Part shown: in pieces, positions 1 to 64,000 of the stretch
How the letters are laid out: each line of letters begins with the position of its first letter
Numbering within the stretch: position 1 is the stretch's first letter
Source of the DNA: a virus
Direction: 5' to 3' (one strand)
Virus record (IMG/VR): IMGVR_UViG_3300042389_001478
Coordinates: 124,001-188,000 of that record
Length of the DNA stretch: 64,000 bases
Position numbers and translations under genes: made by a program
The notes under the pieces: model-generated
Databases searched by the model: none
Told to the model about the DNA's origin: nothing
The model's input: only the letters and a program-made list of their open reading frames with translations

Positions 1-33
1 TATTTGTTGCGGATCTAGACTTATATTATCCAT
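1..33 (-). CDS. 5' end of a gene running off the left edge
   Basis: An ATG at 33-31 opens a frame reading MDNISLDPQQ that leaves the window. Its start overlaps the last codons of the gene at 26-517 (the TAA there lies just inside it), the same overlap style seen between most neighbours, so I take it as a real gene start. Too little is visible to suggest a function. Confidence 0.5.
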   Translation of the reverse strand, partial: MDNISLDPQQI

Positions 34-517
34 GTTTCACCATTTTTATTTTTTGAATAGAAAGAAGAATATCAGACAAGTTTTTAACAGAGTTGGCTAG
101 ATACGACAGCCTATCGGTTCTTTGCTTCGCGTATATCCTAATTTTGTTTAATGATTGTGCTTTGTCATTATGCTTAATGGCTTGGTTAGCTTTTTCAACA
201 TATCCATAGCCCTTATAGTTATTAATATCGTCTGCGATAACTACTTTTATGGTATCGTCTGCCCAATTATTTCTAGCAATTTCTCTATTTATGGTTCTTT
301 GTATATGGAATGCAAATTGTCCTAATCTATAAGATATTTGTCCACAGTCTTCTGGCGTAAGTTTTTCTAGCTCATCTCTATTCATTGATAAATAGTTGTT
401 GAGCTCTGTCTCTGGTAATATGCCGCTACTGTATTTAGGCAAACCAATACCTGATTCATATTCATCAAGTAAATCATCCCAGTCATGTAGTTCTTCTTTA
501 GCTGTTTTGTTGCTCAT
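26..517 (-). CDS. Conserved-looking phage protein, unknown function
   Basis: 163 residues, not recognised. The first 60 residues are acidic with Asp/Glu-rich stretches, followed by a largely helical, Lys/Arg/Asn-rich half with no cysteine motif, signal peptide or membrane segment. It is the last complete gene of an overlapping run that includes a nuclease-like gene and RecA: its start overlaps the end of the gene at 498-917 by 20 bases, and its end overlaps the next gene. A role linked to recombination or replication is possible from position only. Confidence 0.75.
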   Translation of the reverse strand: MSNKTAKEELHDWDDLLDEYESGIGLPKYSSGILPETELNNYLSMNRDELEKLTPEDCGQISYRLGQFAFHIQRTINREIARNNWADDTIKVVIADDINNYKGYGYVEKANQAIKHNDKAQSLNKIRIYAKQRTDRLSYLANSVKNLSDILLSIQKIKMVKHG

Positions 518-917
518 TTTTTATCCTATTTAGCCATGATTCTTCATTCTCGTTAAAGGGCAACTCTATATATGAGATACCATTTATTTCACACCATTCT
601 TTTTTTTCTTGGTCTCTCTTTTTGTGTTTTACAAAACCTAATAATGTACTATGATAAAATGGGGTAAATTTGTAGTGTTGTTCACCATGTACTTCAATAG
701 TGCGTTTTAAAAGAGGGATATAAAAATCTAAGTATAGAGTCTCTGATCTCCTCAAAGGAACAGGTACCTCCTCCAGTATTTGCATGGTTGGGAAGCATTG
801 ATGTATTAGCTGTCTGGCAGTCAAATGCAAAGAGGATTTATTTTTAGCGGCCCCGTGGGCTATGCCTCCAATGAGTTGCCAATTGCAAAGGTTGCCATCA
901 AGATCTTTTATTTGCAT
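498..917 (-). CDS. Predicted PD-(D/E)XK-type nuclease
   Basis: 139 residues. The central part reads LDFYIP, then IEVHGEQHY, then a Lys-rich stretch ending in RDQEKKEWC, and finally GISYIELPF. This order (Asp in a strand, Glu-Val-x-Gly-x-Gln-His, conserved basic helix, final strand) is what small phage and bacterial restriction-endonuclease-fold proteins of the Vsr/DUF559-like type show, so DNA cleavage is a reasonable inference. The gene overlaps the stop of recA (908-1933), which suggests joint expression and a job in recombination or processing of DNA ends. No start other than the ATG at 917 is better placed. Confidence 0.6.
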   Translation of the reverse strand: MQIKDLDGNLCNWQLIGGIAHGAAKNKSSLHLTARQLIHQCFPTMQILEEVPVPLRRSETLYLDFYIPLLKRTIEVHGEQHYKFTPFYHSTLLGFVKHKKRDQEKKEWCEINGISYIELPFNENEESWLNRIKNEQQNS

Positions 918-1933
918 TTAATACCCATGGTCTCTTTAACTTGTGCTAATAGGCTTTCATAAATATCTGGATGATCAACTAAGTATTGTCTAACCTTTTC
1001 TGTTCCTTGAAATTTTGGCTTATCTTCCACCGAAGTTAATGTGTACCAAGCTCCCCCTTTTTGAATTAGACCAATATCGGCAGCAAGCATTAATAGCTCC
1101 ATCTGCTTATCAATGCCTTGGCCATATCTAATATAGCTAGTAATGGTACCACCAGGAGCACCAAGCGCCGAACAAACCACTTGCCACTGTATCTCTTGTC
1201 CAATTTGTTGACCATCTTCTGATGTCCCGATTTTCCATGCCCTATGAAATTGTGCCCTTAGTTTAATATCTGTTTGATAAGCAATAGCCTGACCACTCTT
1301 CTCTTTCCATTCAACATGGCCAGTCCCAGGATTACCCATAAGATGAGTAATGCCAATCACAATATTCCTATTAACAGGAATAACATTAGCCACCTTCCTG
1401 CAAAACTTAGCTAACAACTTGGCACCATCTGCTCTTTGCATCTTGCTCATATCTGACGTAATTTCTGTCTCAGTGCATAATGCAGAGTATGAGTCTATGA
1501 TTAGTACTGATCCTGGGATTTCATTAATGATTCTTTCACCAATTTGGAGATATTCTTCTGCGTGTAATATCTTTCCTTGTTGAGAGCCAATAATATGAAA
1601 TCGTTCAAGATTGAGTCCTGGAATACCTTCTAAATCTCTTTTCTTAAGTCTTCCTTCAATATTAAGGTAATATATTTCTCTTCCTTCTTTGAATCCCTTG
1701 TAAGCGTACTCTGGTTTTTGTGCTGTAGCAGCGAAATCTAAGGATGTTGTGGTTTTTCCGCATTTAGGTTGACCGGTTAAAATCATGAAGCTACCTTCCG
1801 GCACTCCACCATTTAATATGATATCTAAGGATGGGCTTACTGGGATGGTAATTAATTTCTTGTCTACAACAGCACTTGCTGTTAGCATAATTTCATTACC
1901 AAAATCTTTAATAACGTCTTCTTTTAAGCTCAT
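908..1933 (-). CDS. RecA/UvsX-like recombinase
   Basis: 341 residues, close to bacterial RecA and T4 UvsX in length. Walker A is GQPKCGKTT at residues 54-62, after the typical SPSLDIILNGGVPEGSF lead-in. Walker B is VLIIDS at about 143-148. A later ITHLMGNPGTGHVEWKEK segment occupies the place of the DNA-binding loop region. It should form an ATP-dependent filament on single-stranded DNA for strand exchange, recombination-dependent replication and repair. Start and stop overlap both neighbours, placing it in a tight operon with a nuclease-like gene downstream. The sequence lies between RecA and UvsX, so I give no symbol. Confidence 0.93.
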   Translation of the reverse strand: MSLKEDVIKDFGNEIMLTASAVVDKKLITIPVSPSLDIILNGGVPEGSFMILTGQPKCGKTTTSLDFAATAQKPEYAYKGFKEGREIYYLNIEGRLKKRDLEGIPGLNLERFHIIGSQQGKILHAEEYLQIGERIINEIPGSVLIIDSYSALCTETEITSDMSKMQRADGAKLLAKFCRKVANVIPVNRNIVIGITHLMGNPGTGHVEWKEKSGQAIAYQTDIKLRAQFHRAWKIGTSEDGQQIGQEIQWQVVCSALGAPGGTITSYIRYGQGIDKQMELLMLAADIGLIQKGGAWYTLTSVEDKPKFQGTEKVRQYLVDHPDIYESLLAQVKETMGIKCK

Positions 1934-2349
1934 TGGTCTAGATCCTTCAATTTAGAAATAATGTTTTTTGATTGAGATTTACTGCTACCAAAAGAGATAT
2001 TTTCTTTTCTCTCAATATTAAGAGTAAGATCAGTATTTTCTTGTAATATTATCTGTTCTTGGCTCTCTATCATAGCGGGAAGATGCGGCGCTCGCAAAGA
2101 ATAGATTTTTCTACCTTGATCAGTGTTCAGAGCCCTTATGATAGCTTTAGCAGAATATTGCTTAAGCAACTTGTGGGCGGAGCCTATTTGGTTTCTATAA
2201 AAAGCAGACCAGCTTTTTTCTACCCAAAATCTATAATGAAGGTCTTGCTTACTGGTTTGTGCTTTTCTTTCACAGATAATTTCTGTTATAAACTGAGCAG
2301 ATGACACAGATTTGCCGTTGGAGTACTTGGATAAATATTTATCAGGCAT
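1930..2349 (-). CDS. Unknown protein directly upstream of recA
   Basis: 139 residues, not recognised. The first 95 residues are mixed helix with many aromatics (FWVEKSWSAFYRNQ) and basic residues, and the C-terminal 45 are Ser/Lys/Asn-rich and look disordered. No cysteine motif or membrane segment. It overlaps recA by 4 bases and the upstream gene by 8 bases, so it is translated together with the recombinase. A recombinase accessory role is only a positional guess. Confidence 0.75.
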   Translation of the reverse strand: MPDKYLSKYSNGKSVSSAQFITEIICERKAQTSKQDLHYRFWVEKSWSAFYRNQIGSAHKLLKQYSAKAIIRALNTDQGRKIYSLRAPHLPAMIESQEQIILQENTDLTLNIERKENISFGSSKSQSKNIISKLKDLDQ

Positions 2350-2803
2350 CAGCGTTTTGATTGTTGGTGTGTATTTCTTGGCAAGTAAGCTCTAGATTGC
2401 TGTGGAATTTTTCAAAAAATTTATCCACATAGATTCTATAGTCTTTTTGATTCCGTACTGGAATATGATAATACTTTTCAAATAGATCTTTGGTTTCAGC
2501 TAAATGTCCGTTTTCGTCTATTTCTGATACTTCTGCCTTAACATAAACCGTAATTTCATGTGGCGCATTGGTAATATGTTTAGGATGCAATATTTCCGGG
2601 TGCTTTTCGCTGAAGTCCAGGGGTTCGTCGTTATCTATATTATCTAGCTTTTTATCTTGAGCTTTTTCAAGAATTTTACCAATTTTTAGTTCGAAATTTT
2701 CGAATAGGCTTTTTTCTTCTGGGGAAAGATTTTCATAAAGTAGTCGAATCTCTTTCTCAACATCATAAGCTTCTTTATCTATTGAAGTATTTTCTTCGCT
2801 CAT
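2342..2803 (-). CDS. Acidic unknown protein
   Basis: 153 residues, strongly acidic in the first half (runs of Glu/Asp with Lys) and predicted mostly helical, with a more structured centre containing HPEILHPKHITNAPHEITVYV and KYYHIPVRNQKDY. No known motif recognised. It sits in the recA operon between an HTH-like gene and the unknown gene before recA, overlapping the latter by 8 bases. Confidence 0.7.
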   Translation of the reverse strand: MSEENTSIDKEAYDVEKEIRLLYENLSPEEKSLFENFELKIGKILEKAQDKKLDNIDNDEPLDFSEKHPEILHPKHITNAPHEITVYVKAEVSEIDENGHLAETKDLFEKYYHIPVRNQKDYRIYVDKFFEKFHSNLELTCQEIHTNNQNADA

Positions 2804-2811
2804 ATAATAAT

Positions 2812-3156
2812 CTATTTCTTAAAAGGTCTGAAGATACCATTTTGAGTATCTGACTTCGGACTACCCTTTTTCTTTAGTTCGTCATTTAATGAAGATGCTT
2901 GCTGGGTCATAATAGCTACACTTCTTGTTCGTGATGCGCTCTCTGTGATCATTAGATCTTTAGACTTAATTTTACCAACAGGAGAAGATGTTGTTGGAAT
3001 ACTATTGGTCTGGGTTTCAGCAATATGTATTTTATCAACCACACCCTTAACCTGCTTGTCAGTTAAAGATAATTCCTCTGCTATCTTTGTGTTATCCAAG
3101 CCCTGATGGTTTAACCACAGTACTGCATATGTTAGAGTCTTATTCATTTTAGCCAT
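2812..3156 (-). CDS. Small helix-turn-helix protein
   Basis: 114 residues. The N-terminal 40 residues fit a winged or simple helix-turn-helix: LTYAVLWLNHQGLDNTKIAE followed by ELSLTDKQVKGVVDKI, the usual pattern for a sigma-70 region 4-like or transposase-like DNA-binding unit. The rest is Ser/Thr/Lys-rich and probably flexible, ending in a short basic FRPFKK tail. It could be a transcriptional regulator; no target site can be identified. Its start overlaps the stop of the upstream gene. Confidence 0.7.
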   Translation of the reverse strand: MAKMNKTLTYAVLWLNHQGLDNTKIAEELSLTDKQVKGVVDKIHIAETQTNSIPTTSSPVGKIKSKDLMITESASRTRSVAIMTQQASSLNDELKKKGSPKSDTQNGIFRPFKK

Positions 3157-3551
3157 TATTCATTCTCTCTTTCTGCGTTGTTTAGCCATGCTATATTTTT
3201 CGTATTAAGAAATTCCATATAAAACCCAAATACTTTGGCATTAACTTCTTTGAATTTACTATTGGATCTACAAACTTTATTTATGAATATGTTATCGTGT
3301 TCTTTGTCGTATATCGAAAAAGGATTTAAAAATTTCCCGTTATTACCAAGTCTTATAACATATTTAATAGATCCGTTCTTCCGAATATTCTTTTTTGCTA
3401 ATACTGATTCTCCATCGACCTCGGATCTTGAAAACCCGTTTTGATCAGTAAAGTCAGCTTTATCAGCAGTGGTAAAAAATTCAGTATCTAAAGTTTCCTC
3501 TTTTTCAGTATTGCTAAAAAGACTTTTGGGGTTGTATATGAATTCACTCAT
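3156..3551 (-). CDS. Unknown protein
   Basis: 131 residues, not recognised. It has an acidic, Thr/Phe-rich N-terminal third and a C-terminal half with alternating hydrophobic and charged residues (SIKYVIRLGNNGKFLNPF) that looks like a small beta-rich domain. Its ends abut or overlap the zinc-ribbon gene upstream and the HTH gene downstream. No membrane segment or cysteine motif. Confidence 0.7.
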   Translation of the reverse strand: MSEFIYNPKSLFSNTEKEETLDTEFFTTADKADFTDQNGFSRSEVDGESVLAKKNIRKNGSIKYVIRLGNNGKFLNPFSIYDKEHDNIFINKVCRSNSKFKEVNAKVFGFYMEFLNTKNIAWLNNAERENE

Positions 3552-3904
3552 TATTTAGTCCATTTGATTTTAGTTTTTGATTTTTTAAGTCTAGACATTC
3601 CACTAGGAAGTTCTTTATTTGATTGTGTTTCTTTATAGTCGTTATGCTTATTGCTTAGTTCAATTCTCTGGTCATTGCTCATTTTGTCTCTATTTCTATT
3701 AGCGATATCTCCAATAGTAGAAAGCTCATTGTCGCTCTTCCTTACGGACGTATATAAAGAGCTAACGTCTTCTATATAGGCTCTTCTCGTATGTTTTGAG
3801 CTATGACACTCAGAGCATTCCATCTCCTCTTTATAATCCTTAATACTACAAAAGATCTCAAATTTGATCTTGCACTTATCGCAAAAATATGAATATGATG
3901 GCAT
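3551..3904 (-). CDS. FmdB-type zinc-ribbon protein
   Basis: I start at the ATG at 3904, giving MPSYSYFCDKC, because FmdB-family proteins begin in just this way (MPxYxYxCxxC). A longer frame exists upstream but would overlap the HNH gene. The ribbon is CDKC near residue 9 and CSEC near residue 32, a four-cysteine zinc site. The rest of the about 117 residues is polar and basic, ending in KKSKTKIKWTK. FmdB-like ribbons are small, poorly understood proteins thought to bind nucleic acid or regulate; here a DNA-related role is inferred. Confidence 0.75.
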   Translation of the reverse strand: MPSYSYFCDKCKIKFEIFCSIKDYKEEMECSECHSSKHTRRAYIEDVSSLYTSVRKSDNELSTIGDIANRNRDKMSNDQRIELSNKHNDYKETQSNKELPSGMSRLKKSKTKIKWTK

Positions 3905-4485
3905 TATAGATATGATTCCGGCAAATAAACCGACCACTCCAATGGTATGTCTGACCTTATCCTAAGAAGCATGTGTGTTATTGGCAAGTACTTTGGACTC
4001 TTATTTGGTGCCACAGGCAAATTTTGAAGAGGCATGTTGGCTTGTTTTGGGGTTCTATTTCTTTTTTTCCTATTACATTCCACACAAGCTGTTACTATAT
4101 TTGTCCATGTTGTTGGAGATTCTGAATTTCCTCGAAATACCGACTTAGGAATAACATGATCATAAGTTAATTTACTAAGATCTTTTTTTTCTCCACAATA
4201 TTGGCAAGTATAGTTATCTCGTATAAATAAATTCTTTCTTGAAAAATTTACTTTTTGATTATTAACTCTGAAATACTTAGCTGTTTTGACTATGCATGGT
4301 ATGGGGAATTTTTTATTATTGACACCGCAAATATAGTCATCTTTATAGAAATCAATTATCTCAATTCCTTGAGTATCATCGTTTTCATATTTGATATACC
4401 AAGTAAGGGCTTTTTTCCAATCAATAATCCCCAGAGGTGTACAATCCGCATTAAGTACAAGGCATCTACTATTTTCTGGTCTCAT
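3904..4485 (-). CDS. HNH endonuclease
   Basis: The likely start is the ATG at 4485 (MRPENSRCLVLNADCTPLG); the frame upstream of it runs through the PhoH 3' end in another frame and gives a non-homologous leader. LVLNADCTPLGIIDWKKAL is the N-terminal signature of a widespread bacterial and phage HNH family. The HNH core follows: a CQYC zinc knuckle, LTYDHVIPKS (the catalytic His), then CVECNRKKRNRTP with the second zinc pair. It probably nicks or cuts double-stranded DNA and may be a selfish or host-DNA-directed nuclease. Final bases overlap the zinc-ribbon start. Confidence 0.88.
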   Translation of the reverse strand: MRPENSRCLVLNADCTPLGIIDWKKALTWYIKYENDDTQGIEIIDFYKDDYICGVNNKKFPIPCIVKTAKYFRVNNQKVNFSRKNLFIRDNYTCQYCGEKKDLSKLTYDHVIPKSVFRGNSESPTTWTNIVTACVECNRKKRNRTPKQANMPLQNLPVAPNKSPKYLPITHMLLRIRSDIPLEWSVYLPESYL

Positions 4486-5245
4486 TTTGGTTTTCGTAAG
4501 TATCAAGTCTACTAAGAATTCTAGCAATAATTGGGTGTCTAACAATATCAGAAAACTGAAGTCTCGAAACACCGATACCTTCAATTCCTTCTAGTTGTTC
4601 TATCATCTCATAAAAACCGCCCTGTAAATGTCTTTGTAAATCTGACTGACTAATATCTCCAGTTAGTACCATCTTGCTTTCCTTGCCAAGTCTGGTAATT
4701 AACATTTTGAGTTGTTCATAAGAAGCATTTTGACATTCATCTGCTATGATAAAACAATTATTAAAATTTCTACCTCTCATCAAGCCCAATGGAACAATTT
4801 CAATTTTATTATTTAGTTTCAATGATGTATAATGAGAAAGCGGTATGAAATGATTTATTTCATCTAGAATAGGCAGTAGATATGGGTGTAATTTCGAGTC
4901 AGCATCTCCTGGTAAAAATCCTATTTTTTCACCTGCTTCAACGACAGGTCTTGTAATAATAATTTTTTTGACTTTCTCATCAAGCAGATGTTCTATGGCT
5001 AGCCCAACAGCACAATGCGTCTTACCGCTACCAGCAACGCCCTGGCAAAACGTTATGCTGTTTTCTAATATTATTCTGAGATATTCTTTTTGATTATCTG
5101 TTCTAGGCTTGAGCCTATTTCTGTATATCTCCGGAACTGGCTGTAGACTATTAGTTGCATCGACTACCTTGGTCTTTTTATTAGACCTTTTATTAGTTTT
5201 TCTCAAAGTTTGGCCCTTCTTAATAAGTAAGAACGTCAACGCCAT
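4469..5245 (-). CDS. phoH: PhoH-like ATPase
   Basis: About 258 residues. GVAGSGKT at residues 69-76 is the P-loop, IITRPVVEAGEKIGFLPGD is a PhoH signature, and FIIADECQNA gives Walker B, followed by the sensor TGDISQSDL. PhoH is an ATPase related to the N-terminal half of superfamily 1 helicases and is common in marine and freshwater phages; its role is unsettled (RNA metabolism or stress). The ATG at 5245 lies only 8 bases after the dUTPase stop. A TTG at 5206 with an AAGAAGG ribosome binding site before it is an alternative start, removing 13 residues. Confidence 0.93.
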   Translation of the reverse strand: MALTFLLIKKGQTLRKTNKRSNKKTKVVDATNSLQPVPEIYRNRLKPRTDNQKEYLRIILENSITFCQGVAGSGKTHCAVGLAIEHLLDEKVKKIIITRPVVEAGEKIGFLPGDADSKLHPYLLPILDEINHFIPLSHYTSLKLNNKIEIVPLGLMRGRNFNNCFIIADECQNASYEQLKMLITRLGKESKMVLTGDISQSDLQRHLQGGFYEMIEQLEGIEGIGVSRLQFSDIVRHPIIARILSRLDTYENQNETRK

Positions 5246-5253
5246 TACCGTTA

Positions 5254-5679
5254 TTATACACCGCTTGAGCCAAATCCTCCTATTCCCCTGCTAGACTGCT
5301 GTAATTCAACAGTTTCTTCAAAACTCATATTATAGTGAGCCTCTATTATCAATTGAGCTATCCTGTCGCCGCTTTTGATGTTGAGGGAGTTGGATCCCGT
5401 ATTCAACAATAGAACACACAACTCACCCCTGTAGGATGAATCTATAACTCCAGCCAGTACATCTATACCATTTTTAAATGCAAGGCCAGACCTAGGAGCA
5501 ATTCGCCCATAATATCCTTCTGGAATTTCTATGCTTAGTCCAGTTTTAATCAGAACTCTAGACATTGGTAATAATTCAATATCCACAATAGAGAACAGGT
5601 CTGCACCAGCATCGGTAGAATTAGCCCTTAATGGCACAATGGCTTTAGGATCTAGTTTTTTATATTTGATGGTGTTCAT
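5254..5679 (-). CDS. dut: dUTP diphosphatase (dUTPase)
   Basis: 141 residues, the usual length of trimeric dUTPases. All five motifs are visible: STDAGADLF near residue 21, APRSGLAFKNG, GVIDSSYRGE, GDRIAQLII and the C-terminal SSRGIGGFGSSG arm that closes over the substrate. It hydrolyses dUTP to dUMP and pyrophosphate, keeping uracil out of phage DNA and feeding dTMP synthesis. It follows the ribonucleotide reductase with no gap and precedes phoH, so the three are probably expressed together. Confidence 0.96.
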   Translation of the reverse strand: MNTIKYKKLDPKAIVPLRANSTDAGADLFSIVDIELLPMSRVLIKTGLSIEIPEGYYGRIAPRSGLAFKNGIDVLAGVIDSSYRGELCVLLLNTGSNSLNIKSGDRIAQLIIEAHYNMSFEETVELQQSSRGIGGFGSSGV

Positions 5680-7872
5680 TTATAGGAGACATGCTCCGCC
5701 CGCACAACTGATTTCTTCAATGCCTGCTGTATTATCTTCTGTTTCAGAAAGCTGGGTATAGTCAACCTTTTTAAAATTATCAAATAGATCACAGTAAATC
5801 TTCCAATTATAAACATCTTTCATACAATAGGTTAATCTCTTAATATCTCCTTCAAAATATTTCCCAGCAAAATTTTGCATCTTAGTCATAAACTTTAATT
5901 TGTTGTCTCCATCATCTTCTTTTGCTTGATTCATCGAAACATAATCACAGGCTGCCCATAGATTATTATTGAATGCATTTAGTCCAAGCTCAATCAAACC
6001 AGAGCACCATAACGCAGCATCTCCGTACTCTTTAACGATCTCTCTACTCGTATAAACTGTTGTAAATGGAGCTTGTGGATAATCTTTGTCTCCGCTTTGT
6101 GGAATCAAAGATATTCCTGCAAAATATTTTCGGTTGTCATAAATATATTTGGTCACAGAATCCCACTCCTCTGGTTTAACTGTGACAGTATTGCTTACAT
6201 TATGACTAAGATACTCCTGAGTGCATAACGATCTATTTTTGCCAGATTGCACCCAGTTCTTTTGGGTGTCCTTAACTACTTTGAGCATCTCTACCGCAGG
6301 TAGCTGATTTTTAAGCTTAGCTCCATCTGGAACTTCTATTGGAAACTTAACTACTTCATCAGTATTATTTGCTGACCAAACGGATTTTTCACAGGCTTGC
6401 GGATTAAATTTTTTAAAGTGTTGATATGGAGCCTCAAGAATATTAGCCTGTACATGACGAATATATCTTTTAGCATGATGGGGGTGGATACCGGAACTGG
6501 TTCCCAACATACTAGAAGAAGTACCCTCTGGCTTTAAACACGTTACTCGGGCAGCCTGATTAATATTGATCTTTAATGCAATTTTTTTATTTATTTCTAC
6601 GGCAATCTTCGCCCCCTTAGTTAAGACTTTTTCTGATAAGACAAGCTCATGTTTTTCCATTGTGCCCGTTAGTGATACGCCAAGAAGAGCTTCTCTTTCA
6701 AAAATTCTTTGACTGGTTTCTCCTAGATAGTCTAGTTTAGTAAAGCCAGCTTGAAGTGTCCCTATAATAGCTGCGGCTCGGCATGATTCATAGAAATCTT
6801 CTTCGTCTGTTACTGACGAACAGTTAATTGTTGAAAGATTGCACCCTTGCCATCCTGACTTATTCGTCTTTTCATCAATAGGCCACATGCCAATTTCTAC
6901 ACATGGATTAAAAATCATTTCTGTTGATTCACTCCAAATGAAACCCGGCTCTCCAAATTCTTTCACAGATTGCATAAGTGTGGAAAATTCTTCAAAAGAT
7001 GTTGAATCCTTCAGCAATAGTGCGGAATTGTTGCTTCTCGCTCTTTGTGGATTGTCTATATACCAATTGCCCGTTTTAGCTTTTGCCATTTCCTCATCAT
7101 CATGACTAAATAGCGCTAGTGAGGCGCTTCGACGCACCCCTCCAGACAATACAGCATCGCTACTATGCATTACGATATCGTATGCATCTATGGGTCTTAG
7201 TTTCTTTTGGCCGTCTTTAAGACATCTGTCTAGAAGTGTGCGAATTTTTTCCAAACCATTGGCCAATGGTTCATAACCAGGAGCTTTTCCTACTCCAGAA
7301 GCTAATGCTGCACCCTTTGGTCTAATGCTTGAATAATCGAATACTATGTGACTATTCTTGTACTGCTTAAATTCATCCACCGGCTTGCTAAAATATGAGC
7401 TTAATAAAACACCCAGAGCATTTGACCATCCTTCAATACTATCTTCAATCAAATACTTTGTAGCCTGTCCGTCTTCGACCTCATGTTCTAGTGATGGAAG
7501 TTTAGATACATGATGTTTTTGTACACTAAATCCCGTGCCGCTACCGCATAGCAATAGCCAAAAACATTCTTGAAAGAATCTTAGTCTATCGCAGTATGAG
7601 CTAGTGCAGTTATAAATTTTGGCGTGTCTCTTTAGAATGGGGTCTCCGCCAAACTGCAAAGCTCTTTGGCTCCCCAAAACTTTTTTCTTATACATCATAT
7701 CATAAGCCCAGTCGATTTCTTCGGAAATCCCAAAAGAATCATACTGTGTGTGCATCATCTCTCTTACTCTATCAACAGCTTCTTTCCAGGTCTCTCGTCT
7801 ATTTTGATCACTTAACCATCTAGCGTATTTGCTGACAAAGGTGTAGTTTTGAAGCTCTTGTAGTGCTGACAT
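5680..7872 (-). CDS. nrdJ: Class II (adenosylcobalamin-dependent) ribonucleoside-triphosphate reductase
   Basis: 730 residues, matching the monomeric RTPR type from lactobacilli (about 740). Visible cysteines fit the family: YNCTSSYC near residue 88, the finger-loop NPCVEIG at 322-328 that should carry the thiyl radical, WQGCNLS at 341-347, and the redox-active C-terminal pair in SCAGGACLL. It reduces ribonucleoside triphosphates to deoxy forms using coenzyme B12, with no small subunit or activase, so the host must supply cobalamin. It is followed directly by dut. A GGTGTATA element lies about 43 bases before the ATG. Confidence 0.95.
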   Translation of the reverse strand: MSALQELQNYTFVSKYARWLSDQNRRETWKEAVDRVREMMHTQYDSFGISEEIDWAYDMMYKKKVLGSQRALQFGGDPILKRHAKIYNCTSSYCDRLRFFQECFWLLLCGSGTGFSVQKHHVSKLPSLEHEVEDGQATKYLIEDSIEGWSNALGVLLSSYFSKPVDEFKQYKNSHIVFDYSSIRPKGAALASGVGKAPGYEPLANGLEKIRTLLDRCLKDGQKKLRPIDAYDIVMHSSDAVLSGGVRRSASLALFSHDDEEMAKAKTGNWYIDNPQRARSNNSALLLKDSTSFEEFSTLMQSVKEFGEPGFIWSESTEMIFNPCVEIGMWPIDEKTNKSGWQGCNLSTINCSSVTDEEDFYESCRAAAIIGTLQAGFTKLDYLGETSQRIFEREALLGVSLTGTMEKHELVLSEKVLTKGAKIAVEINKKIALKININQAARVTCLKPEGTSSSMLGTSSGIHPHHAKRYIRHVQANILEAPYQHFKKFNPQACEKSVWSANNTDEVVKFPIEVPDGAKLKNQLPAVEMLKVVKDTQKNWVQSGKNRSLCTQEYLSHNVSNTVTVKPEEWDSVTKYIYDNRKYFAGISLIPQSGDKDYPQAPFTTVYTSREIVKEYGDAALWCSGLIELGLNAFNNNLWAACDYVSMNQAKEDDGDNKLKFMTKMQNFAGKYFEGDIKRLTYCMKDVYNWKIYCDLFDNFKKVDYTQLSETEDNTAGIEEISCAGGACLL

Positions 7873-7914
7873 TTTTTCTCCTAGAGATTATTGAATTAAC
7901 TATTGATATGATGC

Positions 7915-7922
7915 TATACACC
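7915..7922 (-). promoter_or_regulatory. GGTGTATA promoter-like element before nrdJ
   Basis: GGTGTATA on the minus strand inside the 100-base gap between the sugar-modifying gene at 7974 and nrdJ, 43 bases before the nrdJ ATG. The same octamer recurs at similar distances before other genes in the window. Confidence 0.5.
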
Positions 7923-7973
7923 ATGCGACCATGTAGTATCCTAACGCAATCAATGTTATTGTAAAGAAAAAAC

Positions 7974-8777
7974 TTATTGTCTTGGAACAGTGTGCGGCTG
8001 GTCTATTCGTTTGTTAAATGCTAGACTTTTCCATAGACCATCTTGATATTTATTTTCGTCACCACAATCAAAAAGAGACAAGGATTTAGAGATATCAGAA
8101 ATTAATCCTGGCCACATTTCTAAACTTAATAAATGATTATGCGGCTTATGCCAATTTTCATTTTGTAAAAGATTAGCATCAAACCAAAAAAAAGTACCAG
8201 AATAATGAAATTTGCTATTAAAATAACAGTCACGGGTGGTTCTTAAGCAGCCAACGAATTCGTATCGATTTGATTCTATTTGTGGTTTGACAAGATTATG
8301 GAATAGGTCTATATTATATTTCCATAACGTGTTTACCCAGCAAGTCATTGCATAATTTTTTTCTGGATGACTACATCCTTTAGCATGACCAAAGAATACG
8401 AAATTTTTACTTTGGTCTTTTTTCAAAAGACTAGACATTAAAGGTGCTGATTTATAAAAAAAATGTTCTGATTCTTTTAGTTTATCAGAGTTTGATACTG
8501 GTATAATATAAATATCAGAAGATTTAAAAATATCGACTACTTTTTGAAAGATGCGATTATTATGAAATTCATTATCGGGGGACGATACTGTTATGATTTT
8601 GTATCCATTAAAAATATTTAGACTATTTTTTAGTTTTTCTATTGCATAATGTGTTTTTTCGTGATCTAAGCAATAGATATGGAATATTAGATGATAATTT
8701 ATCGCACTTTCATCTTTTTGGGATAATTCTATAAAACTGTCTTTTTGTTTTTTTTTACAAAAATATTTAAATATCAT
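7974..8777 (-). CDS. Putative glycosyltransferase-like protein
   Basis: 267 residues. Not a textbook family, but the segment FFGHAKGCSHP followed by a region with YFNSKFHYSGTFFWFD and LLSLEMWPGLIS resembles uncharacterised phage and capsule-cluster sugar-transferase proteins that share the Y/F-SG-x-F-W-W/F ... E-x-W-P/I pattern. It is the last gene of a run with two clear family 2 glycosyltransferases, which supports a part in modifying sugars on phage DNA, virion or host envelope. Very Lys/Asn/Phe-rich. No signal peptide or membrane segment. Confidence 0.55.
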   Translation of the reverse strand: MIFKYFCKKKQKDSFIELSQKDESAINYHLIFHIYCLDHEKTHYAIEKLKNSLNIFNGYKIITVSSPDNEFHNNRIFQKVVDIFKSSDIYIIPVSNSDKLKESEHFFYKSAPLMSSLLKKDQSKNFVFFGHAKGCSHPEKNYAMTCWVNTLWKYNIDLFHNLVKPQIESNRYEFVGCLRTTRDCYFNSKFHYSGTFFWFDANLLQNENWHKPHNHLLSLEMWPGLISDISKSLSLFDCGDENKYQDGLWKSLAFNKRIDQPHTVPRQ

Positions 8778-8779
8778 AG

Positions 8780-10579
8780 TTAATATAGTTCATAGAATTG
8801 ATCTAAAGAAATAATATTGAGTATCTCTTGTCGATTATTATCAAAATATTCCCAATTATTTACTATTTCTTCAATCTTTAAAGCATCATATGTTTTCTGT
8901 GATCCGGGACGTACTACGCCAACTCCCCAGTCGGTATCAATAACACTAACTGTTAGATCCGGTCTTGTGCATCTTAGTTTGGCTATAGATTTCCAAACAT
9001 CTCCATTCCATAGTCCTGTAACGCGAGGTATTAGCTGTAGTTCATATTCTGGTGGATTACAATCATGAACAATAATAGTTCCATTCTGATTCAAGTGCTT
9101 AATAGAGTTGATTATGTCCTTATCTACCTGTATTGAATTATGCAATCCGTCTACAAAAATAATATCATATTTCTGGTTTTCGGGTATTGATGAAAAAAAT
9201 TTATCAGAAGACATGCGGTAGTTGATTTCCGGAACAAAGATTCCACCCACCTCAGACCCAGGAGATGGATCAACGCCGTCTTTGTGAGGGATTTCAATTT
9301 GACGAATGCACAAGCCATCATTAACGCCAATTTCTAAATATCTGGTATATTGATTTTTTTTAATCAAATAGTTTATTATATCCCATCTTTGTGTGCCAAC
9401 CCTATTAAGGTATTTCTCGATTGTATATTTTTTACCCACTTTTTGTTTTTCTATTGTACTCAAACTATTAATCTTAAATAATAAATTATTTATTTTATAT
9501 AATCCAATTTTATTAATTTTATGAATAATTTTTTGTATATTCTTAATGTTTTCTATATCTTCTGGATCAACTTTCTCGCAGTCTATCATCACTATGTTAG
9601 TGGTCTGATTTGATTGCAAATAATTAATATCTGTATGTAGTTTATTTTTAAGGATTATTTTTGTATTTAATTGTTCCTTGTTGATATATTCATCAATAAG
9701 TTTTGTAGCATATGGGTCGTCTATAGAAATATTTTGTGCGAACGGCTCCAAAAATGAGATGGATTCAAGAGAGCAATTTTTAGCAACTATTGAAACGTCG
9801 TATGTGGAATCTTCTGTTATAGAGCCCCATTTTCTTATATAGTTTCTAATGCTTTGATTTTCTATTTTTTCAGTACTGTCTTTGTACTCTTCAGAAAACC
9901 TAGAGGTTTTTGATATGAAATGATAACACAGAGAGTCCGAGCAAGTAAAGCAACTGATATTTTCCAGCATCTTTAATCTTTTAATAAGATCGTCGTCTTC
10001 TCGAAAAAACGGAGAAAAAAGATTATCAAATCCATCTATATGTAAAAACACTTTCCTGGATAAAGCCATAAAAAAGGTAATACCCGGCTCTGTTTTGTCT
10101 TTATCCTTTTCTATGGTAGATTTTGCAAACTGTTCGAATTTTGTTCTATTAAAAGTTGTTAGAGTATCTCCACAGTCGTAAATAATTTTTCCTGGTCTTG
10201 AATGATGTCCAAAAAGAGGATGCTCTATAGTAGTATATGATACAACATTGTTGGGGGTCAAATGTTTTGATAAATTTTCTAAAAAACTAGAATATAAAAT
10301 AATATCATTGTGTAAAAAAACTATGTATTCTTTTGTTGCTATCTGAACAGCTTTATTATATGTGTCAGAAAAAGATTTAGACTTATCATTGGCATAGAAT
10401 ATTTTTACATTAAAATCCGAAAGAGAGATTTTTTCTAGCCACTCGTTAGTTCCATCTGTGGAGTCATAGCTAGCAAAACATATCTCAGTATCTGGATAAA
10501 GATTTCTTGTTGTTGTATAGAATGACTCTGTGTATTCAAGGTTATTTTTTATAGCAACTAATAAAGAAATATTATTCAT
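8780..10579 (-). CDS. Fusion of family 2 glycosyltransferase and class I methyltransferase
   Basis: 599 residues with two enzymatic halves. Residues 1-240 form a GT-A glycosyltransferase: opening strand ISLLVAIKN, the metal-site segment EYIVFLHNDI near 84-93 and FREDDDLIKR near 192-201. After a poorly conserved linker, residues about 398-560 form a Rossmann methyltransferase-like domain with YLEIGVNDG (414-422), YDIIFVDGLH and GTIIVHDCNPP, the pattern of the Methyltransf_24 group. A sugar transferred by one half and methylated by the other is an attractive inference for a modified surface or fibre glycan. The gene lies 3 bases from the next glycosyltransferase. Confidence 0.8.
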   Translation of the reverse strand: MNNISLLVAIKNNLEYTESFYTTTRNLYPDTEICFASYDSTDGTNEWLEKISLSDFNVKIFYANDKSKSFSDTYNKAVQIATKEYIVFLHNDIILYSSFLENLSKHLTPNNVVSYTTIEHPLFGHHSRPGKIIYDCGDTLTTFNRTKFEQFAKSTIEKDKDKTEPGITFFMALSRKVFLHIDGFDNLFSPFFREDDDLIKRLKMLENISCFTCSDSLCYHFISKTSRFSEEYKDSTEKIENQSIRNYIRKWGSITEDSTYDVSIVAKNCSLESISFLEPFAQNISIDDPYATKLIDEYINKEQLNTKIILKNKLHTDINYLQSNQTTNIVMIDCEKVDPEDIENIKNIQKIIHKINKIGLYKINNLLFKINSLSTIEKQKVGKKYTIEKYLNRVGTQRWDIINYLIKKNQYTRYLEIGVNDGLCIRQIEIPHKDGVDPSPGSEVGGIFVPEINYRMSSDKFFSSIPENQKYDIIFVDGLHNSIQVDKDIINSIKHLNQNGTIIVHDCNPPEYELQLIPRVTGLWNGDVWKSIAKLRCTRPDLTVSVIDTDWGVGVVRPGSQKTYDALKIEEIVNNWEYFDNNRQEILNIISLDQFYELY

Positions 10580-10582
10580 GAC

Positions 10583-11212
10583 TTATTTGATCTGATCATA
10601 TAAAGTATTTTGTAGTCTTTGTTTATCTATGTGTTTTTTATGTAAAATAGCAACTTTGCCATCATCGGAGATGACTGCGCTAGATTTGAAGCCTACTAGG
10701 TGCTCGTGTACAGGGCCCATCCATTGTATTTCTCCATTATTCTTATAGATTCTGGGTTGATAATCTGGCCAGTTTACCCAACCTCTCTCATTAACGTTCC
10801 ATGACCATTTTTTAATATCTTCTTCTGTTAATCCATCAACAATATTAATACGTGGAAGATAATATAAATCTATATCATTGCAAGCTATCTCTTTTCTTAA
10901 TGCCTGAATAGCATCCAAATGCATTTCTTCATCAGCATCAAAATTAAAAATATATGGCTGAGATGCTTGGCTAGTCATATAGTTTTTAAGTTCAGCAAAA
11001 TTATTTTTAAAATGGAAAGTGCTGTATTTATTAGAGTATCTCTGGCAAATTTCTTCTATAAGCTTATAATTGTCTGTTTCTTTTTCGGATTCGTCTCTGT
11101 ATGTTTGAATAATGACTAGTTCATCATTATCTTTTTTAGCACCATTAAGTAGCGTTATTAGCTTGATAATCTCTTTGGTTTCATTATATACTGTAACACA
11201 ATATGAGATCAT
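10583..11212 (-). CDS. Family 2 glycosyltransferase
   Basis: 209 residues with the GT-A start SYCVTVYNETKEII and a DxD-like metal site in YIFNFDADEEMH. The later IYKNNGEIQWMGPVHEHLVG is typical of bacterial GT2 enzymes of the WaaE/KdtX sort (R-x-F/Y-x-N ... W-x-G-x-V-H-E). It should transfer a sugar from a nucleotide donor. It overlaps the dCMP deaminase gene by 4 bases and is followed by the glycosyltransferase-methyltransferase fusion. Confidence 0.88.
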   Translation of the reverse strand: MISYCVTVYNETKEIIKLITLLNGAKKDNDELVIIQTYRDESEKETDNYKLIEEICQRYSNKYSTFHFKNNFAELKNYMTSQASQPYIFNFDADEEMHLDAIQALRKEIACNDIDLYYLPRINIVDGLTEEDIKKWSWNVNERGWVNWPDYQPRIYKNNGEIQWMGPVHEHLVGFKSSAVISDDGKVAILHKKHIDKQRLQNTLYDQIK

Positions 11213-11670
11213 ATTTTAATATTCCTAATCCATGATAAATCTGGGTCAATATATTCTATATTAATTCCGCTCATTTGTATGAACAAGTGGAATCTTTTTT
11301 GGTGTTCATCATCAAACAGATGAGTTCCGTGGTTTTTCCTCATAAATACTTTGGTAATGCCTTCTTGCCATAGAGCCATGATACAATCATTGCAGCATTG
11401 ACCAGTAACATATGCTATTCCATTTTCTGGTCTTATGGCGCAGTTTGAGAGGGCGTTCCTTTCCGCATGAATCATCCAAGGGTATTTATCTGGTCTGGTA
11501 TTTGGTAACTTGGTATCGTCTAATCCTTTTGGGAATCCATTATATCCTACTCCCAAGATCCTGTTCATGGAATCGGTTATAACACATCCATGTTGTGTTT
11601 GTATGTCGTGGCTACGAGCCGATATGGCGTGCGCCAGTCCTATAAAGTATTCCTGCCAGTTTGGTCTCAT
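11209..11670 (-). CDS. dCMP deaminase
   Basis: I start at the ATG at 11670 (MRPNWQEYFIGLAHAIS), since the frame upstream opens only with a TTG and is not family-like. Zinc-site motifs are MIHAERNAL (His-Ala-Glu) and TGQCCNDCIMALWQEGI (the C-x-x-C). The Asn-Gly-Phe-Pro stretch (VGYNGFPKG) is typical of deoxycytidylate deaminases. It converts dCMP to dUMP for dTTP synthesis, complementing dUTPase and ribonucleotide reductase. About 153 residues, the normal family size. The Shine-Dalgarno is weak. Confidence 0.92.
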   Translation of the reverse strand: MRPNWQEYFIGLAHAISARSHDIQTQHGCVITDSMNRILGVGYNGFPKGLDDTKLPNTRPDKYPWMIHAERNALSNCAIRPENGIAYVTGQCCNDCIMALWQEGITKVFMRKNHGTHLFDDEHQKRFHLFIQMSGINIEYIDPDLSWIRNIKI

Positions 11671-11711
11671 GGAATATGATAGCGAGGCCAATGAACAAAG
11701 CAAGCGGATCT

Positions 11712-14700
11712 TTAATTATATGTAGGGTCTGGACATGTATTATCAGTGATTTTATCTCCAGCAATTATTCCATAATTACAAGAACCAGACATTAGTATTG
11801 CATCAGAGTTGATATTTCCAATATTATTACTATTAACAAAAATTGTCTTCTCATTAATAGTTCCTAGTTCTTCTATCAGTAGATATGATTTACTTCGTGT
11901 GGTTTTTTCGGTAGTATTGGTATATTCATTATAGTAGTAGGCTGTAATTGATTCTGGATACAAAGGAAATGGAGGAAGATAAATTACGCGCTCGGTTCGT
12001 ATAGCTTCGTATGTTTGTCCATTATAAGGATTCACTCGTTGTTCCATTGGCTTTTCATTGACAGAATCAACAAATACTGATTCTTTGTTTATGTAGTAAA
12101 AATTATTAGAGCTATAAAATAAAGCCGGGGTATTGACATTCCCTTTATTGATTGAATTATAAAAAATAGCTCCAAATGTACGAAGAGGTACAGAATCAGG
12201 AATATCTTGTTCTATAAAATAATGTTCTGTAAAATAATTACTAGATAAAGATATATTGGTATTGTTTATGCTGCCAAAATTAATAGAGTCAGAAAAAATA
12301 GCAACATTATTAATGCTTCCATTGACGGCATTAATAGAATTATTGTGTAAGACTGCCGATCCAAAGACTGAACCAAAATTGATGCTGTTGTTGAAATCAC
12401 AATTATTTCTTATGATACCACCAAAATTATTTGAAGAATTGAAAATTCCGCTACCACTAATAGTGTCGCCAGTTCTTATATTGCCCTTGAAACCTTCCGG
12501 TTCTATATTATCGGATATCCTAAATATCCAAGGATCAAAAGAATCAGATACGGACTCAAAGTAATCAAACGGTTCTGGTGCTGTAAGATCGTGGGGGTCA
12601 ACGTATGCGGGATGTTTTACAGCAGAATCAAAAAAAGCAAATGAGAAGTAGTTAGAGCTGTTAAATTCAGCATTGCCTCTAATGGAGGTTCCTATACAAG
12701 TTCCATTATTCATAAGTAAATTGCCACCAATATCGCCAGCATTGTCTGAATTAATAAAGGTTGCATTTGAACCAATAGGACCAAAATTAATAGAACGATT
12801 AGAAAACATACCACTATTATTAATTGTGCTATAATTAATAGAATGATTAAAAATGCTATATATATTTAATAAGCCGTTATTTTCAGAATTAATAAAAGAT
12901 ATTTCTGTTATACTAGGCAGGTCTACGCTTGAGCCGTTACACGCTATAGATGTGCTGGGTATTGGGCCGGAGGTTAAATTACCATAGTTGAAAGACGTAT
13001 TAAAATTAGCAAAAGACATTGATCCATAATTTGTGCTCTTTGTAAAACTTGCTCCTCCTTGTATAGCGCCATAATTAACACATCCTGAGCCATCCCCAGA
13101 AGTTGCTCCGTTGAAGATGGCTGTTGTGTGTGAGTTTGGTATTGGAGGATATGTTTTTAATGACCCATAGTTCACAAAACGACCCTCAAATTCATATCTA
13201 AAGTATCCTGCGCAATTCCCATAGTTTATGCCACTATCTTTAAAATATAGAGACGGAGGAACTGAAAAATCAAAATAGTTGTTACTATTAGTAATACTAC
13301 AATAAAACGATCCAATATAATATTGATTTAAAATTTGGTCTGAATAAAATTCTTTAGTTAAAAAATTTATTCCAGTGACAAAAATCCCACTAGAAGTAAA
13401 ATTCACAGGATAATCAATAGAAAGAGATGGTCTTAGATTATACCATTGTAAATTACCTCTATTTATAGCATAGTCATTAATATATATTAAAGTATTAATT
13501 AAATTAGCTTTATTTTCAGCATTATTATTAAGACTAATTTTTCTAATGCCAAATGTTAAATCTGGATTATTGCCTGACTTCCATGGTCTTCTCAGAGTTC
13601 CTAGATTAGTAGAGCCATTATAAAAAGATCCTGTTGTAAAAATTATTCCATTGGTTCCATTGGATGATGAATGGAAAAATACGCCGGTTTCTAAAAATCC
13701 ATTATTGTTTGAGTTATTAAGAAAACTACAGTGAATGCCGGTGGACGATATGTCATTTAATGATGAATCATAAAAATATGCTTTGCTAACATAAGCTTTA
13801 TTAATTGATTGATTATAAAATTTATATTTAGCGGTATCCGATGGGGGCTGTGATAAAACCCCAAAATTGATACTATTTCCAAGGAAATTATAGTCACAGT
13901 TTCCAGTTTCCGAAGCATAATTGATAGAATTACCAGTAAAGCTTGCTTGATAAAAAGTTAAAGAATTAATTGAATTAATAGACTTATCGTAGCATGACAA
14001 GTAATTACATTGGCTACCAGAGTTAATGCTTGTGCCAAAAAATTGCGCAGCACCTCCTGATCCATTTATATTTTGACTTTTGTTGTCGAATCTAGCATAG
14101 CCAAATAAACCGGTTAAATTACTAGATGTTTGATTGAAAAATAAAGCCTCTCCAGAACCTGTTGTTCGGTTGGATGATGAGTCATAAAATAGTCCGGTCT
14201 CATAAATTTTTCCAAAATTAATTGATTTGCCATAAAATTTACCAAAAGATATATTTCCGTTGTTAATACTATTATCATGTAAAATTCCGCTGTAGATGGT
14301 GCCATTATTAATAGCTGTATTATTTAAATTTACAAGCGCAGAATTAATATAGGTTATAGAATTTTCTATATAATTAGATATATCTTTTTGGTTGATACTG
14401 GATTGATTAAAAGATATAATTCCAGTTGATATTAGTGTCCCATTATTCTGAGAGTTGCCATTAAAATTAATAAAGGAGGATTTACATTTTCCTCCGTCTG
14501 AGTGCATAGAGTTAGAAGAAAAATTTGTTACATCAGAAAGAATAGTAAAAAAATTAATACATCCAAGACCTAGTTCGGCTAAATTTCCAGAAATATATCC
14601 TAGGTTTATAGAATTAGATTTTAATGAACATTGTGGTCCAAATAAATACCCATTATTGATAGACCCACTAGCAAGGATAGAGACGCCAGTTACAAGCCCA

Positions 14701-15698
14701 TTGTTAGTAGAACCAATAAATGTTGAATTATTAATTATGCCATTTGTATTATTAGATGAATACCAAAAACTACTATCTCCTGAAACTTGTCCCTCGTTTA
14801 TTGAGCTTACAGTAAATTCAGAATTATTAAAAACTATACCGCTGTTTATGGCCCAACCAGAAAAAAGAGCATTGCCAGAGACAATCCCACAATTTATAGC
14901 GCCATCAATAAATGAGCTATTTCCAATAATAGTTCCAGAGTTTATGCTTGACGATCCTGAAAATATTGGACTGCCATATATTTTGCCATAGTTTGTAGCA
15001 TCGGTGAAAAATCCCGAATTTAAAGTAAGTGTAGCCATATTAATTGCTCCACTATCAAAAACAAAAGATCCATTGCCGGTACCATTAATTATGCCGCTGT
15101 GGACTATAAAATTCCCATTTAGTGTCGTTTGATCAGTAAGAAATTGACATGAATCTAATATGCCTGAAACAGCTTTAATAGTTGGTATATATTTATTATC
15201 TGAAGTATCATCAAAGACTTTGATAATAGTTGTATTATTTAAATTAATAAATTGAGATTTTAAATAACAAGTATCAAAAGTAGCAAATTTACTATATATT
15301 CCTGTGCCCAAAAGAGAAGAAGAGGACATATCAATAAGTCTTGCTGTTGATCCACTGTTCATAGATAGTTCAGTAAAAGACCATTTGCAGGCTGTGTTAT
15401 TTTCCCAATGAGAGCAAGTAATATTTTTAGCAATATTTACTTTCGAGGCCTTTAGATTTTCACAATAAAAATCCGCTCTAGTATTTGGCGCTATCTGTCC
15501 TTCATTAATAATAACATCCAGATCTTTACAGTCCATGTATGAAATTTGTCGAAAACAGCCGTTTTTAACAATATTGTATATATAATGGCTATTTAGTATG
15601 TTAACATCTTCTGTAGCATTGATAGGCACTCTATTAGCGCGTATGCTCAGCTTTGAATCATAGTACCAAGAATTTCTATCACACCAATCATTTGTCAT
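11712..15698 (-). CDS. Giant Asn/Ser/Gly/Ile repeat protein, probable beta-solenoid fibre or adhesin
   Basis: 1328 residues. After a non-repetitive N-terminal part of roughly 130-180 residues with several cysteines, nearly the whole protein consists of degenerate units of about 15-18 residues built on S-I-N-x-G-x-I/V-x-G-x-x-x-F, for example SINSGTIIGNSSFIDG and AINCGIVSGNALFSGW. Regular hydrophobic positions with Asn-x-Gly turns suggest a right- or left-handed beta-solenoid. A loop near 12590-12530 carries a charged insert. The gene starts 4 bases after a papain-fold gene, in a region of fibre-type genes. A receptor-binding fibre, virion surface protein or secreted adhesin are all possible. 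No enzymatic motif. Confidence 0.75.
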   Translation of the reverse strand: MTNDWCDRNSWYYDSKLSIRANRVPINATEDVNILNSHYIYNIVKNGCFRQISYMDCKDLDVIINEGQIAPNTRADFYCENLKASKVNIAKNITCSHWENNTACKWSFTELSMNSGSTARLIDMSSSSLLGTGIYSKFATFDTCYLKSQFINLNNTTIIKVFDDTSDNKYIPTIKAVSGILDSCQFLTDQTTLNGNFIVHSGIINGTGNGSFVFDSGAINMATLTLNSGFFTDATNYGKIYGSPIFSGSSSINSGTIIGNSSFIDGAINCGIVSGNALFSGWAINSGIVFNNSEFTVSSINEGQVSGDSSFWYSSNNTNGIINNSTFIGSTNNGLVTGVSILASGSINNGYLFGPQCSLKSNSINLGYISGNLAELGLGCINFFTILSDVTNFSSNSMHSDGGKCKSSFINFNGNSQNNGTLISTGIISFNQSSINQKDISNYIENSITYINSALVNLNNTAINNGTIYSGILHDNSINNGNISFGKFYGKSINFGKIYETGLFYDSSSNRTTGSGEALFFNQTSSNLTGLFGYARFDNKSQNINGSGGAAQFFGTSINSGSQCNYLSCYDKSINSINSLTFYQASFTGNSINYASETGNCDYNFLGNSINFGVLSQPPSDTAKYKFYNQSINKAYVSKAYFYDSSLNDISSTGIHCSFLNNSNNNGFLETGVFFHSSSNGTNGIIFTTGSFYNGSTNLGTLRRPWKSGNNPDLTFGIRKISLNNNAENKANLINTLIYINDYAINRGNLQWYNLRPSLSIDYPVNFTSSGIFVTGINFLTKEFYSDQILNQYYIGSFYCSITNSNNYFDFSVPPSLYFKDSGINYGNCAGYFRYEFEGRFVNYGSLKTYPPIPNSHTTAIFNGATSGDGSGCVNYGAIQGGASFTKSTNYGSMSFANFNTSFNYGNLTSGPIPSTSIACNGSSVDLPSITEISFINSENNGLLNIYSIFNHSINYSTINNSGMFSNRSINFGPIGSNATFINSDNAGDIGGNLLMNNGTCIGTSIRGNAEFNSSNYFSFAFFDSAVKHPAYVDPHDLTAPEPFDYFESVSDSFDPWIFRISDNIEPEGFKGNIRTGDTISGSGIFNSSNNFGGIIRNNCDFNNSINFGSVFGSAVLHNNSINAVNGSINNVAIFSDSINFGSINNTNISLSSNYFTEHYFIEQDIPDSVPLRTFGAIFYNSINKGNVNTPALFYSSNNFYYINKESVFVDSVNEKPMEQRVNPYNGQTYEAIRTERVIYLPPFPLYPESITAYYYNEYTNTTEKTTRSKSYLLIEELGTINEKTIFVNSNNIGNINSDAILMSGSCNYGIIAGDKITDNTCPDPTYN

Positions 15699-15701
15699 AT
15701 T

Positions 15702-17258
15702 TTACTCTCTAAAATATAGTTCAGAGGTTTTATCTAATGATTTCTTATTATTTATTGGCAAAAACTGCTTATAGTTCAATGTTCTTTTTGGAAAACCTTC
15801 TTGAGTTGATATGGCAAAAACCATTCCAAAAGCCCGTTGTCTTTCTGTACACTCAAACGGAGTGCAGCTGGTGTCGTCTCCATCTGGTACACAGCTTTTA
15901 TAAATATCGGGAAAGTAGCATGGTGGAGGACAGAATCTTTCTCTACACCCCTTAAAGCTTGGAGTTTGATTAAAAGTTATCATTGATCGTAAATGGCTTT
16001 CGGTTACTAAAAAACTTCCTTTTGGTATTGGTCCCCAAAATGGGTCGCCGCCGCTGTTCCATTCTCCCCAGCTATTTGCTAGTAAATAAACACATTCTGG
16101 ATATTGTATTTTAGTATCATCATAACCTATTATAGAATAGGAATGATACCAAATTCTATCAGGATAACTTAGCCCAGTAGAATCACGATAGTCCGGAAAG
16201 CCTACATTTGTCATTAATACTATCCCATATCCATTATAGATCAAGTCTTTAATAATAGCAATATTTTTATTCATAATGTCGTAGTTGATCATCGAAATAG
16301 TACGACAGCGTTCTATTTTTGCGATTGGATTTGATTGTGGTAAAATAGTGTCGTTTGTATAGTCATATCCATTAATACTTTGAAAATATTGTAAGAATAG
16401 ATCATCTCTACATCCATAAAAATTAGGACCACTATTATCTATAAAGTTACCATACCCACCATAGCTTTTTCTCTTTAAGATTCCTATATGCTTAAGTTTT
16501 TTACCCACAAATCCGCTTGATTGATTGCCGCTAAAATAGTTATCATCCGATGGTATCCAAAATGAAAACTCGTCTCTGTTTGTGATTATCCCCCCGCAAC
16601 ATTCATTGATGCGTTTTTCACAACTTCCACCGTCGTTACAACATGGATCGTTTTGATCTGGCGGGTCAGAAGTACACTCTCCGCAACTTCTGCATTTTGG
16701 ACGCTCTTCACCCGGTAATTTGACGCATCCGTGAGCTGTTCCAGCAGCACCAAAAGGTGGATTAGGTAAGCATGATTTCATGATGCCGCAGCCGGTAGCT
16801 CTAGATTTGGCGGTGGTTTCTGGCACCAAGTCCGGACCCAGAACCATTAAACAATCTACCAATGAGTTTCCTCCGAAATGTTCTAGGGGCTCTGGTGCTG
16901 TTCTGCTTTCCCAAGCCAAATAGTTTTTAGTTATTTCAATATCACAAGCTCTTGTAATATCAACAGCATTTCTAGTGGCGTGAGAAGATCCACTACTAGT
17001 TGCTGGCTGAATTTCCCTAAAAGCCTCAGCGTCTATTCTGCATAAAAATTTATATGGTATCCCAATACGCTGGCTTCCAGTTCCTTTGATAGTAGAAATA
17101 TGAGGAGCAGAGTCAATACAAGGATACTTAAGATGCTCTAGAAACTTAATGAGCCTTGGGAGATTATAGGGAGTTCCAAATCCAATTTCTCCATACTCGA
17201 AATCACTAGTGCATGGTCCTAGCGTATAGGATAGATAAAGTTCTCTGGGAGTAAGCAT
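15702..17258 (-). CDS. Papain-fold (C1-like) protein lacking the catalytic Cys
   Basis: 518 residues, a larger paralogue of the gene at 20673-21596. The two share the opening (LTPRELYLSY versus LSPKELYDNY), SHxTRNA-D, the histidine strand (HSYSIIGYDD here) and NSWGxWxxGGxPxWGPIPxGSF. At the position of the nucleophile, where the paralogue has GDCVSHGTRN, this protein reads SSGSSHATRN: the Cys is Gly (residue 90). A Cys-rich insert near residues 170-225 (with CRSCGEC and DPCCNDGG) may bind metal or form disulphides. Likely a non-catalytic binding domain or a structural virion protein, paired with the giant repeat protein downstream. Confidence 0.82.
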   Translation of the reverse strand: MLTPRELYLSYTLGPCTSDFEYGEIGFGTPYNLPRLIKFLEHLKYPCIDSAPHISTIKGTGSQRIGIPYKFLCRIDAEAFREIQPATSSGSSHATRNAVDITRACDIEITKNYLAWESRTAPEPLEHFGGNSLVDCLMVLGPDLVPETTAKSRATGCGIMKSCLPNPPFGAAGTAHGCVKLPGEERPKCRSCGECTSDPPDQNDPCCNDGGSCEKRINECCGGIITNRDEFSFWIPSDDNYFSGNQSSGFVGKKLKHIGILKRKSYGGYGNFIDNSGPNFYGCRDDLFLQYFQSINGYDYTNDTILPQSNPIAKIERCRTISMINYDIMNKNIAIIKDLIYNGYGIVLMTNVGFPDYRDSTGLSYPDRIWYHSYSIIGYDDTKIQYPECVYLLANSWGEWNSGGDPFWGPIPKGSFLVTESHLRSMITFNQTPSFKGCRERFCPPPCYFPDIYKSCVPDGDDTSCTPFECTERQRAFGMVFAISTQEGFPKRTLNYKQFLPINNKKSLDKTSELYFRE

Positions 17259-17259
17259 A

Positions 17260-17511
17260 TCATTTTGATGTTACTAATTTATTGTATAACACCAAAGATA
17301 TGACTGCCCCAATCACACCAGCGAATATACCGGCTGGACTTACTGTGCTATATTCACCGATCATATAAAGTAATGCTCCTCCCATATAAGAGCCTGCTAC
17401 TCCTAATGCTACGGTTTTGATAAATCCAAAGTTTTCTTCTCCAGGAACTAAGCTTTTGGCGATACTTCCCACAAATAAACCATAAACACCCCACACTAAA
17501 ATATTAAACAT
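17260..17511 (-). CDS. GlsB/YeaQ/YmgE-family small membrane protein
   Basis: 83 residues with three hydrophobic helices and the family pattern: GLFVGSIAKSLVPGEENFGF, then LGVAGSYMGGALLY, then AGIFAGVIGAVISLVLYNKL. These transglycosylase-associated proteins sit in the bacterial inner membrane and are linked to envelope stress; their biochemical role is not established. In a phage an effect on the host envelope or on lysis is conceivable. It overlaps the upstream membrane-protein gene by 8 bases. Confidence 0.9.
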   Translation of the reverse strand: MFNILVWGVYGLFVGSIAKSLVPGEENFGFIKTVALGVAGSYMGGALLYMIGEYSTVSPAGIFAGVIGAVISLVLYNKLVTSK

Positions 17512-17899
17512 TGGCTGCCTCCACTAAGGTAATAACTTCATCCTCCGTGAGAATTTCTCCTGTATCTAACAGAGCAGATAGAATTGCAAAAGAATACTTA
17601 TTATAGTCTTCTCTGCTCATCTCTTTTCTTAGAATTTTCTTAATTCTCATTTTTGTAAACCATCCACGTTTTTGGCTAAATGTTTTAACTTGTTCTCCAT
17701 ATAGATTATACTTATCGGCTTGTGTTGAGGAAGCTGATAATTTATTCTTATTACATTCTTGTAATATTCTTATACAAGTTAGTATTATACTAATAATCAT
17801 CAGAATAGTTACTATTGCAAAGCCGTAATTATCTTCTTTGGGTACGCTGGATTTTTCTAAAACTTTTATTGCTATAGATTTAAGTTTTTCGTTATTCAT
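17504..17899 (-). CDS. Single-pass membrane protein, unknown
   Basis: 131 residues. A short helical N-terminus is followed by one clear membrane helix (FAIVTILMIISIILTCIRI, about residues 27-45), then a basic, helical cytoplasmic-type region (KTFSQKRGWFTKMRIKKILRK) and a C-terminal helix with acidic residues. Not recognised. The stop overlaps the start of the GlsB-like gene, so the two membrane proteins are coupled and may act together. Confidence 0.75.
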   Translation of the reverse strand: MNNEKLKSIAIKVLEKSSVPKEDNYGFAIVTILMIISIILTCIRILQECNKNKLSASSTQADKYNLYGEQVKTFSQKRGWFTKMRIKKILRKEMSREDYNKYSFAILSALLDTGEILTEDEVITLVEAANV

Positions 17900-17934
17900 G
17901 TAGCACCTTTTAAATAGTTAATTTTTAAAAAAGT

Positions 17935-20007
17935 TTAATAGGATAAAATTCTGTTTTCTCTTGTTGCATAGTTTAGTTTCATGTATCTATTTTTGATACT
18001 TAGCGTCATATTAGAGGTATATGTAGGTGAATTCCATACTGTATTCCCTAAGGCATATGATCCTCCTATCATATAGGTATATGTTCCATTACAGGTCCAT
18101 CTGTATGTAGATCTAACAAAACTGTATGCAGGTTGTAGACTTAAGGACAGTCCGGGCCAAATATCATAATATGAATCAGGCCATGGATCAATATCTTTCC
18201 ATAATTTTAAATTAATATTATGCAAACTATTGGGGGGATAAGAATAATAAGATAATCCTTGTGTAGGTAGATCGAATGCGAATTCTGCTTCTACGGCTTT
18301 TTCTGTTTGATCCGGTATGGATATTGGCCAAAATCCAAATGGATTCTCGTCGTAGTAGACCTGCAAATTAAGAGTAGCCGGTGAAAGATGAGTAACATAG
18401 CAAGAATTCCAGGTGATAGTATTTCCATTAATTTCTGTTGGCCTGCCTGATGTATTAACAGTAGATGGGGTGGTATTAATAATATCTATAGAAAGTATAC
18501 AATATTCTATTAAAAATCCTCTTTTTAAATAATTAGGCACAGATGGGTATTTACTAGACTTAGTAGGGATATTTGGATTTATATAAGGATCAAAATAAGT
18601 TTTTGTATCGTCTATTGTCATATTTGCATCTGCATATATAGAACGATCTAAAGTTGATATAGTATAAGCATATGGCCAATTAGGAGATATATCAACTGTT
18701 ATTCCTGTGCCTGGGATCATATTTAGTCCAGTCGTAGAAATAATACCACTTATATATTTACCTCCAGTACCACCATATGTATTAGAAGCTGGTGTGCCTG
18801 TGGCGAATTGAATTTCCATATTATTGCCAACAATAGCATTTAATCCAGTATTATATATAATACCACTACTAGGCCACGAATTATCAAAATTTAATACAAT
18901 ATTATTTTCTGTTCTAGAATTCAACCCTGTGGTAGAAATAATGCCGCTCAGATATTTACCTCCAACGCCACGGAATTTATTCGCTGCCGGAGTACCCGTA
19001 GCAAACTGAATTTCCATGTTGTTGCCTATAATTGCATTTAGTCCAGTATTATAAATAATACCGCTATTGGGCCAACTGCTTTCAAAATCTCGCACAATTA
19101 AGTTTTCGGATCGTGCATTTAGGCCGGTTGTAGAAATAATACCACTTTGATATTTACCTGCTGTGCCGCCATAAAGATTGGAGGCAGGAGTACCTGAAGT
19201 AAATTGTATCTCAATGTTATTGCCAATTATGGCATTTAATCCAGTATTATAGACTACACCACTATATGGCCATGAATTTTCAAAGTCACGAACTATTAGA
19301 TTTTCAGTACGAGTATTTAGGCCAGTTGTAGAAATAATTCCACTCTTATATTTGCCTGCAGTTCCTCCATAAAGGTTAGAAGCTGGAGTTCCTGTGGCAA
19401 ACTGAATTTCCATGTTGTTTCCGATAATGGCATTTAGCCCAGTGTTGTAAATCACCCCACTATTAGGCCAGCTACTTTCAAAATCTCGTACGATTAAATT
19501 TTCTGTTCTAGCGTTAAGTCCAGTTGTAGAGATAATTCCACTATAGTATTTATATCCAACTCCTCCAAACTTATTCGCCGCTGGAGTTCCAGCAGAAAAT
19601 TGAATTTCCATATTGTTGCCGATAACGGCGTTTAGCCCAGTAGTATAAATAACTCCACTATATGGCCATTGAGCTTGATAATCAATAGCTATAAGATTTG
19701 CTGTTTGACTATTTAGTCCTGTAGTAGATATGGTCTCATCATACGGATAAATTGTGCCATAAGTAAGATCTATTAAATTTCCTTCTTTGCTGCTTGAATA
19801 TAGAGTAATTCCATTTCTAGTTCCGCTCGATACTCCAATTCCAGATACTCCTTCTATTTTCACTAAATATTTGCGTAAACTTTGTATAGATGTTTCTTTT
19901 GAAACTAATATCGATCCATCTTTATTGTATCCGGTTACTACATATATTAAATCATCGTCTAATATAGCAAACTCAGGAGGAAGAGATAGGGGGATATCGG
20001 ATGGCAT
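17935..20007 (-). CDS. Phage fibre-like protein with five 66-residue repeats
   Basis: 690 residues. The N-terminal 116 residues resemble an attachment segment (PPEFAILDDDLIYVVTGYNKDG). Residues 117-446 are five tandem units of exactly 66 residues, each containing SGxIYxTGLNAxIGNNMEIQF, GTPAxN and SGIISTTGLNxRTENLIV with a W near the end. Each unit is itself an imperfect double of the TTGLN motif. The remaining 240 residues are a unique, Pro/Tyr/Trp-rich C-terminal part that may be the tip. This architecture (anchor, beta-repeat shaft, unique tip) suggests a tail or head fibre. No enzyme motif is visible. Confidence 0.8.
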   Translation of the reverse strand: MPSDIPLSLPPEFAILDDDLIYVVTGYNKDGSILVSKETSIQSLRKYLVKIEGVSGIGVSSGTRNGITLYSSSKEGNLIDLTYGTIYPYDETISTTGLNSQTANLIAIDYQAQWPYSGVIYTTGLNAVIGNNMEIQFSAGTPAANKFGGVGYKYYSGIISTTGLNARTENLIVRDFESSWPNSGVIYNTGLNAIIGNNMEIQFATGTPASNLYGGTAGKYKSGIISTTGLNTRTENLIVRDFENSWPYSGVVYNTGLNAIIGNNIEIQFTSGTPASNLYGGTAGKYQSGIISTTGLNARSENLIVRDFESSWPNSGIIYNTGLNAIIGNNMEIQFATGTPAANKFRGVGGKYLSGIISTTGLNSRTENNIVLNFDNSWPSSGIIYNTGLNAIVGNNMEIQFATGTPASNTYGGTGGKYISGIISTTGLNMIPGTGITVDISPNWPYAYTISTLDRSIYADANMTIDDTKTYFDPYINPNIPTKSSKYPSVPNYLKRGFLIEYCILSIDIINTTPSTVNTSGRPTEINGNTITWNSCYVTHLSPATLNLQVYYDENPFGFWPISIPDQTEKAVEAEFAFDLPTQGLSYYSYPPNSLHNINLKLWKDIDPWPDSYYDIWPGLSLSLQPAYSFVRSTYRWTCNGTYTYMIGGSYALGNTVWNSPTYTSNMTLSIKNRYMKLNYATRENRILSY
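18670..19659 (-). repeat. Five tandem 198-bp coding repeats
   Basis: Five in-frame copies of a 198-bp unit encoding 66 residues within the fibre gene. Copies keep the same protein motifs but differ at many synonymous positions, so they are old duplications under protein-level constraint and not a recent slippage product. Units alternate between NKFGGVG/NKFRGVG and NLYGGTAG/NTYGGTG variants, which hints at past exchange between units. Confidence 0.9.
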
Positions 20008-20021
20008 ATCGATTATTCCCT

Positions 20022-20369
20022 CTAATTAGGTCGGCATTTGCCGTTTTGACAACGAGGGACAGTAATAGTTTTTTGTGCTTCGGCTGGTAACTTGGGACTA
20101 ATAGAGGTTATTGGTCCAATAGAGACTAAACCCTTATCTGGTTCACAATATGTGCACTCTATTTTTAGAATACCGTCCCCACTCATATACCATCCTTTCC
20201 CCTTACAGACTGGACAGTCTTTTCTTTTATGTTTTTGTGATACTTCCTGTACATGCTTGGCTTTAATAATGCCGCCAACAAGAGTTACTGGAGCCGTTGT
20301 TGAGCCATAGTAATTAGATTGAGAAAATAATAAACCCACACAAAATAAACTGATAAATAGTTTATTCAT
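20022..20369 (-). CDS. Secreted small protein with DnaJ-like zinc-finger motifs
   Basis: 115 residues. MNKLFISLFCVGLLFSQS is a classical signal peptide or lipoprotein-type leader, with a Cys at position 10 inside the hydrophobic part. The mature region has CPVCKGKGW near residue 52 and CTYC near residue 73, a CxxCxGxG pair as in DnaJ central domains, and a C-terminal CQNGKC. It is probably an exported or membrane-attached zinc or disulphide protein. It overlaps the upstream small gene by 4 bases and precedes the fibre gene by 14 bases. Function unknown. Confidence 0.75.
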   Translation of the reverse strand: MNKLFISLFCVGLLFSQSNYYGSTTAPVTLVGGIIKAKHVQEVSQKHKRKDCPVCKGKGWYMSGDGILKIECTYCEPDKGLVSIGPITSISPKLPAEAQKTITVPRCQNGKCRPN

Positions 20370-20590
20370 TTTTTATCTCTCCATGGAAGAGGTATAATAT
20401 TGTCGATAGTATCCACTACTCTTTTAAGAGGTCTTGGTTTATTGGGCTTTACTGGAGAGTCTGGATTGTCAACTTTGGGTTTGGGTCCAAACTTTTCTTG
20501 AGCCTTTATGAAAAGCAGGGAAATTGTTTCAATAAGACCAATGATCATATTGATAACAGCTCTTAACTCTAATCTTTCTCTTAAATTCAT
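20366..20590 (-). CDS. Small protein with amphipathic or membrane helix and Pro/Lys tail
   Basis: 74 residues. Residues 10-28 (RAVINMIIGLIETISLLFI) could form a membrane or amphipathic helix, followed by a Lys/Pro-rich linker (KPKVDNPDSPVKPNKPRP) and a short terminal helix. Not recognised. It is the first gene after a GGTGTATA element (37 bases upstream) and overlaps the signal-peptide gene downstream, so it opens a transcription unit that includes the fibre. Confidence 0.65.
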   Translation of the reverse strand: MNLRERLELRAVINMIIGLIETISLLFIKAQEKFGPKPKVDNPDSPVKPNKPRPLKRVVDTIDNIIPLPWRDKK

Positions 20591-20626
20591 AAAATTATTC
20601 CTGGTAGGAATTTAGGGATATAAATA

Positions 20627-20634
20627 TATACACC
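20627..20634 (-). promoter_or_regulatory. GGTGTATA promoter-like element
   Basis: GGTGTATATA on the minus strand in the gap between the papain-like gene (20673) and the gene starting at 20590; 37 bases before that ATG. It matches the octamer found before nrdJ and other genes, and would drive the fibre unit. Confidence 0.55.
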
Positions 20635-20672
20635 TAATAGAGATGATCAGTTAAAATAGCTAATCGGTAATT

Positions 20673-21596
20673 TTAGAGATAGTCTTCAAAGCCATAACTT
20701 GGTAGTTTTTGAAGGGGGAATCCATCAAAACCACTAAAGGCATATGATCCATTTTGACTCAACATGCCCTGAGCAATATCGGCATTTATCAAGAAAGATC
20801 CATCTGGAATTGGGCCCCATTCTGGATGACCTCCATCGTTCCATTTGCCCCAACTATTTTGAACTAGAAATGCTGGTTCGCCATTAGTATCATCACAAGC
20901 TATCCAAGCCATGCAATGACCCCAAGATCCTGACTGTTTAGCAAATCCTTTTTTGTCTCTGGTATTGCTAAAGCCATAATTAGAACAGACTGCTAAACCA
21001 TATCCATTACCTAGAGCGTCTCTAGCTTCTTCTACTGTTCTAATCAATGAAGCAGTCCTAATTTGGTGGTCGTTGGCAAGGTCTAATACTTTATCGGGGA
21101 GTCCTCTGCCGCCCCAGCCTGCTCCTAAATTGCCATTGTATTTACTAAAGTCTACAAAACCATAATTTTTTCTTACCACAAGACCGCCAACCTTGCTTAC
21201 AAATTCAGCCGCTCTTGCACAACTCATACCTTGTCCGCTGAATCCTCTGTATCCATAAATAGCCTCTGTTGCGCCCTTTGCTATCCAATCCTCTCTCTCA
21301 TTTCCTATATCTATTTCTACCGCTCGTGAAACATCGCAAGCATTTCGTGTTCCATGGCTCACACAATCCCCGGTGGTTTGTCTTTCATTATAAGGATTTT
21401 TATCAAATTTTAACACACTTTTATATGGTGTTGATAGTTTACCCTTACCACTGCCACTAATTTTTTTACTAGCATCACCAAACAATGGATACTTGGAGGT
21501 TTCCATTAAATTATCGTAAACATGCTGTTCCCACAAGCATCCACTAAATCCCTTGCGATAATTATCATATAGTTCTTTAGGAGAGAGTCTTGGCAT
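20673..21596 (-). CDS. Papain-like cysteine peptidase (C1-like)
   Basis: 307 residues. The likely catalytic triad is Cys78 in TTGDCVSHGTRN, His227 in GSWGHCMAW and Asn247 in VQNSWGKW, with the papain-family tail GGHPEWGPIPDGSFLI. No signal peptide is present. It could process virion proteins, degrade host surface proteins or peptidoglycan peptides, or be packaged. The paralogue at 15702-17258 keeps the His and Asn strands but lacks the Cys. The fibre gene lies between the two paralogues, so the module probably arose by duplication around it. Confidence 0.88.
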   Translation of the reverse strand: MPRLSPKELYDNYRKGFSGCLWEQHVYDNLMETSKYPLFGDASKKISGSGKGKLSTPYKSVLKFDKNPYNERQTTGDCVSHGTRNACDVSRAVEIDIGNEREDWIAKGATEAIYGYRGFSGQGMSCARAAEFVSKVGGLVVRKNYGFVDFSKYNGNLGAGWGGRGLPDKVLDLANDHQIRTASLIRTVEEARDALGNGYGLAVCSNYGFSNTRDKKGFAKQSGSWGHCMAWIACDDTNGEPAFLVQNSWGKWNDGGHPEWGPIPDGSFLINADIAQGMLSQNGSYAFSGFDGFPLQKLPSYGFEDYL

Positions 21597-21601
21597 TTGT
21601 G

Positions 21602-22285
21602 TTACCCTTTTGATAAAATTTTATTGCCTTTTTTAATATTGTCTATTGCCCACAATGGCTGTAGATTGGTATAATGAAAACAAATTTGTTGTTGGGTCTG
21701 ATCAGTTAAATCAAAAGTGGAACAAGGAATAATATGATCTACATGCCATCCATCCTGACCATAATTATCCCAAGTCATGCCTTCTAAAAATTTACTTTCT
21801 ATATATGTTCTTAGAAACTGAGCCGAACAACCTAACAAATCCAGTGTTTTATCTGTTTTGTGCGTTTTTAATATGCCACTAATTCGTGTTCTTTGGTTTG
21901 TGATTAATCTATACGAGTGATCTATTTTCCTTCTAAATTTTTCTCGATTTCTTCTATAAGCATTAATTTTATCTTTATTATTAATCTTGTATTTTTTAGC
22001 TGTTACTAAAATTTTATCTTTATTTTTTATTTTATATAGATTGCTTTTTTCTCTCATCTTTTCAAGATTATTCTGATAATAAATTTTAGCTTTTGCCGCT
22101 CTTGTTATTGAGTTTTGTTTTCTCTGCTTGGATATACGGTCTTTATTCTTCTCTCTATATATTTTATTAGCATCTTTTACACAGCTTTTACAATCCCATC
22201 GTTTACCATCTAAGGCTTTAGTAGCCGTTGAAAAATCTTCTAATGGTTTTGATTCTTTACATTTAGAACAAACTTTTAACAACAC
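21602..22285 (-). CDS. HNH endonuclease with N-terminal zinc knuckles
   Basis: 227 residues. It starts with CSKCKESKPLEDFS and CKSC, a zinc ribbon common to free-standing phage HNH enzymes, followed by a long Lys/Asn/Arg-rich helical linker, probably DNA-binding. The HNH core is GWHVDHIIPCSTFDLTD ... CFHYTNLQPLWAIDN. It is a paralogue of the gene at 23954-24640 with the same layout. Such genes behave as mobile homing endonucleases; its position between a peptidase gene and a membrane-protein gene, abutting both, looks like an insertion. Confidence 0.9.
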   Translation of the reverse strand: MLLKVCSKCKESKPLEDFSTATKALDGKRWDCKSCVKDANKIYREKNKDRISKQRKQNSITRAAKAKIYYQNNLEKMREKSNLYKIKNKDKILVTAKKYKINNKDKINAYRRNREKFRRKIDHSYRLITNQRTRISGILKTHKTDKTLDLLGCSAQFLRTYIESKFLEGMTWDNYGQDGWHVDHIIPCSTFDLTDQTQQQICFHYTNLQPLWAIDNIKKGNKILSKG

Positions 22286-22776
22286 TATTTACTTCCTAAA
22301 TTACAAGCCCAAGCTAAAGCATTAAGACCTTCTACGGCTTTAGCTCTTAGCTCTTTGGATAAAAGAATTTGGTCGTCACCGATAGCTGATACTACCACTT
22401 CTTTAGTTTCTTTTGCCAGATTAGGATACTTTCCCTTAATATCTAGTCTAAGCATAACTCCAGTTAAGCTATTTGCTTGACGAATTTCTTCAGTACTTTT
22501 AATAACCTCATCTTGTCCATCAAGCTCAACAAGCTTTGCTAGATCAATATATAAGTCTCTTAATCTTTTAGCGTCTGTTTTAGCTCCAGCTTCTTTTAGA
22601 AGAGCAACAACATCATCTGCTTCTTTTTTAACAGCTTCGTCTGTTGGTGCTGATAATTCTAAAACATCTACTGTTACTGGTTTGTTTGGAACAAGAATAT
22701 TTGCGAACTGAGGTTTAAGCAAACCAATAATAATCAATAAAGTAGCTAGTCCTAGTAGTACATTTTTTTGACTCAT
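22285..22776 (-). CDS. Membrane-anchored helical protein
   Basis: 163 residues. An N-terminal membrane helix (VLLGLATLLIIIGLLKPQF) anchors a mainly helical domain rich in Lys, Glu, Leu and Ala with a coiled-coil look (EAVKKEADDVVALLKEAG). The orientation is probably out of the cytoplasm, since the leader is short with few charges. It overlaps the next membrane-type gene by 4 bases. Not recognised; it belongs to a run of four small membrane or helical genes that could serve lysis or virion assembly. Confidence 0.7.
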   Translation of the reverse strand: MSQKNVLLGLATLLIIIGLLKPQFANILVPNKPVTVDVLELSAPTDEAVKKEADDVVALLKEAGAKTDAKRLRDLYIDLAKLVELDGQDEVIKSTEEIRQANSLTGVMLRLDIKGKYPNLAKETKEVVVSAIGDDQILLSKELRAKAVEGLNALAWACNLGSK

Positions 22777-23159
22777 GATACCTTATCCTCATTTTTTTGG
22801 CATACGTTGGGGCTTAAAAATGGAAACATTTGATCAGCAACCTTAACCGCTTCAGCACAACCGCTCTGAACAGCTAAGTCACGAGTTTGTTTCCACGAAA
22901 CTACTAATTTAAAAAAGATATCTTCAGCATCGGTTCTCTTGGGAACAACCACTGGGGATACTGACGGCACCGTAACTACTGGTAAGGCAGAACCACCGGC
23001 GCCCTTGATCTTATCGACTAAGCCCACAAGGAGTTTTTGTACTGGACTAAGCTTATCCTTAAACAAAACCCATAGTACAAGACCAACACCGGCATAAAGA
23101 GCCAAATCCGTTGTGCTCAATTTACTACTAAATTCTTGGAAGCTCTCTGTAAAATTCAT
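22773..23159 (-). CDS. Small membrane protein
   Basis: 128 residues. One membrane helix near residues 17-34 (LALYAGVGLVLWVLF), then KDKLSPVQKLLVGLVDKIKG, a Gly/Val/Pro linker and a helical C-terminus with two or three cysteines (SGCAEAVK, NVCQK). Not recognised. It overlaps the following gene, and its start lies 14 bases after the preceding stop. Confidence 0.65.
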   Translation of the reverse strand: MNFTESFQEFSSKLSTTDLALYAGVGLVLWVLFKDKLSPVQKLLVGLVDKIKGAGGSALPVVTVPSVSPVVVPKRTDAEDIFFKLVVSWKQTRDLAVQSGCAEAVKVADQMFPFLSPNVCQKNEDKVS

Positions 23160-23173
23160 TTTATTTTCCTCGT

Positions 23174-23605
23174 TTATTTATCTGAAACTTTTGGAGTATT
23201 ATCAACGACAGGATCGAGTTTGGCGCTTGGATCGACAAAAATTCCACTATTTCTAAAAGTGGTAACCAAAGCATCAATTGTTGCGCTAATCAATAACATG
23301 AAAATTTGTTTCACGTACTTCTGTATAATAGGCTGTAGAATCTGTGGCACAAATGGAAAATTTATTATTGTAAATACTTGGTCGTAAAAGTTAGAGATCA
23401 TAGTCATAGCCAACGTTTTTTTGTCAGCCCCTTTAAGAGAGGGACTATTATCTTCTATACTCTGAATCACTTCTGCTGTAGCTAGTTGCAAAACTTTCCA
23501 CGCTTGCGGGATTGCTACTGCTTTGGCGTTTTTAAGGACTTCCTTAGCTTTAACTACTAAATTACCAAGATCATTTACTGACAGGCTTTGGTTTTGTGTT
23601 GACAT
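23174..23605 (-). CDS. Helical protein, unknown
   Basis: 143 residues, predicted almost wholly helical. A polar N-terminal half is followed by an amphipathic to hydrophobic stretch (PFVPQILQPIIQKYVKQIF and MLLISATIDALVTTF) that could associate with membrane. Not recognised. It overlaps the two-helix membrane gene upstream by 35 bases, an unusually long overlap in this region, which supports tight co-expression. Confidence 0.65.
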   Translation of the reverse strand: MSTQNQSLSVNDLGNLVVKAKEVLKNAKAVAIPQAWKVLQLATAEVIQSIEDNSPSLKGADKKTLAMTMISNFYDQVFTIINFPFVPQILQPIIQKYVKQIFMLLISATIDALVTTFRNSGIFVDPSAKLDPVVDNTPKVSDK

Positions 23606-23903
23606 TTTTCTTTCTCTTTTTTCTTAATGGTTCAGCGTTCTTTTTATTGGCTTCTTTTCTCTCTTCTGGAGTTGCCGTATCCCACCAGGTTTTCTTAAGG
23701 TTTGTTCTTCCATTAATATATTTAAATAATACTGTTAGTTGTCCAATAATGAGTATCGTTGCTTCTACTCCTCTGGTAGTTTCTTGAATTAGATCTTCTT
23801 TTTGGGCATTCTCGCCTATAAGACCAACAAGATATAGTCCACTAAAAATGAAGCTTACAGCGGTAAACCAAAATTCTGAACTTTTCCAACCGGGTTTGAT
23901 CAT
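23571..23903 (-). CDS. Two-helix membrane protein, holin-like in shape
   Basis: 110 residues. Two hydrophobic helices (about residues 11-27, FWFTAVSFIFSGLYLVG, and 46-62, EATILIIGQLTVLFKYI) are followed by a very basic tail (RKKRKKNVNTKPKPVSK). Small size, two helices and a charged cytoplasmic tail are what class II holins look like, but other small membrane proteins also fit and no endolysin is adjacent. A GGTGTATA element lies 42 bases upstream, so it opens the four-gene membrane unit. Confidence 0.6.
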   Translation of the reverse strand: MIKPGWKSSEFWFTAVSFIFSGLYLVGLIGENAQKEDLIQETTRGVEATILIIGQLTVLFKYINGRTNLKKTWWDTATPEERKEANKKNAEPLRKKRKKNVNTKPKPVSK

Positions 23904-23944
23904 AATAGTTTATCTCCTATTTTAAAGACTGCTATTATATACTA

Positions 23945-23952
23945 TATACACC
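23945..23952 (-). promoter_or_regulatory. GGTGTATA promoter-like element
   Basis: AGGTGTATATAG on the minus strand, directly after the stop codon of the HNH gene and 42 bases before the ATG of the two-helix membrane gene. Same octamer and spacing as the other copies. Confidence 0.55.
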
Positions 23953-23953
23953 T

Positions 23954-24640
23954 CTACAAGATCTTATCTGATTTAGCAATATTCAAATCCCACCACAACG
24001 GCTGCATATTAGTATAGTGAAAACAAATTTTTTGCTGTTCTGGATCAGAAAGGTCAAAACTGGCGCATGGAATTATGTGGTCAATATGCCATCCTTTGGG
24101 ACCATAGACTTCCCAGTTCAGTCTAGGGTCTTTATAGAATTGTGATTCCAGATGTTGTTTAAACTCTTCAATAGAACAACCCAATAATTCTGTTGTGGCT
24201 TGAGACTTATAGTACCCTTTAATACTAGCTACTATTCTTTTTTGTAAGATACTTCTTAACCTATAAGAAAGATCAGTATAATATTTTTTATGCTGCCACT
24301 TATTTGCGCTTTGTCTAATTTTTTCTTTATTATTAATCCTATAATCTTTCATATACCCAGGCTTATTTAGTCTTTGTTCTTTCTGATAAGCTAGCTTAGT
24401 TTCTCGTTGTCTTGAATATCTTTGTTTATCTATTATTTTATTGTGTTCTTTATTTTGAATTTTATAGTCTTTGGATTTTTTTATTCTATCTTCTCTATTG
24501 CTAATATATCTATTGTGCTGATTAATTTTATCACAATACTTACACTGAGCTAGTTTGCCGTATTTACCAGTTTTACTATTTGGAAAATCGTTCAGTTGTT
24601 TTGTAATATTGCATTGATTACATGTTTTTGTTTGAGTCAT
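23954..24640 (-). CDS. HNH endonuclease with N-terminal zinc knuckles
   Basis: About 228 residues from the ATG at 24640 (MTQTKTCNQC); a GTG 9 bases upstream is an alternative. Layout matches 21602-22285: CNQC and CKYC knuckles, a long Lys/Arg/Asn-rich helical middle, and an HNH core GWHIDHIIPCASFDLSDPEQ with CFHYTNMQPLWWD. Likely a free-standing homing endonuclease. The two copies differ throughout, so they are separate arrivals or an old duplication, not a recent copy. Confidence 0.9.
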   Translation of the reverse strand: MTQTKTCNQCNITKQLNDFPNSKTGKYGKLAQCKYCDKINQHNRYISNREDRIKKSKDYKIQNKEHNKIIDKQRYSRQRETKLAYQKEQRLNKPGYMKDYRINNKEKIRQSANKWQHKKYYTDLSYRLRSILQKRIVASIKGYYKSQATTELLGCSIEEFKQHLESQFYKDPRLNWEVYGPKGWHIDHIIPCASFDLSDPEQQKICFHYTNMQPLWWDLNIAKSDKIL

Positions 24641-24658
24641 AATAAACACGGTTTAGTA

Positions 24659-24881
24659 TTATACGTTTTGGTCAACAAATCCGAAGCAAACTGTGCAGTA
24701 ATATTCGTCGGCACCATAGTTGAACGTCACGCCACTCATTGTTCCGTCGATTCTGATAATATTGAATCCTTCTTCTCCAACAAATTGTGTGTTTAGACGG
24801 ATCATCCATAAATAAGAAAACGTCATCTGAGCTTAGACTGCCACTACCTTCTGGAAATTCGTTTATTCTTTGAATACTCAT
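24659..24881 (-). pseudogene. Small gene in two frames (frameshifted or programmed shift)
   Basis: The ATG at 24881 overlaps the upstream stop (TAATG) and reads MSIQRINEFPEGSGSLSSDD then VFLFMDDPS, a typical start of phage tail- or fibre-associated proteins. In this frame it degenerates into a Trp/Arg-rich tail. In the +1 frame, from an overlapping ATG at 24805, a protein-like sequence continues: MIRLNTQFVGEEGFNIIRID, then GTMSGVTFNYGADEYYCTVC and FGFVDQNV, ending at 24659. The two parts look like the head and tail of one protein, or of a longer one with an internal deletion. It could be a programmed shift, a decayed gene, an assembly error, or two overlapping genes. Confidence 0.6.
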
Positions 24882-25102
24882 TATCCACCTACTACTGTTT
24901 GGTTGCCTACTAATTCGACGAAAATACCGTTATAGAATCTATAACCATATTTAGAAGCTATGTCAGATATAGCTGGCGTATTTTTGACAGCATTGTTGCT
25001 AACAGAATATTCACCTGTAAATGTTGTAGATGTTACTAGTGTTCCATTTTTGATAGGATTAGCACTAATTGATTTTGAAATATCTGTAAAAGGTCTTGCC
25101 AT
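24881..25102 (-). CDS. Small beta-rich protein, possibly virion-associated
   Basis: 73 residues rich in Thr, Ser, Asn and Val, with no charged clusters, signal peptide or membrane helix. NGTLVTSTTFTGEYSVSNNA and KYGYRFYNGIFVELVGNQTV suggest a small beta domain. Sequences of this sort accompany phage tail and decoration proteins. It is preceded by a GGTGTATA-like site (AGTGTATA at 25137-25144) and translationally coupled (TAATG) to the frameshifted gene. Confidence 0.65.
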   Translation of the reverse strand: MARPFTDISKSISANPIKNGTLVTSTTFTGEYSVSNNAVKNTPAISDIASKYGYRFYNGIFVELVGNQTVVGG

Positions 25103-25136
25103 GTTTTTCTCCCAATTAAAAGGTTATTATTTTAAA

Positions 25137-25144
25137 TATACACT
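25137..25144 (-). promoter_or_regulatory. AGTGTATA variant of the GGTGTATA element
   Basis: AGTGTATATTTAA on the minus strand, 35 bases before the ATG at 25102, in the gap after the membrane/coiled-coil gene. One mismatch from the repeated octamer but at the same distance from the start. Confidence 0.4.
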
Positions 25145-25153
25145 ACTAGGATT

Positions 25154-25468
25154 CTAGTTTCTATCTATTCTTTCTTCCAGTGTTTCGAGAGTTTTGGTTA
25201 GTATAGTTATCTGAATTCTAAGTTCATTCATAACTTCACTATTTCTTTGTAATGCTGTAGCAAAAGCAGTCTGATTTTCTTTATTACTAGCTAATCTTTC
25301 CATAATAAACTGTCTATCTTGCAGATATGGAGAGTGGGTTTGTATTAGATTTTCTATTTCGGATTTTGTAACCATATTCCGTACTACGGTAGCCCAGAAT
25401 GTAATTAGTGTTACAATAATACCAAAAGCCGTAGTTGCTAATATTTGCCAGATATGACTTTCGTGCAT
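25154..25468 (-). CDS. Membrane-anchored coiled-coil protein
   Basis: 104 residues. The N-terminal membrane helix is about residues 7-27 (WQILATTAFGIIVTLITFWA), followed by a long helix with a heptad-like pattern (NEVMNELRIQ then ITILTKTLETLEERIDRN). The size and layout resemble small phage membrane proteins of the lysis or spanin kind, but this is shape only. It lies immediately after a transcription terminator and before a variant promoter element. Confidence 0.65.
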   Translation of the reverse strand: MHESHIWQILATTAFGIIVTLITFWATVVRNMVTKSEIENLIQTHSPYLQDRQFIMERLASNKENQTAFATALQRNSEVMNELRIQITILTKTLETLEERIDRN

Positions 25469-25479
25469 AAGTATTCTCC

Positions 25480-25524
25480 ATTAACAACAAAAGCCACAGA
25501 CACTCTAGGTGTAAGTGGCCTTTG
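25480..25524 (-). terminator. Rho-independent terminator
   Basis: In the 79-base gap downstream of the structural-type gene, the minus strand forms AAAGGCCAC-TTACAC-CTAG-AGTGT-CTGTGGCTTTT, a stem with a tight loop followed by a T-rich run (TTTTGTTGTT). This is the clearest intrinsic terminator in the window and fits high transcription of the upstream gene. Confidence 0.7.
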
Positions 25525-25547
25525 GTGCTTAAAATTTAAATTAGAAA

Positions 25548-26090
25548 TCAAGATTCAGATGGATAATTCTGACCGAATGGTACAGGCTGGCCGAGCTTGT
25601 ATACGATTTGACCTGGGACGCCTCTTGTTGGTGTGGCGGCATTATCTGTTGCTAATGAGTCAACAGCTACTACCGGATATCCAGCTTCGAATTGGCCAGT
25701 AGATCTGTTATACTTGTTAGCCCTAATTGCTGTGGTAAATCTGCGTGTTCTGAGAACTCTTAGAGGATGAATACCCTCAACTAATGATGGAACATTAGCA
25801 CCGCTTTGTAAAGCATTGTTGCTAACACCAGCTAGTGTAGTGGTATATCTCATTCCCACGCCATCCCTGTCATTATAGGCAAATGCGCCAGCAGTTACAG
25901 CCTTATTTGCCCAACTGTTATCAATAACTGTTGAAGCAAATACTTCTGTATTGTATCTTGAGACAGATACGGTTGACAATGTGCTTGAAGAACCTGTTCT
26001 AGCAGCAGAACCGTGATTATTTTGGGCGCCACTAGCTTTTCTATTTGGAGGAATAGTATATGATGAACCGTTAACTTTTGCTGTTGCCAT
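25548..26090 (-). CDS. Probable virion structural protein
   Basis: About 180 residues from the ATG at 26090 (MATAKVNGSSYTIPPNRKAS), which has a GGAG ribosome binding site 6 bases upstream; an in-frame ATG 12 bases earlier overlaps that site and is less likely. Composition is Ala/Ser/Thr/Asn-rich, low in Lys and without Cys, and looks beta-rich, like small capsid or decoration proteins. The gene is flanked by a promoter-like element and by the strongest terminator in the window, as expected for an abundant structural product. Not assigned to a family. Confidence 0.65.
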   Translation of the reverse strand: MATAKVNGSSYTIPPNRKASGAQNNHGSAARTGSSSTLSTVSVSRYNTEVFASTVIDNSWANKAVTAGAFAYNDRDGVGMRYTTTLAGVSNNALQSGANVPSLVEGIHPLRVLRTRRFTTAIRANKYNRSTGQFEAGYPVVAVDSLATDNAATPTRGVPGQIVYKLGQPVPFGQNYPSES

Positions 26091-26124
26091 GGTAATCTCC
26101 ATTGTGTTAGAAAACTATTATTAG

Positions 26125-26132
26125 TATACCCT
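26125..26132 (-). promoter_or_regulatory. AGGGTATA variant promoter-like element
   Basis: TTTTAGGGTATACTAA on the minus strand, 35 bases before the ATG at 26090. It keeps the GTATA core at the usual distance but differs in the upstream G/T positions. Confidence 0.35.
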
Positions 26133-26137
26133 AAAAC

Positions 26138-26791
26138 TTAAGAAGACTGATTATTTTTAGACAATAATTTTAAAGCATTAATAGAATTAACCTTCATACC
26201 ATACAAATTGCCCTTATTTATATTATTAATTTGGCCAATATTCCAGATATTGCCATTGCAAATGATATTAATTGGGACTTTTTTGTTTATCAGTGCTGAC
26301 GCCAAAATATTATCGCTAATATCGTCTAATTGATATCCAGTAGAAGGATATATTGTATGTACTCCAAGGTCTAATAAAATTTGAGATACTTTATAGAGCA
26401 ATTCATATGTAAACACCCTATATTCTAAAGTATATCTTAATTCTACGGCATATTTATTACAAATCTCCAGATTGCTTTTAATATCATCTCTAAATTTGTC
26501 ATATTTTCTATTGCAAAAATAGTATGGCTGGGCAACTATATTAATAATTTGTGCTCCAGATTTGATGGCTGACTCTATCGCCTGATTTCGGTTTTTGGTA
26601 TCCAAAACCCCAAGAGGATAATCAATAACAGTTGAGACTAAAATATCTTCTGGCACAAGATTTTTGGTAATCTTGATATGAGGAGGTAGTAAGCAAATAG
26701 TTTTAGGCTTAAATACTATTGCTTTTTCTATGCTCTGTTTTATTTCTTGATCAGATAATGAGACGTCATATGTTGAAAATTCTATGATCAT
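26138..26791 (-). CDS. DeoC-like aldolase-fold protein, catalytic lysines missing
   Basis: 217 residues with the order of deoxyribose-phosphate aldolase: ILVSTVIDYPLGVLDT (strand with YPLG), an alternating helix-strand middle, LRYTLEYRVFTYELL (counterpart of KVIIETGxLTDEE) and TIYPSTGY (counterpart of FIKTSTG). The Schiff-base lysine of the KTSTG motif is replaced by Tyr, and no second lysine is seen in ICNGNIW, where KPAGG would lie. So the barrel is probably present but aldolase activity is doubtful; it may bind nucleosides or act as a scaffold. It overlaps the ClpP-like gene by 4 bases. Confidence 0.72.
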   Translation of the reverse strand: MIIEFSTYDVSLSDQEIKQSIEKAIVFKPKTICLLPPHIKITKNLVPEDILVSTVIDYPLGVLDTKNRNQAIESAIKSGAQIINIVAQPYYFCNRKYDKFRDDIKSNLEICNKYAVELRYTLEYRVFTYELLYKVSQILLDLGVHTIYPSTGYQLDDISDNILASALINKKVPINIICNGNIWNIGQINNINKGNLYGMKVNSINALKLLSKNNQSS

Positions 26792-27459
26792 TTTTTAAAC
26801 TTATAGGATTTAAGAGAATCTATAGTTGAGTATTTCTTATCTCCTAATACACCATCTGCAAAGCCATATTCAACAGCCTCTTGAGCTTTTAGTATCCAAT
26901 CACATTTATTAGCCAGTTGTGAAGTAATGTGTTTTTTTGCCATCATTCTTTTCCAATTTTTTAATTTAGCCATCTCGCTCTGCATACATCTGTCCGTAAA
27001 AATATCAATCATCTTATCACACTCTTGTTCATTCCATTGTATGCCAGCAGCAGCAGCCTTGCTATGTTCGGCATCTACACTGAATGATCCATAATGAATC
27101 ATAACGTTCGTATTTGGCATTAGAATTCTTAGTGGGGCAGCTTGCAGTATTACACTGCTTGAGGATTCTACTTTGGCATAGGCTAAGATAATAATTTTTG
27201 CCTTAGAAAATCTTATGGTATCATAAATACCCAAGCAGTCCTGCCAGTCTCCCCCAGGAAGATGCATGTGAACTAATATGGATTCATCTGAGAGCGTATT
27301 TAGATATCTAATATTTTTTTCAAATACTACAGCCGACCTATAATCAACACCACCTTCTTCGTCTCCGTCTAAACATGAATGCAGAAAGACTTCTCTTGTT
27401 TTTGGATTGATATTAAAGTTATGAATGTCATTTAGTTCTGTGTCGTTATTGACTACCAT
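26788..27459 (-). CDS. ClpP-like serine protease
   Basis: 223 residues. VHMHLPGGDWQDCLGIYDTI matches the ClpP start of the active-site region, VESSSSVILQAA carries the presumed nucleophile (Ser100 or Ser101) and NVMIHYGSF supplies the His (His122), as in ClpP VMIHQP. Phages use ClpP-fold enzymes as prohead proteases or as soluble proteases. Here it lies near a putative structural gene, so a maturation role is possible, though no scaffold or capsid gene is next to it. It overlaps its neighbours by 4 and 14 bases. Confidence 0.85.
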   Translation of the reverse strand: MVVNNDTELNDIHNFNINPKTREVFLHSCLDGDEEGGVDYRSAVVFEKNIRYLNTLSDESILVHMHLPGGDWQDCLGIYDTIRFSKAKIIILAYAKVESSSSVILQAAPLRILMPNTNVMIHYGSFSVDAEHSKAAAAGIQWNEQECDKMIDIFTDRCMQSEMAKLKNWKRMMAKKHITSQLANKCDWILKAQEAVEYGFADGVLGDKKYSTIDSLKSYKFKK

Positions 27460-27904
27460 GTAAGTACCTATAGGCTTGATCGTTAATTTCTTTCATTACT
27501 CTAGCATCATCAAAAACCTTTCCTATAGCTATTCTAAATCTATATCTAGTAAATACATCAAGGGTTTCAACCCCATCGGTATTCTCTATAATATCAATTA
27601 TATTCTCATTGATATTGAAGTTAGAATGACCCACCCAAAAATTAAAGATCTTGCTAGAAGCAGTATTCTCTGTGTATGGAATCAAGCCCATAGGAGTAGC
27701 TATCGCTCTCATTCTTTGGGGATGAGACATATGATCATCTATTCCTTCTGCTTCTTCTGTATTGTCGTCTACATCTTCCTGGGTAATATTAGAATCTATG
27801 GAAATCTCATCGTCTGCTCCGAAAGGGTCAAACCATTTTTGCCAAACTATTAAATTATCTTCTCCATAGACATTTCTCATTTTGATCCTATTATTAGTTG
27901 ACAA
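27446..27904 (-). CDS. Unknown protein with acidic N-terminal segment
   Basis: 152 residues, not recognised. An aromatic start (VYGEDNLIVWQKWFDPFG) is followed by a Glu/Asp-rich stretch, a TPMGLIPYTE segment and a compact domain NFWVGHSNFNINENIIDIIE ... YRFRIAIGKVFDD. Charge and layout suggest a small phage assembly or regulatory protein. It overlaps the ClpP-like gene and follows the next gene by 1 base. Confidence 0.7.
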   Translation of the reverse strand: MSTNNRIKMRNVYGEDNLIVWQKWFDPFGADDEISIDSNITQEDVDDNTEEAEGIDDHMSHPQRMRAIATPMGLIPYTENTASSKIFNFWVGHSNFNINENIIDIIENTDGVETLDVFTRYRFRIAIGKVFDDARVMKEINDQAYRYLHGSQ

Positions 27905-27905
27905 A

Positions 27906-28370
27906 CTACTTGTTCATATAGTTTTTAAATACACTAGATGGTTTAATGAATGGTTTGCTATTAATTACTTTCTCTGTTTTTTCAGTTATTTCTAGCCATT
28001 TTTCCAATACTTGATGAACAAAATATGCATCAAATGGCTCATCTGAGCCCAATACATCTGAAAGTGTTTCCACTATGTCTTTTTTTAATAGGCCATTATT
28101 TACCATAAATATCATTGTAGCATACTGACTTGCAATATCGTCTATTGAAGAAGGCTCTAGTTTTTCAAAGTTCGGCCAATAGCAAATAATATTTACTGTA
28201 CCATCATAATTTAATTGTAGACTAAGACTGCATAAATAATCTTTTTCTATTTTGGTAACAATGTTATCTTCTTTAGTCTCTTTGGATATTTCTTTAGAAA
28301 CCTCTTCTGTTTGTTCTATTTGTTCTACTTGTTTAGTAGGAAATAAAAATTGCCGTAAAAATTTAAACAT
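27906..28370 (-). CDS. Unknown protein
   Basis: About 154 residues from the ATG at 28370 (MFKFLRQFLFPTK), which overlaps the stop of the upstream gene (ATGTTTAA); an alternative start 21 bases upstream is less natural. Hydrophobic N-terminus, then a Glu/Lys-rich linker, then a mixed domain with LQLNYDGTVNIICYWP and a helical end. Not recognised, no cofactor motif. Confidence 0.65.
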   Translation of the reverse strand: MFKFLRQFLFPTKQVEQIEQTEEVSKEISKETKEDNIVTKIEKDYLCSLSLQLNYDGTVNIICYWPNFEKLEPSSIDDIASQYATMIFMVNNGLLKKDIVETLSDVLGSDEPFDAYFVHQVLEKWLEITEKTEKVINSKPFIKPSSVFKNYMNK

Positions 28371-28710
28371 ATAATAATGCTTTTCTCGCAAAACGATTAA
28401 TAATAGCTAGGTTCATACTACTATAATAGCAGTTTTTGAGAGGAGTGTCAGGAGGTATAATACAAGCATAGTGTATACTAATATTTTCCTTTTGTTTAAT
28501 TACATCTATTAGTCTAGTATTTACCCACCCAAAACCAAGCGAAATATTGGTTTCAAATAAAGTCTCTATAGATTGATCTATAGATAGTTCATTAGGAGAT
28601 AAATCGAGAGAGAGCGGCACAAATCTGTTTTCTAATGCTGAGATAAAACATTTCTCGTTTTTATCAAGATCAAAAGAAACTATGTATAAATATACTGTGG
28701 TATTAAACAT
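28363..28710 (-). CDS. Unknown protein, small mixed fold
   Basis: 115 residues with hydrophobic strands (TVYLYIVSFDLD, ISIHYACIIPPDTPL) and no obvious motif. It overlaps the sigma-factor gene by 8 bases, so the two are co-translated. A sigma-binding or coactivator partner would be attractive by position, but no sequence evidence supports that. Confidence 0.65.
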   Translation of the reverse strand: MFNTTVYLYIVSFDLDKNEKCFISALENRFVPLSLDLSPNELSIDQSIETLFETNISLGFGWVNTRLIDVIKQKENISIHYACIIPPDTPLKNCYYSSMNLAIINRFARKALLYV

Positions 28711-29287
28711 ATTCTCTAATTTTTGATAAACCCTTCTGAATGTTTTGTCTAATTGCTTCTCTTGTTACGCCAAAATTTACACCAATCTCTGACAGTGTTT
28801 TATCTTCAAAATAGTACTGCTTAATCTGTTCTTTCTGTTTTTCTGAGATAAGACCGCACGACAAGATATTTTCTATATTGTCTTTTAGCATTTCTTGATA
28901 TTCATTCTTTTCTGCCATCAAAGACGGATCATACTCTGGTTTGTCTTCAATATTATCCGTAAAACTAATATCTAGATCTTTATTAAGATTGTCTAAAGAA
29001 TAGTGGTTATTTTGTTTCTTATATTTATTAGACAAATATGTTTTAATAGCCCAAATGCCACACTGATTACGGTATGAGTATTTAGTCTTAGACTTACCCT
29101 CAAACCCAGTCCTGTCCTTATCCCATCTCCAGTCTCCTATCATGATTGCGGATGCTATGTCTGCTATTGCATCTTCATTAGACAACAGTTCTTGTCTTAA
29201 TGATGAATAGAATCCTGGGGCAAATTTTGATATAATCTTTTTAGCTAAAGTTATATATGTAGACAGACTATCGTATTCTTTTTCCAT
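28703..29287 (-). CDS. Sigma-70-like factor (T4 gp55-like)
   Basis: 194 residues. The N-terminal half has a region 2-like helix set (NEDAIADIASAIMIGDWRWD ... SYRNQCGIWAIKTYL). The C-terminal 50 residues are a clear sigma region 4 helix-turn-helix: LISEKQKEQIKQYYFED then KTLSEIGVNFGVTREAIRQN and IQKGLSKIREYV. Short sigma factors of this kind direct late transcription in T4-type phages. It is the natural candidate to read the GGTGTATA elements in this window (inference). It lies between unknown genes within the 26-31 kb block. Confidence 0.9.
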   Translation of the reverse strand: MEKEYDSLSTYITLAKKIISKFAPGFYSSLRQELLSNEDAIADIASAIMIGDWRWDKDRTGFEGKSKTKYSYRNQCGIWAIKTYLSNKYKKQNNHYSLDNLNKDLDISFTDNIEDKPEYDPSLMAEKNEYQEMLKDNIENILSCGLISEKQKEQIKQYYFEDKTLSEIGVNFGVTREAIRQNIQKGLSKIREYV

Positions 29288-29351
29288 GGTTTATCCTTTA
29301 AAAGTCCTTAAATAAAAATAAAATTCCTTAATTAACTATCAGCAGATCAAA

Positions 29352-29798
29352 CTATTTATCTTTTGGCTCTGTTAATTTTTTCCACATTTCTGGGTCTGGC
29401 CTATCCTCGTCGCCTCTTTTGGCGGGCTTATATTTCTTGCCCTCTCTTTCTTTTTTCTTTCTGATATTGTCCCACAGTCCAGGCTTGTCTGAGGCAAAAG
29501 TATCATCGTCATCGGAAGGTACATACTTCACAAAATCGTGAATAGTTCGCATGTAATCCTCTGTGATGGCAATTTTACCCTGAAGCCAGCTCTCTGTCAA
29601 GTTTTCTCTAATTTTTGGGTCGTCAACGACATCTAGTATAGACTGAGCATGAGAAACTATAGCTTTTAAAGAACCAATATTCATCTCATAAAAATCTTGT
29701 TTATAATCTTCTAGATTATCGTTAGATGAATGTGTTTTGTTGTTAGAAATTGATACAAAGGACTGTATTGAGTCTAAAATCTGATAGAATCTGTTCAT
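29352..29798 (-). CDS. Conserved phage protein of unknown function
   Basis: 148 residues. The core MNIGSLKAIVSHAQSILDVV and RENLTESWLQGKIAITEDYM, followed by TIHDFVKYV, and the tail KPGLWDNIRKKKEREGKKYKP, is a combination I recognise as typical of many aquatic tailed-phage proteins, usually annotated as hypothetical. Mostly helical with a charged, disordered C-terminus. Function unknown; a virion or packaging link is sometimes assumed. It overlaps the PAP2 gene start by 4 bases. Confidence 0.75.
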   Translation of the reverse strand: MNRFYQILDSIQSFVSISNNKTHSSNDNLEDYKQDFYEMNIGSLKAIVSHAQSILDVVDDPKIRENLTESWLQGKIAITEDYMRTIHDFVKYVPSDDDDTFASDKPGLWDNIRKKKEREGKKYKPAKRGDEDRPDPEMWKKLTEPKDK

Positions 29799-30439
29799 AA
29801 TATTCTCTCTTTTAGTTTATTAAATAAGAATTTTGTTAATTTTATTGAAGCTAGGTTATCTGAGGGATAATGTACGCCTTGTAGTATTCTCGCTTTTCCT
29901 GTGTCTTTGACCAATGAATCTAATTTTTGTTTGTTTACCGTTGGGTAGTAATATTCAATAATATGAGCAACCAAACTGCTATACACCGTATGTCCAGATG
30001 GATAAGCAGCTGTATGATGAGTATCTGTAACAATAACATCAATATTTAAATCATAATATTTGGCCAATTGTGAAGGTCTTGGTCTATTCCATAGGGATTT
30101 TACGTTTAGTACAATAGGTTTAATTATATTATAGAATTCTAATATTTTGGGTTGGGGATATTCCAAACCATATTGATTAAGCAATTCGATAAAAACACTA
30201 TCAGTATCTTGGTCTATAATTTCTACTAGCTTAGTCTCTTCAAGAGTTCTATTCAGTGTTGATCGTGATACTAACTGTAATTCCAAAAAAGTTTCCTTGC
30301 TCGTATTAGGAGGGGGAGCTTCTAAAATTTTTTTCCAATCGAAATCTACTATATCAGGAACCGGTTGTTCTATATACTCAGTACCATAACCCAGTAATTC
30401 AATTTCTTTGTATTTAATTAATGAATTAAGATTTATCAT
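29795..30439 (-). CDS. PAP2-family phosphatase or haloperoxidase-like protein
   Basis: 214 residues. The three PAP2 motifs are present in order: KSLWNRPRP (K-x6-RP), YPSGHT (PSGH) and ARILQGVHYPSDN (R-x5-H-x3-D) with the catalytic His. Unlike lipid phosphatases, there are no membrane helices, so it is a soluble form acting on phosphate esters or nucleotides. PAP2-like genes occur in cyanophages and other aquatic phages; the physiological substrate is not known. It overlaps the ferritin-like gene by 4 bases. Confidence 0.88.
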   Translation of the reverse strand: MINLNSLIKYKEIELLGYGTEYIEQPVPDIVDFDWKKILEAPPPNTSKETFLELQLVSRSTLNRTLEETKLVEIIDQDTDSVFIELLNQYGLEYPQPKILEFYNIIKPIVLNVKSLWNRPRPSQLAKYYDLNIDVIVTDTHHTAAYPSGHTVYSSLVAHIIEYYYPTVNKQKLDSLVKDTGKARILQGVHYPSDNLASIKLTKFLFNKLKERIL

Positions 30440-31020
30440 ACTTGTATGCTAAGAAAGTTATCGAGCCCCATTTGTTCGATCATCTTTAGAAAACCTTCAT
30501 ATAATACTATTCCATCTTCACTACCTTGTAGTAATGGTATCATAATATTAGCTGTCATCTCATCGCCCACTGCTCTGGCCGCAGTTATAGTTGCTCTTTC
30601 TGCTACAGCCGCTTCTTGTACTGATGCTAGGTTATATTTGATCATTGCCAACATATCATGTCTAGCCCAGGTTGGAGGAGTAACCATTAACGGCTGATAG
30701 TCTGCATTAAAAAATTCTAATCTAGTTATATTAATAATAGAGTGCTTGTGTTCTTCTTCTGCATCCTCTTTAATAACCGAGGCAAGCTTTTTGTATCCCC
30801 ATCTTTCAAGATGTACTGCTTGTGCAGATAAGGCTGTTGTCTGCTGCCAGTGAATATTTAAAGATTTTTTAAGGAGTTCAACAACTTTGTCATTGGAGTT
30901 ATTTTCAACTTCTTCGTCAGAGATTACCTCTGGATGCACAGGTTCTTCTGCCACAATAATGTCCTTTGCTTCAATAATTTCAGATTGTTCAGTCAGTAGT
31001 TCTTGAATAGTTTTAGTCAT
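30436..31020 (-). CDS. Ferritin-like (bacterioferritin/Dps-type) protein
   Basis: 194 residues. After a 45-residue acidic leader, a four-helix bundle of the ferritin-like superfamily is readable: LLKKSLNIHWQQTTALSAQA, LERWGYKKLASVIKEDAEEE with HKHS, a long Met/Ala helix, and a final VLYEGFLKMIEQM. The E-x6-8 spacing followed by EEEHKH and the later GSEDGIVLYE resemble the E...ExxH pairs of di-iron sites. It could store iron, guard phage DNA from peroxide, or be a catalyst; exact class is unsure. Overlaps the PAP2 gene. Confidence 0.75.
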   Translation of the reverse strand: MTKTIQELLTEQSEIIEAKDIIVAEEPVHPEVISDEEVENNSNDKVVELLKKSLNIHWQQTTALSAQAVHLERWGYKKLASVIKEDAEEEHKHSIINITRLEFFNADYQPLMVTPPTWARHDMLAMIKYNLASVQEAAVAERATITAARAVGDEMTANIMIPLLQGSEDGIVLYEGFLKMIEQMGLDNFLSIQV

Positions 31021-31133
31021 AATTAGAATTTCTCGTATTAGTTTAATTATTTAGTTCTTATTATTTATCAATCTGTAGTACACCCCTTTGGCTTTTGCAA
31101 AATCATATTTCGTCAGATCTCCAAAAAATATTA

Positions 31134-31733
31134 TTAGTCCTTGACTGGACTATTTGACCTCCACTGAAAACAGCTCCAGTACGCGGGTGTCGTTTTGTCT
31201 TTTTGCTGATCACATTTGTGTCTTGCTCTAAAGCTCTTACGTCTTACTGGATCATCTCTTTTTATGCTCATTTCTTGTGATCCAAACCTTACAATAATAA
31301 CTTTGCCCTCTTTATTACGAACATACACGGCAAACTTCTTTTTTGCATCTGGTGTTCTGAATGGTTTGTTTAATGTTACTTTTCTTCCTTGATATTCTGA
31401 TGCTGATATTTGAGAAATATCATACTCTTCTGTTTCTTCTCCGGCGTCCATATAATCTTTTTCTTTAGGAATAACTAAATTTGATATTGTTAATTCTTCA
31501 GAATTTTCACAGTCTTCACATTCTACACAGTCTTCGCATTCAAACTTCTTCATAAAACCTAGTACTTCTAATACTTGATCCATTAGACTACTTTTTGGTT
31601 TTTGAGCTTGACCCAAGCACGCAGCTATTCTTTGTTGATTTTCTGGATAATCCTTTTTCATTATTCCATTACTCATGCATCGAGCAATAAAACTTTCTCT
31701 ATCTTCATTGTCATTGGGTTGTGGTATTGGCAT
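31134..31733 (-). CDS. Conserved phage virion-associated protein
   Basis: About 199 residues from the ATG at 31733 (MPIPQPNDNEDRESFIARCM), chosen because AAAGGAG lies 6 bases upstream; the longer frame has no such site. The start matches the MPxPxPxxxEDxxxFIxRCM family seen in phage head genes, with QQRIAACLGQ later. The C-terminal domain has VTLNKPFRTPDAKKKFAVYV and KRDDPVRRKSFRARHKCD ... YWSCFQW, a widely shared phage domain. A Cys-rich ECEDCVECEDCE stretch in the middle may bind metal. The name of its role in the virion is not settled. Confidence 0.8.
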   Translation of the reverse strand: MPIPQPNDNEDRESFIARCMSNGIMKKDYPENQQRIAACLGQAQKPKSSLMDQVLEVLGFMKKFECEDCVECEDCENSEELTISNLVIPKEKDYMDAGEETEEYDISQISASEYQGRKVTLNKPFRTPDAKKKFAVYVRNKEGKVIIVRFGSQEMSIKRDDPVRRKSFRARHKCDQQKDKTTPAYWSCFQWRSNSPVKD

Positions 31734-31743
31734 AAAATCTCCT

Positions 31744-32802
31744 TTAATTCTGTATACACCTGAGTAGTTCCTTAGCCGAATTTTTCCAAGTAAATTTCCT
31801 TCCTGTTTCAACACCACTAAGATTAGTGCTGATATTATTCGTATAAATATCTCTCATATAGTGAATAATTTGTTCTTTCTGTTTAGATCCGATTTTAGCC
31901 CAATTACCTTCTCCGTGAAACCATTTATTGTCTATCGCCTTTTCGGTTTCTTCTATAGAGACCAGATGAGCATTGCTATTATTACAAAATTCTGTATGTG
32001 CTGAATAATTGGTTGCGATAACAGGCTTATTCATTGACATAGTTTCTAATAGCTCAAGATTCCATCCTTCTGCCCGTGAAACATAAATACCGCAGTCAGA
32101 ATACGAAATGGCTTGTGCTAAATCTTGTTGAGACGATAGTCTTGGAAAAACTTTGATTTTATCCTTAAGCTTAGATTTCTGAACTATACTAAGCCACTCA
32201 CCTTCTTGTTGATCATTAAGAAATGGATTATGAGTAATCATCCATAGCTCAACATTATCTTCTCTATTAAATGCGCTATTAAAGCACTCAATAACAACAT
32301 CATGCGATTTTCTAATTTCCCATTTGCCTATTGTAATAAAGATAAAGTTTTTGGGCTTGTTTTTTACTTCAATAGGATAAAAAATGTCTGGATTAACTCC
32401 GAGTGGAACAATATCTATTGGTTTGTTTATGCCGTTGTCAACCAATACTTTTTTTGCCCATTGACTACTGGCTATTATGCCGTCTGGAAAATTCAGGTGA
32501 TGCTTTTCTAGAGTATTGAAAGTATCTATTTCAAAAAAAGGATAAGCATAATATTTGCCGCTACCAGACCTATTTAGTAAATCGAATTGGTGCCATATTT
32601 TTATTGATATAGCATTATAGTCAACACTAGATTGTTTATCTATACATTTGCGAATAATTTCTTCGTCCGATTGATTCTCAATCTTGGGATTTCCTATAGG
32701 AGTTAGACAAACGTCGTGGTTTTGGTCTATCTCTTTAAGTAGATTTAATGCTGCATTGCCATAGCCCGTGGCTCCAATTGGGGCTTGAAAATGTATTTTC
32801 AT
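31744..32802 (-). CDS. GT-B glycosyltransferase (family 4-like)
   Basis: 352 residues. The N-terminal half has the G-x-GYGNAALNLL start of GT-B enzymes and SQWAKKVLVDNGI; the C-terminal half has IFITIGKWEIRKSHDVVIEC, SDCGIYVSRAEGWNLELLET and NKPVIATNYSAHTEF, the usual nucleotide-sugar-binding E-x7-E region of family 4. It transfers a sugar to DNA, protein or surface glycan. The gene overlaps no neighbour and lies 6 bases from guaC. The GGTGTATA found near its stop is within its last codons. Confidence 0.92.
   Translation of the reverse strand: MKIHFQAPIGATGYGNAALNLLKEIDQNHDVCLTPIGNPKIENQSDEEIIRKCIDKQSSVDYNAISIKIWHQFDLLNRSGSGKYYAYPFFEIDTFNTLEKHHLNFPDGIIASSQWAKKVLVDNGINKPIDIVPLGVNPDIFYPIEVKNKPKNFIFITIGKWEIRKSHDVVIECFNSAFNREDNVELWMITHNPFLNDQQEGEWLSIVQKSKLKDKIKVFPRLSSQQDLAQAISYSDCGIYVSRAEGWNLELLETMSMNKPVIATNYSAHTEFCNNSNAHLVSIEETEKAIDNKWFHGEGNWAKIGSKQKEQIIHYMRDIYTNNISTNLSGVETGRKFTWKNSAKELLRCIQN
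31753..31760 (-). promoter_or_regulatory. GGTGTATA element, inside a gene end
   Basis: GGTGTATACAG on the minus strand, 20 bases before the ATG at 31733. It also encodes the final residues of the glycosyltransferase, so chance is a fair alternative here, and its distance to the start is shorter than for the other copies. Confidence 0.35.
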
Positions 32803-32808
32803 AATTAT

Positions 32809-33945
32809 TTATACTCCGAATATCGGGTTCTTATTTGAATGTATTTGGTTTGTTTTGCAGAACTGGCTGCACTTAGACATATTTTTGATTGAATTAGATC
32901 CAACATAACAACAGCAAGACCGTATGCCTCCGAGTAGCTCTTGAATTATATCTTTAGTCAACCCTTTATATTTAACTGTAATTTTTGTTCCTTCAGATGC
33001 TCTGTAATCTTTTTTGCCGTCTTCATATTGGTCTTGGGCGTGATGAGAACTCATTCCATAATATGTAAAATTAACTTTTCTAGTCTCGGTTTCATATCCT
33101 GGGTTAAATGGTTGCCAAAATTCAGCTGCTATGCCAGCCTTTGCGCATTTATACTCTACTGTCCATTCTCCTTCACAAGAATCGGTCCCGGCAAAAAATC
33201 CTCCCAGCATAATAAAGTCTGCTCCAGCACACATCGCCTTACATACGTCTCCACTATGCTTGTGTCCTCCGTCTGAGCAAATTAATCCTAATTTCTTATC
33301 TCCATTTTGCAACCCGTGCGCTACATAAGAATTGTCTAAACAACAAGATAACTGGGGATATCCGCATCCAGTAATAAATCTTGTCATGCAAGCACTGCCT
33401 CCTCCAACTCCACACTTCACAATATCTACTCCTCCATATATAAGGAGTTCTTGGGTGGACGATGGATTCGTAACATTTCCTGCAATGATAATAGATTCTG
33501 GGAAATGATCCCTAATTTTTTTACAGTATCTAACAAACACATCCATGTGACCATTAGGAACATCAATACAAATGTTGGGTTGTATGCCAGTTTTTTGATA
33601 AAATTCTAATAAGTGATTTATATCAGATTTTTTATATCCAATAGAAATCCAAACATAGTTTACAACGTTTGGGTTGGCTAGAAAATATGAAGATAATTGC
33701 TCCACTGTGTGGTATTTATGGAGACATGTTATCATCTTATATTGACTCAAAGTAGTTGCCATATCAAATGAAGCGAAGCTCATATTTGCACAGATTATAG
33801 GGATGCCAGACCAAATCCTTGGGCTGTGATAAAAGCTAAATGATCTTTCTAGATTTATCTCTGATCTGCTTGTTAGTGTGGATCTTTGGGGAACTATTAA
33901 AACATCATCAAAATCTAGTTTGATATCATCAATTATTTTGTTCAT
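32809..33945 (-). CDS. guaC: GMP reductase
   Basis: 378 residues. The opening LDFDDVLIVPQRSTLTSRSE, PIICANMSFAS, the catalytic loop VGGGSACMTRFITGCGYPQL (Cys186), ICSDGGHKHSGDVCKAMCAG, FIMLGGFFAG and FYGMSS-like TYYGMSSHHAQ, then YRASEGTKITVKYKG and LLGGIRSCCCYVG follow GuaC rather than IMP dehydrogenase (no CBS domains). It reduces GMP to IMP with NADPH, releasing ammonia. In a phage this shifts purine pools from G to A nucleotides. It overlaps the SET gene upstream by 17 bases. Confidence 0.93.
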   Translation of the reverse strand: MNKIIDDIKLDFDDVLIVPQRSTLTSRSEINLERSFSFYHSPRIWSGIPIICANMSFASFDMATTLSQYKMITCLHKYHTVEQLSSYFLANPNVVNYVWISIGYKKSDINHLLEFYQKTGIQPNICIDVPNGHMDVFVRYCKKIRDHFPESIIIAGNVTNPSSTQELLIYGGVDIVKCGVGGGSACMTRFITGCGYPQLSCCLDNSYVAHGLQNGDKKLGLICSDGGHKHSGDVCKAMCAGADFIMLGGFFAGTDSCEGEWTVEYKCAKAGIAAEFWQPFNPGYETETRKVNFTYYGMSSHHAQDQYEDGKKDYRASEGTKITVKYKGLTKDIIQELLGGIRSCCCYVGSNSIKNMSKCSQFCKTNQIHSNKNPIFGV

Positions 33946-34381
33946 TATTATCTATTTCTATTTTTTTCCTATCGTGAAAATAGTTTTTTCCATAGTCAAC
34001 AAAGATTTCGCTTCCAGCTTTTATATCTCTATTAGCAATTACATCTGCAATTAAATTAGTAAAATCAAATTTCCAGGTAGTATTTGCGTCATCTTGATGG
34101 TTATAAATCATACCATATCCAAGAACCATATGGAAAATAAATCCATGTGTTTTACATTCATTACAAGGACACATAGGCTGGCTATATAAAAACCGGTAAA
34201 TCTGAGGATCGCTATGATATCTAGACCTAAAAGCTAGAGGCACCATTGGGCATCTCTCTACGATATCGCCTTCTTTGATATCTTGAACAGCAAAGACTCC
34301 TCTTCCATGAATATCAGATTGTCCTAATTTAATTTTAGAATTTACTAAAAAATCTATATCTATTTGATTGTCGGTATCCAT
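33929..34381 (-). CDS. SET-domain protein, viral-type (copy 2)
   Basis: 150 residues. DIHGRGVFAVQDIKEGDIVE, a short helical middle, IFHMVLGYGMIYNHQDDANT and SEIFVDYGKNYF match the compact SET fold: the GxG start, the Y/F-N-H core (YNH) that closes the pseudoknot, and the terminal D/S-Y-G tyrosine. It is shaped like the viral vSET of chlorella viruses, with an added CPCNECKTHGF insert. SET enzymes methylate lysine; the target here is unknown. Half of a tandem pair 1 base apart. Confidence 0.88.
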   Translation of the reverse strand: MDTDNQIDIDFLVNSKIKLGQSDIHGRGVFAVQDIKEGDIVERCPMVPLAFRSRYHSDPQIYRFLYSQPMCPCNECKTHGFIFHMVLGYGMIYNHQDDANTTWKFDFTNLIADVIANRDIKAGSEIFVDYGKNYFHDRKKIEIDNNEQNN

Positions 34382-34382
34382 A

Positions 34383-34856
34383 TTATTTTTCTAATTTAAC
34401 TTGAGTTTGACCCGTTTCAACTTTGTCGTTGTTGAAGTAACAGTTTCCATAGCTTACAAAAATTTCTTGTCCAACCTGTATATCTTTAATAGCAATTACA
34501 TCACCAAGTAATTGAGTATAATTAAACTTCCACAATGCATTGGGATCATCCTGATGATTATACATCATACCATATCCTAGCGCCATATGAAATACGAACC
34601 CATGCCTTTCGCACTCATCACACGGACACAGGGGTTGAGCATACATATAAGCATAAACCTGAGAATCTATTTGATATTTAGATCTATTAGCCATTTCAAT
34701 CAAAGGACATCTCTCTATAATATCTCCTTTTTTAAAAGGCTTAAGAGCAAATACTCCTCTACCTTGTATGTCTGAATCTCCTAAAATGATATTACCAGCT
34801 GGTAAATAATCTAATTTCTTTGGGTCGTCTGGTCTAACGTAATGTTTTAAGCTCAT
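34383..34856 (-). CDS. SET-domain protein, viral-type (copy 1)
   Basis: 157 residues, closely related to the next gene. DIQGRGVFALKPFKKGDIIE, PLCPCDECERHGFVFHMALG, MMYNHQDDPNALWKF and GQEIFVSYGNCYF give the SET signature elements. Both copies keep the YNH core and the S/D-Y-G end, so both may be active lysine methyltransferases on host or phage proteins (inference). The conserved Cys cluster between the strands is an unusual insertion that could bind zinc. Its stop is followed after 1 base by the start region of copy 2. Confidence 0.88.
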   Translation of the reverse strand: MSLKHYVRPDDPKKLDYLPAGNIILGDSDIQGRGVFALKPFKKGDIIERCPLIEMANRSKYQIDSQVYAYMYAQPLCPCDECERHGFVFHMALGYGMMYNHQDDPNALWKFNYTQLLGDVIAIKDIQVGQEIFVSYGNCYFNNDKVETGQTQVKLEK

Positions 34857-35053
34857 AGAGTATCTTTCAGGAATTCGTCTGTATCATAACAAGTTAATTT
34901 TTTCTTCCAGCCAAGTTCACTTATGCATATTTTCAGACTAGTCACTAAGCCTCTTCCTTTATAGTGTTTTAATGTATCAATAATAGCAGTATGATGATCT
35001 TTTCTATCTATAATATATTTAATTTGTCCTGATTGGACATAATATTTTGACAT
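34853..35053 (-). CDS. Small unknown protein
   Basis: 66 residues with a basic middle (IIDRKDHHTAIIDTLKHYKG) and a C-terminal LGWKKKLTCYDTDEFL. It overlaps the SET gene start by 4 bases and begins 4 bases after the previous stop. Not recognised; probably a small helical phage protein. Confidence 0.6.
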   Translation of the reverse strand: MSKYYVQSGQIKYIIDRKDHHTAIIDTLKHYKGRGLVTSLKICISELGWKKKLTCYDTDEFLKDTL

Positions 35054-35057
35054 TATA

Positions 35058-35591
35058 TTATTCTATATTAAAAAAATACCATCTTTTGTGAGTATCTATA
35101 TTCTCTGAGGTGTCGATATGCAAAAGATAAGATTTAATTTCATCCCATGTAGAAAAAATCATTTGATGAGGAATAGTACCGAACAGCCAGTCCGGGGTTT
35201 GCTTTTTTCCTTGCACCATATGAACTAAAATAGGCTTCTTTTGTCTATTTGCCCAAAATATTTCTTCTAAAGTGCCGCACGGATGTACGGTAAGATCAAG
35301 ATTTACAATAATAAAATCGCTTATATCTACTAATCTTAAGTCAACAGATCGTATTGACTTCATCATAGAAGATAACTCATCATAGTTTTCTTTTTCTTTA
35401 AGCTTTGATTTTATCTTATGGGAATCTTGATCCTCAAGTCCTATATTTGATGGTTTGCTGCTTGGATTGAATACTTCAACCCCTAGAGCATTCAAAAATG
35501 GAGTGATACTATCTCTCCATGTACAACCTCTATCTGGAACTCTATCCATTGCTCCAGCAAGATAAACTCTTTGATTATGTAGTCTGTTCAT
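35058..35591 (-). CDS. Nucleoside 2-deoxyribosyltransferase-like protein
   Basis: 177 residues. VYLAGAMD at the start, then VEVFNPSSKPSN, IRSVDLRLVDISDFIIVNLD, and HPCGTLEEIFWANRQKKPIL match the deoxyribosyltransferase/DUF4406 fold: GAMD loop, D-x-x-D-F/I-V strand and the G-T-x-E-E catalytic Glu. Members exchange or hydrolyse N-glycosidic bonds, including nucleosides and in some relatives NAD-like substrates. It may recycle nucleosides, or counter nucleotide-based defence given the macro-domain neighbour. The stop touches the small membrane gene downstream. Confidence 0.8.
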   Translation of the reverse strand: MNRLHNQRVYLAGAMDRVPDRGCTWRDSITPFLNALGVEVFNPSSKPSNIGLEDQDSHKIKSKLKEKENYDELSSMMKSIRSVDLRLVDISDFIIVNLDLTVHPCGTLEEIFWANRQKKPILVHMVQGKKQTPDWLFGTIPHQMIFSTWDEIKSYLLHIDTSENIDTHKRWYFFNIE

Positions 35592-35720
35592 TTAAATCCC
35601 AGGAAACAAAAAATCTAAAAGGTTCTTGGACGATTTTACTGGATATGACGGAGCATATAACTCATTCAGGCCCCGTAAAACACCAAGGATTAAACAAATC
35701 AAAAAAGCAAAGTAATACAT
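35592..35720 (-). CDS. Very small membrane protein
   Basis: About 42 residues from the ATG at 35720, which has TTGGAG 5 bases upstream; the longer frame from 35777 lacks a good site. MYYFAFLICLILGVLRGLNE is one membrane helix, followed by a short polar tail. Function unknown. Confidence 0.6.
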   Translation of the reverse strand: MYYFAFLICLILGVLRGLNELYAPSYPVKSSKNLLDFLFPGI

Positions 35721-35733
35721 ATTATCTCCAAAT

Positions 35734-36303
35734 TTATTGAAAGTATACAAACACATGAGAATCATACCAAATATCATTTATTAAATCCGAAATGAAATTC
35801 CAATTACCCCCAGCCAGTCCACTCCCGAATTTTGGGGCATGTATTTCTATTTTAGAATCATTTTGTACTTGGAACTCTTTAGCAAAAGTTCTCACTTGAT
35901 TCATGCAATAGACTAATGCGGCATAATTTAGAGGTCTTTTGTTTTTTGAATTGAGTAGTTTATTTTGTGCGATCATGTTTGCAAATATGATGCTATGGCC
36001 ATATTTTTTATCTGATCTGACTGTGATAAATTGAGTATGTCCAAGTTTCGCCTTTTGGCCCAGCAAGTGAAAATTGGCCTTAACCTCTGGATAAAATTCA
36101 GCAACTTGTCCAGCGAATCCGGCGCCGAAGGCATTTATGTTGTTGCATACATGGGGAACGATGACCGTAGCTCCATTTTGTTCTGAGCGTATTCTATGCA
36201 CAATGTCTTCAAAAATATTCCTATTTTTCACTAGGGAGTATGCGTTTTCATTTTGGTGGACTGCTTTGGGTGTCATTTTAAATTCCTGTCTATTTTTTGC
36301 CAT
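35734..36303 (-). CDS. Macro-domain protein, ADP-ribose-phosphatase-like
   Basis: 189 residues. TVIVPHVCNNINAFGAGFAG then QVAEFYPEVKANFH, a loop with LGHTQFI, and EIHAPKFGSGLAGGNWNFIS show the macro fold: the N-N-I-N/G-A-G-F-A-G ligand loop and the second G-S-G-L-A-G-G-N-W loop of Poa1p/ALC1-type proteins that remove phosphate or ADP-ribose. It may hydrolyse ADP-ribose-1''-phosphate, or bind ADP-ribose produced by host NAD-consuming defences (inference). The first ATG is used; a second at codon 10 is possible. Confidence 0.85.
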   Translation of the reverse strand: MAKNRQEFKMTPKAVHQNENAYSLVKNRNIFEDIVHRIRSEQNGATVIVPHVCNNINAFGAGFAGQVAEFYPEVKANFHLLGQKAKLGHTQFITVRSDKKYGHSIIFANMIAQNKLLNSKNKRPLNYAALVYCMNQVRTFAKEFQVQNDSKIEIHAPKFGSGLAGGNWNFISDLINDIWYDSHVFVYFQ

Positions 36304-36536
36304 TTATCCAAAGGACATTTCTGATCTGCCCAAGCTAATTTATTCATAAATATTTTCTTGGTGCTTAGATTGCAACCACAAGCCAAGCACTGACTAGACT
36401 TATTATCGAACATATCGCAGTTTTGGCAAATGCCAAATCTAGTATTGATCTCCTCTTGTGTAGACTTAGGGAAACCAGCCCAAAAATGGAAAGCTAAAGA
36501 CTTAAGAAATGTCCTGACCTTTCTCAACATATTCAT
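36273..36536 (-). CDS. Small zinc-ribbon protein
   Basis: 87 residues. CQNCDMFDNKSSQCLACGCN carries four to five cysteines of a zinc ribbon. A later LAWADQKCPLDKW is the W-A-x-x-x-C-P-x-x-K-W tail I recognise from a widespread, uncharacterised phage family. N-terminus basic and amphipathic (LRKVRTFLKSLAFHF). It overlaps both neighbours by 31-35 bases and is probably a DNA-related or virion-associated small protein. Confidence 0.72.
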   Translation of the reverse strand: MNMLRKVRTFLKSLAFHFWAGFPKSTQEEINTRFGICQNCDMFDNKSSQCLACGCNLSTKKIFMNKLAWADQKCPLDKWQKIDRNLK

Positions 36537-36765
36537 TCTTACGCTCCTTTAATGCTATTATATTAGCATCCTTATCCCTATAGTATAAATCTAGTATTTC
36601 TACAATAGCATCCTCTAAAACCCAATTTACAAATCCTGTTTCTAAATTAATTGCCATTTTTTTTGATTTTTGATTTTTGTATTGTTTAAAATCAGCAGTC
36701 AATATAAATTTTTCATTATTTAGAACAAAAAGAGCACCGGGCTTCAGTTCTTCAAGATATTTCAT
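36502..36765 (-). CDS. Small unknown protein
   Basis: 87 residues, MKYLEELKPGALFVLNNEKF then ILTADFKQYK. The P-G-x-L-F-x-x-x-x-x-K-F-I-L pattern suggests a small beta barrel as in several phage proteins of unknown role. Overlaps the zinc-ribbon gene by 35 bases and the next gene upstream by 14 bases. Confidence 0.65.
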   Translation of the reverse strand: MKYLEELKPGALFVLNNEKFILTADFKQYKNQKSKKMAINLETGFVNWVLEDAIVEILDLYYRDKDANIIALKERKNEYVEKGQDIS

Positions 36766-36940
36766 CTTCCCATTCTTCCCATAATTCTTGTTGCTCTATT
36801 TCTTGTTTATTTTTTTTGAACTCTTTTTTTATTCTATTAGATCCCCTAGGGTCACTAAAGTCCTCATATCTATCAAGTCTCTTTTTCTCAATATTTTCTC
36901 TACGATTATTCTTACGTTTTTCAAAATCTGAATCGCTCAT
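36752..36940 (-). CDS. Small charged protein
   Basis: 62 residues made almost entirely of Lys, Arg, Glu and Asp (SDSDFEKRKNNRRENIEKKR), ending in a Trp/Glu helix. It is probably disordered or coiled-coil. It is the first gene after the consensus promoter at 36962-36990 and has an AAGAGGT ribosome binding site. Confidence 0.65.
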   Translation of the reverse strand: MSDSDFEKRKNNRRENIEKKRLDRYEDFSDPRGSNRIKKEFKKNKQEIEQQELWEEWEDEIS

Positions 36941-36961
36941 GTCTGTAACACCTCTTGCTAT

Positions 36962-36990
36962 ATTCTACAATCCTTCGGGTTCGATGTCAA
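36962..36990 (-). promoter_or_regulatory. Sigma-70 promoter (TTGACA-N17-TAGAAT)
   Basis: On the minus strand TTGACA at 36990-36985 and TAGAAT at 36967-36962, 17 bases apart. Transcription should start near 36955, just before the small charged protein, and serve the macro-domain, SET and GMP-reductase block downstream. Confidence 0.85.
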
Positions 36991-37066
36991 GCGAGACGGA
37001 TTGAAATTTCTTACGCTTGACAGCACGGTTGATTTTTATTATGTCTTATGCATGGGGACAAGTATA

Positions 37067-37996
37067 CTATAGTACAGGTTTGATGATACCATATCCTTCA
37101 TATTTTCTAATTCCAGCATACTTGCTATGATTTCCTAGTTTTTCAGTTCCCTTAGAAAAAACTTTAACATAGTCGTCTGAGGATTCTAGTCTATTGTCTA
37201 TATTTGAAAATTTTTCTTTACGAGAATAAGACAATAATAAAGAGGCACAACCTACTGCAAATGGATTAGCCATGCTAGTCCCAGTCATTGAAGCATATCT
37301 ATTACCGGGAACTGAACTTATAATATTATATCCTGGAGCTAAAAAATCCAACTCTTCTCCACAGCAACTAAATTGACAAATATTTAAGTTTTCATCTATC
37401 GCTCCAACACTAACAGTATCGCTATATTTTGCTGGATATTGTATGCCGGACTCAATACCGCTATTACCTGCTGCACAAAATATCGAAACATTTTTTCTTT
37501 TGGCGTATTGTATGGCTTGTTCTAGTTGTGTCCCAGGACTTGGAGATCCAAGAGACATTGCTAAAATATCCGCCCCATGATCAACTGCCCAAACTATGCC
37601 ATCAGAAACAGATTTATTGCTACCTGACCCATTGCCAGCCAAAACTTTTACTGGCATTATTTTTGTTTTTGGAGCTAATCCTACCATGCCAATACCATTA
37701 TTAATAGCTGCAATTGTGCCAGCGACATGTGTTCCGTGTCCATTATCGTCTTGTGGATCTTTACCTGGGTCTATGAAATTGTATCCATTAACTATGTTAG
37801 CTTTGATATCTTCGTGGTCAAGGTCACATCCAGTATCAATTACAGCTACGGTAACTCCTTCTCCTTCAGAATATTTCCAATATTTTTCTATGTTAAATTT
37901 TTTAATTTGCCAACCGTAAAATTGCTCACTATTAGTTGATAATCCATAAAGATCTGTTCTAATATGTGGTAATAATTTAAATTCTTGTTTTTTCAT
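37067..37996 (-). CDS. Subtilisin-like serine protease
   Basis: 309 residues. The catalytic Asp is D54 in AVIDTGCDLDHED, His is H87 in NGHGTHVAGTIAA, the oxyanion Asn is N178 in AAGNSG and the nucleophile is S241 in TGTSMANPFA. No signal peptide or long propeptide is seen; only about 45 residues precede the catalytic domain. So it is either cytoplasmic or packaged in the virion. Its start overlaps the stop of the trypsin-like gene by 4 bases, linking the two proteases. Substrates are unknown. Confidence 0.93.
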   Translation of the reverse strand: MKKQEFKLLPHIRTDLYGLSTNSEQFYGWQIKKFNIEKYWKYSEGEGVTVAVIDTGCDLDHEDIKANIVNGYNFIDPGKDPQDDNGHGTHVAGTIAAINNGIGMVGLAPKTKIMPVKVLAGNGSGSNKSVSDGIVWAVDHGADILAMSLGSPSPGTQLEQAIQYAKRKNVSIFCAAGNSGIESGIQYPAKYSDTVSVGAIDENLNICQFSCCGEELDFLAPGYNIISSVPGNRYASMTGTSMANPFAVGCASLLLSYSRKEKFSNIDNRLESSDDYVKVFSKGTEKLGNHSKYAGIRKYEGYGIIKPVL

Positions 37997-38751
37997 TTTT
38001 CAGTTGTACATTCTTTTATTGTTGTTTTAATCCATTTAACATATTTACTAACTCTAGTATGACAACTTTCATCGCCATATGTTGAATTTGGCTTGCCATC
38101 CACGGCAACAACAGAAGAATGAATCCCGGCTAGTTTTCCGTCTATAAATAACCCACCCCCGCTGTCACCACTAGCAATTAAATATTCAAGCTCAGTTGAT
38201 TTCTGATGTCTCTTGGATGGAGAACACATGAGTACGTTCCTCTCTATGCCATCTACGAAATTTGAACCGCCGCGCCTTTTATCATCCGAAAAAGTATAGC
38301 CTACATCGAACGTGCCGGTAAATCCCCACCCCGCCATGCAGCATATTTTACCAACTTCATCGCTTGACTCATACAATGCTGGATAGAAATCGAACTTAAG
38401 CTCTTCTTCGCTATATCCTAAAGCAATATCATCATATCCAAAATTATCTGTTTTATAGTTAGGATTTAAAATTACTTTTGATAAATTATATTTTTTATCT
38501 TGTACTGAAATTGTCCATGTTTGACAATTTTCTACAACATGTGCGGCTGTTACAATCCAATGAGGATCAATAACTACTGCCGACCCACAGGACAATCCTT
38601 TGCCGTCAAAACAACATATTTTTACGACATGATTAAACTTAGCTCCATACTCTAGGTATTTAGAGTCTGGGGTATTAGGATCGATTGTTCCGCCCCATAT
38701 ATTTGTCATTATAGATAGACAAAGGACCATGAACATTATTAGTTGCTTCAT
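37993..38751 (-). CDS. Secreted trypsin-like serine protease
   Basis: 252 residues. MKQLIMFMVLCLSIMTNIWG is a signal peptide. The catalytic set is H71 in IVTAAHVVE, D107 in YDDIALGY and S196 in IASGDSGGGLF, with CCFDGKGLSCGSAVVIDPHW before it and paired cysteines for disulphides. It is a chymotrypsin-fold S1 protease that would act outside the cytoplasm, unusual for a phage. A good AAGGAG ribosome binding site lies 7-9 bases before the ATG. It is coupled to the subtilisin-like gene. Confidence 0.93.
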   Translation of the reverse strand: MKQLIMFMVLCLSIMTNIWGGTIDPNTPDSKYLEYGAKFNHVVKICCFDGKGLSCGSAVVIDPHWIVTAAHVVENCQTWTISVQDKKYNLSKVILNPNYKTDNFGYDDIALGYSEEELKFDFYPALYESSDEVGKICCMAGWGFTGTFDVGYTFSDDKRRGGSNFVDGIERNVLMCSPSKRHQKSTELEYLIASGDSGGGLFIDGKLAGIHSSVVAVDGKPNSTYGDESCHTRVSKYVKWIKTTIKECTTEK

Positions 38752-38771
38752 GGTATACTCCTTTGCAAAAA

Positions 38772-39074
38772 CTATGGTCTATTTTTCACCCTATCTAAAT
38801 ACACCGAGCAATCTTCTATGACCATCTTATTATGGCTCTTAAAGTTCATAAGATGACCGAATATTAGATGACAAGGATCAGCACAAAGAGTTACTAAATT
38901 TGAAGGGGCCAGCTCAAGTTCCGGACTAATATGAACTGGAACTTTATGATGAACTTCTAATTTTTTATCCCTTCCACATGCTATACAATATGGATTATTT
39001 TTAAGATGTTCTTTTCTCACGTTCGTCCATTTCGGAGACCTAGAGGCGAATCTAATTTTTAAAAAGTTGAACAT
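38772..39074 (-). CDS. Small HNH endonuclease
   Basis: About 100 residues from the ATG at 39074, which lies just after the actin-like gene's stop (TAGTCATG); a longer frame overlapping that gene is less likely. CIACGRDKKLEVHHKVPVHI is the C-x-x-C plus catalytic HH core and NLVTLCADPCHLIFGH the second half. The first 30 residues are basic. A minimal HNH nuclease, perhaps a homing enzyme or one used in DNA packaging. Confidence 0.85.
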   Translation of the reverse strand: MFNFLKIRFASRSPKWTNVRKEHLKNNPYCIACGRDKKLEVHHKVPVHISPELELAPSNLVTLCADPCHLIFGHLMNFKSHNKMVIEDCSVYLDRVKNRP

Positions 39075-39076
39075 GA

Positions 39077-40078
39077 CTATAAGACCTTGGCAGCTATTAA
39101 ACAACCCTTTGCAACCGCATGTAGGGGGTCTGAGGCGTGTCTTATCTCTTTGATGGGGATGGGGAACCCATTCTCCTCCATCTTCTTTTTAAAGTTCTCT
39201 ATATATCCTTTAGCTTGTGAAGTTCCTCCAGCAACCACGATGCTGATAGGATTCTTAAATTTTGGAAGAGACTTATGTCCAGTTAGTGCAGACGATAAAT
39301 TTTTAGTGGTATAGTCAATTAATCTTTCATAGTATGCTGATACGGCAGCTAGTATTGGATTATCAACAGGTTCTCCTATTGTAAAATTACCACCCTCTTT
39401 CTCCACTTGGACAACACTATCTGGTTCACCTGTTGCTACAGCACTCATCCTATCAATCCAGTCGCCCGACTTTGTTGTAGAGAATAATACCGTTGGTTCA
39501 CCATTAAGCATAACGCAAACATTGGTCATTCCAGCACCACAACTAACTCCGATACCAGTATAGTCATCGTTCTCTAATTCAGCATAACATAACGCCTCTG
39601 CTTCATTGATTGATTTTGCGCTATATCCACATTCTCCAAGAATAGTTTTAACAACATCCTCATGATATCCAACGTCAAAATCCTCATCTTCCTGATCAAT
39701 CGGTTGTGCAGGAATACAAAATACTATCTTTTCTCCTGGTTCTGATGCTTGTCCAGCAACTTCTTTGAGAATAAATGCTAGGACTCTTTTTGCATCTTTT
39801 TCCTTGGCAGATACTACGCCTTTAAACATTGGTCTTTTTGCGGTATCATTTCGTTCTATTGCTTTTTCAATAGCGTCTTTACCTAAGATAATAAATGCCC
39901 CATCATTATCTTTGATAAAAACCTTTCCATTTAATCCTTTTTCTATCATCTTTGTAGCAACTGGTGTGGTTGGTTTAATAACGTAAAAGGCGTCTCTAAA
40001 GTCTTTATACTCTATGTTTCCTTTTTTTGAATCTCTACTTAATACAATAAAGCTTGTACCTACGTCTAAACCTACCAT
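39077..40078 (-). CDS. Actin/Hsp70-superfamily ATPase
   Basis: 333 residues. The phosphate-1 loop is MVGLDVGTSFIVL, connect-1 region EAEALCYAELE follows a Glu-rich helix, phosphate-2 is IGVSCGAGMTNVCVML, and the adenosine motif is SIVVAGGTSQAKG, all in the right order for MreB/ParM/StbA-like proteins. It may form filaments that segregate or position phage DNA or replication sites, or be an Hsp70-type chaperone fragment (the substrate domain is absent). It shares its run with thioredoxin and RuvB genes. Confidence 0.85.
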   Translation of the reverse strand: MVGLDVGTSFIVLSRDSKKGNIEYKDFRDAFYVIKPTTPVATKMIEKGLNGKVFIKDNDGAFIILGKDAIEKAIERNDTAKRPMFKGVVSAKEKDAKRVLAFILKEVAGQASEPGEKIVFCIPAQPIDQEDEDFDVGYHEDVVKTILGECGYSAKSINEAEALCYAELENDDYTGIGVSCGAGMTNVCVMLNGEPTVLFSTTKSGDWIDRMSAVATGEPDSVVQVEKEGGNFTIGEPVDNPILAAVSAYYERLIDYTTKNLSSALTGHKSLPKFKNPISIVVAGGTSQAKGYIENFKKKMEENGFPIPIKEIRHASDPLHAVAKGCLIAAKVL

Positions 40079-40095
40079 AATAATATCTCTCTTTC

Positions 40096-40407
40096 TTATT
40101 TTTTCATGTTCTTAAGCTTACTAACAGAAGAAGATATGTTTTCATCGGAGTCCTTGATTTCTCCTAGCGTTGCATACTTCTTTTCCATGCCCTCTGTTGT
40201 TATGCTGGTCACAAATTTACTAGAATCTATTGAGATAGCCTGTTTAGTATCTTTATTAACAATAGATTGTAGCACCTTGCTTGGCTGACTACCTATAGAT
40301 ACACCAGACATAGACCTTAATTGGCCTAAAATATAGCCTAATATAAGACAGACTATATGAGATATAACGAATAAAGAGAGTAGTATTATATGAGCATATT
40401 CATTCAT
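40096..40407 (-). CDS. Single-pass membrane protein
   Basis: 103 residues. One membrane helix at about residues 7-29 (IILLSLFVISHIVCLILGYI), then a Ser/Thr/Lys-rich soluble tail that looks partly helical. Not recognised. Its start overlaps the thioredoxin gene by 8 bases and its stop is 17 bases before the actin-like ATG; an envelope anchor for the filament protein would be a guess. Confidence 0.65.
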   Translation of the reverse strand: MNEYAHIILLSLFVISHIVCLILGYILGQLRSMSGVSIGSQPSKVLQSIVNKDTKQAISIDSSKFVTSITTEGMEKKYATLGEIKDSDENISSSVSKLKNMKK

Positions 40408-40774
40408 TAGTATACCATTTGTGGAAGTCTTTGAAAGACATATACCCTTTTCGTCTTTTAATTTCTAAATTTTCTCTATATATTATAGAGTCGGGTATCA
40501 TCTTGACCATATACTCTTTAACTAAGTCTGGTCGTTTATCAAAGTCCACAAAACATATTATACTATTAAACTTATCAACATTTTCACGAATATCTCTTTT
40601 TAGCAGATTACACGATGGGCACCAACCCGCACCAAATACTATCAAAATATCTTGTTTAGTTTCTTGCGATAAGATAAAAGCGTCTTCTAAATTATCTACA
40701 AAAACAGACTGAGCCACAGAAATTGACTGACTACTCAACATTAATAGACAAAAAGCATGGAGTATCCTAGACAT
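40400..40774 (-). CDS. Exported thioredoxin-fold protein
   Basis: 124 residues. The first 22 residues are a signal peptide (HAFCLLMLSSQSISVAQS). The thioredoxin core follows: DILIVFGAGWCPSCNLLKRD with the active-site WCPSC, then FVDFDKRPDLVKEYMVKMIP with the cis-Pro region. It probably reduces or rearranges disulphides outside the cytoplasm, perhaps for the secreted Cys-containing proteases of this region (inference). It overlaps the RuvB gene by 8 bases. Confidence 0.88.
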   Translation of the reverse strand: MSRILHAFCLLMLSSQSISVAQSVFVDNLEDAFILSQETKQDILIVFGAGWCPSCNLLKRDIRENVDKFNSIICFVDFDKRPDLVKEYMVKMIPDSIIYRENLEIKRRKGYMSFKDFHKWYTNE

Positions 40775-41660
40775 CTCCTATTACTCTTCCCTTTTGAGTT
40801 CTGGTAACATAACCCATTCTAACAAGATATGGCTCTATGCTATTCTCAATAGTTTCCATTGCTATTCCAGTTAATGAGGATATGCTCTTGAGTCCAAGAG
40901 GATTCATTCGGTTTTTCTTTAAGACCTCAAGATACATTCTATCATAAATATCAAGACCCTTATTGTCAATTCCTTGATTATCAAATATTTCATCAATACT
41001 TGGGGTTCTATCTTTATGGTAAGAGGTAAAGCTCTTATACCATTGAAGTCGTGCATTAAGAATTCTTGGAGTCCCCTTACTTCTTGCTGCAATCTCTTTA
41101 AGGTCATTTTCAGGAATTGTTAGTCCGATCTTTTCAGCATTCAACCTTGCTACTTTAGCTAAATCATCTACAGAATAGAACGAAAGATGTTCCTTGATTG
41201 TGAATCTATCGTAAAAAGGTTGGCTTAAGCTTCCTCCGCTAGTAGTTGCTCCCACAACCGTAAACATCGGAAGATCAATAACTTCAGGCTTTTCTTCAAC
41301 TACTGTACTTAAAACAAAATCCTCCATAACAGGATAAAGAAATTCTTCCACTATCTTTGGAAGTCTGTGAATTTCGTCGATAAACAAAACAGAACGAGGA
41401 GCTATACCCATCAAATATGGGAGTAGATTTTTAATACTGCGTACATTAGCCCCATTGACCACATACAGGTTTTCCCCCATCTCATTAGCTATGGCACTCG
41501 CTATAGTGGTCTTTCCAAGTCCCGGTGGGCCATCTATTAAAGTATGAGGCATCACGCTGGCTGAGTTTTTACAGCCTGACACAATGATGTTCAAACGCTC
41601 TACAACAGAGGCTTGTCCAATGATATCGTCAAATCGAGAAGGTCTAGAAGCATTAGCCAT
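40767..41660 (-). CDS. ruvB: RuvB-like Holliday junction helicase
   Basis: About 297 residues from the ATG at 41660, which has TTGGAG 6 bases upstream; 4 codons upstream is another ATG. RPSRFDDIIGQASVVERLNI is the RuvB start, Walker A is IDGPPGLGKTT, Walker B is VLFIDEIHRLP, sensor 1 VVGATTSGGSLSQPFYDRF, and the C-terminal winged helix ends in SIEPYLVRMGYVTRTQKGRV. RuvB drives branch migration with RuvA; no RuvA gene is nearby, so it may use host RuvA, or act as a clamp-loader-like ATPase. Confidence 0.92.
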   Translation of the reverse strand: MANASRPSRFDDIIGQASVVERLNIIVSGCKNSASVMPHTLIDGPPGLGKTTIASAIANEMGENLYVVNGANVRSIKNLLPYLMGIAPRSVLFIDEIHRLPKIVEEFLYPVMEDFVLSTVVEEKPEVIDLPMFTVVGATTSGGSLSQPFYDRFTIKEHLSFYSVDDLAKVARLNAEKIGLTIPENDLKEIAARSKGTPRILNARLQWYKSFTSYHKDRTPSIDEIFDNQGIDNKGLDIYDRMYLEVLKKNRMNPLGLKSISSLTGIAMETIENSIEPYLVRMGYVTRTQKGRVIGDV

Positions 41661-41705
41661 AATTTTCTCCAAAAAAAATAAATTCCAAAATTAGTAACAA
41701 ATAAT

Positions 41706-42128
41706 TTAGTCGGTTTCTCTATTCTCTGTTTCGTCTTTAATCCAGAACACAAAATCATTACTATCAGCATCATATGCTGTTTCGAGAAGTCCCCTATTTA
41801 CTAAATGATTAAGCATATTACTGATCATTCTGCTGTTGAAAGACTCTATCATCTCCATATATTTTGTATTGCTTATAATATTTCTGATTCTTTTGGTTTT
41901 CCTGTTGTGTTCTTGTTTGATGAAGTCTTTTGCTATGATCATACATTCTTCTTGGGATAAAGAATCATTAAGCTCATCGACTTCATTCTTAGGCAGGTCT
42001 GCTAACAGAAAAGAGAGATCATCTAATTCTGTTTCATTCGTTTTGCCAAAGCTATTGAACACAAGGACTCTTGTTGATTCTATAAATTTACTAACATCAT
42101 CAACTATAAACCACTCTGATTTACTCAC
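41706..42128 (-). CDS. Small helical protein
   Basis: 140 residues, mainly helical with charged N-terminal half and a short winged-helix-like C-terminus (MISNMLNHLVNRGLLETAYD then ADSNDFVFWI). The last 30 residues resemble those of the gene at 61923-62291 (LASKGFVECAWDNDSNEMVF), so the two may be paralogues. The end (IKDETENRETD) is acidic. Function unknown; starts at an ATG that overlaps the next gene's stop. Confidence 0.65.
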   Translation of the reverse strand: MSKSEWFIVDDVSKFIESTRVLVFNSFGKTNETELDDLSFLLADLPKNEVDELNDSLSQEECMIIAKDFIKQEHNRKTKRIRNIISNTKYMEMIESFNSRMISNMLNHLVNRGLLETAYDADSNDFVFWIKDETENRETD

Positions 42129-42379
42129 TATTGTTTCCTTACTTTAGACTGACAACAATTATGCTTATTAACCATTGTTCTTTCAAATCCAAGTTCAGCC
42201 ATTATTGGCATCTTATGAAAAGTAATAACAAACCTAACATTACCGTCATCATCGTACATCTTATTCCATTCTACTCTTTGGGCTTTGCTCATATTCTGAG
42301 CTAAGTCATACGCAACAAATGGAGTCTCCGTACATGACGACCATGCCATGCCAAAGTATAGCATAAATGCGGGGATCAT
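42128..42379 (-). CDS. Small exported or membrane-associated protein
   Basis: 83 residues. A hydrophobic N-terminus MIPAFMLYFGMAWSSCTETP looks like a signal or lipoprotein-type leader with Cys near the cleavage region. The rest is polar, with a basic KVRKQ tail and paired cysteines (NCCQ). Not recognised. Shares 4 bases with the upstream gene and 1 with the downstream gene. Confidence 0.6.
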   Translation of the reverse strand: MIPAFMLYFGMAWSSCTETPFVAYDLAQNMSKAQRVEWNKMYDDDGNVRFVITFHKMPIMAELGFERTMVNKHNCCQSKVRKQ

Positions 42380-42600
42380 ACAACCTCTTCCTTATTAAGA
42401 ATTTTTGTCCAATGCAGTATAACAGAGTATTTTGGTTTGTATTCTATCAATTCATCTCCTTCGCCAGAAATTTCGATAATAGAGTCTGCACACTCATTAT
42501 AATCATTGGCAGCATCAGATATACCTTCTATAGCTTCTGACCTTGATTCATATCTTATAGAATAACCTGAATGAAAATTGACTACATAATGACTATTCAT
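42376..42600 (-). CDS. Small unknown protein
   Basis: 74 residues, acidic, MNSHYVVNFHSGYSIRYESR then a helical stretch and GDELIEYKPKYSVILHWTKI. It looks like a compact alpha/beta protein. No family recognised. Overlaps the exported protein gene by 4 bases. Confidence 0.6.
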   Translation of the reverse strand: MNSHYVVNFHSGYSIRYESRSEAIEGISDAANDYNECADSIIEISGEGDELIEYKPKYSVILHWTKILNKEEVV

Positions 42601-42604
42601 TGTA

Positions 42605-43012
42605 TTAGTTCAATATATCGAACATTCCTTTATAGTAATTTGGTTGTTGTAGAAAATGAACTGCATTTGATATTAAATGATTTTTGTAGTAACTATGCAA
42701 CTTATTATGAACAAAATATTGTGTCTTATAGATCGGTTCTTTGTAATGATTGTTCCCCAAATACAGGGAGTTTTTGAAGTTCCCTGATTTGGAGAAGTAA
42801 TCATTCACAGGTAACGAACCTTTCGGAAAGCTCGGACCAATATACCATACATTTGAAGGATATTCAACTATTTCATTTAGAGCATCGTATAGCATTTTTC
42901 CCCAAGTATCCCAGGCAGAGGAATCAAACTTGAAGTAGTGTTTATAATGGCTCTCTAAATTGTCCTGACTATCATCATAGTCATCGTCGTAGTTGTCATC
43001 TTCTTGGTGCAT
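42605..43012 (-). CDS. Unknown acidic, Tyr-rich protein
   Basis: 135 residues. It starts with a poly-acidic stretch (EDDNYDDDYDDSQDNLESHY) and continues with many Tyr, Asn and His residues (LYLGNNHYKEPIYKTQYFVH). A hydrophilic, possibly DNA-mimic-like N-terminus, but no motif supports that. It lies 3 bases after the primase-like gene. Confidence 0.6.
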   Translation of the reverse strand: MHQEDDNYDDDYDDSQDNLESHYKHYFKFDSSAWDTWGKMLYDALNEIVEYPSNVWYIGPSFPKGSLPVNDYFSKSGNFKNSLYLGNNHYKEPIYKTQYFVHNKLHSYYKNHLISNAVHFLQQPNYYKGMFDILN

Positions 43013-43015
43013 AGT

Positions 43016-44146
43016 TTATCCGATACAAAATTTGTCACTGATCTTAGACGCTAGTTCTTTAGCAGCATTGGATAGGAACCTGTTGTTGCTAAAGTAGAGC
43101 GGCGTTGAGACTTGATTAAGGAACTCCACAACCGTTTTTAAAAGCTTGGTCTGCTGACCGTCCAGACTCATATCCTCGTCAGAGAGAGCATCCTGTGAGT
43201 CCGCAGGCCCATCCCCATCAACAGGATGCACGGGTACTGGATCACCATAAGCCTTTTGGAAAACTCCACCACTAGCATAGCCATAAACAGGCTTGATATT
43301 ATCTGTGCTGTTTGTATATGTATCAAGACTCAAAGACTTCATCTGATTTGCAATAGTTGCAGCAACATTAACTGGTACTGGAACCCCAGTAACGTCAGAC
43401 TTCTTATAAGCCTTAGCATATTCCTTAAACCATTCGTCGCTAGTCTTATTAGCAACAAGGTTCACAACAGCAGAAACACCGTCAAGAGCCTGCTTAAGCT
43501 GTTCAATATTTATCGGATTACCAGTTGATCCTGACAGAATACTAGTAAAGTAAGGTTGCTTACCCTCCCAACCTTTTCTCCACCATGTATAAGGAATACG
43601 ATAAATCTGATTAACCTTTATAGCTCTGGCATCTCCACCAAAATGATTTACCAGTTTCTTTTGAATACCACTCCAATAAGTCTTATGAGGACTATTAGTA
43701 TTTGGGTTTAGAATCCAATAGCACTGATAGCCATTGCGAGTATCAACAACCCAGCTTGGCTTTACTGGAAAGTTATTGATCTGATTCAAGAACTCCTTCT
43801 TCTTTTGCATGACAATACTGGGCTTAAAATAACGGCCTTGATCATCTCGACCAGCATCCATGTCAACAAAACAAGCACGAATTCTACTAATAGCATATTG
43901 CTTACGTCCACCATTAACATAGAAGTAAGCATCAGCACCTTGACTATCGTTTGCAATAGCAACGGTGGTAAGATGATCCGTATGATTCATGCTACTAATT
44001 TTCTTGCGAGGATCACCATTATAACAAAAAATATGCTGACCACCAAAAGAATTAAGAAACTTATTTCTCAATGCTATCTGAACATCTGTTCCGATAGCAC
44101 TATGAGTCTTATCGAACGGATTAAAAGCCAAAGTATCGCTAAACAT
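43016..44146 (-). CDS. Primase-like protein (archaeo-eukaryotic primase / RepB-type)
   Basis: About 376 residues from the ATG at 44146 (MFSDTLAFNPFDKTHSAIG), which has AAGGA 8 bases upstream; the frame extends to a TTG at 44221 next to the tRNA-like element, less likely. RACFVDMDAGRDDQG supplies the D-x-D of motif I, SWVVDTRNGYQCYWIL the motif II strand, and GDARAIKVNQIYRIPYTWWR the motif III region, as in RepB-like primases of plasmids and phages. It would make primers for replication. A Pro/Asp-rich tail (VPVHPVDGDGPADSQDALSD) follows. Confidence 0.65.
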   Translation of the reverse strand: MFSDTLAFNPFDKTHSAIGTDVQIALRNKFLNSFGGQHIFCYNGDPRKKISSMNHTDHLTTVAIANDSQGADAYFYVNGGRKQYAISRIRACFVDMDAGRDDQGRYFKPSIVMQKKKEFLNQINNFPVKPSWVVDTRNGYQCYWILNPNTNSPHKTYWSGIQKKLVNHFGGDARAIKVNQIYRIPYTWWRKGWEGKQPYFTSILSGSTGNPINIEQLKQALDGVSAVVNLVANKTSDEWFKEYAKAYKKSDVTGVPVPVNVAATIANQMKSLSLDTYTNSTDNIKPVYGYASGGVFQKAYGDPVPVHPVDGDGPADSQDALSDEDMSLDGQQTKLLKTVVEFLNQVSTPLYFSNNRFLSNAAKELASKISDKFCIG

Positions 44147-44222
44147 TTGTTTTCCTTTTCCACTTCTACCTACAGTTTTGATATTGGGACAGTAAACATT
44201 ACCATCAAAAGCAATATCCAAA

Positions 44223-44303
44223 AAGATGGTAGAGGAATCGAACCTCTATTGTATGATAGTAAAAACTATATAGGTACTATCTTACAAGTTCCAAACACCA
44301 CCT
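44223..44303 (-). tRNA. tRNA-like element, degenerate
   Basis: On the minus strand the T arm is AGAGG-TTCGATT-CCTCT, a perfect 5-bp stem with the standard loop, and the acceptor strands AGGTGGT (44303-44297) and ACCATCT (44230-44224) pair with one G-U. The D arm and anticodon arm do not fold in the standard way and no anticodon can be assigned. It may be a decayed tRNA or one with an unusual structure. It lies between rIIB and the primase-like gene. Confidence 0.45.
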
Positions 44304-44310
44304 TGACTAT

Positions 44311-45192
44311 TTACCTATAAAAACCGTTGTTGTCTACATCTTCTTCATCACTATCAAAATCGTCCTCATCTTCATCCTCATCATCAAACTGATCCCAATA
44401 GCTTTCATCGTAATCATTCAGATAATCATCCTCATCGTCCTCGTAATCATCCTGACTAAAATCAGCCTTGTAAAGAGGCTTAAGAAGTTCACCTTCATAC
44501 TCAGCCACCACTTCATAGCGACAAGTACGGAGCTTTTCATAGTTGCAATCACTAGGAACGCTCACAACATCCTTGGGATTAATCTTGACGATTACGATAC
44601 GGTCGCCAGCCTCCAGACTACCATAACCAGCGACATAATTCAATGCCCCAGCATGAAGTCCATTAGAACAACCACGACCACGATCATCGTCAACCTTAGA
44701 TCGCGTCATCTCACAGACCTTACCAACCCTGTTGTCAAAAACTCCACGGTACTTATCCTTAAAGTCTGAACGAACAGCCTTATAGGCAAGGAAGAAACCA
44801 TCCTCGGTAATCGGGAGATGCTCATGCTCCAAGAAATCATACAATTCCTTCTGACTCTGCATACTTGGATTTTCCATGAGATTATTCAGGAAATTAACGA
44901 GGGGCTGGAAAGGTAGTCCCTTGCTCATAAACTCTAGAATTCTCTTGCTAATACTACCATGAACTTCCTCACCCTCATAGAGAACCTGTCCATTCTTAAT
45001 CTCCACAAGACCGTCACTAAAAGAAGCAACAGCCTTTTGAACATCAACAACTTCCAAAAGTTCCTCTGCCGTAGCAGTAGGAAGTCTTTCCAGAATCAAC
45101 TTATAGTTGATATGATCTGGCAAAATTTGATAACTTTGATTATTCAACACCAGAGTTAGATTCCCGTCAACGAACATAAATGGAACAGCCAT
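44311..45192 (-). CDS. rIIB: rIIB-like protein
   Basis: 293 residues. The core FLEHEHLPITEDGFFLAYKA then RSDFKDKYRGVFDN, CSNGLHAGALNYVAGYG and DRIVIVKINPKDVVSVPSDC with YEKLRTCRYEVVAEYEG is the rIIB signature. The N-terminal 100 residues are a second domain, and the last 50 are extremely acidic (DDEDEDEDDFDSDEEDVDN). In T4, rIIA and rIIB block abortive infection by RexAB-type systems; similar roles are assumed here. It is preceded by a sigma-70 promoter (45236-45263) placed inside the 3' end of an HNH gene. Confidence 0.93.
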   Translation of the reverse strand: MAVPFMFVDGNLTLVLNNQSYQILPDHINYKLILERLPTATAEELLEVVDVQKAVASFSDGLVEIKNGQVLYEGEEVHGSISKRILEFMSKGLPFQPLVNFLNNLMENPSMQSQKELYDFLEHEHLPITEDGFFLAYKAVRSDFKDKYRGVFDNRVGKVCEMTRSKVDDDRGRGCSNGLHAGALNYVAGYGSLEAGDRIVIVKINPKDVVSVPSDCNYEKLRTCRYEVVAEYEGELLKPLYKADFSQDDYEDDEDDYLNDYDESYWDQFDDEDEDEDDFDSDEEDVDNNGFYR

Positions 45193-45235
45193 AATTTACA
45201 TCTCCTATTGTTATTAGTTACCTGTGAGTTCTTCT

Positions 45236-45263
45236 ATTTTACTACAATCGGTCAGTCTGTCAA
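45236..45263 (-). promoter_or_regulatory. Sigma-70 promoter for rIIB
   Basis: TTGACA at 45263-45258 and TAAAAT at 45241-45236 on the minus strand, spacer 16. The first hexamer lies within the last codons of the HNH gene, and transcription would start about 35-40 bases before the rIIB ATG at 45192. Confidence 0.75.
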
Positions 45264-45731
45264 GAGGTCTTTAAGAAAAATCGTACTTTCGTGTATCGTC
45301 CCATCCCAATGGAATTTTGCGTGTTCTTTTTGTGATGGGAAAATCCACAAATTTTTTGGATCATTATCTGTCTTAATTCCATTAACATGATGAACTACTT
45401 CAGATTTTGAAAGTTTTCTATTTAATAGATTTTCTGCTACTATTCTATGTCTTAGTTTTCTTTCTCCATTAATTGTTATACGATTATGTCCTGATTTAGT
45501 TAAACCGTGTTTAAAGCTTGGATGTAATTTGCCAGTTTTTTCATAATTTCTACCTTTTGATCCTGACTGACAATCACTATAGTTTCTTATTAAGATTCCA
45601 TACTTATTTAAGTTATTCCAAATTGCAGTATTGGAACAACCTTTTATTTTAGCTATCTCATATGTAGATAAAGATTTCTCTATATATAGATCGTATAGTT
45701 CTTCATATGATAGCTTATAATTTTTAGGCAT
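45252..45731 (-). CDS. HNH endonuclease with N-terminal helix-turn-helix
   Basis: 159 residues. An N-terminal LSTYEIAKIKGCSNTAIWNN segment looks like a helix-turn-helix. The HNH core is KLRHRIVAENLLNRKLSKSE then VVHHVNGIKTDNDPKNLWIF and SQKEHAKFH, the form common in phage intron-encoded and free-standing homing enzymes (H-H-x-N-G-x). It sits exactly between rIIA and rIIB, so it has probably inserted there. The N-terminal unit may give target specificity. The gene carries the rIIB promoter in its 3' end. Confidence 0.92.
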   Translation of the reverse strand: MPKNYKLSYEELYDLYIEKSLSTYEIAKIKGCSNTAIWNNLNKYGILIRNYSDCQSGSKGRNYEKTGKLHPSFKHGLTKSGHNRITINGERKLRHRIVAENLLNRKLSKSEVVHHVNGIKTDNDPKNLWIFPSQKEHAKFHWDGTIHESTIFLKDLLTD

Positions 45732-45740
45732 AGTACACTC

Positions 45741-48422
45741 CTACTTGATTAAACTACTCAACTGAATCCTAAACAGGTCAATATTTTCCTGGCTCATCTG
45801 CTCGACCCAATCTCTACTCTGCTTTCCATAGTATGAGCGATCCTCAATAATAGGATTCTGATTAGACTTTAGATCTGTCAGATTACCACTAACTTGATGA
45901 GTCCCCATAATATATTTCAGCATAGGATTCTTGTCTACCTCAGTCTTAATTTTTTCCCTAATCTCAGAGATTTTCCATGTTTTAATGTCTTGAGTAGAAG
46001 TCCCACTGATAATTTTGAGATAGCTTTCTATCTTATCTACTTGACCATTATACAAGTTGTGAGAAATCATTCTTGTCAAGGTGTTATAAGCCAAGTTAGC
46101 ATTACGAATCTCTTTACCATCAACATCTTCTATCCCAGCCTCTTTCATAAGCTTAGAGATATGAGACAGATACTCTGTTTGGTTGAACTTGGTAATATTG
46201 TAAGGACTAATATGAACAGTATTAGCGAAAAACTCTGTAAGTATTGTTTTATTCAAGCAGTCCACAAGAGTCTTGTTGCCAATAAACTTATCATAATCTA
46301 GACCAAAGATATTTAGAATATGAAACATAAACTGCTTATCAGTTGTTCCATGGTTATAGTATCTATAGCCGCCACCCTTACTCTTCTCTTCTTCGTTAAA
46401 GTCTTTCTTGCAATATTCAACAAGCTTGTTGACTGAAGCGAGATTCTTAAAGTGCTTTTGTGCTACAACTTTAAGTTGACGCTTCAAAAAGTCATTGAAG
46501 TTAACAAGATTGTATCCATCTTTCTCAAGCTTTTTAGCGAAAGCTGTTTTAATAGCATAAATCTTGTTGTCTCCAACCAAGTCCTTGACTATGCTCTTAA
46601 GTGTTTGATCCCTAAGAGTAATTGCAATATCATTAATCTGTGGATAACCGGACTCATCCTCAGTCTTATAGCGGAGCATGGGAACATACACAATCTCATC
46701 TTGTTCCAGAAAATCTTCCAGTTGTTCTTCTGAAAGGATTCTAAGACAAGTAGCATCGTTGTAAGGATTAGTAATCTGCTTACTATCCTTATCATAACCG
46801 TGAATAAAGAATACGTCTTGGTCACTGACACTACCATTAGAATTTCTATTATAAGACTTTCTTGGGCCAGAACTTTGTGTCAGATGCTTGTAGTCCGAAA
46901 CCTTTAGCAGATTTTCAGACCCAACATCTTCGATCAGCTTATCAAAACCTTCTTCGCTCTTGGTATAATCCTTAGTGTCAATCAAGAGATACGCAAAGCA
47001 ATCATTCGCATTGCAATATCTTGTAAGAATTTTCTTAGCGGTTTCTTCGCCCTTGATATCGCACACAAAGAAAGCCATCGTACCTTTCTTCTTCTGGCTG
47101 TTCCAATAATTGTAACCTTTACCAGTAAGAGTTTCATGATGGATTCTATCTGTCAGGGCAACTTGGCGACGAGAACGATAGCCAGCAGTCTTATAATTAA
47201 AAACGTACAGACTCTTACCGGCAGGAATTTTATATTCCAGATCATTGCCAGAGTTGATAGGATGATCTTTACCCTTGGGATCAGTCCAAGTAGCACCAAC
47301 ACCCCAACCGCCAGCCAATTCATTCATAGTATAATATGAAGTAATTGCTTCTACCTTGTTTTGGGCAGCTTGAATTTTCTTGGAGAATTCTTCCTTCATC
47401 TCCATGTAAATTTCTTGGGTCTTTTTACGCAGAGTCTTGATAACATCTTTAGTATACTGCAAACCTTCACGGGAAACATCCATCTCCAGTTCACCGATAC
47501 CAAAATCAAGCTCAAGATAAAGTCCAGAGTTAAGAATTTCTCCAACGAAACTCTTCCAAGAATCAATATCTGCTTTCTGGAAAGCCCTATTCCACTTCTG
47601 GATATGATCGGGCATTTCTTCTTTCTCTTGACCCACAATCTGTGCGGTCTGAACAGGATAGGCAATATTGCCCATGATAGCTACGATACCACTATCAATT
47701 CGATGATAGTTACTTGGGAAATAGCTATTATCGTTATTAAGACGGCAAACCCTCCAGCCATCACCACTAATAATAATGTTGGTATTGCTATACTTATGAT
47801 CTTGCAGATTATTCCCAATACCACCTTCAAGGATGGGTTTCATGCGGAAATAGTGGAAGATTCTCTTAGCCTTGTCAGTAAACTCTTGAAAGTCATGCTG
47901 CTTAACAGCAAAACTAATCTCAAGACCATTAGGCTCAGATGTATTAGAAGTATTGAAAAGATTCAGAGTAGGAACACCACTCTCATCAATCGCCGCAATA
48001 TAGGTATACTTCTTACCGTTGTAATATGATGCGGTGGTGAAGCTCTTGGTATATGCGAAAGGACTCTTAGACCCTAGACCAAGACAACCAACAAAATCAT
48101 TGCTATCATTCTTGTTGGATGCTCCGTAGGTTGTATACAAGTCCTCCATATCTGCCTGACTAAGACCAGTGCCATAATCTCTCACCACAAAAGTGGGATT
48201 TGCAGCGGTGGGCAGAGTAACCTTAAAGGGATTCTTATTCCCGGCAGAGATATGGCTATCATAAGCATTAGTAGAAAGCTCACGAATCGCAGCCATAACC
48301 TTATCAGAATAAAGAGAGTCTGAAAGGATTTTAAACATTTTGCTCGTCTGAGCAATGTTAAACTGATTCCTGCTTGCAACGCCAACGCTGTGAGTCTCAA
48401 TCGTCCTATCTGCCAACTTCAT
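45741..48422 (-). CDS. rIIA: rIIA-like protein, GHKL ATPase
   Basis: 893 residues, longer than the 725 of T4 rIIA. The N-terminal GHKL fold is clear: RELSTNAYDSH (N box, about residues 47-57), VRDYGTGLS (G1) and GCLGLGSKSPFAY (G2 and lid). The following domain (ITNLYFGIG-type DFGIGELEMDVSREGLQY) matches the transducer of rIIA. The C-terminal 500 residues are poorly conserved helix-rich sequence. Together with rIIB it should protect against exclusion systems; the exact mechanism is unknown. It has its own strong promoter just upstream. Confidence 0.94.
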   Translation of the reverse strand: MKLADRTIETHSVGVASRNQFNIAQTSKMFKILSDSLYSDKVMAAIRELSTNAYDSHISAGNKNPFKVTLPTAANPTFVVRDYGTGLSQADMEDLYTTYGASNKNDSNDFVGCLGLGSKSPFAYTKSFTTASYYNGKKYTYIAAIDESGVPTLNLFNTSNTSEPNGLEISFAVKQHDFQEFTDKAKRIFHYFRMKPILEGGIGNNLQDHKYSNTNIIISGDGWRVCRLNNDNSYFPSNYHRIDSGIVAIMGNIAYPVQTAQIVGQEKEEMPDHIQKWNRAFQKADIDSWKSFVGEILNSGLYLELDFGIGELEMDVSREGLQYTKDVIKTLRKKTQEIYMEMKEEFSKKIQAAQNKVEAITSYYTMNELAGGWGVGATWTDPKGKDHPINSGNDLEYKIPAGKSLYVFNYKTAGYRSRRQVALTDRIHHETLTGKGYNYWNSQKKKGTMAFFVCDIKGEETAKKILTRYCNANDCFAYLLIDTKDYTKSEEGFDKLIEDVGSENLLKVSDYKHLTQSSGPRKSYNRNSNGSVSDQDVFFIHGYDKDSKQITNPYNDATCLRILSEEQLEDFLEQDEIVYVPMLRYKTEDESGYPQINDIAITLRDQTLKSIVKDLVGDNKIYAIKTAFAKKLEKDGYNLVNFNDFLKRQLKVVAQKHFKNLASVNKLVEYCKKDFNEEEKSKGGGYRYYNHGTTDKQFMFHILNIFGLDYDKFIGNKTLVDCLNKTILTEFFANTVHISPYNITKFNQTEYLSHISKLMKEAGIEDVDGKEIRNANLAYNTLTRMISHNLYNGQVDKIESYLKIISGTSTQDIKTWKISEIREKIKTEVDKNPMLKYIMGTHQVSGNLTDLKSNQNPIIEDRSYYGKQSRDWVEQMSQENIDLFRIQLSSLIK

Positions 48423-48462
48423 CTTATTTCTCCAAAAGTGTTATCGTTCCTGTGATGGCTCA

Positions 48463-48491
48463 AGTATACCATCGGCAAACCGTCTTGTCAA
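48463..48491 (-). promoter_or_regulatory. Sigma-70 promoter for rIIA
   Basis: TTGACA at 48491-48486 and TATACT at 48468-48463 on the minus strand, spacer 17. Transcription would start near 48456, about 34 bases before the rIIA ATG. The -35 overlaps the end of the small membrane gene. Confidence 0.85.
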
Positions 48492-48739
48492 GCACCACTT
48501 TTCTTTTGTTGTCTGTCTGAGATTATTTTAAACCCAATGGCTATGTCTATCAGACCCAAAACTTTTAAAAAGACCACTGGCAACGCGAATGTCATGCCTC
48601 CAACCAATATGCAGAGAAGTCCCATTACCCATACGACAAACTTTGGCATCCAAGAAAATAATGACAGAAGATAACTAATTGGCCCTATAATTAGCACAGA
48701 TAAAAAAATTATTGTTACTAGCAGAGCTAAACTAGCCAT
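48488..48739 (-). CDS. Small membrane protein, three helices
   Basis: 83 residues with three hydrophobic segments (LALLVTIIFLSVLIIGPISY, KFVVWVMGLLCILVGGMTFA, VVFLKVLGLIDIAIGFKII) and a short basic tail (SDRQQKKSGA). Not recognised. It overlaps the coiled-coil gene upstream by 1 base and ends at the rIIA promoter. A lysis or membrane-modifying role is possible, but not shown. Confidence 0.7.
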   Translation of the reverse strand: MASLALLVTIIFLSVLIIGPISYLLSLFSWMPKFVVWVMGLLCILVGGMTFALPVVFLKVLGLIDIAIGFKIISDRQQKKSGA

Positions 48740-49059
48740 CAGATATCTTCTTCGTCATCATCTTCATCAAATGTGAAATTTCTGTCCTCATATGGAGTCC
48801 AATCTTCACTTTCTTCTTGTTCGTCTAATTCATCCATCAGAGCTTCCTCAAGTTCTGCTTCATGCAAAGCTATAGTAATAGCCTCTAATGTATCGAATAC
48901 TTTTTGTAAAACAATATCCATTCTTTGGATTTTAGCTTCAATATTTTTGATACTTCTTTTTAGATCGCCTATGTCTTTAGTTAGATGATTATCCATAGTA
49001 TGTAATTCTTTATTGCTTTTCATTACTTCTTTAACTATATCATCTATATTTTTTGACAT
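48739..49059 (-). CDS. Coiled-coil protein with acidic tail
   Basis: About 106 residues from the ATG at 49059 (MSKNIDDIVKEVMKSNKELH), which has GGAG 7 bases upstream; an ATG 12 bases earlier overlaps that site. The first 75 residues have heptad-spaced hydrophobics (coiled coil), followed by an acidic tail (EDRNFTFDEDDDEEDI). A GGTGTATA element sits 37 bases before the start. Function unknown. Confidence 0.7.
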   Translation of the reverse strand: MSKNIDDIVKEVMKSNKELHTMDNHLTKDIGDLKRSIKNIEAKIQRMDIVLQKVFDTLEAITIALHEAELEEALMDELDEQEESEDWTPYEDRNFTFDEDDDEEDI

Positions 49060-49095
49060 AAATAACTCCATTAAATATTAACTTGGTCTATTTTA

Positions 49096-49103
49096 TATAC
49101 ACC
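49096..49103 (-). promoter_or_regulatory. GGTGTATA promoter-like element
   Basis: CAGTAAGGTGTATATAAAAT on the minus strand, directly after the stop codon of the next gene and 37 bases before the ATG at 49059. One of the best-matching copies of the repeated octamer. Confidence 0.6.
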
Positions 49104-49433
49104 TTACTGGAGTCTTTTATATTCCCTTATGTCTCCATTTTCCAGTATCTTTTTGTCCTCATAAAAGGAGGCTATTCTTCTATAAAATTCCTGCTTGATA
49201 TTTTCAAGAACGCCAGTAATCATAGCCACTTTAGAGTATGATACGTCGCCCATTACTCCACTTAATATTCTGGAAAAACAATAGTTAATTTTACCTAAGA
49301 GCATCATAGTTTGCTTGTCAGATAAACCTTCTTGTTGACAAATTTCTCCCTCTAAAGAACACTTCAGAATAAAAATAATGTCATCAATATGGCTATCAAA
49401 TACTCTTCTATCTTCTTCTTTTATATATGGCAT
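49104..49433 (-). CDS. Unknown helical protein
   Basis: 109 residues, helical throughout, MPYIKEEDRRVFDSHIDDII then CSLEGEICQQEG, FSRILSGVMGDVSYSKVAMI and YEDKKILENGDIREYKRLQ. Phage proteins of the kind with V-x-x-Y-I-K-E-E-D-R-x-x-F at the start and a V/I-x-N-G-D-I/V-x-Y end are common and annotated as hypothetical. The stop codon directly adjoins a promoter-like element. Confidence 0.75.
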   Translation of the reverse strand: MPYIKEEDRRVFDSHIDDIIFILKCSLEGEICQQEGLSDKQTMMLLGKINYCFSRILSGVMGDVSYSKVAMITGVLENIKQEFYRRIASFYEDKKILENGDIREYKRLQ

Positions 49434-49435
49434 AT

Positions 49436-49960
49436 TTATGTTCCTCTTTGTAGAATAGTTAAGCCGTTGTTATTTTTTAGACGCAAATGAATAGTCCATA
49501 TAGGATTGATTTCTAAAAACTCATCAATTGCTTTTAGTAGACCCTCCGAACCACCTTCACCACGAACACCAAATGTTTCAGTGTCGTGCAATATGATAAA
49601 CTTAGAAGTTTTTGGGGCGTGTAAACCTAGTTCTATTTTTAGTTGTTCATAAGTATGAAGAGTATCAATGAACAATAGCTCTGTAGGTTCAATATCCACT
49701 AGTCTTGTATCCCCAACAATAAACTTATACTCTGTGGATGGGGCTAAAGAATGAATATGATTAGTATCAACAGGTACAATATCATATGATATCATCCTTT
49801 TTGGTTTAGCTGCCAGAAAAGCATAGGTAGAAACAATGCTCCTTACCCCCATTTCTGTAATATGATTAACCTTCTCTCCGTATTCTTTTAGTACCGGAAG
49901 ATGTTCATTAATGTCAGAGCGGGTTCTACATTTATCGTAATATATTTCATCTAAGGTCAT
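49436..49960 (-). CDS. Class I SAM methyltransferase-fold / CmcI-like protein
   Basis: 174 residues. ITEMGVRSIVSTYAFLAA gives the first glycine loop region, ISYDIVPVD the second strand, FIVGDTRLVD the acidic loop, then LLFIDTLHTYEQLKIELGLH and KFIILHDTETFG, as in cephalosporin hydroxylase (CmcI)-like and methyltransferase-fold proteins. It probably modifies a sugar or small molecule, but the substrate is not readable. It follows the kinase-like gene with no gap. Confidence 0.75.
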   Translation of the reverse strand: MTLDEIYYDKCRTRSDINEHLPVLKEYGEKVNHITEMGVRSIVSTYAFLAAKPKRMISYDIVPVDTNHIHSLAPSTEYKFIVGDTRLVDIEPTELLFIDTLHTYEQLKIELGLHAPKTSKFIILHDTETFGVRGEGGSEGLLKAIDEFLEINPIWTIHLRLKNNNGLTILQRGT

Positions 49961-50485
49961 TTAAACTCCAGTGCATTTACATTCATATTTTAAACAATAG
50001 CCACATTTCGGGCCAGGATCAACATTACCAAAATAGTTTGCATCTCCAGCCCAAGTTTCTTTGCCGGTATCTATACAAACTAGACATTTCTTGTTTTCTC
50101 TTATAATATAGCCAAGATTATCCCAATGGCAATCCCAAAATTTAAGCTTGGTTTTTAATTGAATTTTATCAACTAGTTTTTGTATTTTATTGAGAGATAC
50201 ACTATCTTTTTTAATTGTTTTAGCTACTTCAGTGATATATCCCCACCCGCTTTTGCGTCCAGGGAATAAGGTCTCATACTTTATCTTGCATATTTTAGAT
50301 AATACTTTTGGTGCAAGAGTGTGCTTGCTTAATTTAAGCTGAATTTTTCTAGCATATTCAGCCCTAGATTTAGATATAAATTCTTTAAATGCCAATTGCT
50401 TATTATTACTGATACAATAAAATGTACAGTACCCACCATTATCGCTATATGAGAATAGATCAATAGTATATTTGGCGTTGATCAT
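49961..50485 (-). CDS. Small protein kinase-like fold protein
   Basis: 174 residues. LAFKEFISKSRAEYARKIQL fits a lysine-containing N-lobe strand and helix, LAPKVLSKIC and GYITEVAKT the hinge area, FWDCHWDNLGYII (H120, D122, N123) the H-x-D-N catalytic loop, and CLVCIDTG (D139) the metal-binding Asp. So it has the layout of a compact protein or small-molecule kinase (RIO/ABC1-like). The C-terminus has CGYCLKYECKC, a possible zinc site. Activity and substrate unknown. Confidence 0.65.
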   Translation of the reverse strand: MINAKYTIDLFSYSDNGGYCTFYCISNNKQLAFKEFISKSRAEYARKIQLKLSKHTLAPKVLSKICKIKYETLFPGRKSGWGYITEVAKTIKKDSVSLNKIQKLVDKIQLKTKLKFWDCHWDNLGYIIRENKKCLVCIDTGKETWAGDANYFGNVDPGPKCGYCLKYECKCTGV

Positions 50486-50486
50486 A

Positions 50487-50807
50487 TTAATAAGATATAA
50501 TTTGTGGAACTTCGCCGGTAAGATTATACAAAAAATCTTTTGCTTTATCTATGGAATAAAACTCACCAAGAAAAACGGTTCCCGGTCGCCCATCAGCATC
50601 CATGCGAGTTGATCCATATATCTGATAAAAAGGATCATCATAAGCATCCTTTGCTTTTTCTAAAAATTCTGCGGCGGTTCTAATCTCGTCTATATAAGTG
50701 CCACCCTCATAATCATCATATTCTCTTACAGTAACTAGTAAGAAATGTTCTATTGGGGACTTGAGATTATTGTTTTTAACTCTGCCATTACACAAACTAT
50801 TGCCCAT
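50487..50807 (-). CDS. Small unknown protein
   Basis: 106 residues: FLLVTVREYDDYEGGTYIDE with helical AAEFLEKAKDAYD and SIDKAKDFLYNLTG. A single alpha/beta domain, acidic. Not recognised. It overlaps the gene upstream by 11 bases and abuts the kinase-like gene downstream. Confidence 0.65.
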   Translation of the reverse strand: MGNSLCNGRVKNNNLKSPIEHFLLVTVREYDDYEGGTYIDEIRTAAEFLEKAKDAYDDPFYQIYGSTRMDADGRPGTVFLGEFYSIDKAKDFLYNLTGEVPQIISY

Positions 50808-51210
50808 GATTTTTCCTATAAAGAGGAACTACAGTATTTTGATCAATATAAGGATTGTTTTGGGTTCTAAGATCAAACAAATCTCCACGATCATTGGTTC
50901 TGGCCCAAGCAACGGGTTGTTCAAGAGAGTCTTTTAAAGACTGCATCCGTTGAGATATTTCTAGATATTCATTAGTTTGTTCAACAGCAAACTCATTGGC
51001 TCTATAAACTTCTTCAGCCCATTCCTTATTCTTATCTTTGAGTTTCTTTAGTTCGTCTTTGGCATTTTGCACAAAAAATAAGTCGGCCCCGGAAGCCCAA
51101 GCAAAATCAATAATACTTTCAAGAGGATTGGCGTGTTTTTCCATATAAGTTGCTAGTTCTATAAAAGTTCTTCTTATACCATCTTCCCAGTTTTCATATT
51201 CTTCGATCAT
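50797..51210 (-). CDS. Helical protein, unknown
   Basis: 137 residues. Trp-containing N-terminus (IEEYENWEDGIRRTFIELAT), then helix-rich sequence with charged heptads (AKDELKKLKDKNKEWAEEVY), and a C-terminal VVPLYRKNHGQ. No family recognised; probably a soluble early protein. It overlaps its neighbours by 11 and 17 bases. Confidence 0.65.
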   Translation of the reverse strand: MIEEYENWEDGIRRTFIELATYMEKHANPLESIIDFAWASGADLFFVQNAKDELKKLKDKNKEWAEEVYRANEFAVEQTNEYLEISQRMQSLKDSLEQPVAWARTNDRGDLFDLRTQNNPYIDQNTVVPLYRKNHGQ

Positions 51211-51427
51211 TCTTTAGTTGTTCTACTTCTCTTTCCAATTTAGCTACTCTTTCGTATATGTCATGGTTGGCTAAACGAGGCAGGTCTTTTGCTGGGGTTT
51301 TACCATCTCCAATTCTGGCATCCCATAATTTGGCAATAGTGTCATACTCATACAGAAATAGTTCGCCAAGCTTAGGAATAACATCACAATCTTTCTTGGC
51401 TTTTGGTAGACTAAAAGATCCGTTCAT
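51194..51427 (-). CDS. Small protein with fibre-like IGDGKTP motif and coiled coil
   Basis: 77 residues. The middle LWDARIGDGKTPAKDLPRL resembles the W-x-x-x-I-G-D-G-x-T-P-x-x-D-L-P repeats seen in phage tail and fibre proteins. The C-terminus is a coiled coil (VAKLEREVEQLKNDRRI). It overlaps the next gene upstream by 4 bases. May be a trimeric virion or baseplate-associated protein. Confidence 0.65.
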   Translation of the reverse strand: MNGSFSLPKAKKDCDVIPKLGELFLYEYDTIAKLWDARIGDGKTPAKDLPRLANHDIYERVAKLEREVEQLKNDRRI

Positions 51428-51627
51428 TTTAATACAGTAACTTCTGCCCCTACAAATTCAGGCTTATAATAACCAGTCATACTATCTTTCTGATAAACAT
51501 CATGAACTATAAACTTAACATCCAAACCATTGGGTGCTTCAATAATCTCGCTATCAATATATCTTTCAATAGCTTTTTCAATATCGTCAGGAGTTAAGGT
51601 TATATGTGTTCTATTGTGGATTTTCAT
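51424..51627 (-). CDS. Small unknown protein
   Basis: About 67 residues from the ATG at 51627, two bases after the stop of the previous gene and 8 bases after GGATGG; an in-frame start 12 bases upstream is possible. KIHNRTHITLTPDDIEKAIE then EIIEAPNGLDVKFIVHDVYQ looks like a small alpha/beta protein. Not recognised. Confidence 0.65.
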   Translation of the reverse strand: MKIHNRTHITLTPDDIEKAIERYIDSEIIEAPNGLDVKFIVHDVYQKDSMTGYYKPEFVGAEVTVLK

Positions 51628-51629
51628 AA

Positions 51630-51851
51630 TTATATCCATCCATATTCATCAAACTTTTCTTTACACTCTTTATTAGCGTCATAATATCCAATATCATAAC
51701 CCTGCTCATGACCCATAGCATAAGCTGCCATCAACCACTTGATTATATCGTCAGTTTTTCCTTTTGCAACACAGTTTCTTATGTCACTTATAGCTCTTTC
51801 GTGTCTAACGCTATATCCTTCGATTTCGTTTATCCAGTGATCAAAAGTCAT
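51630..51851 (-). CDS. Small unknown protein
   Basis: About 73 residues from the ATG at 51851, which overlaps the HNH stop as ATGA; an earlier ATG at 51884 would need to share more with the HNH gene. MTFDHWINEIEGYSVRHERA then KGKTDDIIKWLMAAYAMGHE and GYDIGYYDANKECKEKFDEY. A helical protein of the phage YxxGxxxGxxxG/Y-rich sort; function unknown. Confidence 0.65.
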   Translation of the reverse strand: MTFDHWINEIEGYSVRHERAISDIRNCVAKGKTDDIIKWLMAAYAMGHEQGYDIGYYDANKECKEKFDEYGWI

Positions 51852-52318
51852 AGCATTTCTTTTCTGTGATGTTTCATGTGACAATTAGCACAAAGTAGTT
51901 CGCACTTTTTAATTTCTGATAAAAGTGTTTTCCAAGCTCTGTGCCAACTTTGACATAAGGTAAATTTTTTGTTCTTGGGGTTTTTATGATGAAAGGTCAA
52001 AACATCTGGGTCTTTAATCCCACAATGTTTACATTTTCCGCCTAAATAATCTATTGATTTGATCCTTTGATCATTACGTCTTTTGAATGTTCTACACGTT
52101 GAACATACATTATTTTTTGTCCATCTAAATTCTCTTCCACATTCTGTACAGTGTTTTTTGCTATTTTTATCCCTTTGTGGCAAATGTAGTCTTTTAGTAT
52201 TCTTCATACCGAAAGGAGAACACTCTAAACAATATTGTCTTTTATTTATAATCCTTTCTATTCCATCTATTACAACACGAATCTTAAACTCTTTATTGCA
52301 TTTTAAACATTTTTTCAT
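51848..52318 (-). CDS. HNH endonuclease with several zinc knuckles
   Basis: 156 residues. Four C-x-x-C or C-x2-C pairs (CLKCNKEF, CTECGREF, CSTCRTFK, CKHCGIKD) precede an HNH core VLTFHHKNPKNKKFTL and the final ELLCANCHMKHH. So it is a zinc-rich HNH enzyme of the free-standing homing type. A variant promoter-like site (GGTGTATG, 52350-52357) lies 32 bases upstream. It lies next to a tRNA with a group I intron, a common neighbourhood for homing genes. Confidence 0.9.
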   Translation of the reverse strand: MKKCLKCNKEFKIRVVIDGIERIINKRQYCLECSPFGMKNTKRLHLPQRDKNSKKHCTECGREFRWTKNNVCSTCRTFKRRNDQRIKSIDYLGGKCKHCGIKDPDVLTFHHKNPKNKKFTLCQSWHRAWKTLLSEIKKCELLCANCHMKHHRKEML

Positions 52319-52349
52319 ATCTATCTCCCATAGTATGTAGTCTAACTTA

Positions 52350-52357
52350 CATACACC
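52350..52357 (-). promoter_or_regulatory. GGTGTATG variant promoter-like element
   Basis: GGTGTATGTAAG on the minus strand, 32 bases before the HNH ATG at 52318 and downstream of the intron-containing tRNA. One mismatch from the octamer. Confidence 0.35.
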
Positions 52358-52396
52358 AAGATAGATATTTTGTCTGCTTTTTACACCACATTAAAG

Positions 52397-52676
52397 TGGC
52401 CCAGGTCGGACTCGAACCGACACTTGACGGATTTTCGTACCACTATAGTTTTCACTACCTTTACAGTTTGTGGTCTGGACTATCTCTTTACCATTACTAT
52501 TTCTAGTTTTAGGTATCGCCTGTTTAGTCTCTACACCTTTCTATTTCTAGACTTGGCTCGGGATTGGCATTTTAAAGCGTTCCCCGAATTTAAGCGATTC
52601 TACTTTACAGATTTCTCCATAAGCACTCAATTTTAACGAAAAAAGTCCGCTACCTCTGCCTTTGGGTTACTGGGCC
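52397..52676 (-). tRNA. tRNA interrupted by a group I intron
   Basis: Minus-strand exons: acceptor GGCCCAG at 52676-52670 pairs fully with CTGGGCC at 52404-52398, discriminator A at 52397. U8-A9 (TA), a D arm with ACC/GGT, anticodon stem GCGGA/TCCGT, short variable loop CAAGT, and T arm GTCGG-TTCGAGT-CCGAC are all present, a class I tRNA. The anticodon loop is split by the intron. With 5' exon ending CTT and 3' exon starting AAAA the loop is CTTAAAA, anticodon UAA, but the class I variable loop does not fit leucine, so the splice site and identity need checking. Confidence 0.88.
52436..52642 (-). other. Group I intron (about 207 nt) in the tRNA anticodon loop
   Basis: The minus-strand sequence after the 5' exon has an A-rich start (TTAAAATTGAG) and the diagnostic core: Q-like AATCCCGAGCC, R-like GGTGTAGAGACTA and S-like AAGAGATAGTCC, whose pairing gives P7. 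P1 can form between the exon CTT and intron GAG with a U-G pair at the splice site, and the intron ends in G (52436). It resembles the cyanobacterial tRNA-Leu intron type and contains no open frame. Exact ends are inferred from group I rules and shift by 1-3 bases. Confidence 0.85.
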
Positions 52677-52784
52677 ATTTACTTCCAAGCTACATATCAT
52701 AACGATTAGTTAGATGGTTGACTATGTTGTCTCTACTAATTTTTATGAGGGATGTAGTTGGAAGCATTTGGTTTACACTAACAC

Positions 52785-53069
52785 TCACCCGTTAGAATGA
52801 GCGGCCTTTAGACGGCGAACAGTCTCAGCCATAGCCTCGACATTATCCACAGTCTTAATGGGTTTGGCGCGTTCCATCTCAGGGAGATCAAGACCCTTCT
52901 TAGCCAGAGCAGCCTTTGCACGGGCATAACGAGCCTGTGTACTGGCAACCTTCTGGCCTGTCTTGGTAGCAATTTCAGCATAAGTCTTGCTGGAATAAAC
53001 TGCCTCAAGGAACTGCTCATCACTGCAACGAACACGACTCTGCTTCTCAGTAGTAGTAACTTCAGCCAT
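52785..53069 (-). CDS. Small helical, possibly DNA-binding protein
   Basis: About 94 residues from the ATG at 53069 (MAEVTTTEKQSRVRCSDEQF), with a strong GGAGGT site 5-8 bases upstream; an ATG 6 bases earlier is less good. The centre TYAEIATKTGQKVASTQARY reads like a helix-turn-helix, and AKAALAKKGLDLPEM continues it. It ends in a second helix. Codon use is richer in G and C than that of most neighbours. A consensus promoter and a structured leader precede it, so it is likely abundant early in infection. Confidence 0.72.
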   Translation of the reverse strand: MAEVTTTEKQSRVRCSDEQFLEAVYSSKTYAEIATKTGQKVASTQARYARAKAALAKKGLDLPEMERAKPIKTVDNVEAMAETVRRLKAAHSNG

Positions 53070-53102
53070 AATCAACCTCCAAATTCTTAACCAATCTTAC
53101 AA

Positions 53103-53136
53103 GCGAGGCTCAGTCGAACGACTGATCTTACCTCGC
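53103..53136 (-). promoter_or_regulatory. Stem-loop in the 5' leader of the small helical gene
   Basis: Minus strand GCGAGG-taagat-CAGTCG-TT-CGACTG-ag-CCTCGC: two stacked perfect stems (6 bp each) with an internal loop, in the roughly 75-base leader between the promoter and the gene's start. It may stabilise the message or act in regulation of translation; it does not cover the ribosome binding site. Confidence 0.6.
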
Positions 53137-53745
53137 GTTGTTCCTTCGATTATACAACAGTCTATCGTCAATGTCAACGGGCGACCTTGAAATTTTTTTC
53201 GTTCTCGCCAGAAATTGCTGTTGAACTTCTTTAAAACTCCAAGGAGTACCAAACTGTACCCCATCTCTTTTATTATCCACGCCTACATCAAGCGTGAGAC
53301 TGCCAGAAGCAACGTCCTCACGATGAAGTCTGCCATGAACATGACCATACAGCATCCAACTTTTCCTATAACTACCAGACCAACTTCTCATAGGATAATG
53401 GCACATAAATATCTTTTGATTGATATATAGAATCATTTTTTGATCAGATACACTAGAGAATCCACTAGTGAATTTAGTTGGTTCATCATGATTGCCAAGA
53501 ATAATATGAACATTTTTACAAACTATTCTTTCTCTATAAGATAGAGCAGTTCCGCCTTTATGGCAGAAATCTCCTATAATGTAAAGAATATCGTTTTGTC
53601 CAACTGTTTCGTTTATAGAAGAAATAATCTTAGCATCCATCTCTCCACCAGTAGAAAATGGGCGATTACAATATCCTATAATATTCCTGTGTCCAAGATG
53701 AAGATCAGCAGTAAAAAATACTTTCTGACCAACTATCTTATCCAT
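53128..53745 (-). CDS. Calcineurin-like metallophosphoesterase
   Basis: 205 residues. FFTADLHLGHRNIIGYCNRP is the D-x-H motif, DILYIIGDFCHKGG the GD-x-x/x-H motif, IILGNHDEP the GNHD, MCHYPMRSWSG the H of motif IV and YGHVHGRLH the GHxH. This is the phage family with the SDxHxGHxN start often annotated as phosphoesterase. It hydrolyses phosphodiesters with two metal ions; the substrate (cyclic nucleotide, nucleic acid) is not known. Its last bases hold the -35 of the promoter for the next gene. Confidence 0.9.
   Translation of the reverse strand: MDKIVGQKVFFTADLHLGHRNIIGYCNRPFSTGGEMDAKIISSINETVGQNDILYIIGDFCHKGGTALSYRERIVCKNVHIILGNHDEPTKFTSGFSSVSDQKMILYINQKIFMCHYPMRSWSGSYRKSWMLYGHVHGRLHREDVASGSLTLDVGVDNKRDGVQFGTPWSFKEVQQQFLARTKKISRSPVDIDDRLLYNRRNNAR
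53149..53177 (-). promoter_or_regulatory. Consensus sigma-70 promoter (TTGACA-N17-TATAAT)
   Basis: TTGACA at 53177-53172 and TATAAT at 53154-53149 on the minus strand, 17 bases apart, an exact match to the E. coli consensus. It lies in the last codons of the phosphoesterase and drives the leader and small helical gene (53069), and probably the tRNA beyond. Confidence 0.9.
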
Positions 53746-53749
53746 TAAA

Positions 53750-53935
53750 TTAATCCTCTGTTGGGAGAACCAGTGCCATTATTAAATATACCCAGAAAAG
53801 AATACTGCCAGTGAAAATTGCACCAGCGACGAATCCTAGTCTTACCACAGAAATATCCAGACCTATACTTTCTGCTATTCCTCCACAAACACCCAAGAAA
53901 ACTCTATTCTTATTACTCTTGTGAAGTTGACTCAT
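53750..53935 (-). CDS. PspC-domain membrane protein
   Basis: 61 residues: basic start, then NRVFLGVCGGIAESIGLDIS, VVRLGFVAGAIFTGSILFWV and YLIMALVLPTED, the PspC domain with its GVCGGIA motif and a membrane helix. PspC domains occur in envelope stress-response proteins; free-standing copies are found in some phages. It overlaps the start of the phosphoesterase? no: it lies 4 bases upstream of it, and its own start is overlapped by the 40-residue gene at 53913-54035. Confidence 0.88.
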   Translation of the reverse strand: MSQLHKSNKNRVFLGVCGGIAESIGLDISVVRLGFVAGAIFTGSILFWVYLIMALVLPTED

Positions 53936-54035
53936 ATGTAGACCCCTTAATAATTTGTTGAATTTGATAAGATGAATAACCAGAAATCAACATTGCTTGG
54001 GAGTATCCGACTACTGGAATAAGTTCTGATATCAT
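53913..54035 (-). CDS. Very small gene, 40 residues
   Basis: ATG at 54035 overlaps the stop of the upstream gene as ATGA, a translational coupling typical of this genome. MISELIPVVGYSQAMLISGY then SSYQIQQIIKGSTYESTSQE is helical. The stop lies 20 bases inside the pspC gene in another frame. Not recognised; the coupling is the main support. Confidence 0.5.
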   Translation of the reverse strand: MISELIPVVGYSQAMLISGYSSYQIQQIIKGSTYESTSQE

Positions 54036-54316
54036 GATTTTTCCTTTGGTGAGTATAGAGTAACCTTAAGTATTATATACCCATCTCTGCCACTGTCAAT
54101 ATTTTGTATTAAGGATATTCTCCCCTTGCCCAAAAAAGAATCGCCAACTAATAAGAATGGCCCGCCATCTAAATTAGCAGAAGTTATTATTGAAATATCT
54201 GATTGACAACCAAATTTTGCCCAATCACTTTCTCCCTCAATTAGATATTCATATTCACCGATTTGTGTAATTATTCTTTTGTTCTTATTATCTTTAGGCC
54301 GTAAGCACTGACTCAT
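54032..54316 (-). CDS. Small beta-rich protein
   Basis: 94 residues: IITQIGEYEYLIEGESDWAK, FGCQSDISIITSANLDGGPF and LLVGDSFLGKGRISLI with a C-terminal YIILKVTLYSPK. Probably a small beta protein. Not recognised. It overlaps the coiled-coil gene upstream by 23 bases and is coupled to the 40-residue gene downstream. Confidence 0.65.
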   Translation of the reverse strand: MSQCLRPKDNKNKRIITQIGEYEYLIEGESDWAKFGCQSDISIITSANLDGGPFLLVGDSFLGKGRISLIQNIDSGRDGYIILKVTLYSPKEKS

Positions 54317-54509
54317 TAAAAGACTCGCTATCGAGAATGTAACCTTGATTATTTTCTGACGTTAGGTTAGCAAGAACGTCTTTTAGTCTTTGGTTTTCTA
54401 TCTCAAGGGTATTCATTATTTTTTCAGCTTGGTTTAAAGCTTTTTGAAGAGACTTAACTCTATTAGCTAATTGATCGTTCATGTATTCTGTTGCTGTTCT
54501 GACAACCAT
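54294..54509 (-). CDS. Small coiled-coil protein
   Basis: 71 residues: QLANRVKSLQKALNQAEKIM then NTLEIENQRLKDVLANLTSE is a long heptad-rich helix, leucine-zipper-like, with a short polar end. A GGTGTATA element lies 38 bases upstream. Function unknown. Confidence 0.7.
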   Translation of the reverse strand: MVVRTATEYMNDQLANRVKSLQKALNQAEKIMNTLEIENQRLKDVLANLTSENNQGYILDSESFNESVLTA

Positions 54510-54546
54510 GATTAGCCTCCTTGATATGAGTTTGACAACCTTATAG

Positions 54547-54554
54547 TATACACC
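54547..54554 (-). promoter_or_regulatory. GGTGTATA promoter-like element
   Basis: CTCTAAGGTGTATACTATAA on the minus strand, directly after the stop codon of the 54555 gene and 38 bases before the ATG at 54509. Confidence 0.55.
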
Positions 54555-54920
54555 TTAGAGATTAAGTCCATCTAAGAATTTTCGCAAATCTTTCAATTGA
54601 TTTTTATCTAGCACCACCTGATCAGAGTATGGCTTTTTGTCAAACAAAACCTTGTAACAATACCTTAGTCTCTGCCATAATGACATCTTATTGCTATAGT
54701 TTGTATAATTCTCAAATATCGCCAAATCGGCCATGTCTATTTCATGATCGTATTCAATTACTAATATTTCACTCTTACAAGAACACGGAATGAATAATGT
54801 TTTATTTTCTTTTAGGTTTGTTACGCTTCCCATCTTTTTTCTTTCTAAAAATTCTTTCGTAGTTTTTGTCCCAAGTCTCTTGAGAAACCAAACTCTCTCG
54901 TCTTTTAGAACCCTTACCAT
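54555..54920 (-). CDS. Unknown protein
   Basis: 121 residues: basic start (VRVLKDERVWFLKRLGTKTT), then LFIPCSCKSEILVIEYDHEI with C-x-C, a helical LSLWQRLRYCYKVLFDKKPY and YSDQVVLDKNQLKDLRKFLD. The C-S-C-K-S-E-x-L-x-I/V-E-Y/F-D-x-E core and W-x-R-L-R-Y/A segment are familiar from hypothetical phage proteins that sit near replication genes. Not assigned. Confidence 0.68.
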   Translation of the reverse strand: MVRVLKDERVWFLKRLGTKTTKEFLERKKMGSVTNLKENKTLFIPCSCKSEILVIEYDHEIDMADLAIFENYTNYSNKMSLWQRLRYCYKVLFDKKPYSDQVVLDKNQLKDLRKFLDGLNL

Positions 54921-54929
54921 TTTGCATAA

Positions 54930-55628
54930 TTAACTCTCCAGAACATAGCTCCAGTAACGACTATCCTCTTTCTTTTGAAGATCATCCCAATAGATCGACC
55001 TTGCTACATAAGATGGGACTTTCAATTTGCCACAGTTAACCATCCAATGTCGTTCCATCTTCTTATAGATTTCTGAACCAACCTTGCTCTTATTATACTT
55101 CAGAGCTTCAACGTCGTAAAGCCTAAGTTGATGAATATCTCCACAGAGTACCCTTGCCTCATTAGGATGAATCATTTCAAGAGCAAAGCTAATCTTAGCC
55201 AATCCAATGCCGCTAATCTTATTCAGAATACTGTCTCGCTTCTTAACATGATACTTCTTGGTGGTCAGATAAAAATCTTTAGGATTAGCCCAAAACTTGG
55301 TGCTAAAATCCCAGATATAAGAGGTACGATTATTGTGCAGACCAACACCGCTCTTGTGCAATTTTGTCAAAAGAGTTTCTTTACTGTCCAGCCACTCGCT
55401 AAAATTCTTAATAGCATTATATCCCTTAACATTACCCTGCCAAGTTGTGTGGACACTGCAATACGCAAAGAGATAGCGACGAAAAATATCTTCGTCAGTC
55501 TTGGGGCGAATAGTTTCCCAATAGTCTTTATAAGCGACTACCTTATCCTTGGGAAAATTCTTAAAAAACTCATCAGCCTTGCTCGTACTCATCACGACCG
55601 GCTTTTTCTCAACAACGATCTCTGTCAT
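54930..55628 (-). CDS. HhH-GPD-like DNA glycosylase
   Basis: About 232 residues from the ATG at 55628 (MTEIVVEKKPVVMSTSKADE), which has GAGG 6 bases upstream; a TTG 24 bases earlier is less likely. The helix-hairpin-helix at residues about 135-150 reads ILNKISGIGLAKISFALEMI, followed by VLCGDIHQLRLY with the candidate catalytic Asp164, as in the HhH-GPD superfamily. Such enzymes cut damaged or modified bases from DNA. It might act in repair, or on host or competitor DNA. A consensus promoter precedes it. Confidence 0.75.
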   Translation of the reverse strand: MTEIVVEKKPVVMSTSKADEFFKNFPKDKVVAYKDYWETIRPKTDEDIFRRYLFAYCSVHTTWQGNVKGYNAIKNFSEWLDSKETLLTKLHKSGVGLHNNRTSYIWDFSTKFWANPKDFYLTTKKYHVKKRDSILNKISGIGLAKISFALEMIHPNEARVLCGDIHQLRLYDVEALKYNKSKVGSEIYKKMERHWMVNCGKLKVPSYVARSIYWDDLQKKEDSRYWSYVLES

Positions 55629-55665
55629 AGTGTCCTCAAAGGTTGGTTCCAAAGTGTATGCTGTG

Positions 55666-55694
55666 ATTCTACACTAGAGCTATCGTCTTGTCAA
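55666..55694 (-). promoter_or_regulatory. Sigma-70 promoter (TTGACA-N17-TAGAAT)
   Basis: TTGACA at 55694-55689 and TAGAAT at 55671-55666 on the minus strand, 17 bases apart, followed by the glycosylase-like gene. Confidence 0.85.
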
Positions 55695-55721
55695 GACCTG
55701 TTTCTTTAATTTTTACCACGC

Positions 55722-56411
55722 TCAGGGGTAAGAATCTTTTTTATTATAACCACACTGTTTTTCTATATTCCAATATATATTTTTATTGACATGTTCTAGA
55801 TCGTTTTGTGATATTGAATAATTGTTAGGTGGATTTATTTCAAGCAATCTTGCGGTTTCTGGAAATCTTGGTCGCATTTTCATGTCAAACATATTACTAA
55901 TATAGTTATAATAATACATCTGATCCGATATAAAATCTTCATATCTGATAAAAACATAGTTATGTACAAGAATTGGTAAAATATATAGTAGATATAGCGT
56001 TTTTAAATATCTTAATTCGTATATGTCTTTATATCTTACATTATCCCAGTAACACCTATCTATTAATATTTCTTTTTCATTAGAGTCTACAGAAAACCAA
56101 TCTTTGAGATATAAAAAATTAGGACGTATTATTGGAGAATGATGTGGTTGTCTATTATTTGCTAGAATCCAATCATATGGATTTCTAATGATACAAATAA
56201 ATATAGTATCATGAGAGCTGGCTAACCCTCCTATATCACAAAAGCCAATAAAATGTTTGTGACCATATTCATCTGTGAAATTTGCTTCAAAATTCAACGC
56301 TATAGCATTTTGAAGTAGTTTTGTGCCAGAGTGTCTTTCTCCATAGATTGTGAATTTTTTAATCGTAGTGACTGGATCTCTCACACAATTAATAACTCTA
56401 TCATTATTCAT
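55722..56411 (-). CDS. Sulfotransferase-like protein
   Basis: 229 residues. FTIYGERHSGTKLLQNAIAL is the P-loop-like 5'-phosphosulfate motif with G-x-x-x-S-G-T-K, and IFICIIRNPYDWILANNR contains the 3'-phosphate motif (IRNPYDW). It should transfer sulfate from PAPS to a sugar or other acceptor. Sulfotransferases are rare in phages but occur near glycosyltransferases; here the nearest is at 59440. It follows the small membrane gene by 7 bases. Confidence 0.88.
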   Translation of the reverse strand: MNNDRVINCVRDPVTTIKKFTIYGERHSGTKLLQNAIALNFEANFTDEYGHKHFIGFCDIGGLASSHDTIFICIIRNPYDWILANNRQPHHSPIIRPNFLYLKDWFSVDSNEKEILIDRCYWDNVRYKDIYELRYLKTLYLLYILPILVHNYVFIRYEDFISDQMYYYNYISNMFDMKMRPRFPETARLLEINPPNNYSISQNDLEHVNKNIYWNIEKQCGYNKKDSYP

Positions 56412-56418
56412 GATTTAA

Positions 56419-56814
56419 CTATTTTTTTGACACTAAAGGCTCATCTATGGTATAGTAATATTCCCAAGTTTTCCATCTAACTCTGGTACTAAGGACATTT
56501 TTTATTTCTTTGCCTTGTTTGTCTTTATATTTAACTATTGCCCAATAAAATTCTTCAGCTTTAATTACGTCTTCAATAACCGTAAATTCTTCTGGACACC
56601 CAACTTCAGCCCATATCCTTAACTTTCCTATTTCTCTTACATGATTCTCTATCTCCGCATTATATTTGATAGGGAAAAAGATATTATTAATTGATCTTTC
56701 AACAAGAACATATTTGTGTCCAAACCATTCTGAATTACAAATAAATCCTATAGAAAAACCTGTAAATAGAATAATCCAAGGGTATAAAAGAGATCTGATA
56801 ATAATTTTGATCAT
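56419..56814 (-). CDS. Single-pass membrane protein
   Basis: 131 residues. One membrane helix near residues 7-28 (SLLYPWIILFTGFSIGFICN), then an ectodomain-like part with EIENHVREIGKLRIWAEVGC, FTVIEDVIKAEEFYWAIVKY and a C-terminal YYYTIDEPLVSKK. Not recognised. A GGTGTATA element lies 31 bases upstream. Confidence 0.7.
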   Translation of the reverse strand: MIKIIIRSLLYPWIILFTGFSIGFICNSEWFGHKYVLVERSINNIFFPIKYNAEIENHVREIGKLRIWAEVGCPEEFTVIEDVIKAEEFYWAIVKYKDKQGKEIKNVLSTRVRWKTWEYYYTIDEPLVSKK

Positions 56815-56844
56815 TAAGTTGTCTCCAGTAAGGCGGGATAACTT

Positions 56845-56852
56845 TATACACC
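56845..56852 (-). promoter_or_regulatory. GGTGTATA promoter-like element
   Basis: CCAGTATGGTGTATAAAGTT on the minus strand, between the HNH gene and the membrane gene, 31 bases before the ATG at 56814. Confidence 0.55.
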
Positions 56853-56866
56853 ATACTGGAAACTGG

Positions 56867-57862
56867 TCAATTGCTCTTATTTTTTACTTCCCTTACATAT
56901 TTCATTAATGGGTTTTCTTGTTTTGGTATTGTGGTCTTATGATTTTTTGTCCATACTGGCAATTTGCCAAACGGATTTACCCTTTTTCTAGGTTTCTGTT
57001 TTTGGTATTCTTGTTGGTGAAGAATCTGAACAATTTCTTCCTGTTCTATTTGTTTTTTCTTTCGATATTCTTCGTCTCTGCGTTGTCTTTTTTGTTCCTC
57101 TGTGTCATTATTTTTTCTTGATTCTTTAATGAAATATGGATGTTCAGCAATAGTTTTTTTTAGCTTATCACTTGCTTCAGGATGATTAAACAGTAATTCT
57201 ATTAGCGGTCTATGATTATCTAAATATCTCCTAATATTTTTTTTGCTTTTTCTACTGTATTTGCGAACCGTATTGGTAATAAAATCTTTCCTGTTTTCAT
57301 CAGTAGCAGGAGCAAGAGTTTTGTATTGCTTATTTCTTTTACGTTTATGTGTCTTGATATAAGAATCAATATCATCTCTAAGAGATTTAATTTCGGGTTT
57401 TGGTTGTTCTTTTTGTTTTTCTATTGTTCCTTTATCTGATAAAACAACAGGCTTTTTCTTATATTTTTTCTTGCGATTATTTTTTGGCTCTAGTATTTGA
57501 GATCTACTATAACCAATATCGCTATTAAATTTTTCAGCCCAAATTTGCCATTCGTCTAAAGTATTTTTGCTATGCTCACCAAATAGTTTATTCAACAAGC
57601 CTTTCTTTTCAGAAACTCTTTTATCTTGTTCAACAAAATTATGACATGGTTCACATAACGTAATTAATTCATGCTGATCTCCTTGACCTAGCATGATAAT
57701 TTTTGTGTAATCAATATGATGAACCATTTTAGATGGAGAGCCACAAACTTGACAACATCTACCGTCTCGTTCTAAAACTAGTTGCCTTATATTCCACCAA
57801 AGTCTAGACTTTATATATGCGTCATAACTTCTAAATCCTAGCTCTTTCCATGCTGGTGGCAT
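56867..57862 (-). CDS. Large HNH endonuclease with basic tail
   Basis: About 331 residues from the ATG at 57862 (MPPAWKELGFRSYDAYIKSR), 4 bases after the ligase stop, with AAGAAAGAGA in the ligase end as a ribosome binding site; upstream in-frame starts overlap the ligase. The HNH core is RQLVLERDGRCCQVCGSPSK then MVHHIDYTKI and LITLCEPCHNFVEQ. The long C-terminal part is strongly Lys/Arg/Gln-rich, probably DNA-binding. A mobile homing endonuclease is the likely reading; the insert follows ligase directly. Confidence 0.9.
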   Translation of the reverse strand: MPPAWKELGFRSYDAYIKSRLWWNIRQLVLERDGRCCQVCGSPSKMVHHIDYTKIIMLGQGDQHELITLCEPCHNFVEQDKRVSEKKGLLNKLFGEHSKNTLDEWQIWAEKFNSDIGYSRSQILEPKNNRKKKYKKKPVVLSDKGTIEKQKEQPKPEIKSLRDDIDSYIKTHKRKRNKQYKTLAPATDENRKDFITNTVRKYSRKSKKNIRRYLDNHRPLIELLFNHPEASDKLKKTIAEHPYFIKESRKNNDTEEQKRQRRDEEYRKKKQIEQEEIVQILHQQEYQKQKPRKRVNPFGKLPVWTKNHKTTIPKQENPLMKYVREVKNKSN

Positions 57863-57866
57863 AATT

Positions 57867-59168
57867 CTATATATCTCTTTCTTCTCCATGAAGAATCTTA
57901 AAAGTGGGGAAGCGAAGACTAAGCCCACCCTTCTCATTTTCTGTCTCTTGAAAATATTGTACAGTTATTTGCTTTCCAAGAATCTTCTTAGGATTCTTAT
58001 AAAACTCCTGCCTTTGTTCAATACTAAAGCCAGACCCTACTCTTACCGTATGACCCTTATGTTGAATCATGACACAACTCAACATAGTCTCCTCACATTC
58101 TGCACCATCCTTAACATAACGAAATGGCCCCATCTCTGTGTCCAAAACTTCGTATTCGTCATCTGAGAACGCTTTATACTTCAACAAGTCTTTGGATCGC
58201 TTGCCTTTATATGGAGCGTCAGATCGAAGCATAAGCCCCTCCCACCCATTCTGACTAGATTCCTTAATCATTTCTTGAAAGTGGGTTTCATCCTTAACCA
58301 AAGATTGTTCCAACAGTGTCAAGCAAGGACATTCATTCTTTCTCATAATCTCTGTAAGATTCTTGAGTCTGATACTAAATGGTCGATTCTGTTCACCCTT
58401 CTGACTATAAAACTCATCATGAGTAATCATATCGAAAATCTTATAGGAAGGATTAGGAATAGTATGATCCTTCTTGCGAAGTTCCTTCATTACTCCTTGA
58501 AAATCCTCGTTACCATCTTCATCAACCAAACAAAGCTCTCCATCAAGAACTACATTAGTAAGACCCAAAGCTTTAATACCATCGCTAACAACGTCAAGAG
58601 TATCAAAGATTTTTCCCGTGCGGGAATAGAAGGTAGTATTGCCAGTAGCATCAACAATACCAATACATCTAGCACCGTCGATCTTCCTGCTAACATACCA
58701 TCCATCCTTCCAGTCTACGATTTTAGGAACATACTTGTCCGCTAGAGCAACACTAAATGTTGGGATATGATCTGGAATAGCCTTATTAATCAGCTTATCT
58801 CCAGCACGGGTTTTCAAATCCTTGTCAATGATGCAGTGAACGAGTTCTTCGTATTCTCTTTGGTTGTCAATAAAGCTATTAACTGCTCCAATGGCATCAT
58901 GACCTGTAATTTCTCTGTTCTTCAAAGCATCCAATAGGTCAAATATAGACTTGTATACTTTACCACGCAGATGACTTTTCTTTTTAAGATTATCACTAGT
59001 CACATTATACTGCCAAAGAGGATGATAAGTATAGAGCAGAATCTTCTTAAGAAAATTCGCACCACTGTCATTAGAGGAAGTATAATCCTCAATAATGCCA
59101 ACCTTATCAAGTGTACTACTGGTTGCTTTCAGATCACGAACAAAACCATTAAGATGCTCAAACGACAT
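57867..59168 (-). CDS. ATP-dependent DNA ligase
   Basis: 433 residues from the ATG at 59168 (MSFEHLNGFVRDLKATSSTL), chosen because AGGAG lies 9 bases upstream, with a consensus promoter before it. The nucleotidyltransferase motif I is WYVSRKIDGARCIGIV with Lys162, motif III VLDGELCLVDEDG, motif IV GWEGLMLRSDAP and motif V KDLLKYKAFSD. The C-terminal OB domain follows with VRVGSGFSIEQRQEFYKNP. It seals nicks in phage DNA, like T4 gp30. It is expressed from its own sigma-70 promoter. Confidence 0.94.
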   Translation of the reverse strand: MSFEHLNGFVRDLKATSSTLDKVGIIEDYTSSNDSGANFLKKILLYTYHPLWQYNVTSDNLKKKSHLRGKVYKSIFDLLDALKNREITGHDAIGAVNSFIDNQREYEELVHCIIDKDLKTRAGDKLINKAIPDHIPTFSVALADKYVPKIVDWKDGWYVSRKIDGARCIGIVDATGNTTFYSRTGKIFDTLDVVSDGIKALGLTNVVLDGELCLVDEDGNEDFQGVMKELRKKDHTIPNPSYKIFDMITHDEFYSQKGEQNRPFSIRLKNLTEIMRKNECPCLTLLEQSLVKDETHFQEMIKESSQNGWEGLMLRSDAPYKGKRSKDLLKYKAFSDDEYEVLDTEMGPFRYVKDGAECEETMLSCVMIQHKGHTVRVGSGFSIEQRQEFYKNPKKILGKQITVQYFQETENEKGGLSLRFPTFKILHGEERDI

Positions 59169-59193
59169 TTTTATTTTCTCCTGTGTTATCCCA

Positions 59194-59222
59194 ATTCTAC
59201 CATGCGATAGTCCGTTTGTCAA
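59194..59222 (-). promoter_or_regulatory. Sigma-70 promoter for DNA ligase
   Basis: TTGACA at 59222-59217 and TAGAAT at 59199-59194 on the minus strand, spacer 17; the ligase ATG is about 26 bases after the -10. Confidence 0.85.
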
Positions 59223-59431
59223 GTATCGTCTAATCGGTTTCGTTTCTTGAATACAATTGCCATAGACTGAACCAAATCGCTACCAGAAGTCTGAAACCAA
59301 CAAGGAAAAAACGCATGAATTATCAAACAAAATCCCGCCAGTAAAGATAAACATCCAAAAAATACAGCAAATTTAAAATGCTGATAATATGTCATATCAT
59401 TTTCTATTAAATGTTTTTGAATTTTATTCAT
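59219..59431 (-). CDS. Small membrane protein
   Basis: 70 residues. N-terminus polar and basic, then one membrane helix (AVFFGCLSLLAGFCLIIHAF), and a C-terminal polar tail with FKKRNRLDDT. Not recognised. Its stop overlaps the -35 of the ligase promoter. Confidence 0.65.
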   Translation of the reverse strand: MNKIQKHLIENDMTYYQHFKFAVFFGCLSLLAGFCLIIHAFFPCWFQTSGSDLVQSMAIVFKKRNRLDDT

Positions 59432-59439
59432 ATCATTTT

Positions 59440-60171
59440 CTATGCTAATGGCAAAAAGTCGTAAAAATTATATCTTAATTTTGGTTCTAAAAATATTTTT
59501 CCAGTTAATACATTTTGATTTTTAATTTGATGATCTACTATATCAGCAGCCATTTGTGATATGTTTTTATGTGAAGCTCCATGACCACTACCATGATAGC
59601 TTTGACTTCCAGACCAAACATAAATATAGAATATATTATCTATACCCACATCTTGAGTATAGTCTCCTAGTTTAGTTTTAAGTCTGGACATTAATGATAT
59701 ATCTAAAGAACAAGAATCTTCTGTTTCGTCGTATTTTACTTGTTCAAAAATACTTCTGTCAAACATATGTGTGCTATGAAATATGTTTCTAGAGAGCACA
59801 ATATCTTTTTCGTTTTTTTCATAAAAAGCATTATGAGTATGAAATATTCCGTTAATCATGTGATCATAGCTATAGGACAATCTGTTTTTAAGAAAAACAT
59901 CGTCATCTTCCCAAGTGGCTAATATATCATATTTACATAGTTCTATATTATGATTGAATTTTTTCCCTAAAGGAGTGATCCTTTCGGGATGATTGATGAT
60001 TTTTACTTCAGGATGTTCAAAAATAAGTTCTTGTTTATTAAAATCATTCAGAATTACTAATTCTTTTGGGCCTGAGTAGTCTTGCTCAAGAAAACACTGT
60101 ATGCTATTTTCTAGCAGTCTTTTCGGTCTCCCATATGTTGAGCAATAACAGGATATTCCGGGTAAACTCAT
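59440..60171 (-). CDS. Family 2 glycosyltransferase
   Basis: 243 residues with the GT-A start PGISCYCSTYGRPKRLLENS, the LVILNDFNKQ nucleotide strand and the ATWEDDDVFLKNRL metal-binding DDD. Later YHGSGHGASHKN is a Gly/His segment. It would add a sugar to an acceptor not readable here. Its start overlaps the endonuclease VII gene by 4 bases. Confidence 0.9.
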   Translation of the reverse strand: MSLPGISCYCSTYGRPKRLLENSIQCFLEQDYSGPKELVILNDFNKQELIFEHPEVKIINHPERITPLGKKFNHNIELCKYDILATWEDDDVFLKNRLSYSYDHMINGIFHTHNAFYEKNEKDIVLSRNIFHSTHMFDRSIFEQVKYDETEDSCSLDISLMSRLKTKLGDYTQDVGIDNIFYIYVWSGSQSYHGSGHGASHKNISQMAADIVDHQIKNQNVLTGKIFLEPKLRYNFYDFLPLA

Positions 60172-60512
60172 TGATTTTTGTTCCTAGATAAAAAATAGTT
60201 CATAGCGTTAGTAATGCCTATCATATTATCTCCAAGTTTACCTATGCCAGTATTGCATGGTTCGCACAACCATCCTCTAAAAGTATTATCGTCATGATCA
60301 TGATCTAAACACCATTTGTATGGTATTTTTTTACAACACTCACAAACTTCTGGTTTTGGTGGAGCTTTTTTATGTAGTTTGCTTCTTATCTTGGAATGTT
60401 TTTTAACACATTTTCGACATCTACTATCAAGATTATCCTTGTACATACTGTGTTTGGGAAAACTTGCCTTGTTTTTTCTTTTCAAACAGTATGAACAAAT
60501 TTTTCTGGACAT
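60168..60512 (-). CDS. Recombination endonuclease VII (T4 gp49-like)
   Basis: 114 residues. The zinc pairs are CSYC near residue 6, CRKC near 33 and CECC near 59, and the catalytic part WCLDHDHDDNTFRGWLCEPC then NTGIGKLGDN matches endonuclease VII (PF02945). It resolves branched DNA, such as Holliday junctions, before packaging. The small size lacks the long T4 C-terminal dimer region, so it may be a minimal form or a homing-type relative. It overlaps the glycosyltransferase gene. Confidence 0.9.
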   Translation of the reverse strand: MSRKICSYCLKRKNKASFPKHSMYKDNLDSRCRKCVKKHSKIRSKLHKKAPPKPEVCECCKKIPYKWCLDHDHDDNTFRGWLCEPCNTGIGKLGDNMIGITNAMNYFLSRNKNQ

Positions 60513-60514
60513 AA

Positions 60515-61072
60515 TTATACTTGAATAGAAATTAGTTCTTCAATTTTTCTTAAGTTTTTAGCCTCAATAACATATGCTCCATGTAAAGACTTTATTTCTC
60601 CACCATATGGTTTTGACGGCAGATCATTATCATTAGCCCATCCAACAAGATATGTTTTATATGGTCTTTCCTTTGGAACTAATGCCAATACATAAATCCA
60701 GTTTGCGTGTCTTTCTTTTGGCCGAACCAATAATCTATAATTGAGAGGATTGTTAGAATATCTCATTAGACTACCTTTAATGTCCACATTAGGTAGTCCA
60801 ACTATATCTACTCCATTGTCTCCAGCGAGAGGATTAGAATTTGCTTTGTCTCTTGCTTTAATATATCCCTCTGAAGAACCAGTAAGGATCATCGACGCAC
60901 AATAGGTTGATATTTGTCCAACCAACTGATCTTCTGCTAAATTAGATGCTCTCTTATCGGAGTTTCTGATTTGAGATTTTCCCCCAATTTCTGCTTTTTT
61001 AGCATTAGATATTATCAATTGAGTAAATTCTGCATCTACAGTATGTGAGATTACGTCATTAGAATTTATCAT
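60515..61072 (-). CDS. Predicted PD-(D/E)XK nuclease-like protein
   Basis: 185 residues. AEDQLVGQISTYCASMIL is a helix with a conserved Glu, GDNGVDIVGLPNVDIKGSLM gives the D-x10-D-x-K pattern of the restriction-endonuclease core, and NYRLLVRPKERHANWIYVLA a later strand. A nuclease role is likely but the target is unknown. It ends next to the endonuclease VII start and follows the tmRNA, so it closes the run. Confidence 0.65.
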   Translation of the reverse strand: MINSNDVISHTVDAEFTQLIISNAKKAEIGGKSQIRNSDKRASNLAEDQLVGQISTYCASMILTGSSEGYIKARDKANSNPLAGDNGVDIVGLPNVDIKGSLMRYSNNPLNYRLLVRPKERHANWIYVLALVPKERPYKTYLVGWANDNDLPSKPYGGEIKSLHGAYVIEAKNLRKIEELISIQV

Positions 61073-61080
61073 AATATAAG

Positions 61081-61433
61081 TGGACGATTGGGGAATCGAA
61101 CCCCGTCCAGTGTAAATGCCTATATAAACTTCTACATTGTTAGTTACTTGTTATCACACAAATAACAAAGCTATCAGAATTATCTGAGTCAGATTGAGTA
61201 CAATCATCATTCCCATTTATGTCTGGTAGAACTACCATATCCGATTATCGGAGTCATCATGATTTGGTAATAAGGCTCATGCCGCCCCACTCATTACCTA
61301 ATTAATTAGGCAGCGAGAGCGAGAGTTGAAACTTCGCCAATTAACATTTTAAATCGACTTTTATACTGGCCCGTCGATCAACCAGTCAATGCAATTTATA
61401 TTTCTTTTTACCTGTCGATACCAGGAATCGCCC
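61081..61433 (-). ncRNA. ssrA: tmRNA (ssrA-like)
   Basis: Complete one-piece tmRNA of about 353 nt. The 5' end GGGCGATTCCTGGTATCGACAGG shows the tmRNA consensus, and GGGCGATT at 61433-61426 pairs with AATCGTCC at 61089-61082 (one G-U). The 3' T arm GGGG-TTCGATT-CCCC and discriminator A follow; CCA is not encoded. The tag frame ends at TAA 61308-61306 and reads GEVSTLALAA from about 61338, with the resume codon possibly GGC. Ala-Leu-Ala-Ala ends are the usual proteolysis tag. It could rescue stalled ribosomes during infection. Confidence 0.93.
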
Positions 61434-61434
61434 G

Positions 61435-61617
61435 TTATTTAGTATACCCCCAAACTTTTGGTTTGATGTGAATTTCTGGTTGTCTTTCTATAATAATCCT
61501 GGCTGGCTTGTTTGCCAACTTTTTAAGCTTTTGTATCTCAATGTTCAAAAGAATATTAAATCCTAGTGAAGTTAGAAATAACCCTGCAAAAATGGCTGTT
61601 AGAGGTTGTAATCTCAT
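61435..61617 (-). CDS. Small membrane protein
   Basis: About 60 residues from the ATG at 61617 (MRLQPLTAIFAGLFLTSLGF), because the frame upstream runs into the tRNA at 61642. One membrane helix, then a basic helix (KLKKLANKPARIIIERQPEI). Stop lies just before the tmRNA. Function unknown. Confidence 0.7.
   Translation of the reverse strand: MRLQPLTAIFAGLFLTSLGFNILLNIEIQKLKKLANKPARIIIERQPEIHIKPKVWGYTK
61441..61450 (-). promoter_or_regulatory. Promoter element of the tmRNA (GGGGTATACT)
   Basis: GGGGGTATACTAAATAAC on the minus strand: TATACT at 61446-61441 lies 7 bases before the tmRNA 5' end, the right place for a -10 element. No good -35 hexamer is seen 17 bases upstream. The GGGGTATA core is close to the GGTGTATA element found before other genes. 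Confidence 0.55.
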
Positions 61618-61641
61618 GATAATTCCCTTTACCGTATTAAA

Positions 61642-61721
61642 TACTCCTGCTTGGAATCGAACCAAGTCCCCTTTCGGATTACCTTATAAGAGTAACTGCC
61701 GGGAACCACCGGCACAGGAGC
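61642..61721 (-). tRNA. tRNA with anticodon loop CTTATAA (UAU, Ile-type reading)
   Basis: Acceptor GCTCCTG at 61721-61715 pairs with CAGGAGT at 61649-61643 (one G-U), discriminator A. D stem CCGG/CCGG, anticodon stem TTACT/GGTAA with loop CTTATAA, T arm CTTGG-TTCGATT-CCAAG. The variable region TCCGAAAGGGGA is longer than usual and can form a small arm, so identity is not certain. The promoter at 61730-61758 lies just upstream. No CCA encoded. Confidence 0.8.
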
Positions 61722-61729
61722 GTAGTCTT

Positions 61730-61758
61730 ATTGTATACTATCGACCAACCACTGTCAA
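61730..61758 (-). promoter_or_regulatory. Sigma-70 promoter for tRNA
   Basis: TTGACA at 61758-61753 and TACAAT at 61735-61730 on the minus strand, spacer 17; the tRNA 5' end is 9 bases after the -10. Confidence 0.75.
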
Positions 61759-61763
61759 GACCT

Positions 61764-61919
61764 TTAGGAATTTTGCTGTGACTCTAGTTTATTTAATCTT
61801 TCATTAATTTTATCTAGAGCCAATGCCGCCTCTCCACAAGCCTTACATAAGTCGGAATATAAATATTCCTTTAAATCATGAATCTGATCTTTTAATTCTT
61901 CTATTTCTGTTTTTGGCAT
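61764..61919 (-). CDS. Very small coiled-coil gene, 51 residues
   Basis: MPKTEIEELKDQIHDLKEYL then YSDLCKACGEAALALDKINE and RLNKLESQQNS: a helix with heptad-like hydrophobics and CKAC. ATG at 61919 lies 3 bases after the stop of the next gene upstream. It ends just before the tRNA promoter. Not recognised. Confidence 0.6.
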   Translation of the reverse strand: MPKTEIEELKDQIHDLKEYLYSDLCKACGEAALALDKINERLNKLESQQNS

Positions 61920-61922
61920 TAA

Positions 61923-62291
61923 TTATTCCATATTTGATGGCTTTGTGGGGATGTTCGTTTTGTCTTTATTTGCCAACCAAAATACCATTTCATTAGAGTC
62001 ATTATCCCAAGCACATTCTACAAAACCTTTTGAAGCTAGTTTTGCTAGTCCAACACCATACAGCCAATCTCTAATCTCATTAAATACATCATCAAAAATT
62101 TGCTCATTGATTAGATAGTTCCCTTCTTCATCAAGACCAAGATTATTTTTTTCGATCATGTTGATGACTTGATCAACAGAGATAAAATCATCCAAATTTT
62201 CACTATAATCTTTTTCAAAAGAAGAGGCAGCACCCTCTCTCATAGCTTTTGCATATCCTTCCAAATCAATGATACTGTAACTTTCCATCAT
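61923..62291 (-). CDS. Small acidic protein, paralogue of 41706-42128 at the C-terminus
   Basis: 122 residues, acidic, mostly helical: SYSIIDLEGYAKAMREGAAS, FISVDQVINMIEKNNLGLDE and a C-terminal GFVECAWDNDSNEMVFWLAN that matches the end of the gene at 41706-42128. Phage early proteins of unknown function often have this winged-helix-like C-terminus. Coupled to the next genes. Confidence 0.68.
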   Translation of the reverse strand: MMESYSIIDLEGYAKAMREGAASSFEKDYSENLDDFISVDQVINMIEKNNLGLDEEGNYLINEQIFDDVFNEIRDWLYGVGLAKLASKGFVECAWDNDSNEMVFWLANKDKTNIPTKPSNME

Positions 62292-62305
62292 TTTTCCAAT
62301 TCCAA

Positions 62306-62587
62306 TTAAAGATATTTTGTAGTACCCTTGCCGCTCTCACTAATTTTACACCGCTCCAACAGATTGTCAATAGTGTTCTGTAAACTATACTCTCCCCTAC
62401 TTAGCCACTTTTTATCCTCATAAAGAGCAGTGGTAATTTGAGGCAGATAGAACTGGATAGCTCGTTCAAATTCTTCTGGAAAATAAGTTTTCAAAATTCG
62501 TTCGACTTGAAATAATGAAGATACAATTTCATCACGGTGATCAACTAAGCTATTAATTTGATCTCTTTGTTCTTGAGTTAAACTCAT
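62306..62587 (-). CDS. Small helical protein
   Basis: 93 residues, MSLTQEQRDQINSLVDHRDE then VSSLFQVERILKTYFPEEFE and KWLSRGEYSLQNTIDNLLE. It is helical, with the pattern of many early phage proteins of unknown function. One base gap to the zinc-ribbon gene. Confidence 0.7.
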   Translation of the reverse strand: MSLTQEQRDQINSLVDHRDEIVSSLFQVERILKTYFPEEFERAIQFYLPQITTALYEDKKWLSRGEYSLQNTIDNLLERCKISESGKGTTKYL

Positions 62588-62588
62588 A

Positions 62589-62993
62589 TTAAGCCTCTAC
62601 TTTTGGTTTTAGTTTCATAAGCTTGTGCTTAATCTTCCAAACATGAGTCTCTTTGTTTTGAATATCTGGCCCCATATAAATATGACAGAAGCCTTGGTGC
62701 TTGTCCAGCCCCCATGCTTTAATTCCATGCTGGTCGATCCCCTCGACAACAAAACGACCCCTATAACCCATCGGAATGAACTCAGCACCCCTCACAAAGT
62801 ACGGGCCTCCACCAACTCTAATTCTATCTCCCTTAATCAGTTCCTTCCAATTAAAGTCACGAATAATCTTTGTGTTCTTTGCTTCTTTGCTCTTTGCCTT
62901 AAAAACGAACGGAGCATTGCACTTAGGACACATATAAGCTCGCGGGCCTGTGGTAGCTCCACATTTTTCACAAGTTTTTTGACCCTTACCCAT
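62589..62993 (-). CDS. Zinc-ribbon protein, conserved phage early gene
   Basis: 134 residues. GKGQKTCEKCGATTGPRAYM then CPKCNAPFVFK is a four-Cys ribbon at the N-terminus. The rest is a beta domain (KGDRIRVGGGPYFVRGAEFI ... GRFVVEGIDQHGIKAWGLDK then QGFCHIYMG) and a basic helical tail (VWKIKHKLMKLKPK). This layout is familiar in aquatic phage genomes, without a known function. A consensus promoter and CAGGAGA site precede it, so it is an early gene. Confidence 0.78.
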   Translation of the reverse strand: MGKGQKTCEKCGATTGPRAYMCPKCNAPFVFKAKSKEAKNTKIIRDFNWKELIKGDRIRVGGGPYFVRGAEFIPMGYRGRFVVEGIDQHGIKAWGLDKHQGFCHIYMGPDIQNKETHVWKIKHKLMKLKPKVEA

Positions 62994-63029
62994 TTTCTTT
63001 TCTCCTGTGTTTGTTGACGTTACACCCTA

Positions 63030-63057
63030 AGTATATCTCAGTTATCGGCACTGTCAA
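63030..63057 (-). promoter_or_regulatory. Sigma-70 promoter (TTGACA-N16-TATACT)
   Basis: TTGACA at 63057-63052 and TATACT at 63035-63030 on the minus strand, spacer 16, followed by the zinc-ribbon gene with an AGGAGA ribosome binding site. Confidence 0.85.
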
Positions 63058-63105
63058 GAGGGAATCTTTAGAGTGTTCACGAATTTTTCTTTTTAGTCAC
63101 TAATT

Positions 63106-63516
63106 TTAGACGACATAACCCTCTTTTTCTGCTTCGCTATCGCAAAGAGTTTTAATCCATGCAGGAATAGGCTCACCACCTTCATCATTTTTCCTTTGTT
63201 TGCGAAGTTTTCCCTTTTCTCCAGTAACTTCACAAGTAATATAGCTCATACTTTCTGCCATCTCTATTGCTCCTTTAATAAAATCATCAGCACCATAAGC
63301 ATAAGACCTTAATCCTCCAAACTTTTCTTTTATCTGTTGCCAGCAAAATAAGTCTAGAGGTTCATTAAGTTTTTTCTTGCGAACGAGATGATTATCTACA
63401 ATATAACATAGCTTTGATAGTATATTAAACCATCCATCCCCACACTCTATCCATGTCAGATTTTTAAACTGATCTGGATATGCTGAGATTAATTTATCTG
63501 TTAGTTCAGGACTCAT
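63106..63516 (-). CDS. Conserved phage protein of unknown function
   Basis: 136 residues. IECGDGWFNILSKLCYIVDN, QQIKEKFGGLRSYAYGAD, AESMSYITCEVTGEKGKLRK and IPAWIKTLCDSEAEKEGY are the conserved blocks of a common hypothetical family in tailed phages, with paired cysteines that in most members form a zinc site (here partly lost: ITCEVTG). Overlaps the next gene by 11 bases. Confidence 0.75.
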   Translation of the reverse strand: MSPELTDKLISAYPDQFKNLTWIECGDGWFNILSKLCYIVDNHLVRKKKLNEPLDLFCWQQIKEKFGGLRSYAYGADDFIKGAIEMAESMSYITCEVTGEKGKLRKQRKNDEGGEPIPAWIKTLCDSEAEKEGYVV

Positions 63517-63778
63517 CGTAGTCTACCTTGTGTATAATTCGTGTTCCAAGATGAGCGTTGCTTAACTCTGTACTATCGTTCATAGATTCGCTACAAATTC
63601 TTTCAAATTCTTTTCGTCCAATCTTTCGACCGTCAAGAATAGTTTCGTCAAGATGTTTTTGAGTCAGTTCTTCTGGCTTATCAATCAATACAGTATCATA
63701 TGCGTGTTCAAGACTCTTAGCCTCAATAACATACTTATGACGAAACAAAGAAACGGTATTAACTTCAAAAAGTGGCAT
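63506..63778 (-). CDS. Small phage protein of unknown function
   Basis: 90 residues: MPLFEVNTVSLFRHKYVIEA then KSLEHAYDTVLIDKPEELTQ, ILDGRKIGRKEFERICSES. The Y-V-I-E-A-K-S-x-E-H-A segment is a recurring small phage domain (a short alpha/beta unit also seen in 60515-61072 as AYVIEAKNLRK). Ends overlap the next gene. Confidence 0.7.
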   Translation of the reverse strand: MPLFEVNTVSLFRHKYVIEAKSLEHAYDTVLIDKPEELTQKHLDETILDGRKIGRKEFERICSESMNDSTELSNAHLGTRIIHKVDYDES

Positions 63779-63788
63779 TATAATCTCC

Positions 63789-64000
63789 TTAGTCTATGTT
63801 GATATTATATTCAGTAACTAATCTGTGAAATTCTGATCTAATCTTGTCAAGAGCATCACCCGCATCGGTAAAATCATTGCTATATTTCTGCCAAGACCGT
63901 AGCTGTTGAGAAAAATCCCACAACATTCTTTTAGCATCACTGGCTTGAATAGCAGTATCAAATTCATATTGTTCTTCTGGTAGCTTAAATTTTAAAGTTG
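63789..64000 (-). CDS. Partial phage protein at the right edge
   Basis: Ends at TAA 63791-63789; the start lies outside. The visible 70 residues read FKLPEEQYEFDTAIQASDAK, MLWDFSQQLRSWQKYSNDF and LDKIRSEFHRLVTEYNINID. This L-P-E-E-x-x-E-F-x-x-A pattern with a W/L-R-x-x-x-K-Y helix and a D-x-I-R-x-x-x-H-x-L end matches a widespread small family in tailed phages. AGGAG (of the next gene) follows the stop. Confidence 0.7.
   Translation of the reverse strand, partial: TLKFKLPEEQYEFDTAIQASDAKRMLWDFSQQLRSWQKYSNDFTDAGDALDKIRSEFHRLVTEYNINID

Follow-up and report, generated by a model that had tools for sequence, protein, structure and literature searches.

A compact group I intron within the gene for a short-armed phage tRNA-Leu(UAA), from a family shared by class I and class II tRNAs

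A single tRNA gene at 52676-52397 (-) of a metagenomic virus sequence has its anticodon loop interrupted, which raises the questions of what the insert is, where it would be removed, and which amino acid the resulting tRNA would carry. The window analyzed here is the whole stretch of 64,000 nucleotides (positions 124,001 to 188,000 of IMG/VR record IMGVR_UViG_3300042389_001478), and the gene runs from G1 at 52676 to A73 at 52397. According to a 2014 review, the phage group I introns then known were all located in protein genes, with none in tRNA genes (PMC3984707).

Excision of 52642-52436 leaves a tRNA of 73 nt (72-73 nt had been expected in the initial annotation), for which ARAGORN predicts a tRNA-Leu(UAA) fold whose acceptor, D, anticodon, and T stems are all complete. 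The acceptor stem extends from G1-C72 to G7-C66, the D stem comprises 3 bp, the anticodon stem (GCGGA/UCCGU) closes the loop CUUAAAA, and the T stem (GUCGG/CCGAC) follows a variable loop, CAAGU, whose 5 nt place the molecule in class I, in agreement with the initial view of the exons as a full class I tRNA with a short variable loop. CCA is not encoded in the gene. At default settings, ARAGORN did not call the intron-bearing tRNA-Leu gene in the window; with introns allowed, it moved the boundary by one base and called Phe(GAA). The features of the locus are listed in Table 1.

Table 1. Features of the interrupted tRNA gene, its intron, and the adjoining endonuclease gene (positions in the window)
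Feature	Position	Strand	Sequence or size	Remarks
5' exon, tRNA-Leu(UAA) nt 1-34	52643..52676	-	34 nt, GGCCCAG...GCGGACUU	ends CUU / U34; same layout in intron-less L390
Group I intron	52436..52642	-	207 nt	RF00028 match, empty-site boundaries, covariation
Internal guide sequence	52625..52628	-	GAGU	forms P1 with ACUU of the exon (52646-52643); wobble pair G.U at the 5' splice site
P3, 5' strand	52594..52598	-	AUCGC	pairs with GCGAU 52519-52515
P7, 5' strand	52525..52529	-	GACUA	pairs with UAGUC 52482-52478; pseudoknot with P3
P9 with P9b	52439..52474	-	ACCAC/GUGGU (P9)	shortly before omega-G; 96.5-100% of cells paired, two-sided changes
3' exon, tRNA-Leu(UAA) nt 35-73	52397..52435	-	39 nt, AAAAUCCGU CAAGU ... 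A73	starts AAAA
Free-standing HNH endonuclease gene	51848..52318	-		78 bp downstream of the tRNA; PHROG 2255, E 5.9e-31

The splice junctions were examined in relatives of the window phage, located through the neighboring phosphoesterase gene. One of them, L390 (a 204,625-bp contig), has this tRNA gene at the corresponding locus in uninterrupted form, the two tRNAs being identical at 68 of 73 bases. The alignment with L390 runs at 87.7% identity up to 52643 and resumes from 52435 at 84.6%; bases 7105 and 7106 of L390 are adjacent where the window has the insert, the missing segment is exactly 52642-52436, and the junctions 52643/52642 and 52436/52435 are the exact breakpoints of the alignment. 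The 3' end of the intron is an omega-G at position 52436, and exact excision restores the gene in the form seen at the L390 empty site. In addition, GACUU^ and G^AAAAUC bound every one of the 34 homologous introns compared, including those of the cyanobacterial contigs L269 and L277. The empty site and the invariant boundaries together indicate that CUU^AAAA is joined and that the mature anticodon is UAA. They likewise rule out the anticodons UUU (Lys) and UUA, which the initial annotation had allowed for shifted intron ends, and they refute its suggestion that the anticodon might not be UAA.

The insert itself was matched by cmscan to the Rfam group I model RF00028 at 52652-52454 (-), with 70.8 bits (gathering score 50) and an E-value of 5.9e-16, which confirms the initial proposal that the anticodon loop contains a group I intron. 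The core motifs that had been picked out by eye are also real: GGTGTAGAGACTA and AAGAGATAGTCC contain both P7 strands, and AATCCCGAGCC contains P4/P6 strands. We drew a 13-helix model with a P3/P7 pseudoknot on the window sequence and tested it on 34 diverse phage and bacterial introns. Across these introns, the 55 pairs of the structure were standard pairs in 92.1% of cells (vs. 73.2% when shuffled and at most 41.7% when slid), two-sided changes occurred in 37 of the 55 pairs, and the covariation score was 0.511 (vs. 0.156 after shuffling and no more than 0.109 after sliding). P7, by analogy the putative guanosine-binding region, was paired in 100% of cells; P3 showed two-sided changes in all five pairs, with its four inner pairs unbroken; and the U.G, U-A, and C-G pairs of P1 were invariant in 34/34 introns, the U.G at the 5' site being U8.G23. 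The insert displays structural features of group I membership, i.e., a P3-P9 core with the P7 pseudoknot, a P1 U.G pair at the 5' site, and an omega-G end. Bulge-helix-bulge tRNA introns of Archaea and eukaryotes are of the splicing-endonuclease type, usually lie at 37/38, and are without a ribozyme core; an intron of this kind is ruled out by the position of the insert at 34/35 and by its full ribozyme core.

The Phe(GAA) call that ARAGORN printed for the unspliced gene when introns were allowed corresponds to splice sites one base upstream (CU^...C^GAAAA), and a class I body would be normal for tRNA-Phe. However, such a shift would give the intron a terminal C in place of the G and abolish the U.G pair at the 5' site, the intron-less L390 allele reads CUUAAAA, G^AAAA and CUU^ are common to all intron-bearing relatives, and the Leu D-arm motif occurs in 0 of 13 Phe tRNAs surveyed, which together make this placement of the splice sites extremely improbable. 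A single G.G mismatch adjoining P1 could be taken as a sign that the intron has decayed and that the tRNA is a non-functional pseudogene, no longer spliced. Such decay is highly improbable given that all helices are intact with compensatory change across relatives, the exons keep every stem, and a tRNA-Leu(UAA) is kept at the locus in every one of the informative relatives (30/30). As the virus record is metagenomic, an unrelated intron might also have been joined to a tRNA during assembly, but the identical arrangement recurs in a contig recorded separately (L036/L367), and the locus contains orthologous introns in 16 further class I and 6 class II contigs, so that the chance of an artefact is negligible.

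With regard to the amino acid, the window tRNA carries the bacterial Leu identity set, namely A73, A14, A15-U48, G18G19, and A20a, and is devoid of the long variable arm that is a class II feature. The determinants reported for E. coli tRNA-Leu are A73, A15-U48, G18G19, and A20a, with A14 named alongside A73, and the long arm is dispensable in tests made with minimal RNAs of E. coli (PMC9976931); the LeuRS of the phage host may differ. A pattern search for intron-less class I Leu(UAA) returned at least 120 phage loci with at least 93 distinct sequences, all of those listed having A73. The combination of the Leu D-arm, A14, A15-U48, and A73 is conserved in more than 100 phage homologues while their acceptor stems vary, and the intron-less class I body is annotated as tRNA-Leu(taa) in phages such as Rhodococcus phage Trina. 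Because a looser D-arm pattern was unspecific and matched other isotypes too, we used a strict test consisting of a GG-NAGA D-loop with a 3-bp stem, A14, A15-U48, and A73. This test was passed by 71/100 class I Leu(UAA), 7/14 class I Leu(UAG), 12/21 class II Leu(UAG), and 8/11 class II Leu(CAA) tRNAs, but by no tRNA of any other isotype surveyed in the same loci. UUA is the commonest Leu codon in the open reading frames of the window (28% of Leu codons; 35% GC). Judged from its sequence, the tRNA would by far most likely accept leucine, and the other isotype entertained in the initial annotation gives way to a class I tRNA-Leu(UAA) with many intron-less homologues in phages. Class I tRNA-Leu with a UAG anticodon is also present in phages (L128-L207 and other loci), i.e., the short-armed form is not restricted to UAA. 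Among open-licence papers, we found none on class I phage tRNA-Leu.

Since bacterial tRNA-Leu has been described as always long-armed, with only animal mitochondria said to lack the arm (PMC9976931), a class I body might instead signify that the molecule is not Leu-specific, the UAA anticodon having been grafted onto the body of another isotype and UUA recoded. This is very unlikely: the strict combination of D-arm, A14, A15-U48, and A73 was found only in the Leu tRNAs surveyed, the more than 100 homologues keep the set across variable acceptor stems, and close relatives have a class II Leu(UAA) in this position, as would fit functional equivalents. A different possibility is that the short-armed tRNA-Leu(UAA) is kept to escape defenses that cut variable loops, and that a shared mobile ribozyme passes between the armless and armed forms that occupy a single locus. 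The host defenses Septu and retron-Eco7 cut the variable loop of tRNA-Tyr (PMC13096335), findings that make evasion by a short-armed tRNA-Leu conceivable, but we consider this explanation unlikely.

The group I intron of the window most closely recalls the group IC3 intron in tRNA-Leu(UAA) of cyanobacteria and plastids, with which it shares the site U34/A35, the core motifs, and the P1 guide. The cyanobacterial members in L269 (Cyanobacterium) and L277 (Microcoleus) align with it end to end, which supports the initial remark that the cyanobacterial insertion site is copied here. The phage intron is shorter (207 nt vs. 221-224 nt for those cyanobacterial introns), and it differs from the cyanobacterial and plastid introns in its phage host gene, its class I tRNA, and its lateral exchange between tRNA classes. 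We refer to it as IC3-like by analogy, a label carried over from the likeness to the cyanobacterial introns rather than drawn from a subgroup model. The host of tRNA-Leu(UAA) IC3 introns is usually, but not by strict definition, a class II tRNA-Leu; here it is a tRNA with a 5-nt variable loop. Lak megaphages likewise have introns in tRNA genes, with excision points deduced from intron-less alleles; these were reported in 2019 in tRNA-Tyr(GTA) and possibly tRNA-Thr(TGT) as previously unreported and enigmatic, i.e., in other isotypes, and no ribozyme class is given in the available text of that report (PMC6784885), as opposed to group I here. Animal mitochondrial tRNA-Leu(UUR) shares the UAA anticodon, the short variable loop, and the A73 and A14 identity elements (PMC9976931), whereas the present tRNA belongs to tailed phages and shares its D-arm geometry with bacterial class II tRNA-Leu. 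The same class I body, annotated as tRNA-Leu and without an intron, is found in Rhodococcus phage Trina (91% over 58 nt to the window tRNA) and Pseudomonas phage ZC03. When 24 kb were compared with known phages by megablast, no near relative was found.

The locus between a 96-aa ORF and the downstream genes contains a tRNA-Leu(UAA) in all 30 informative relatives, several of which are contigs that are near copies of one another, in the combinations class I with the intron (17), class I without it (6), class II with the intron (6), and class II without it (1). The introns of L386 (class I) and L385 (class II) are 97% identical and their exons ~60% identical, and the introns closest to that of the window are those of L070 (class I, 88%) and L068 (class II, 86%). 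The same family also occurs in the class II tRNA-Leu(UAA) of a 735-kb phage (L001). In a tree of 76 viral introns, the class I label needs 9 changes, at least 8 of which are required by supported branches, and monophyly of the class I introns is rejected (p-AU 1.3e-58); a wider tree of 156 rows agrees. These comparisons are clear evidence, at the level of sequence, that the family has been exchanged laterally between class I and class II tRNA-Leu(UAA), and the tree is compatible with either an intron jump or a swap of the tRNA body around the intron. The initial idea that the intron may have moved into a new tRNA thus holds insofar as the family passes between tRNA bodies, while the isotype stays Leu(UAA). 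Class II tRNA-Leu(UAA) genes of many bacterial genomes also show the same pattern; some of the contigs concerned may derive from prophages or phages. An exact-pattern search of viral contigs for the same 3' end gave no match.

The intron contains no internal endonuclease gene, 207 nt being too short for one. The HNH gene downstream of the tRNA was considered as a homing endonuclease acting in trans, a role that finds no support: its orthologues adjoin intron-less tRNAs in L379 (61%), L390 (85%), and L394 (79%), and most intron-bearing alleles have no orthologue next to them. Versions of the same intron of ~680-760 nt, long enough for an internal endonuclease gene, are present in class II tRNA-Leu(UAA) of L008, L025, L056, L069, L076, L078, L092, and L096, and L002 has an HNH-like reading frame directly before the intron core. 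Free-standing HNH or endonuclease VII-like genes are scattered through the window (45252-45731, 51848-52318, 56867-57937, and 60168-60512, (-)), one of them between rIIA and rIIB, among otherwise ordinary phage genes.

The tRNA set of the window is very small, comprising tRNA-Leu(UAA) and the only other tRNA called, tRNA-Ile(UAU) at 61642-61721 (-), for UUA and AUA. The latter lies near a tmRNA gene at 61433-61078 (-) (RF00023, 77.1 bits), a phage-borne trans-translation RNA that was missed by ARAGORN; in relatives, the tmRNA tag is GKTSLALAA (L381 and L384) or GETQLALAA (L394).

Overall, the core, boundaries, empty site, lateral exchange, and Leu signature, all apparent from sequence comparison, point to a compact, laterally moving, IC3-like intron that very probably splices itself out of a functional short-armed phage tRNA-Leu(UAA) reading UUA. 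In the proposed mechanism, the exon ACUU would pair with the guide GAGU to form P1, with the U.G pair at the 5' site, and a guanosine bound in P7 would attack after U34. The omega-G would define the 3' site and the exons would be ligated to CUUAAAA, after which the host would add CCA to the 73-nt mature tRNA. The host LeuRS would then charge it with leucine through A73, A14, A15-U48, G18G19, and A20a, the long variable arm being absent, and the charged tRNA-Leu(UAA) would read UUA and UUG.

A clear group I family is now seen in the tRNA-Leu(UAA) of many phages. Its under-annotation may be explained in part by the Rfam gathering score, at which the intron was missed in 5 of 6 intron-bearing loci tried. 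The presence of the intron in class I as well as class II Leu tRNAs at a single locus constitutes a natural record of intron exchange. Finally, the conserved short-armed phage tRNA-Leu contradicts the published view of animal mitochondria as the sole exception lacking the arm (PMC9976931), and these natural molecules make it possible to test whether bacterial LeuRS needs the long arm.
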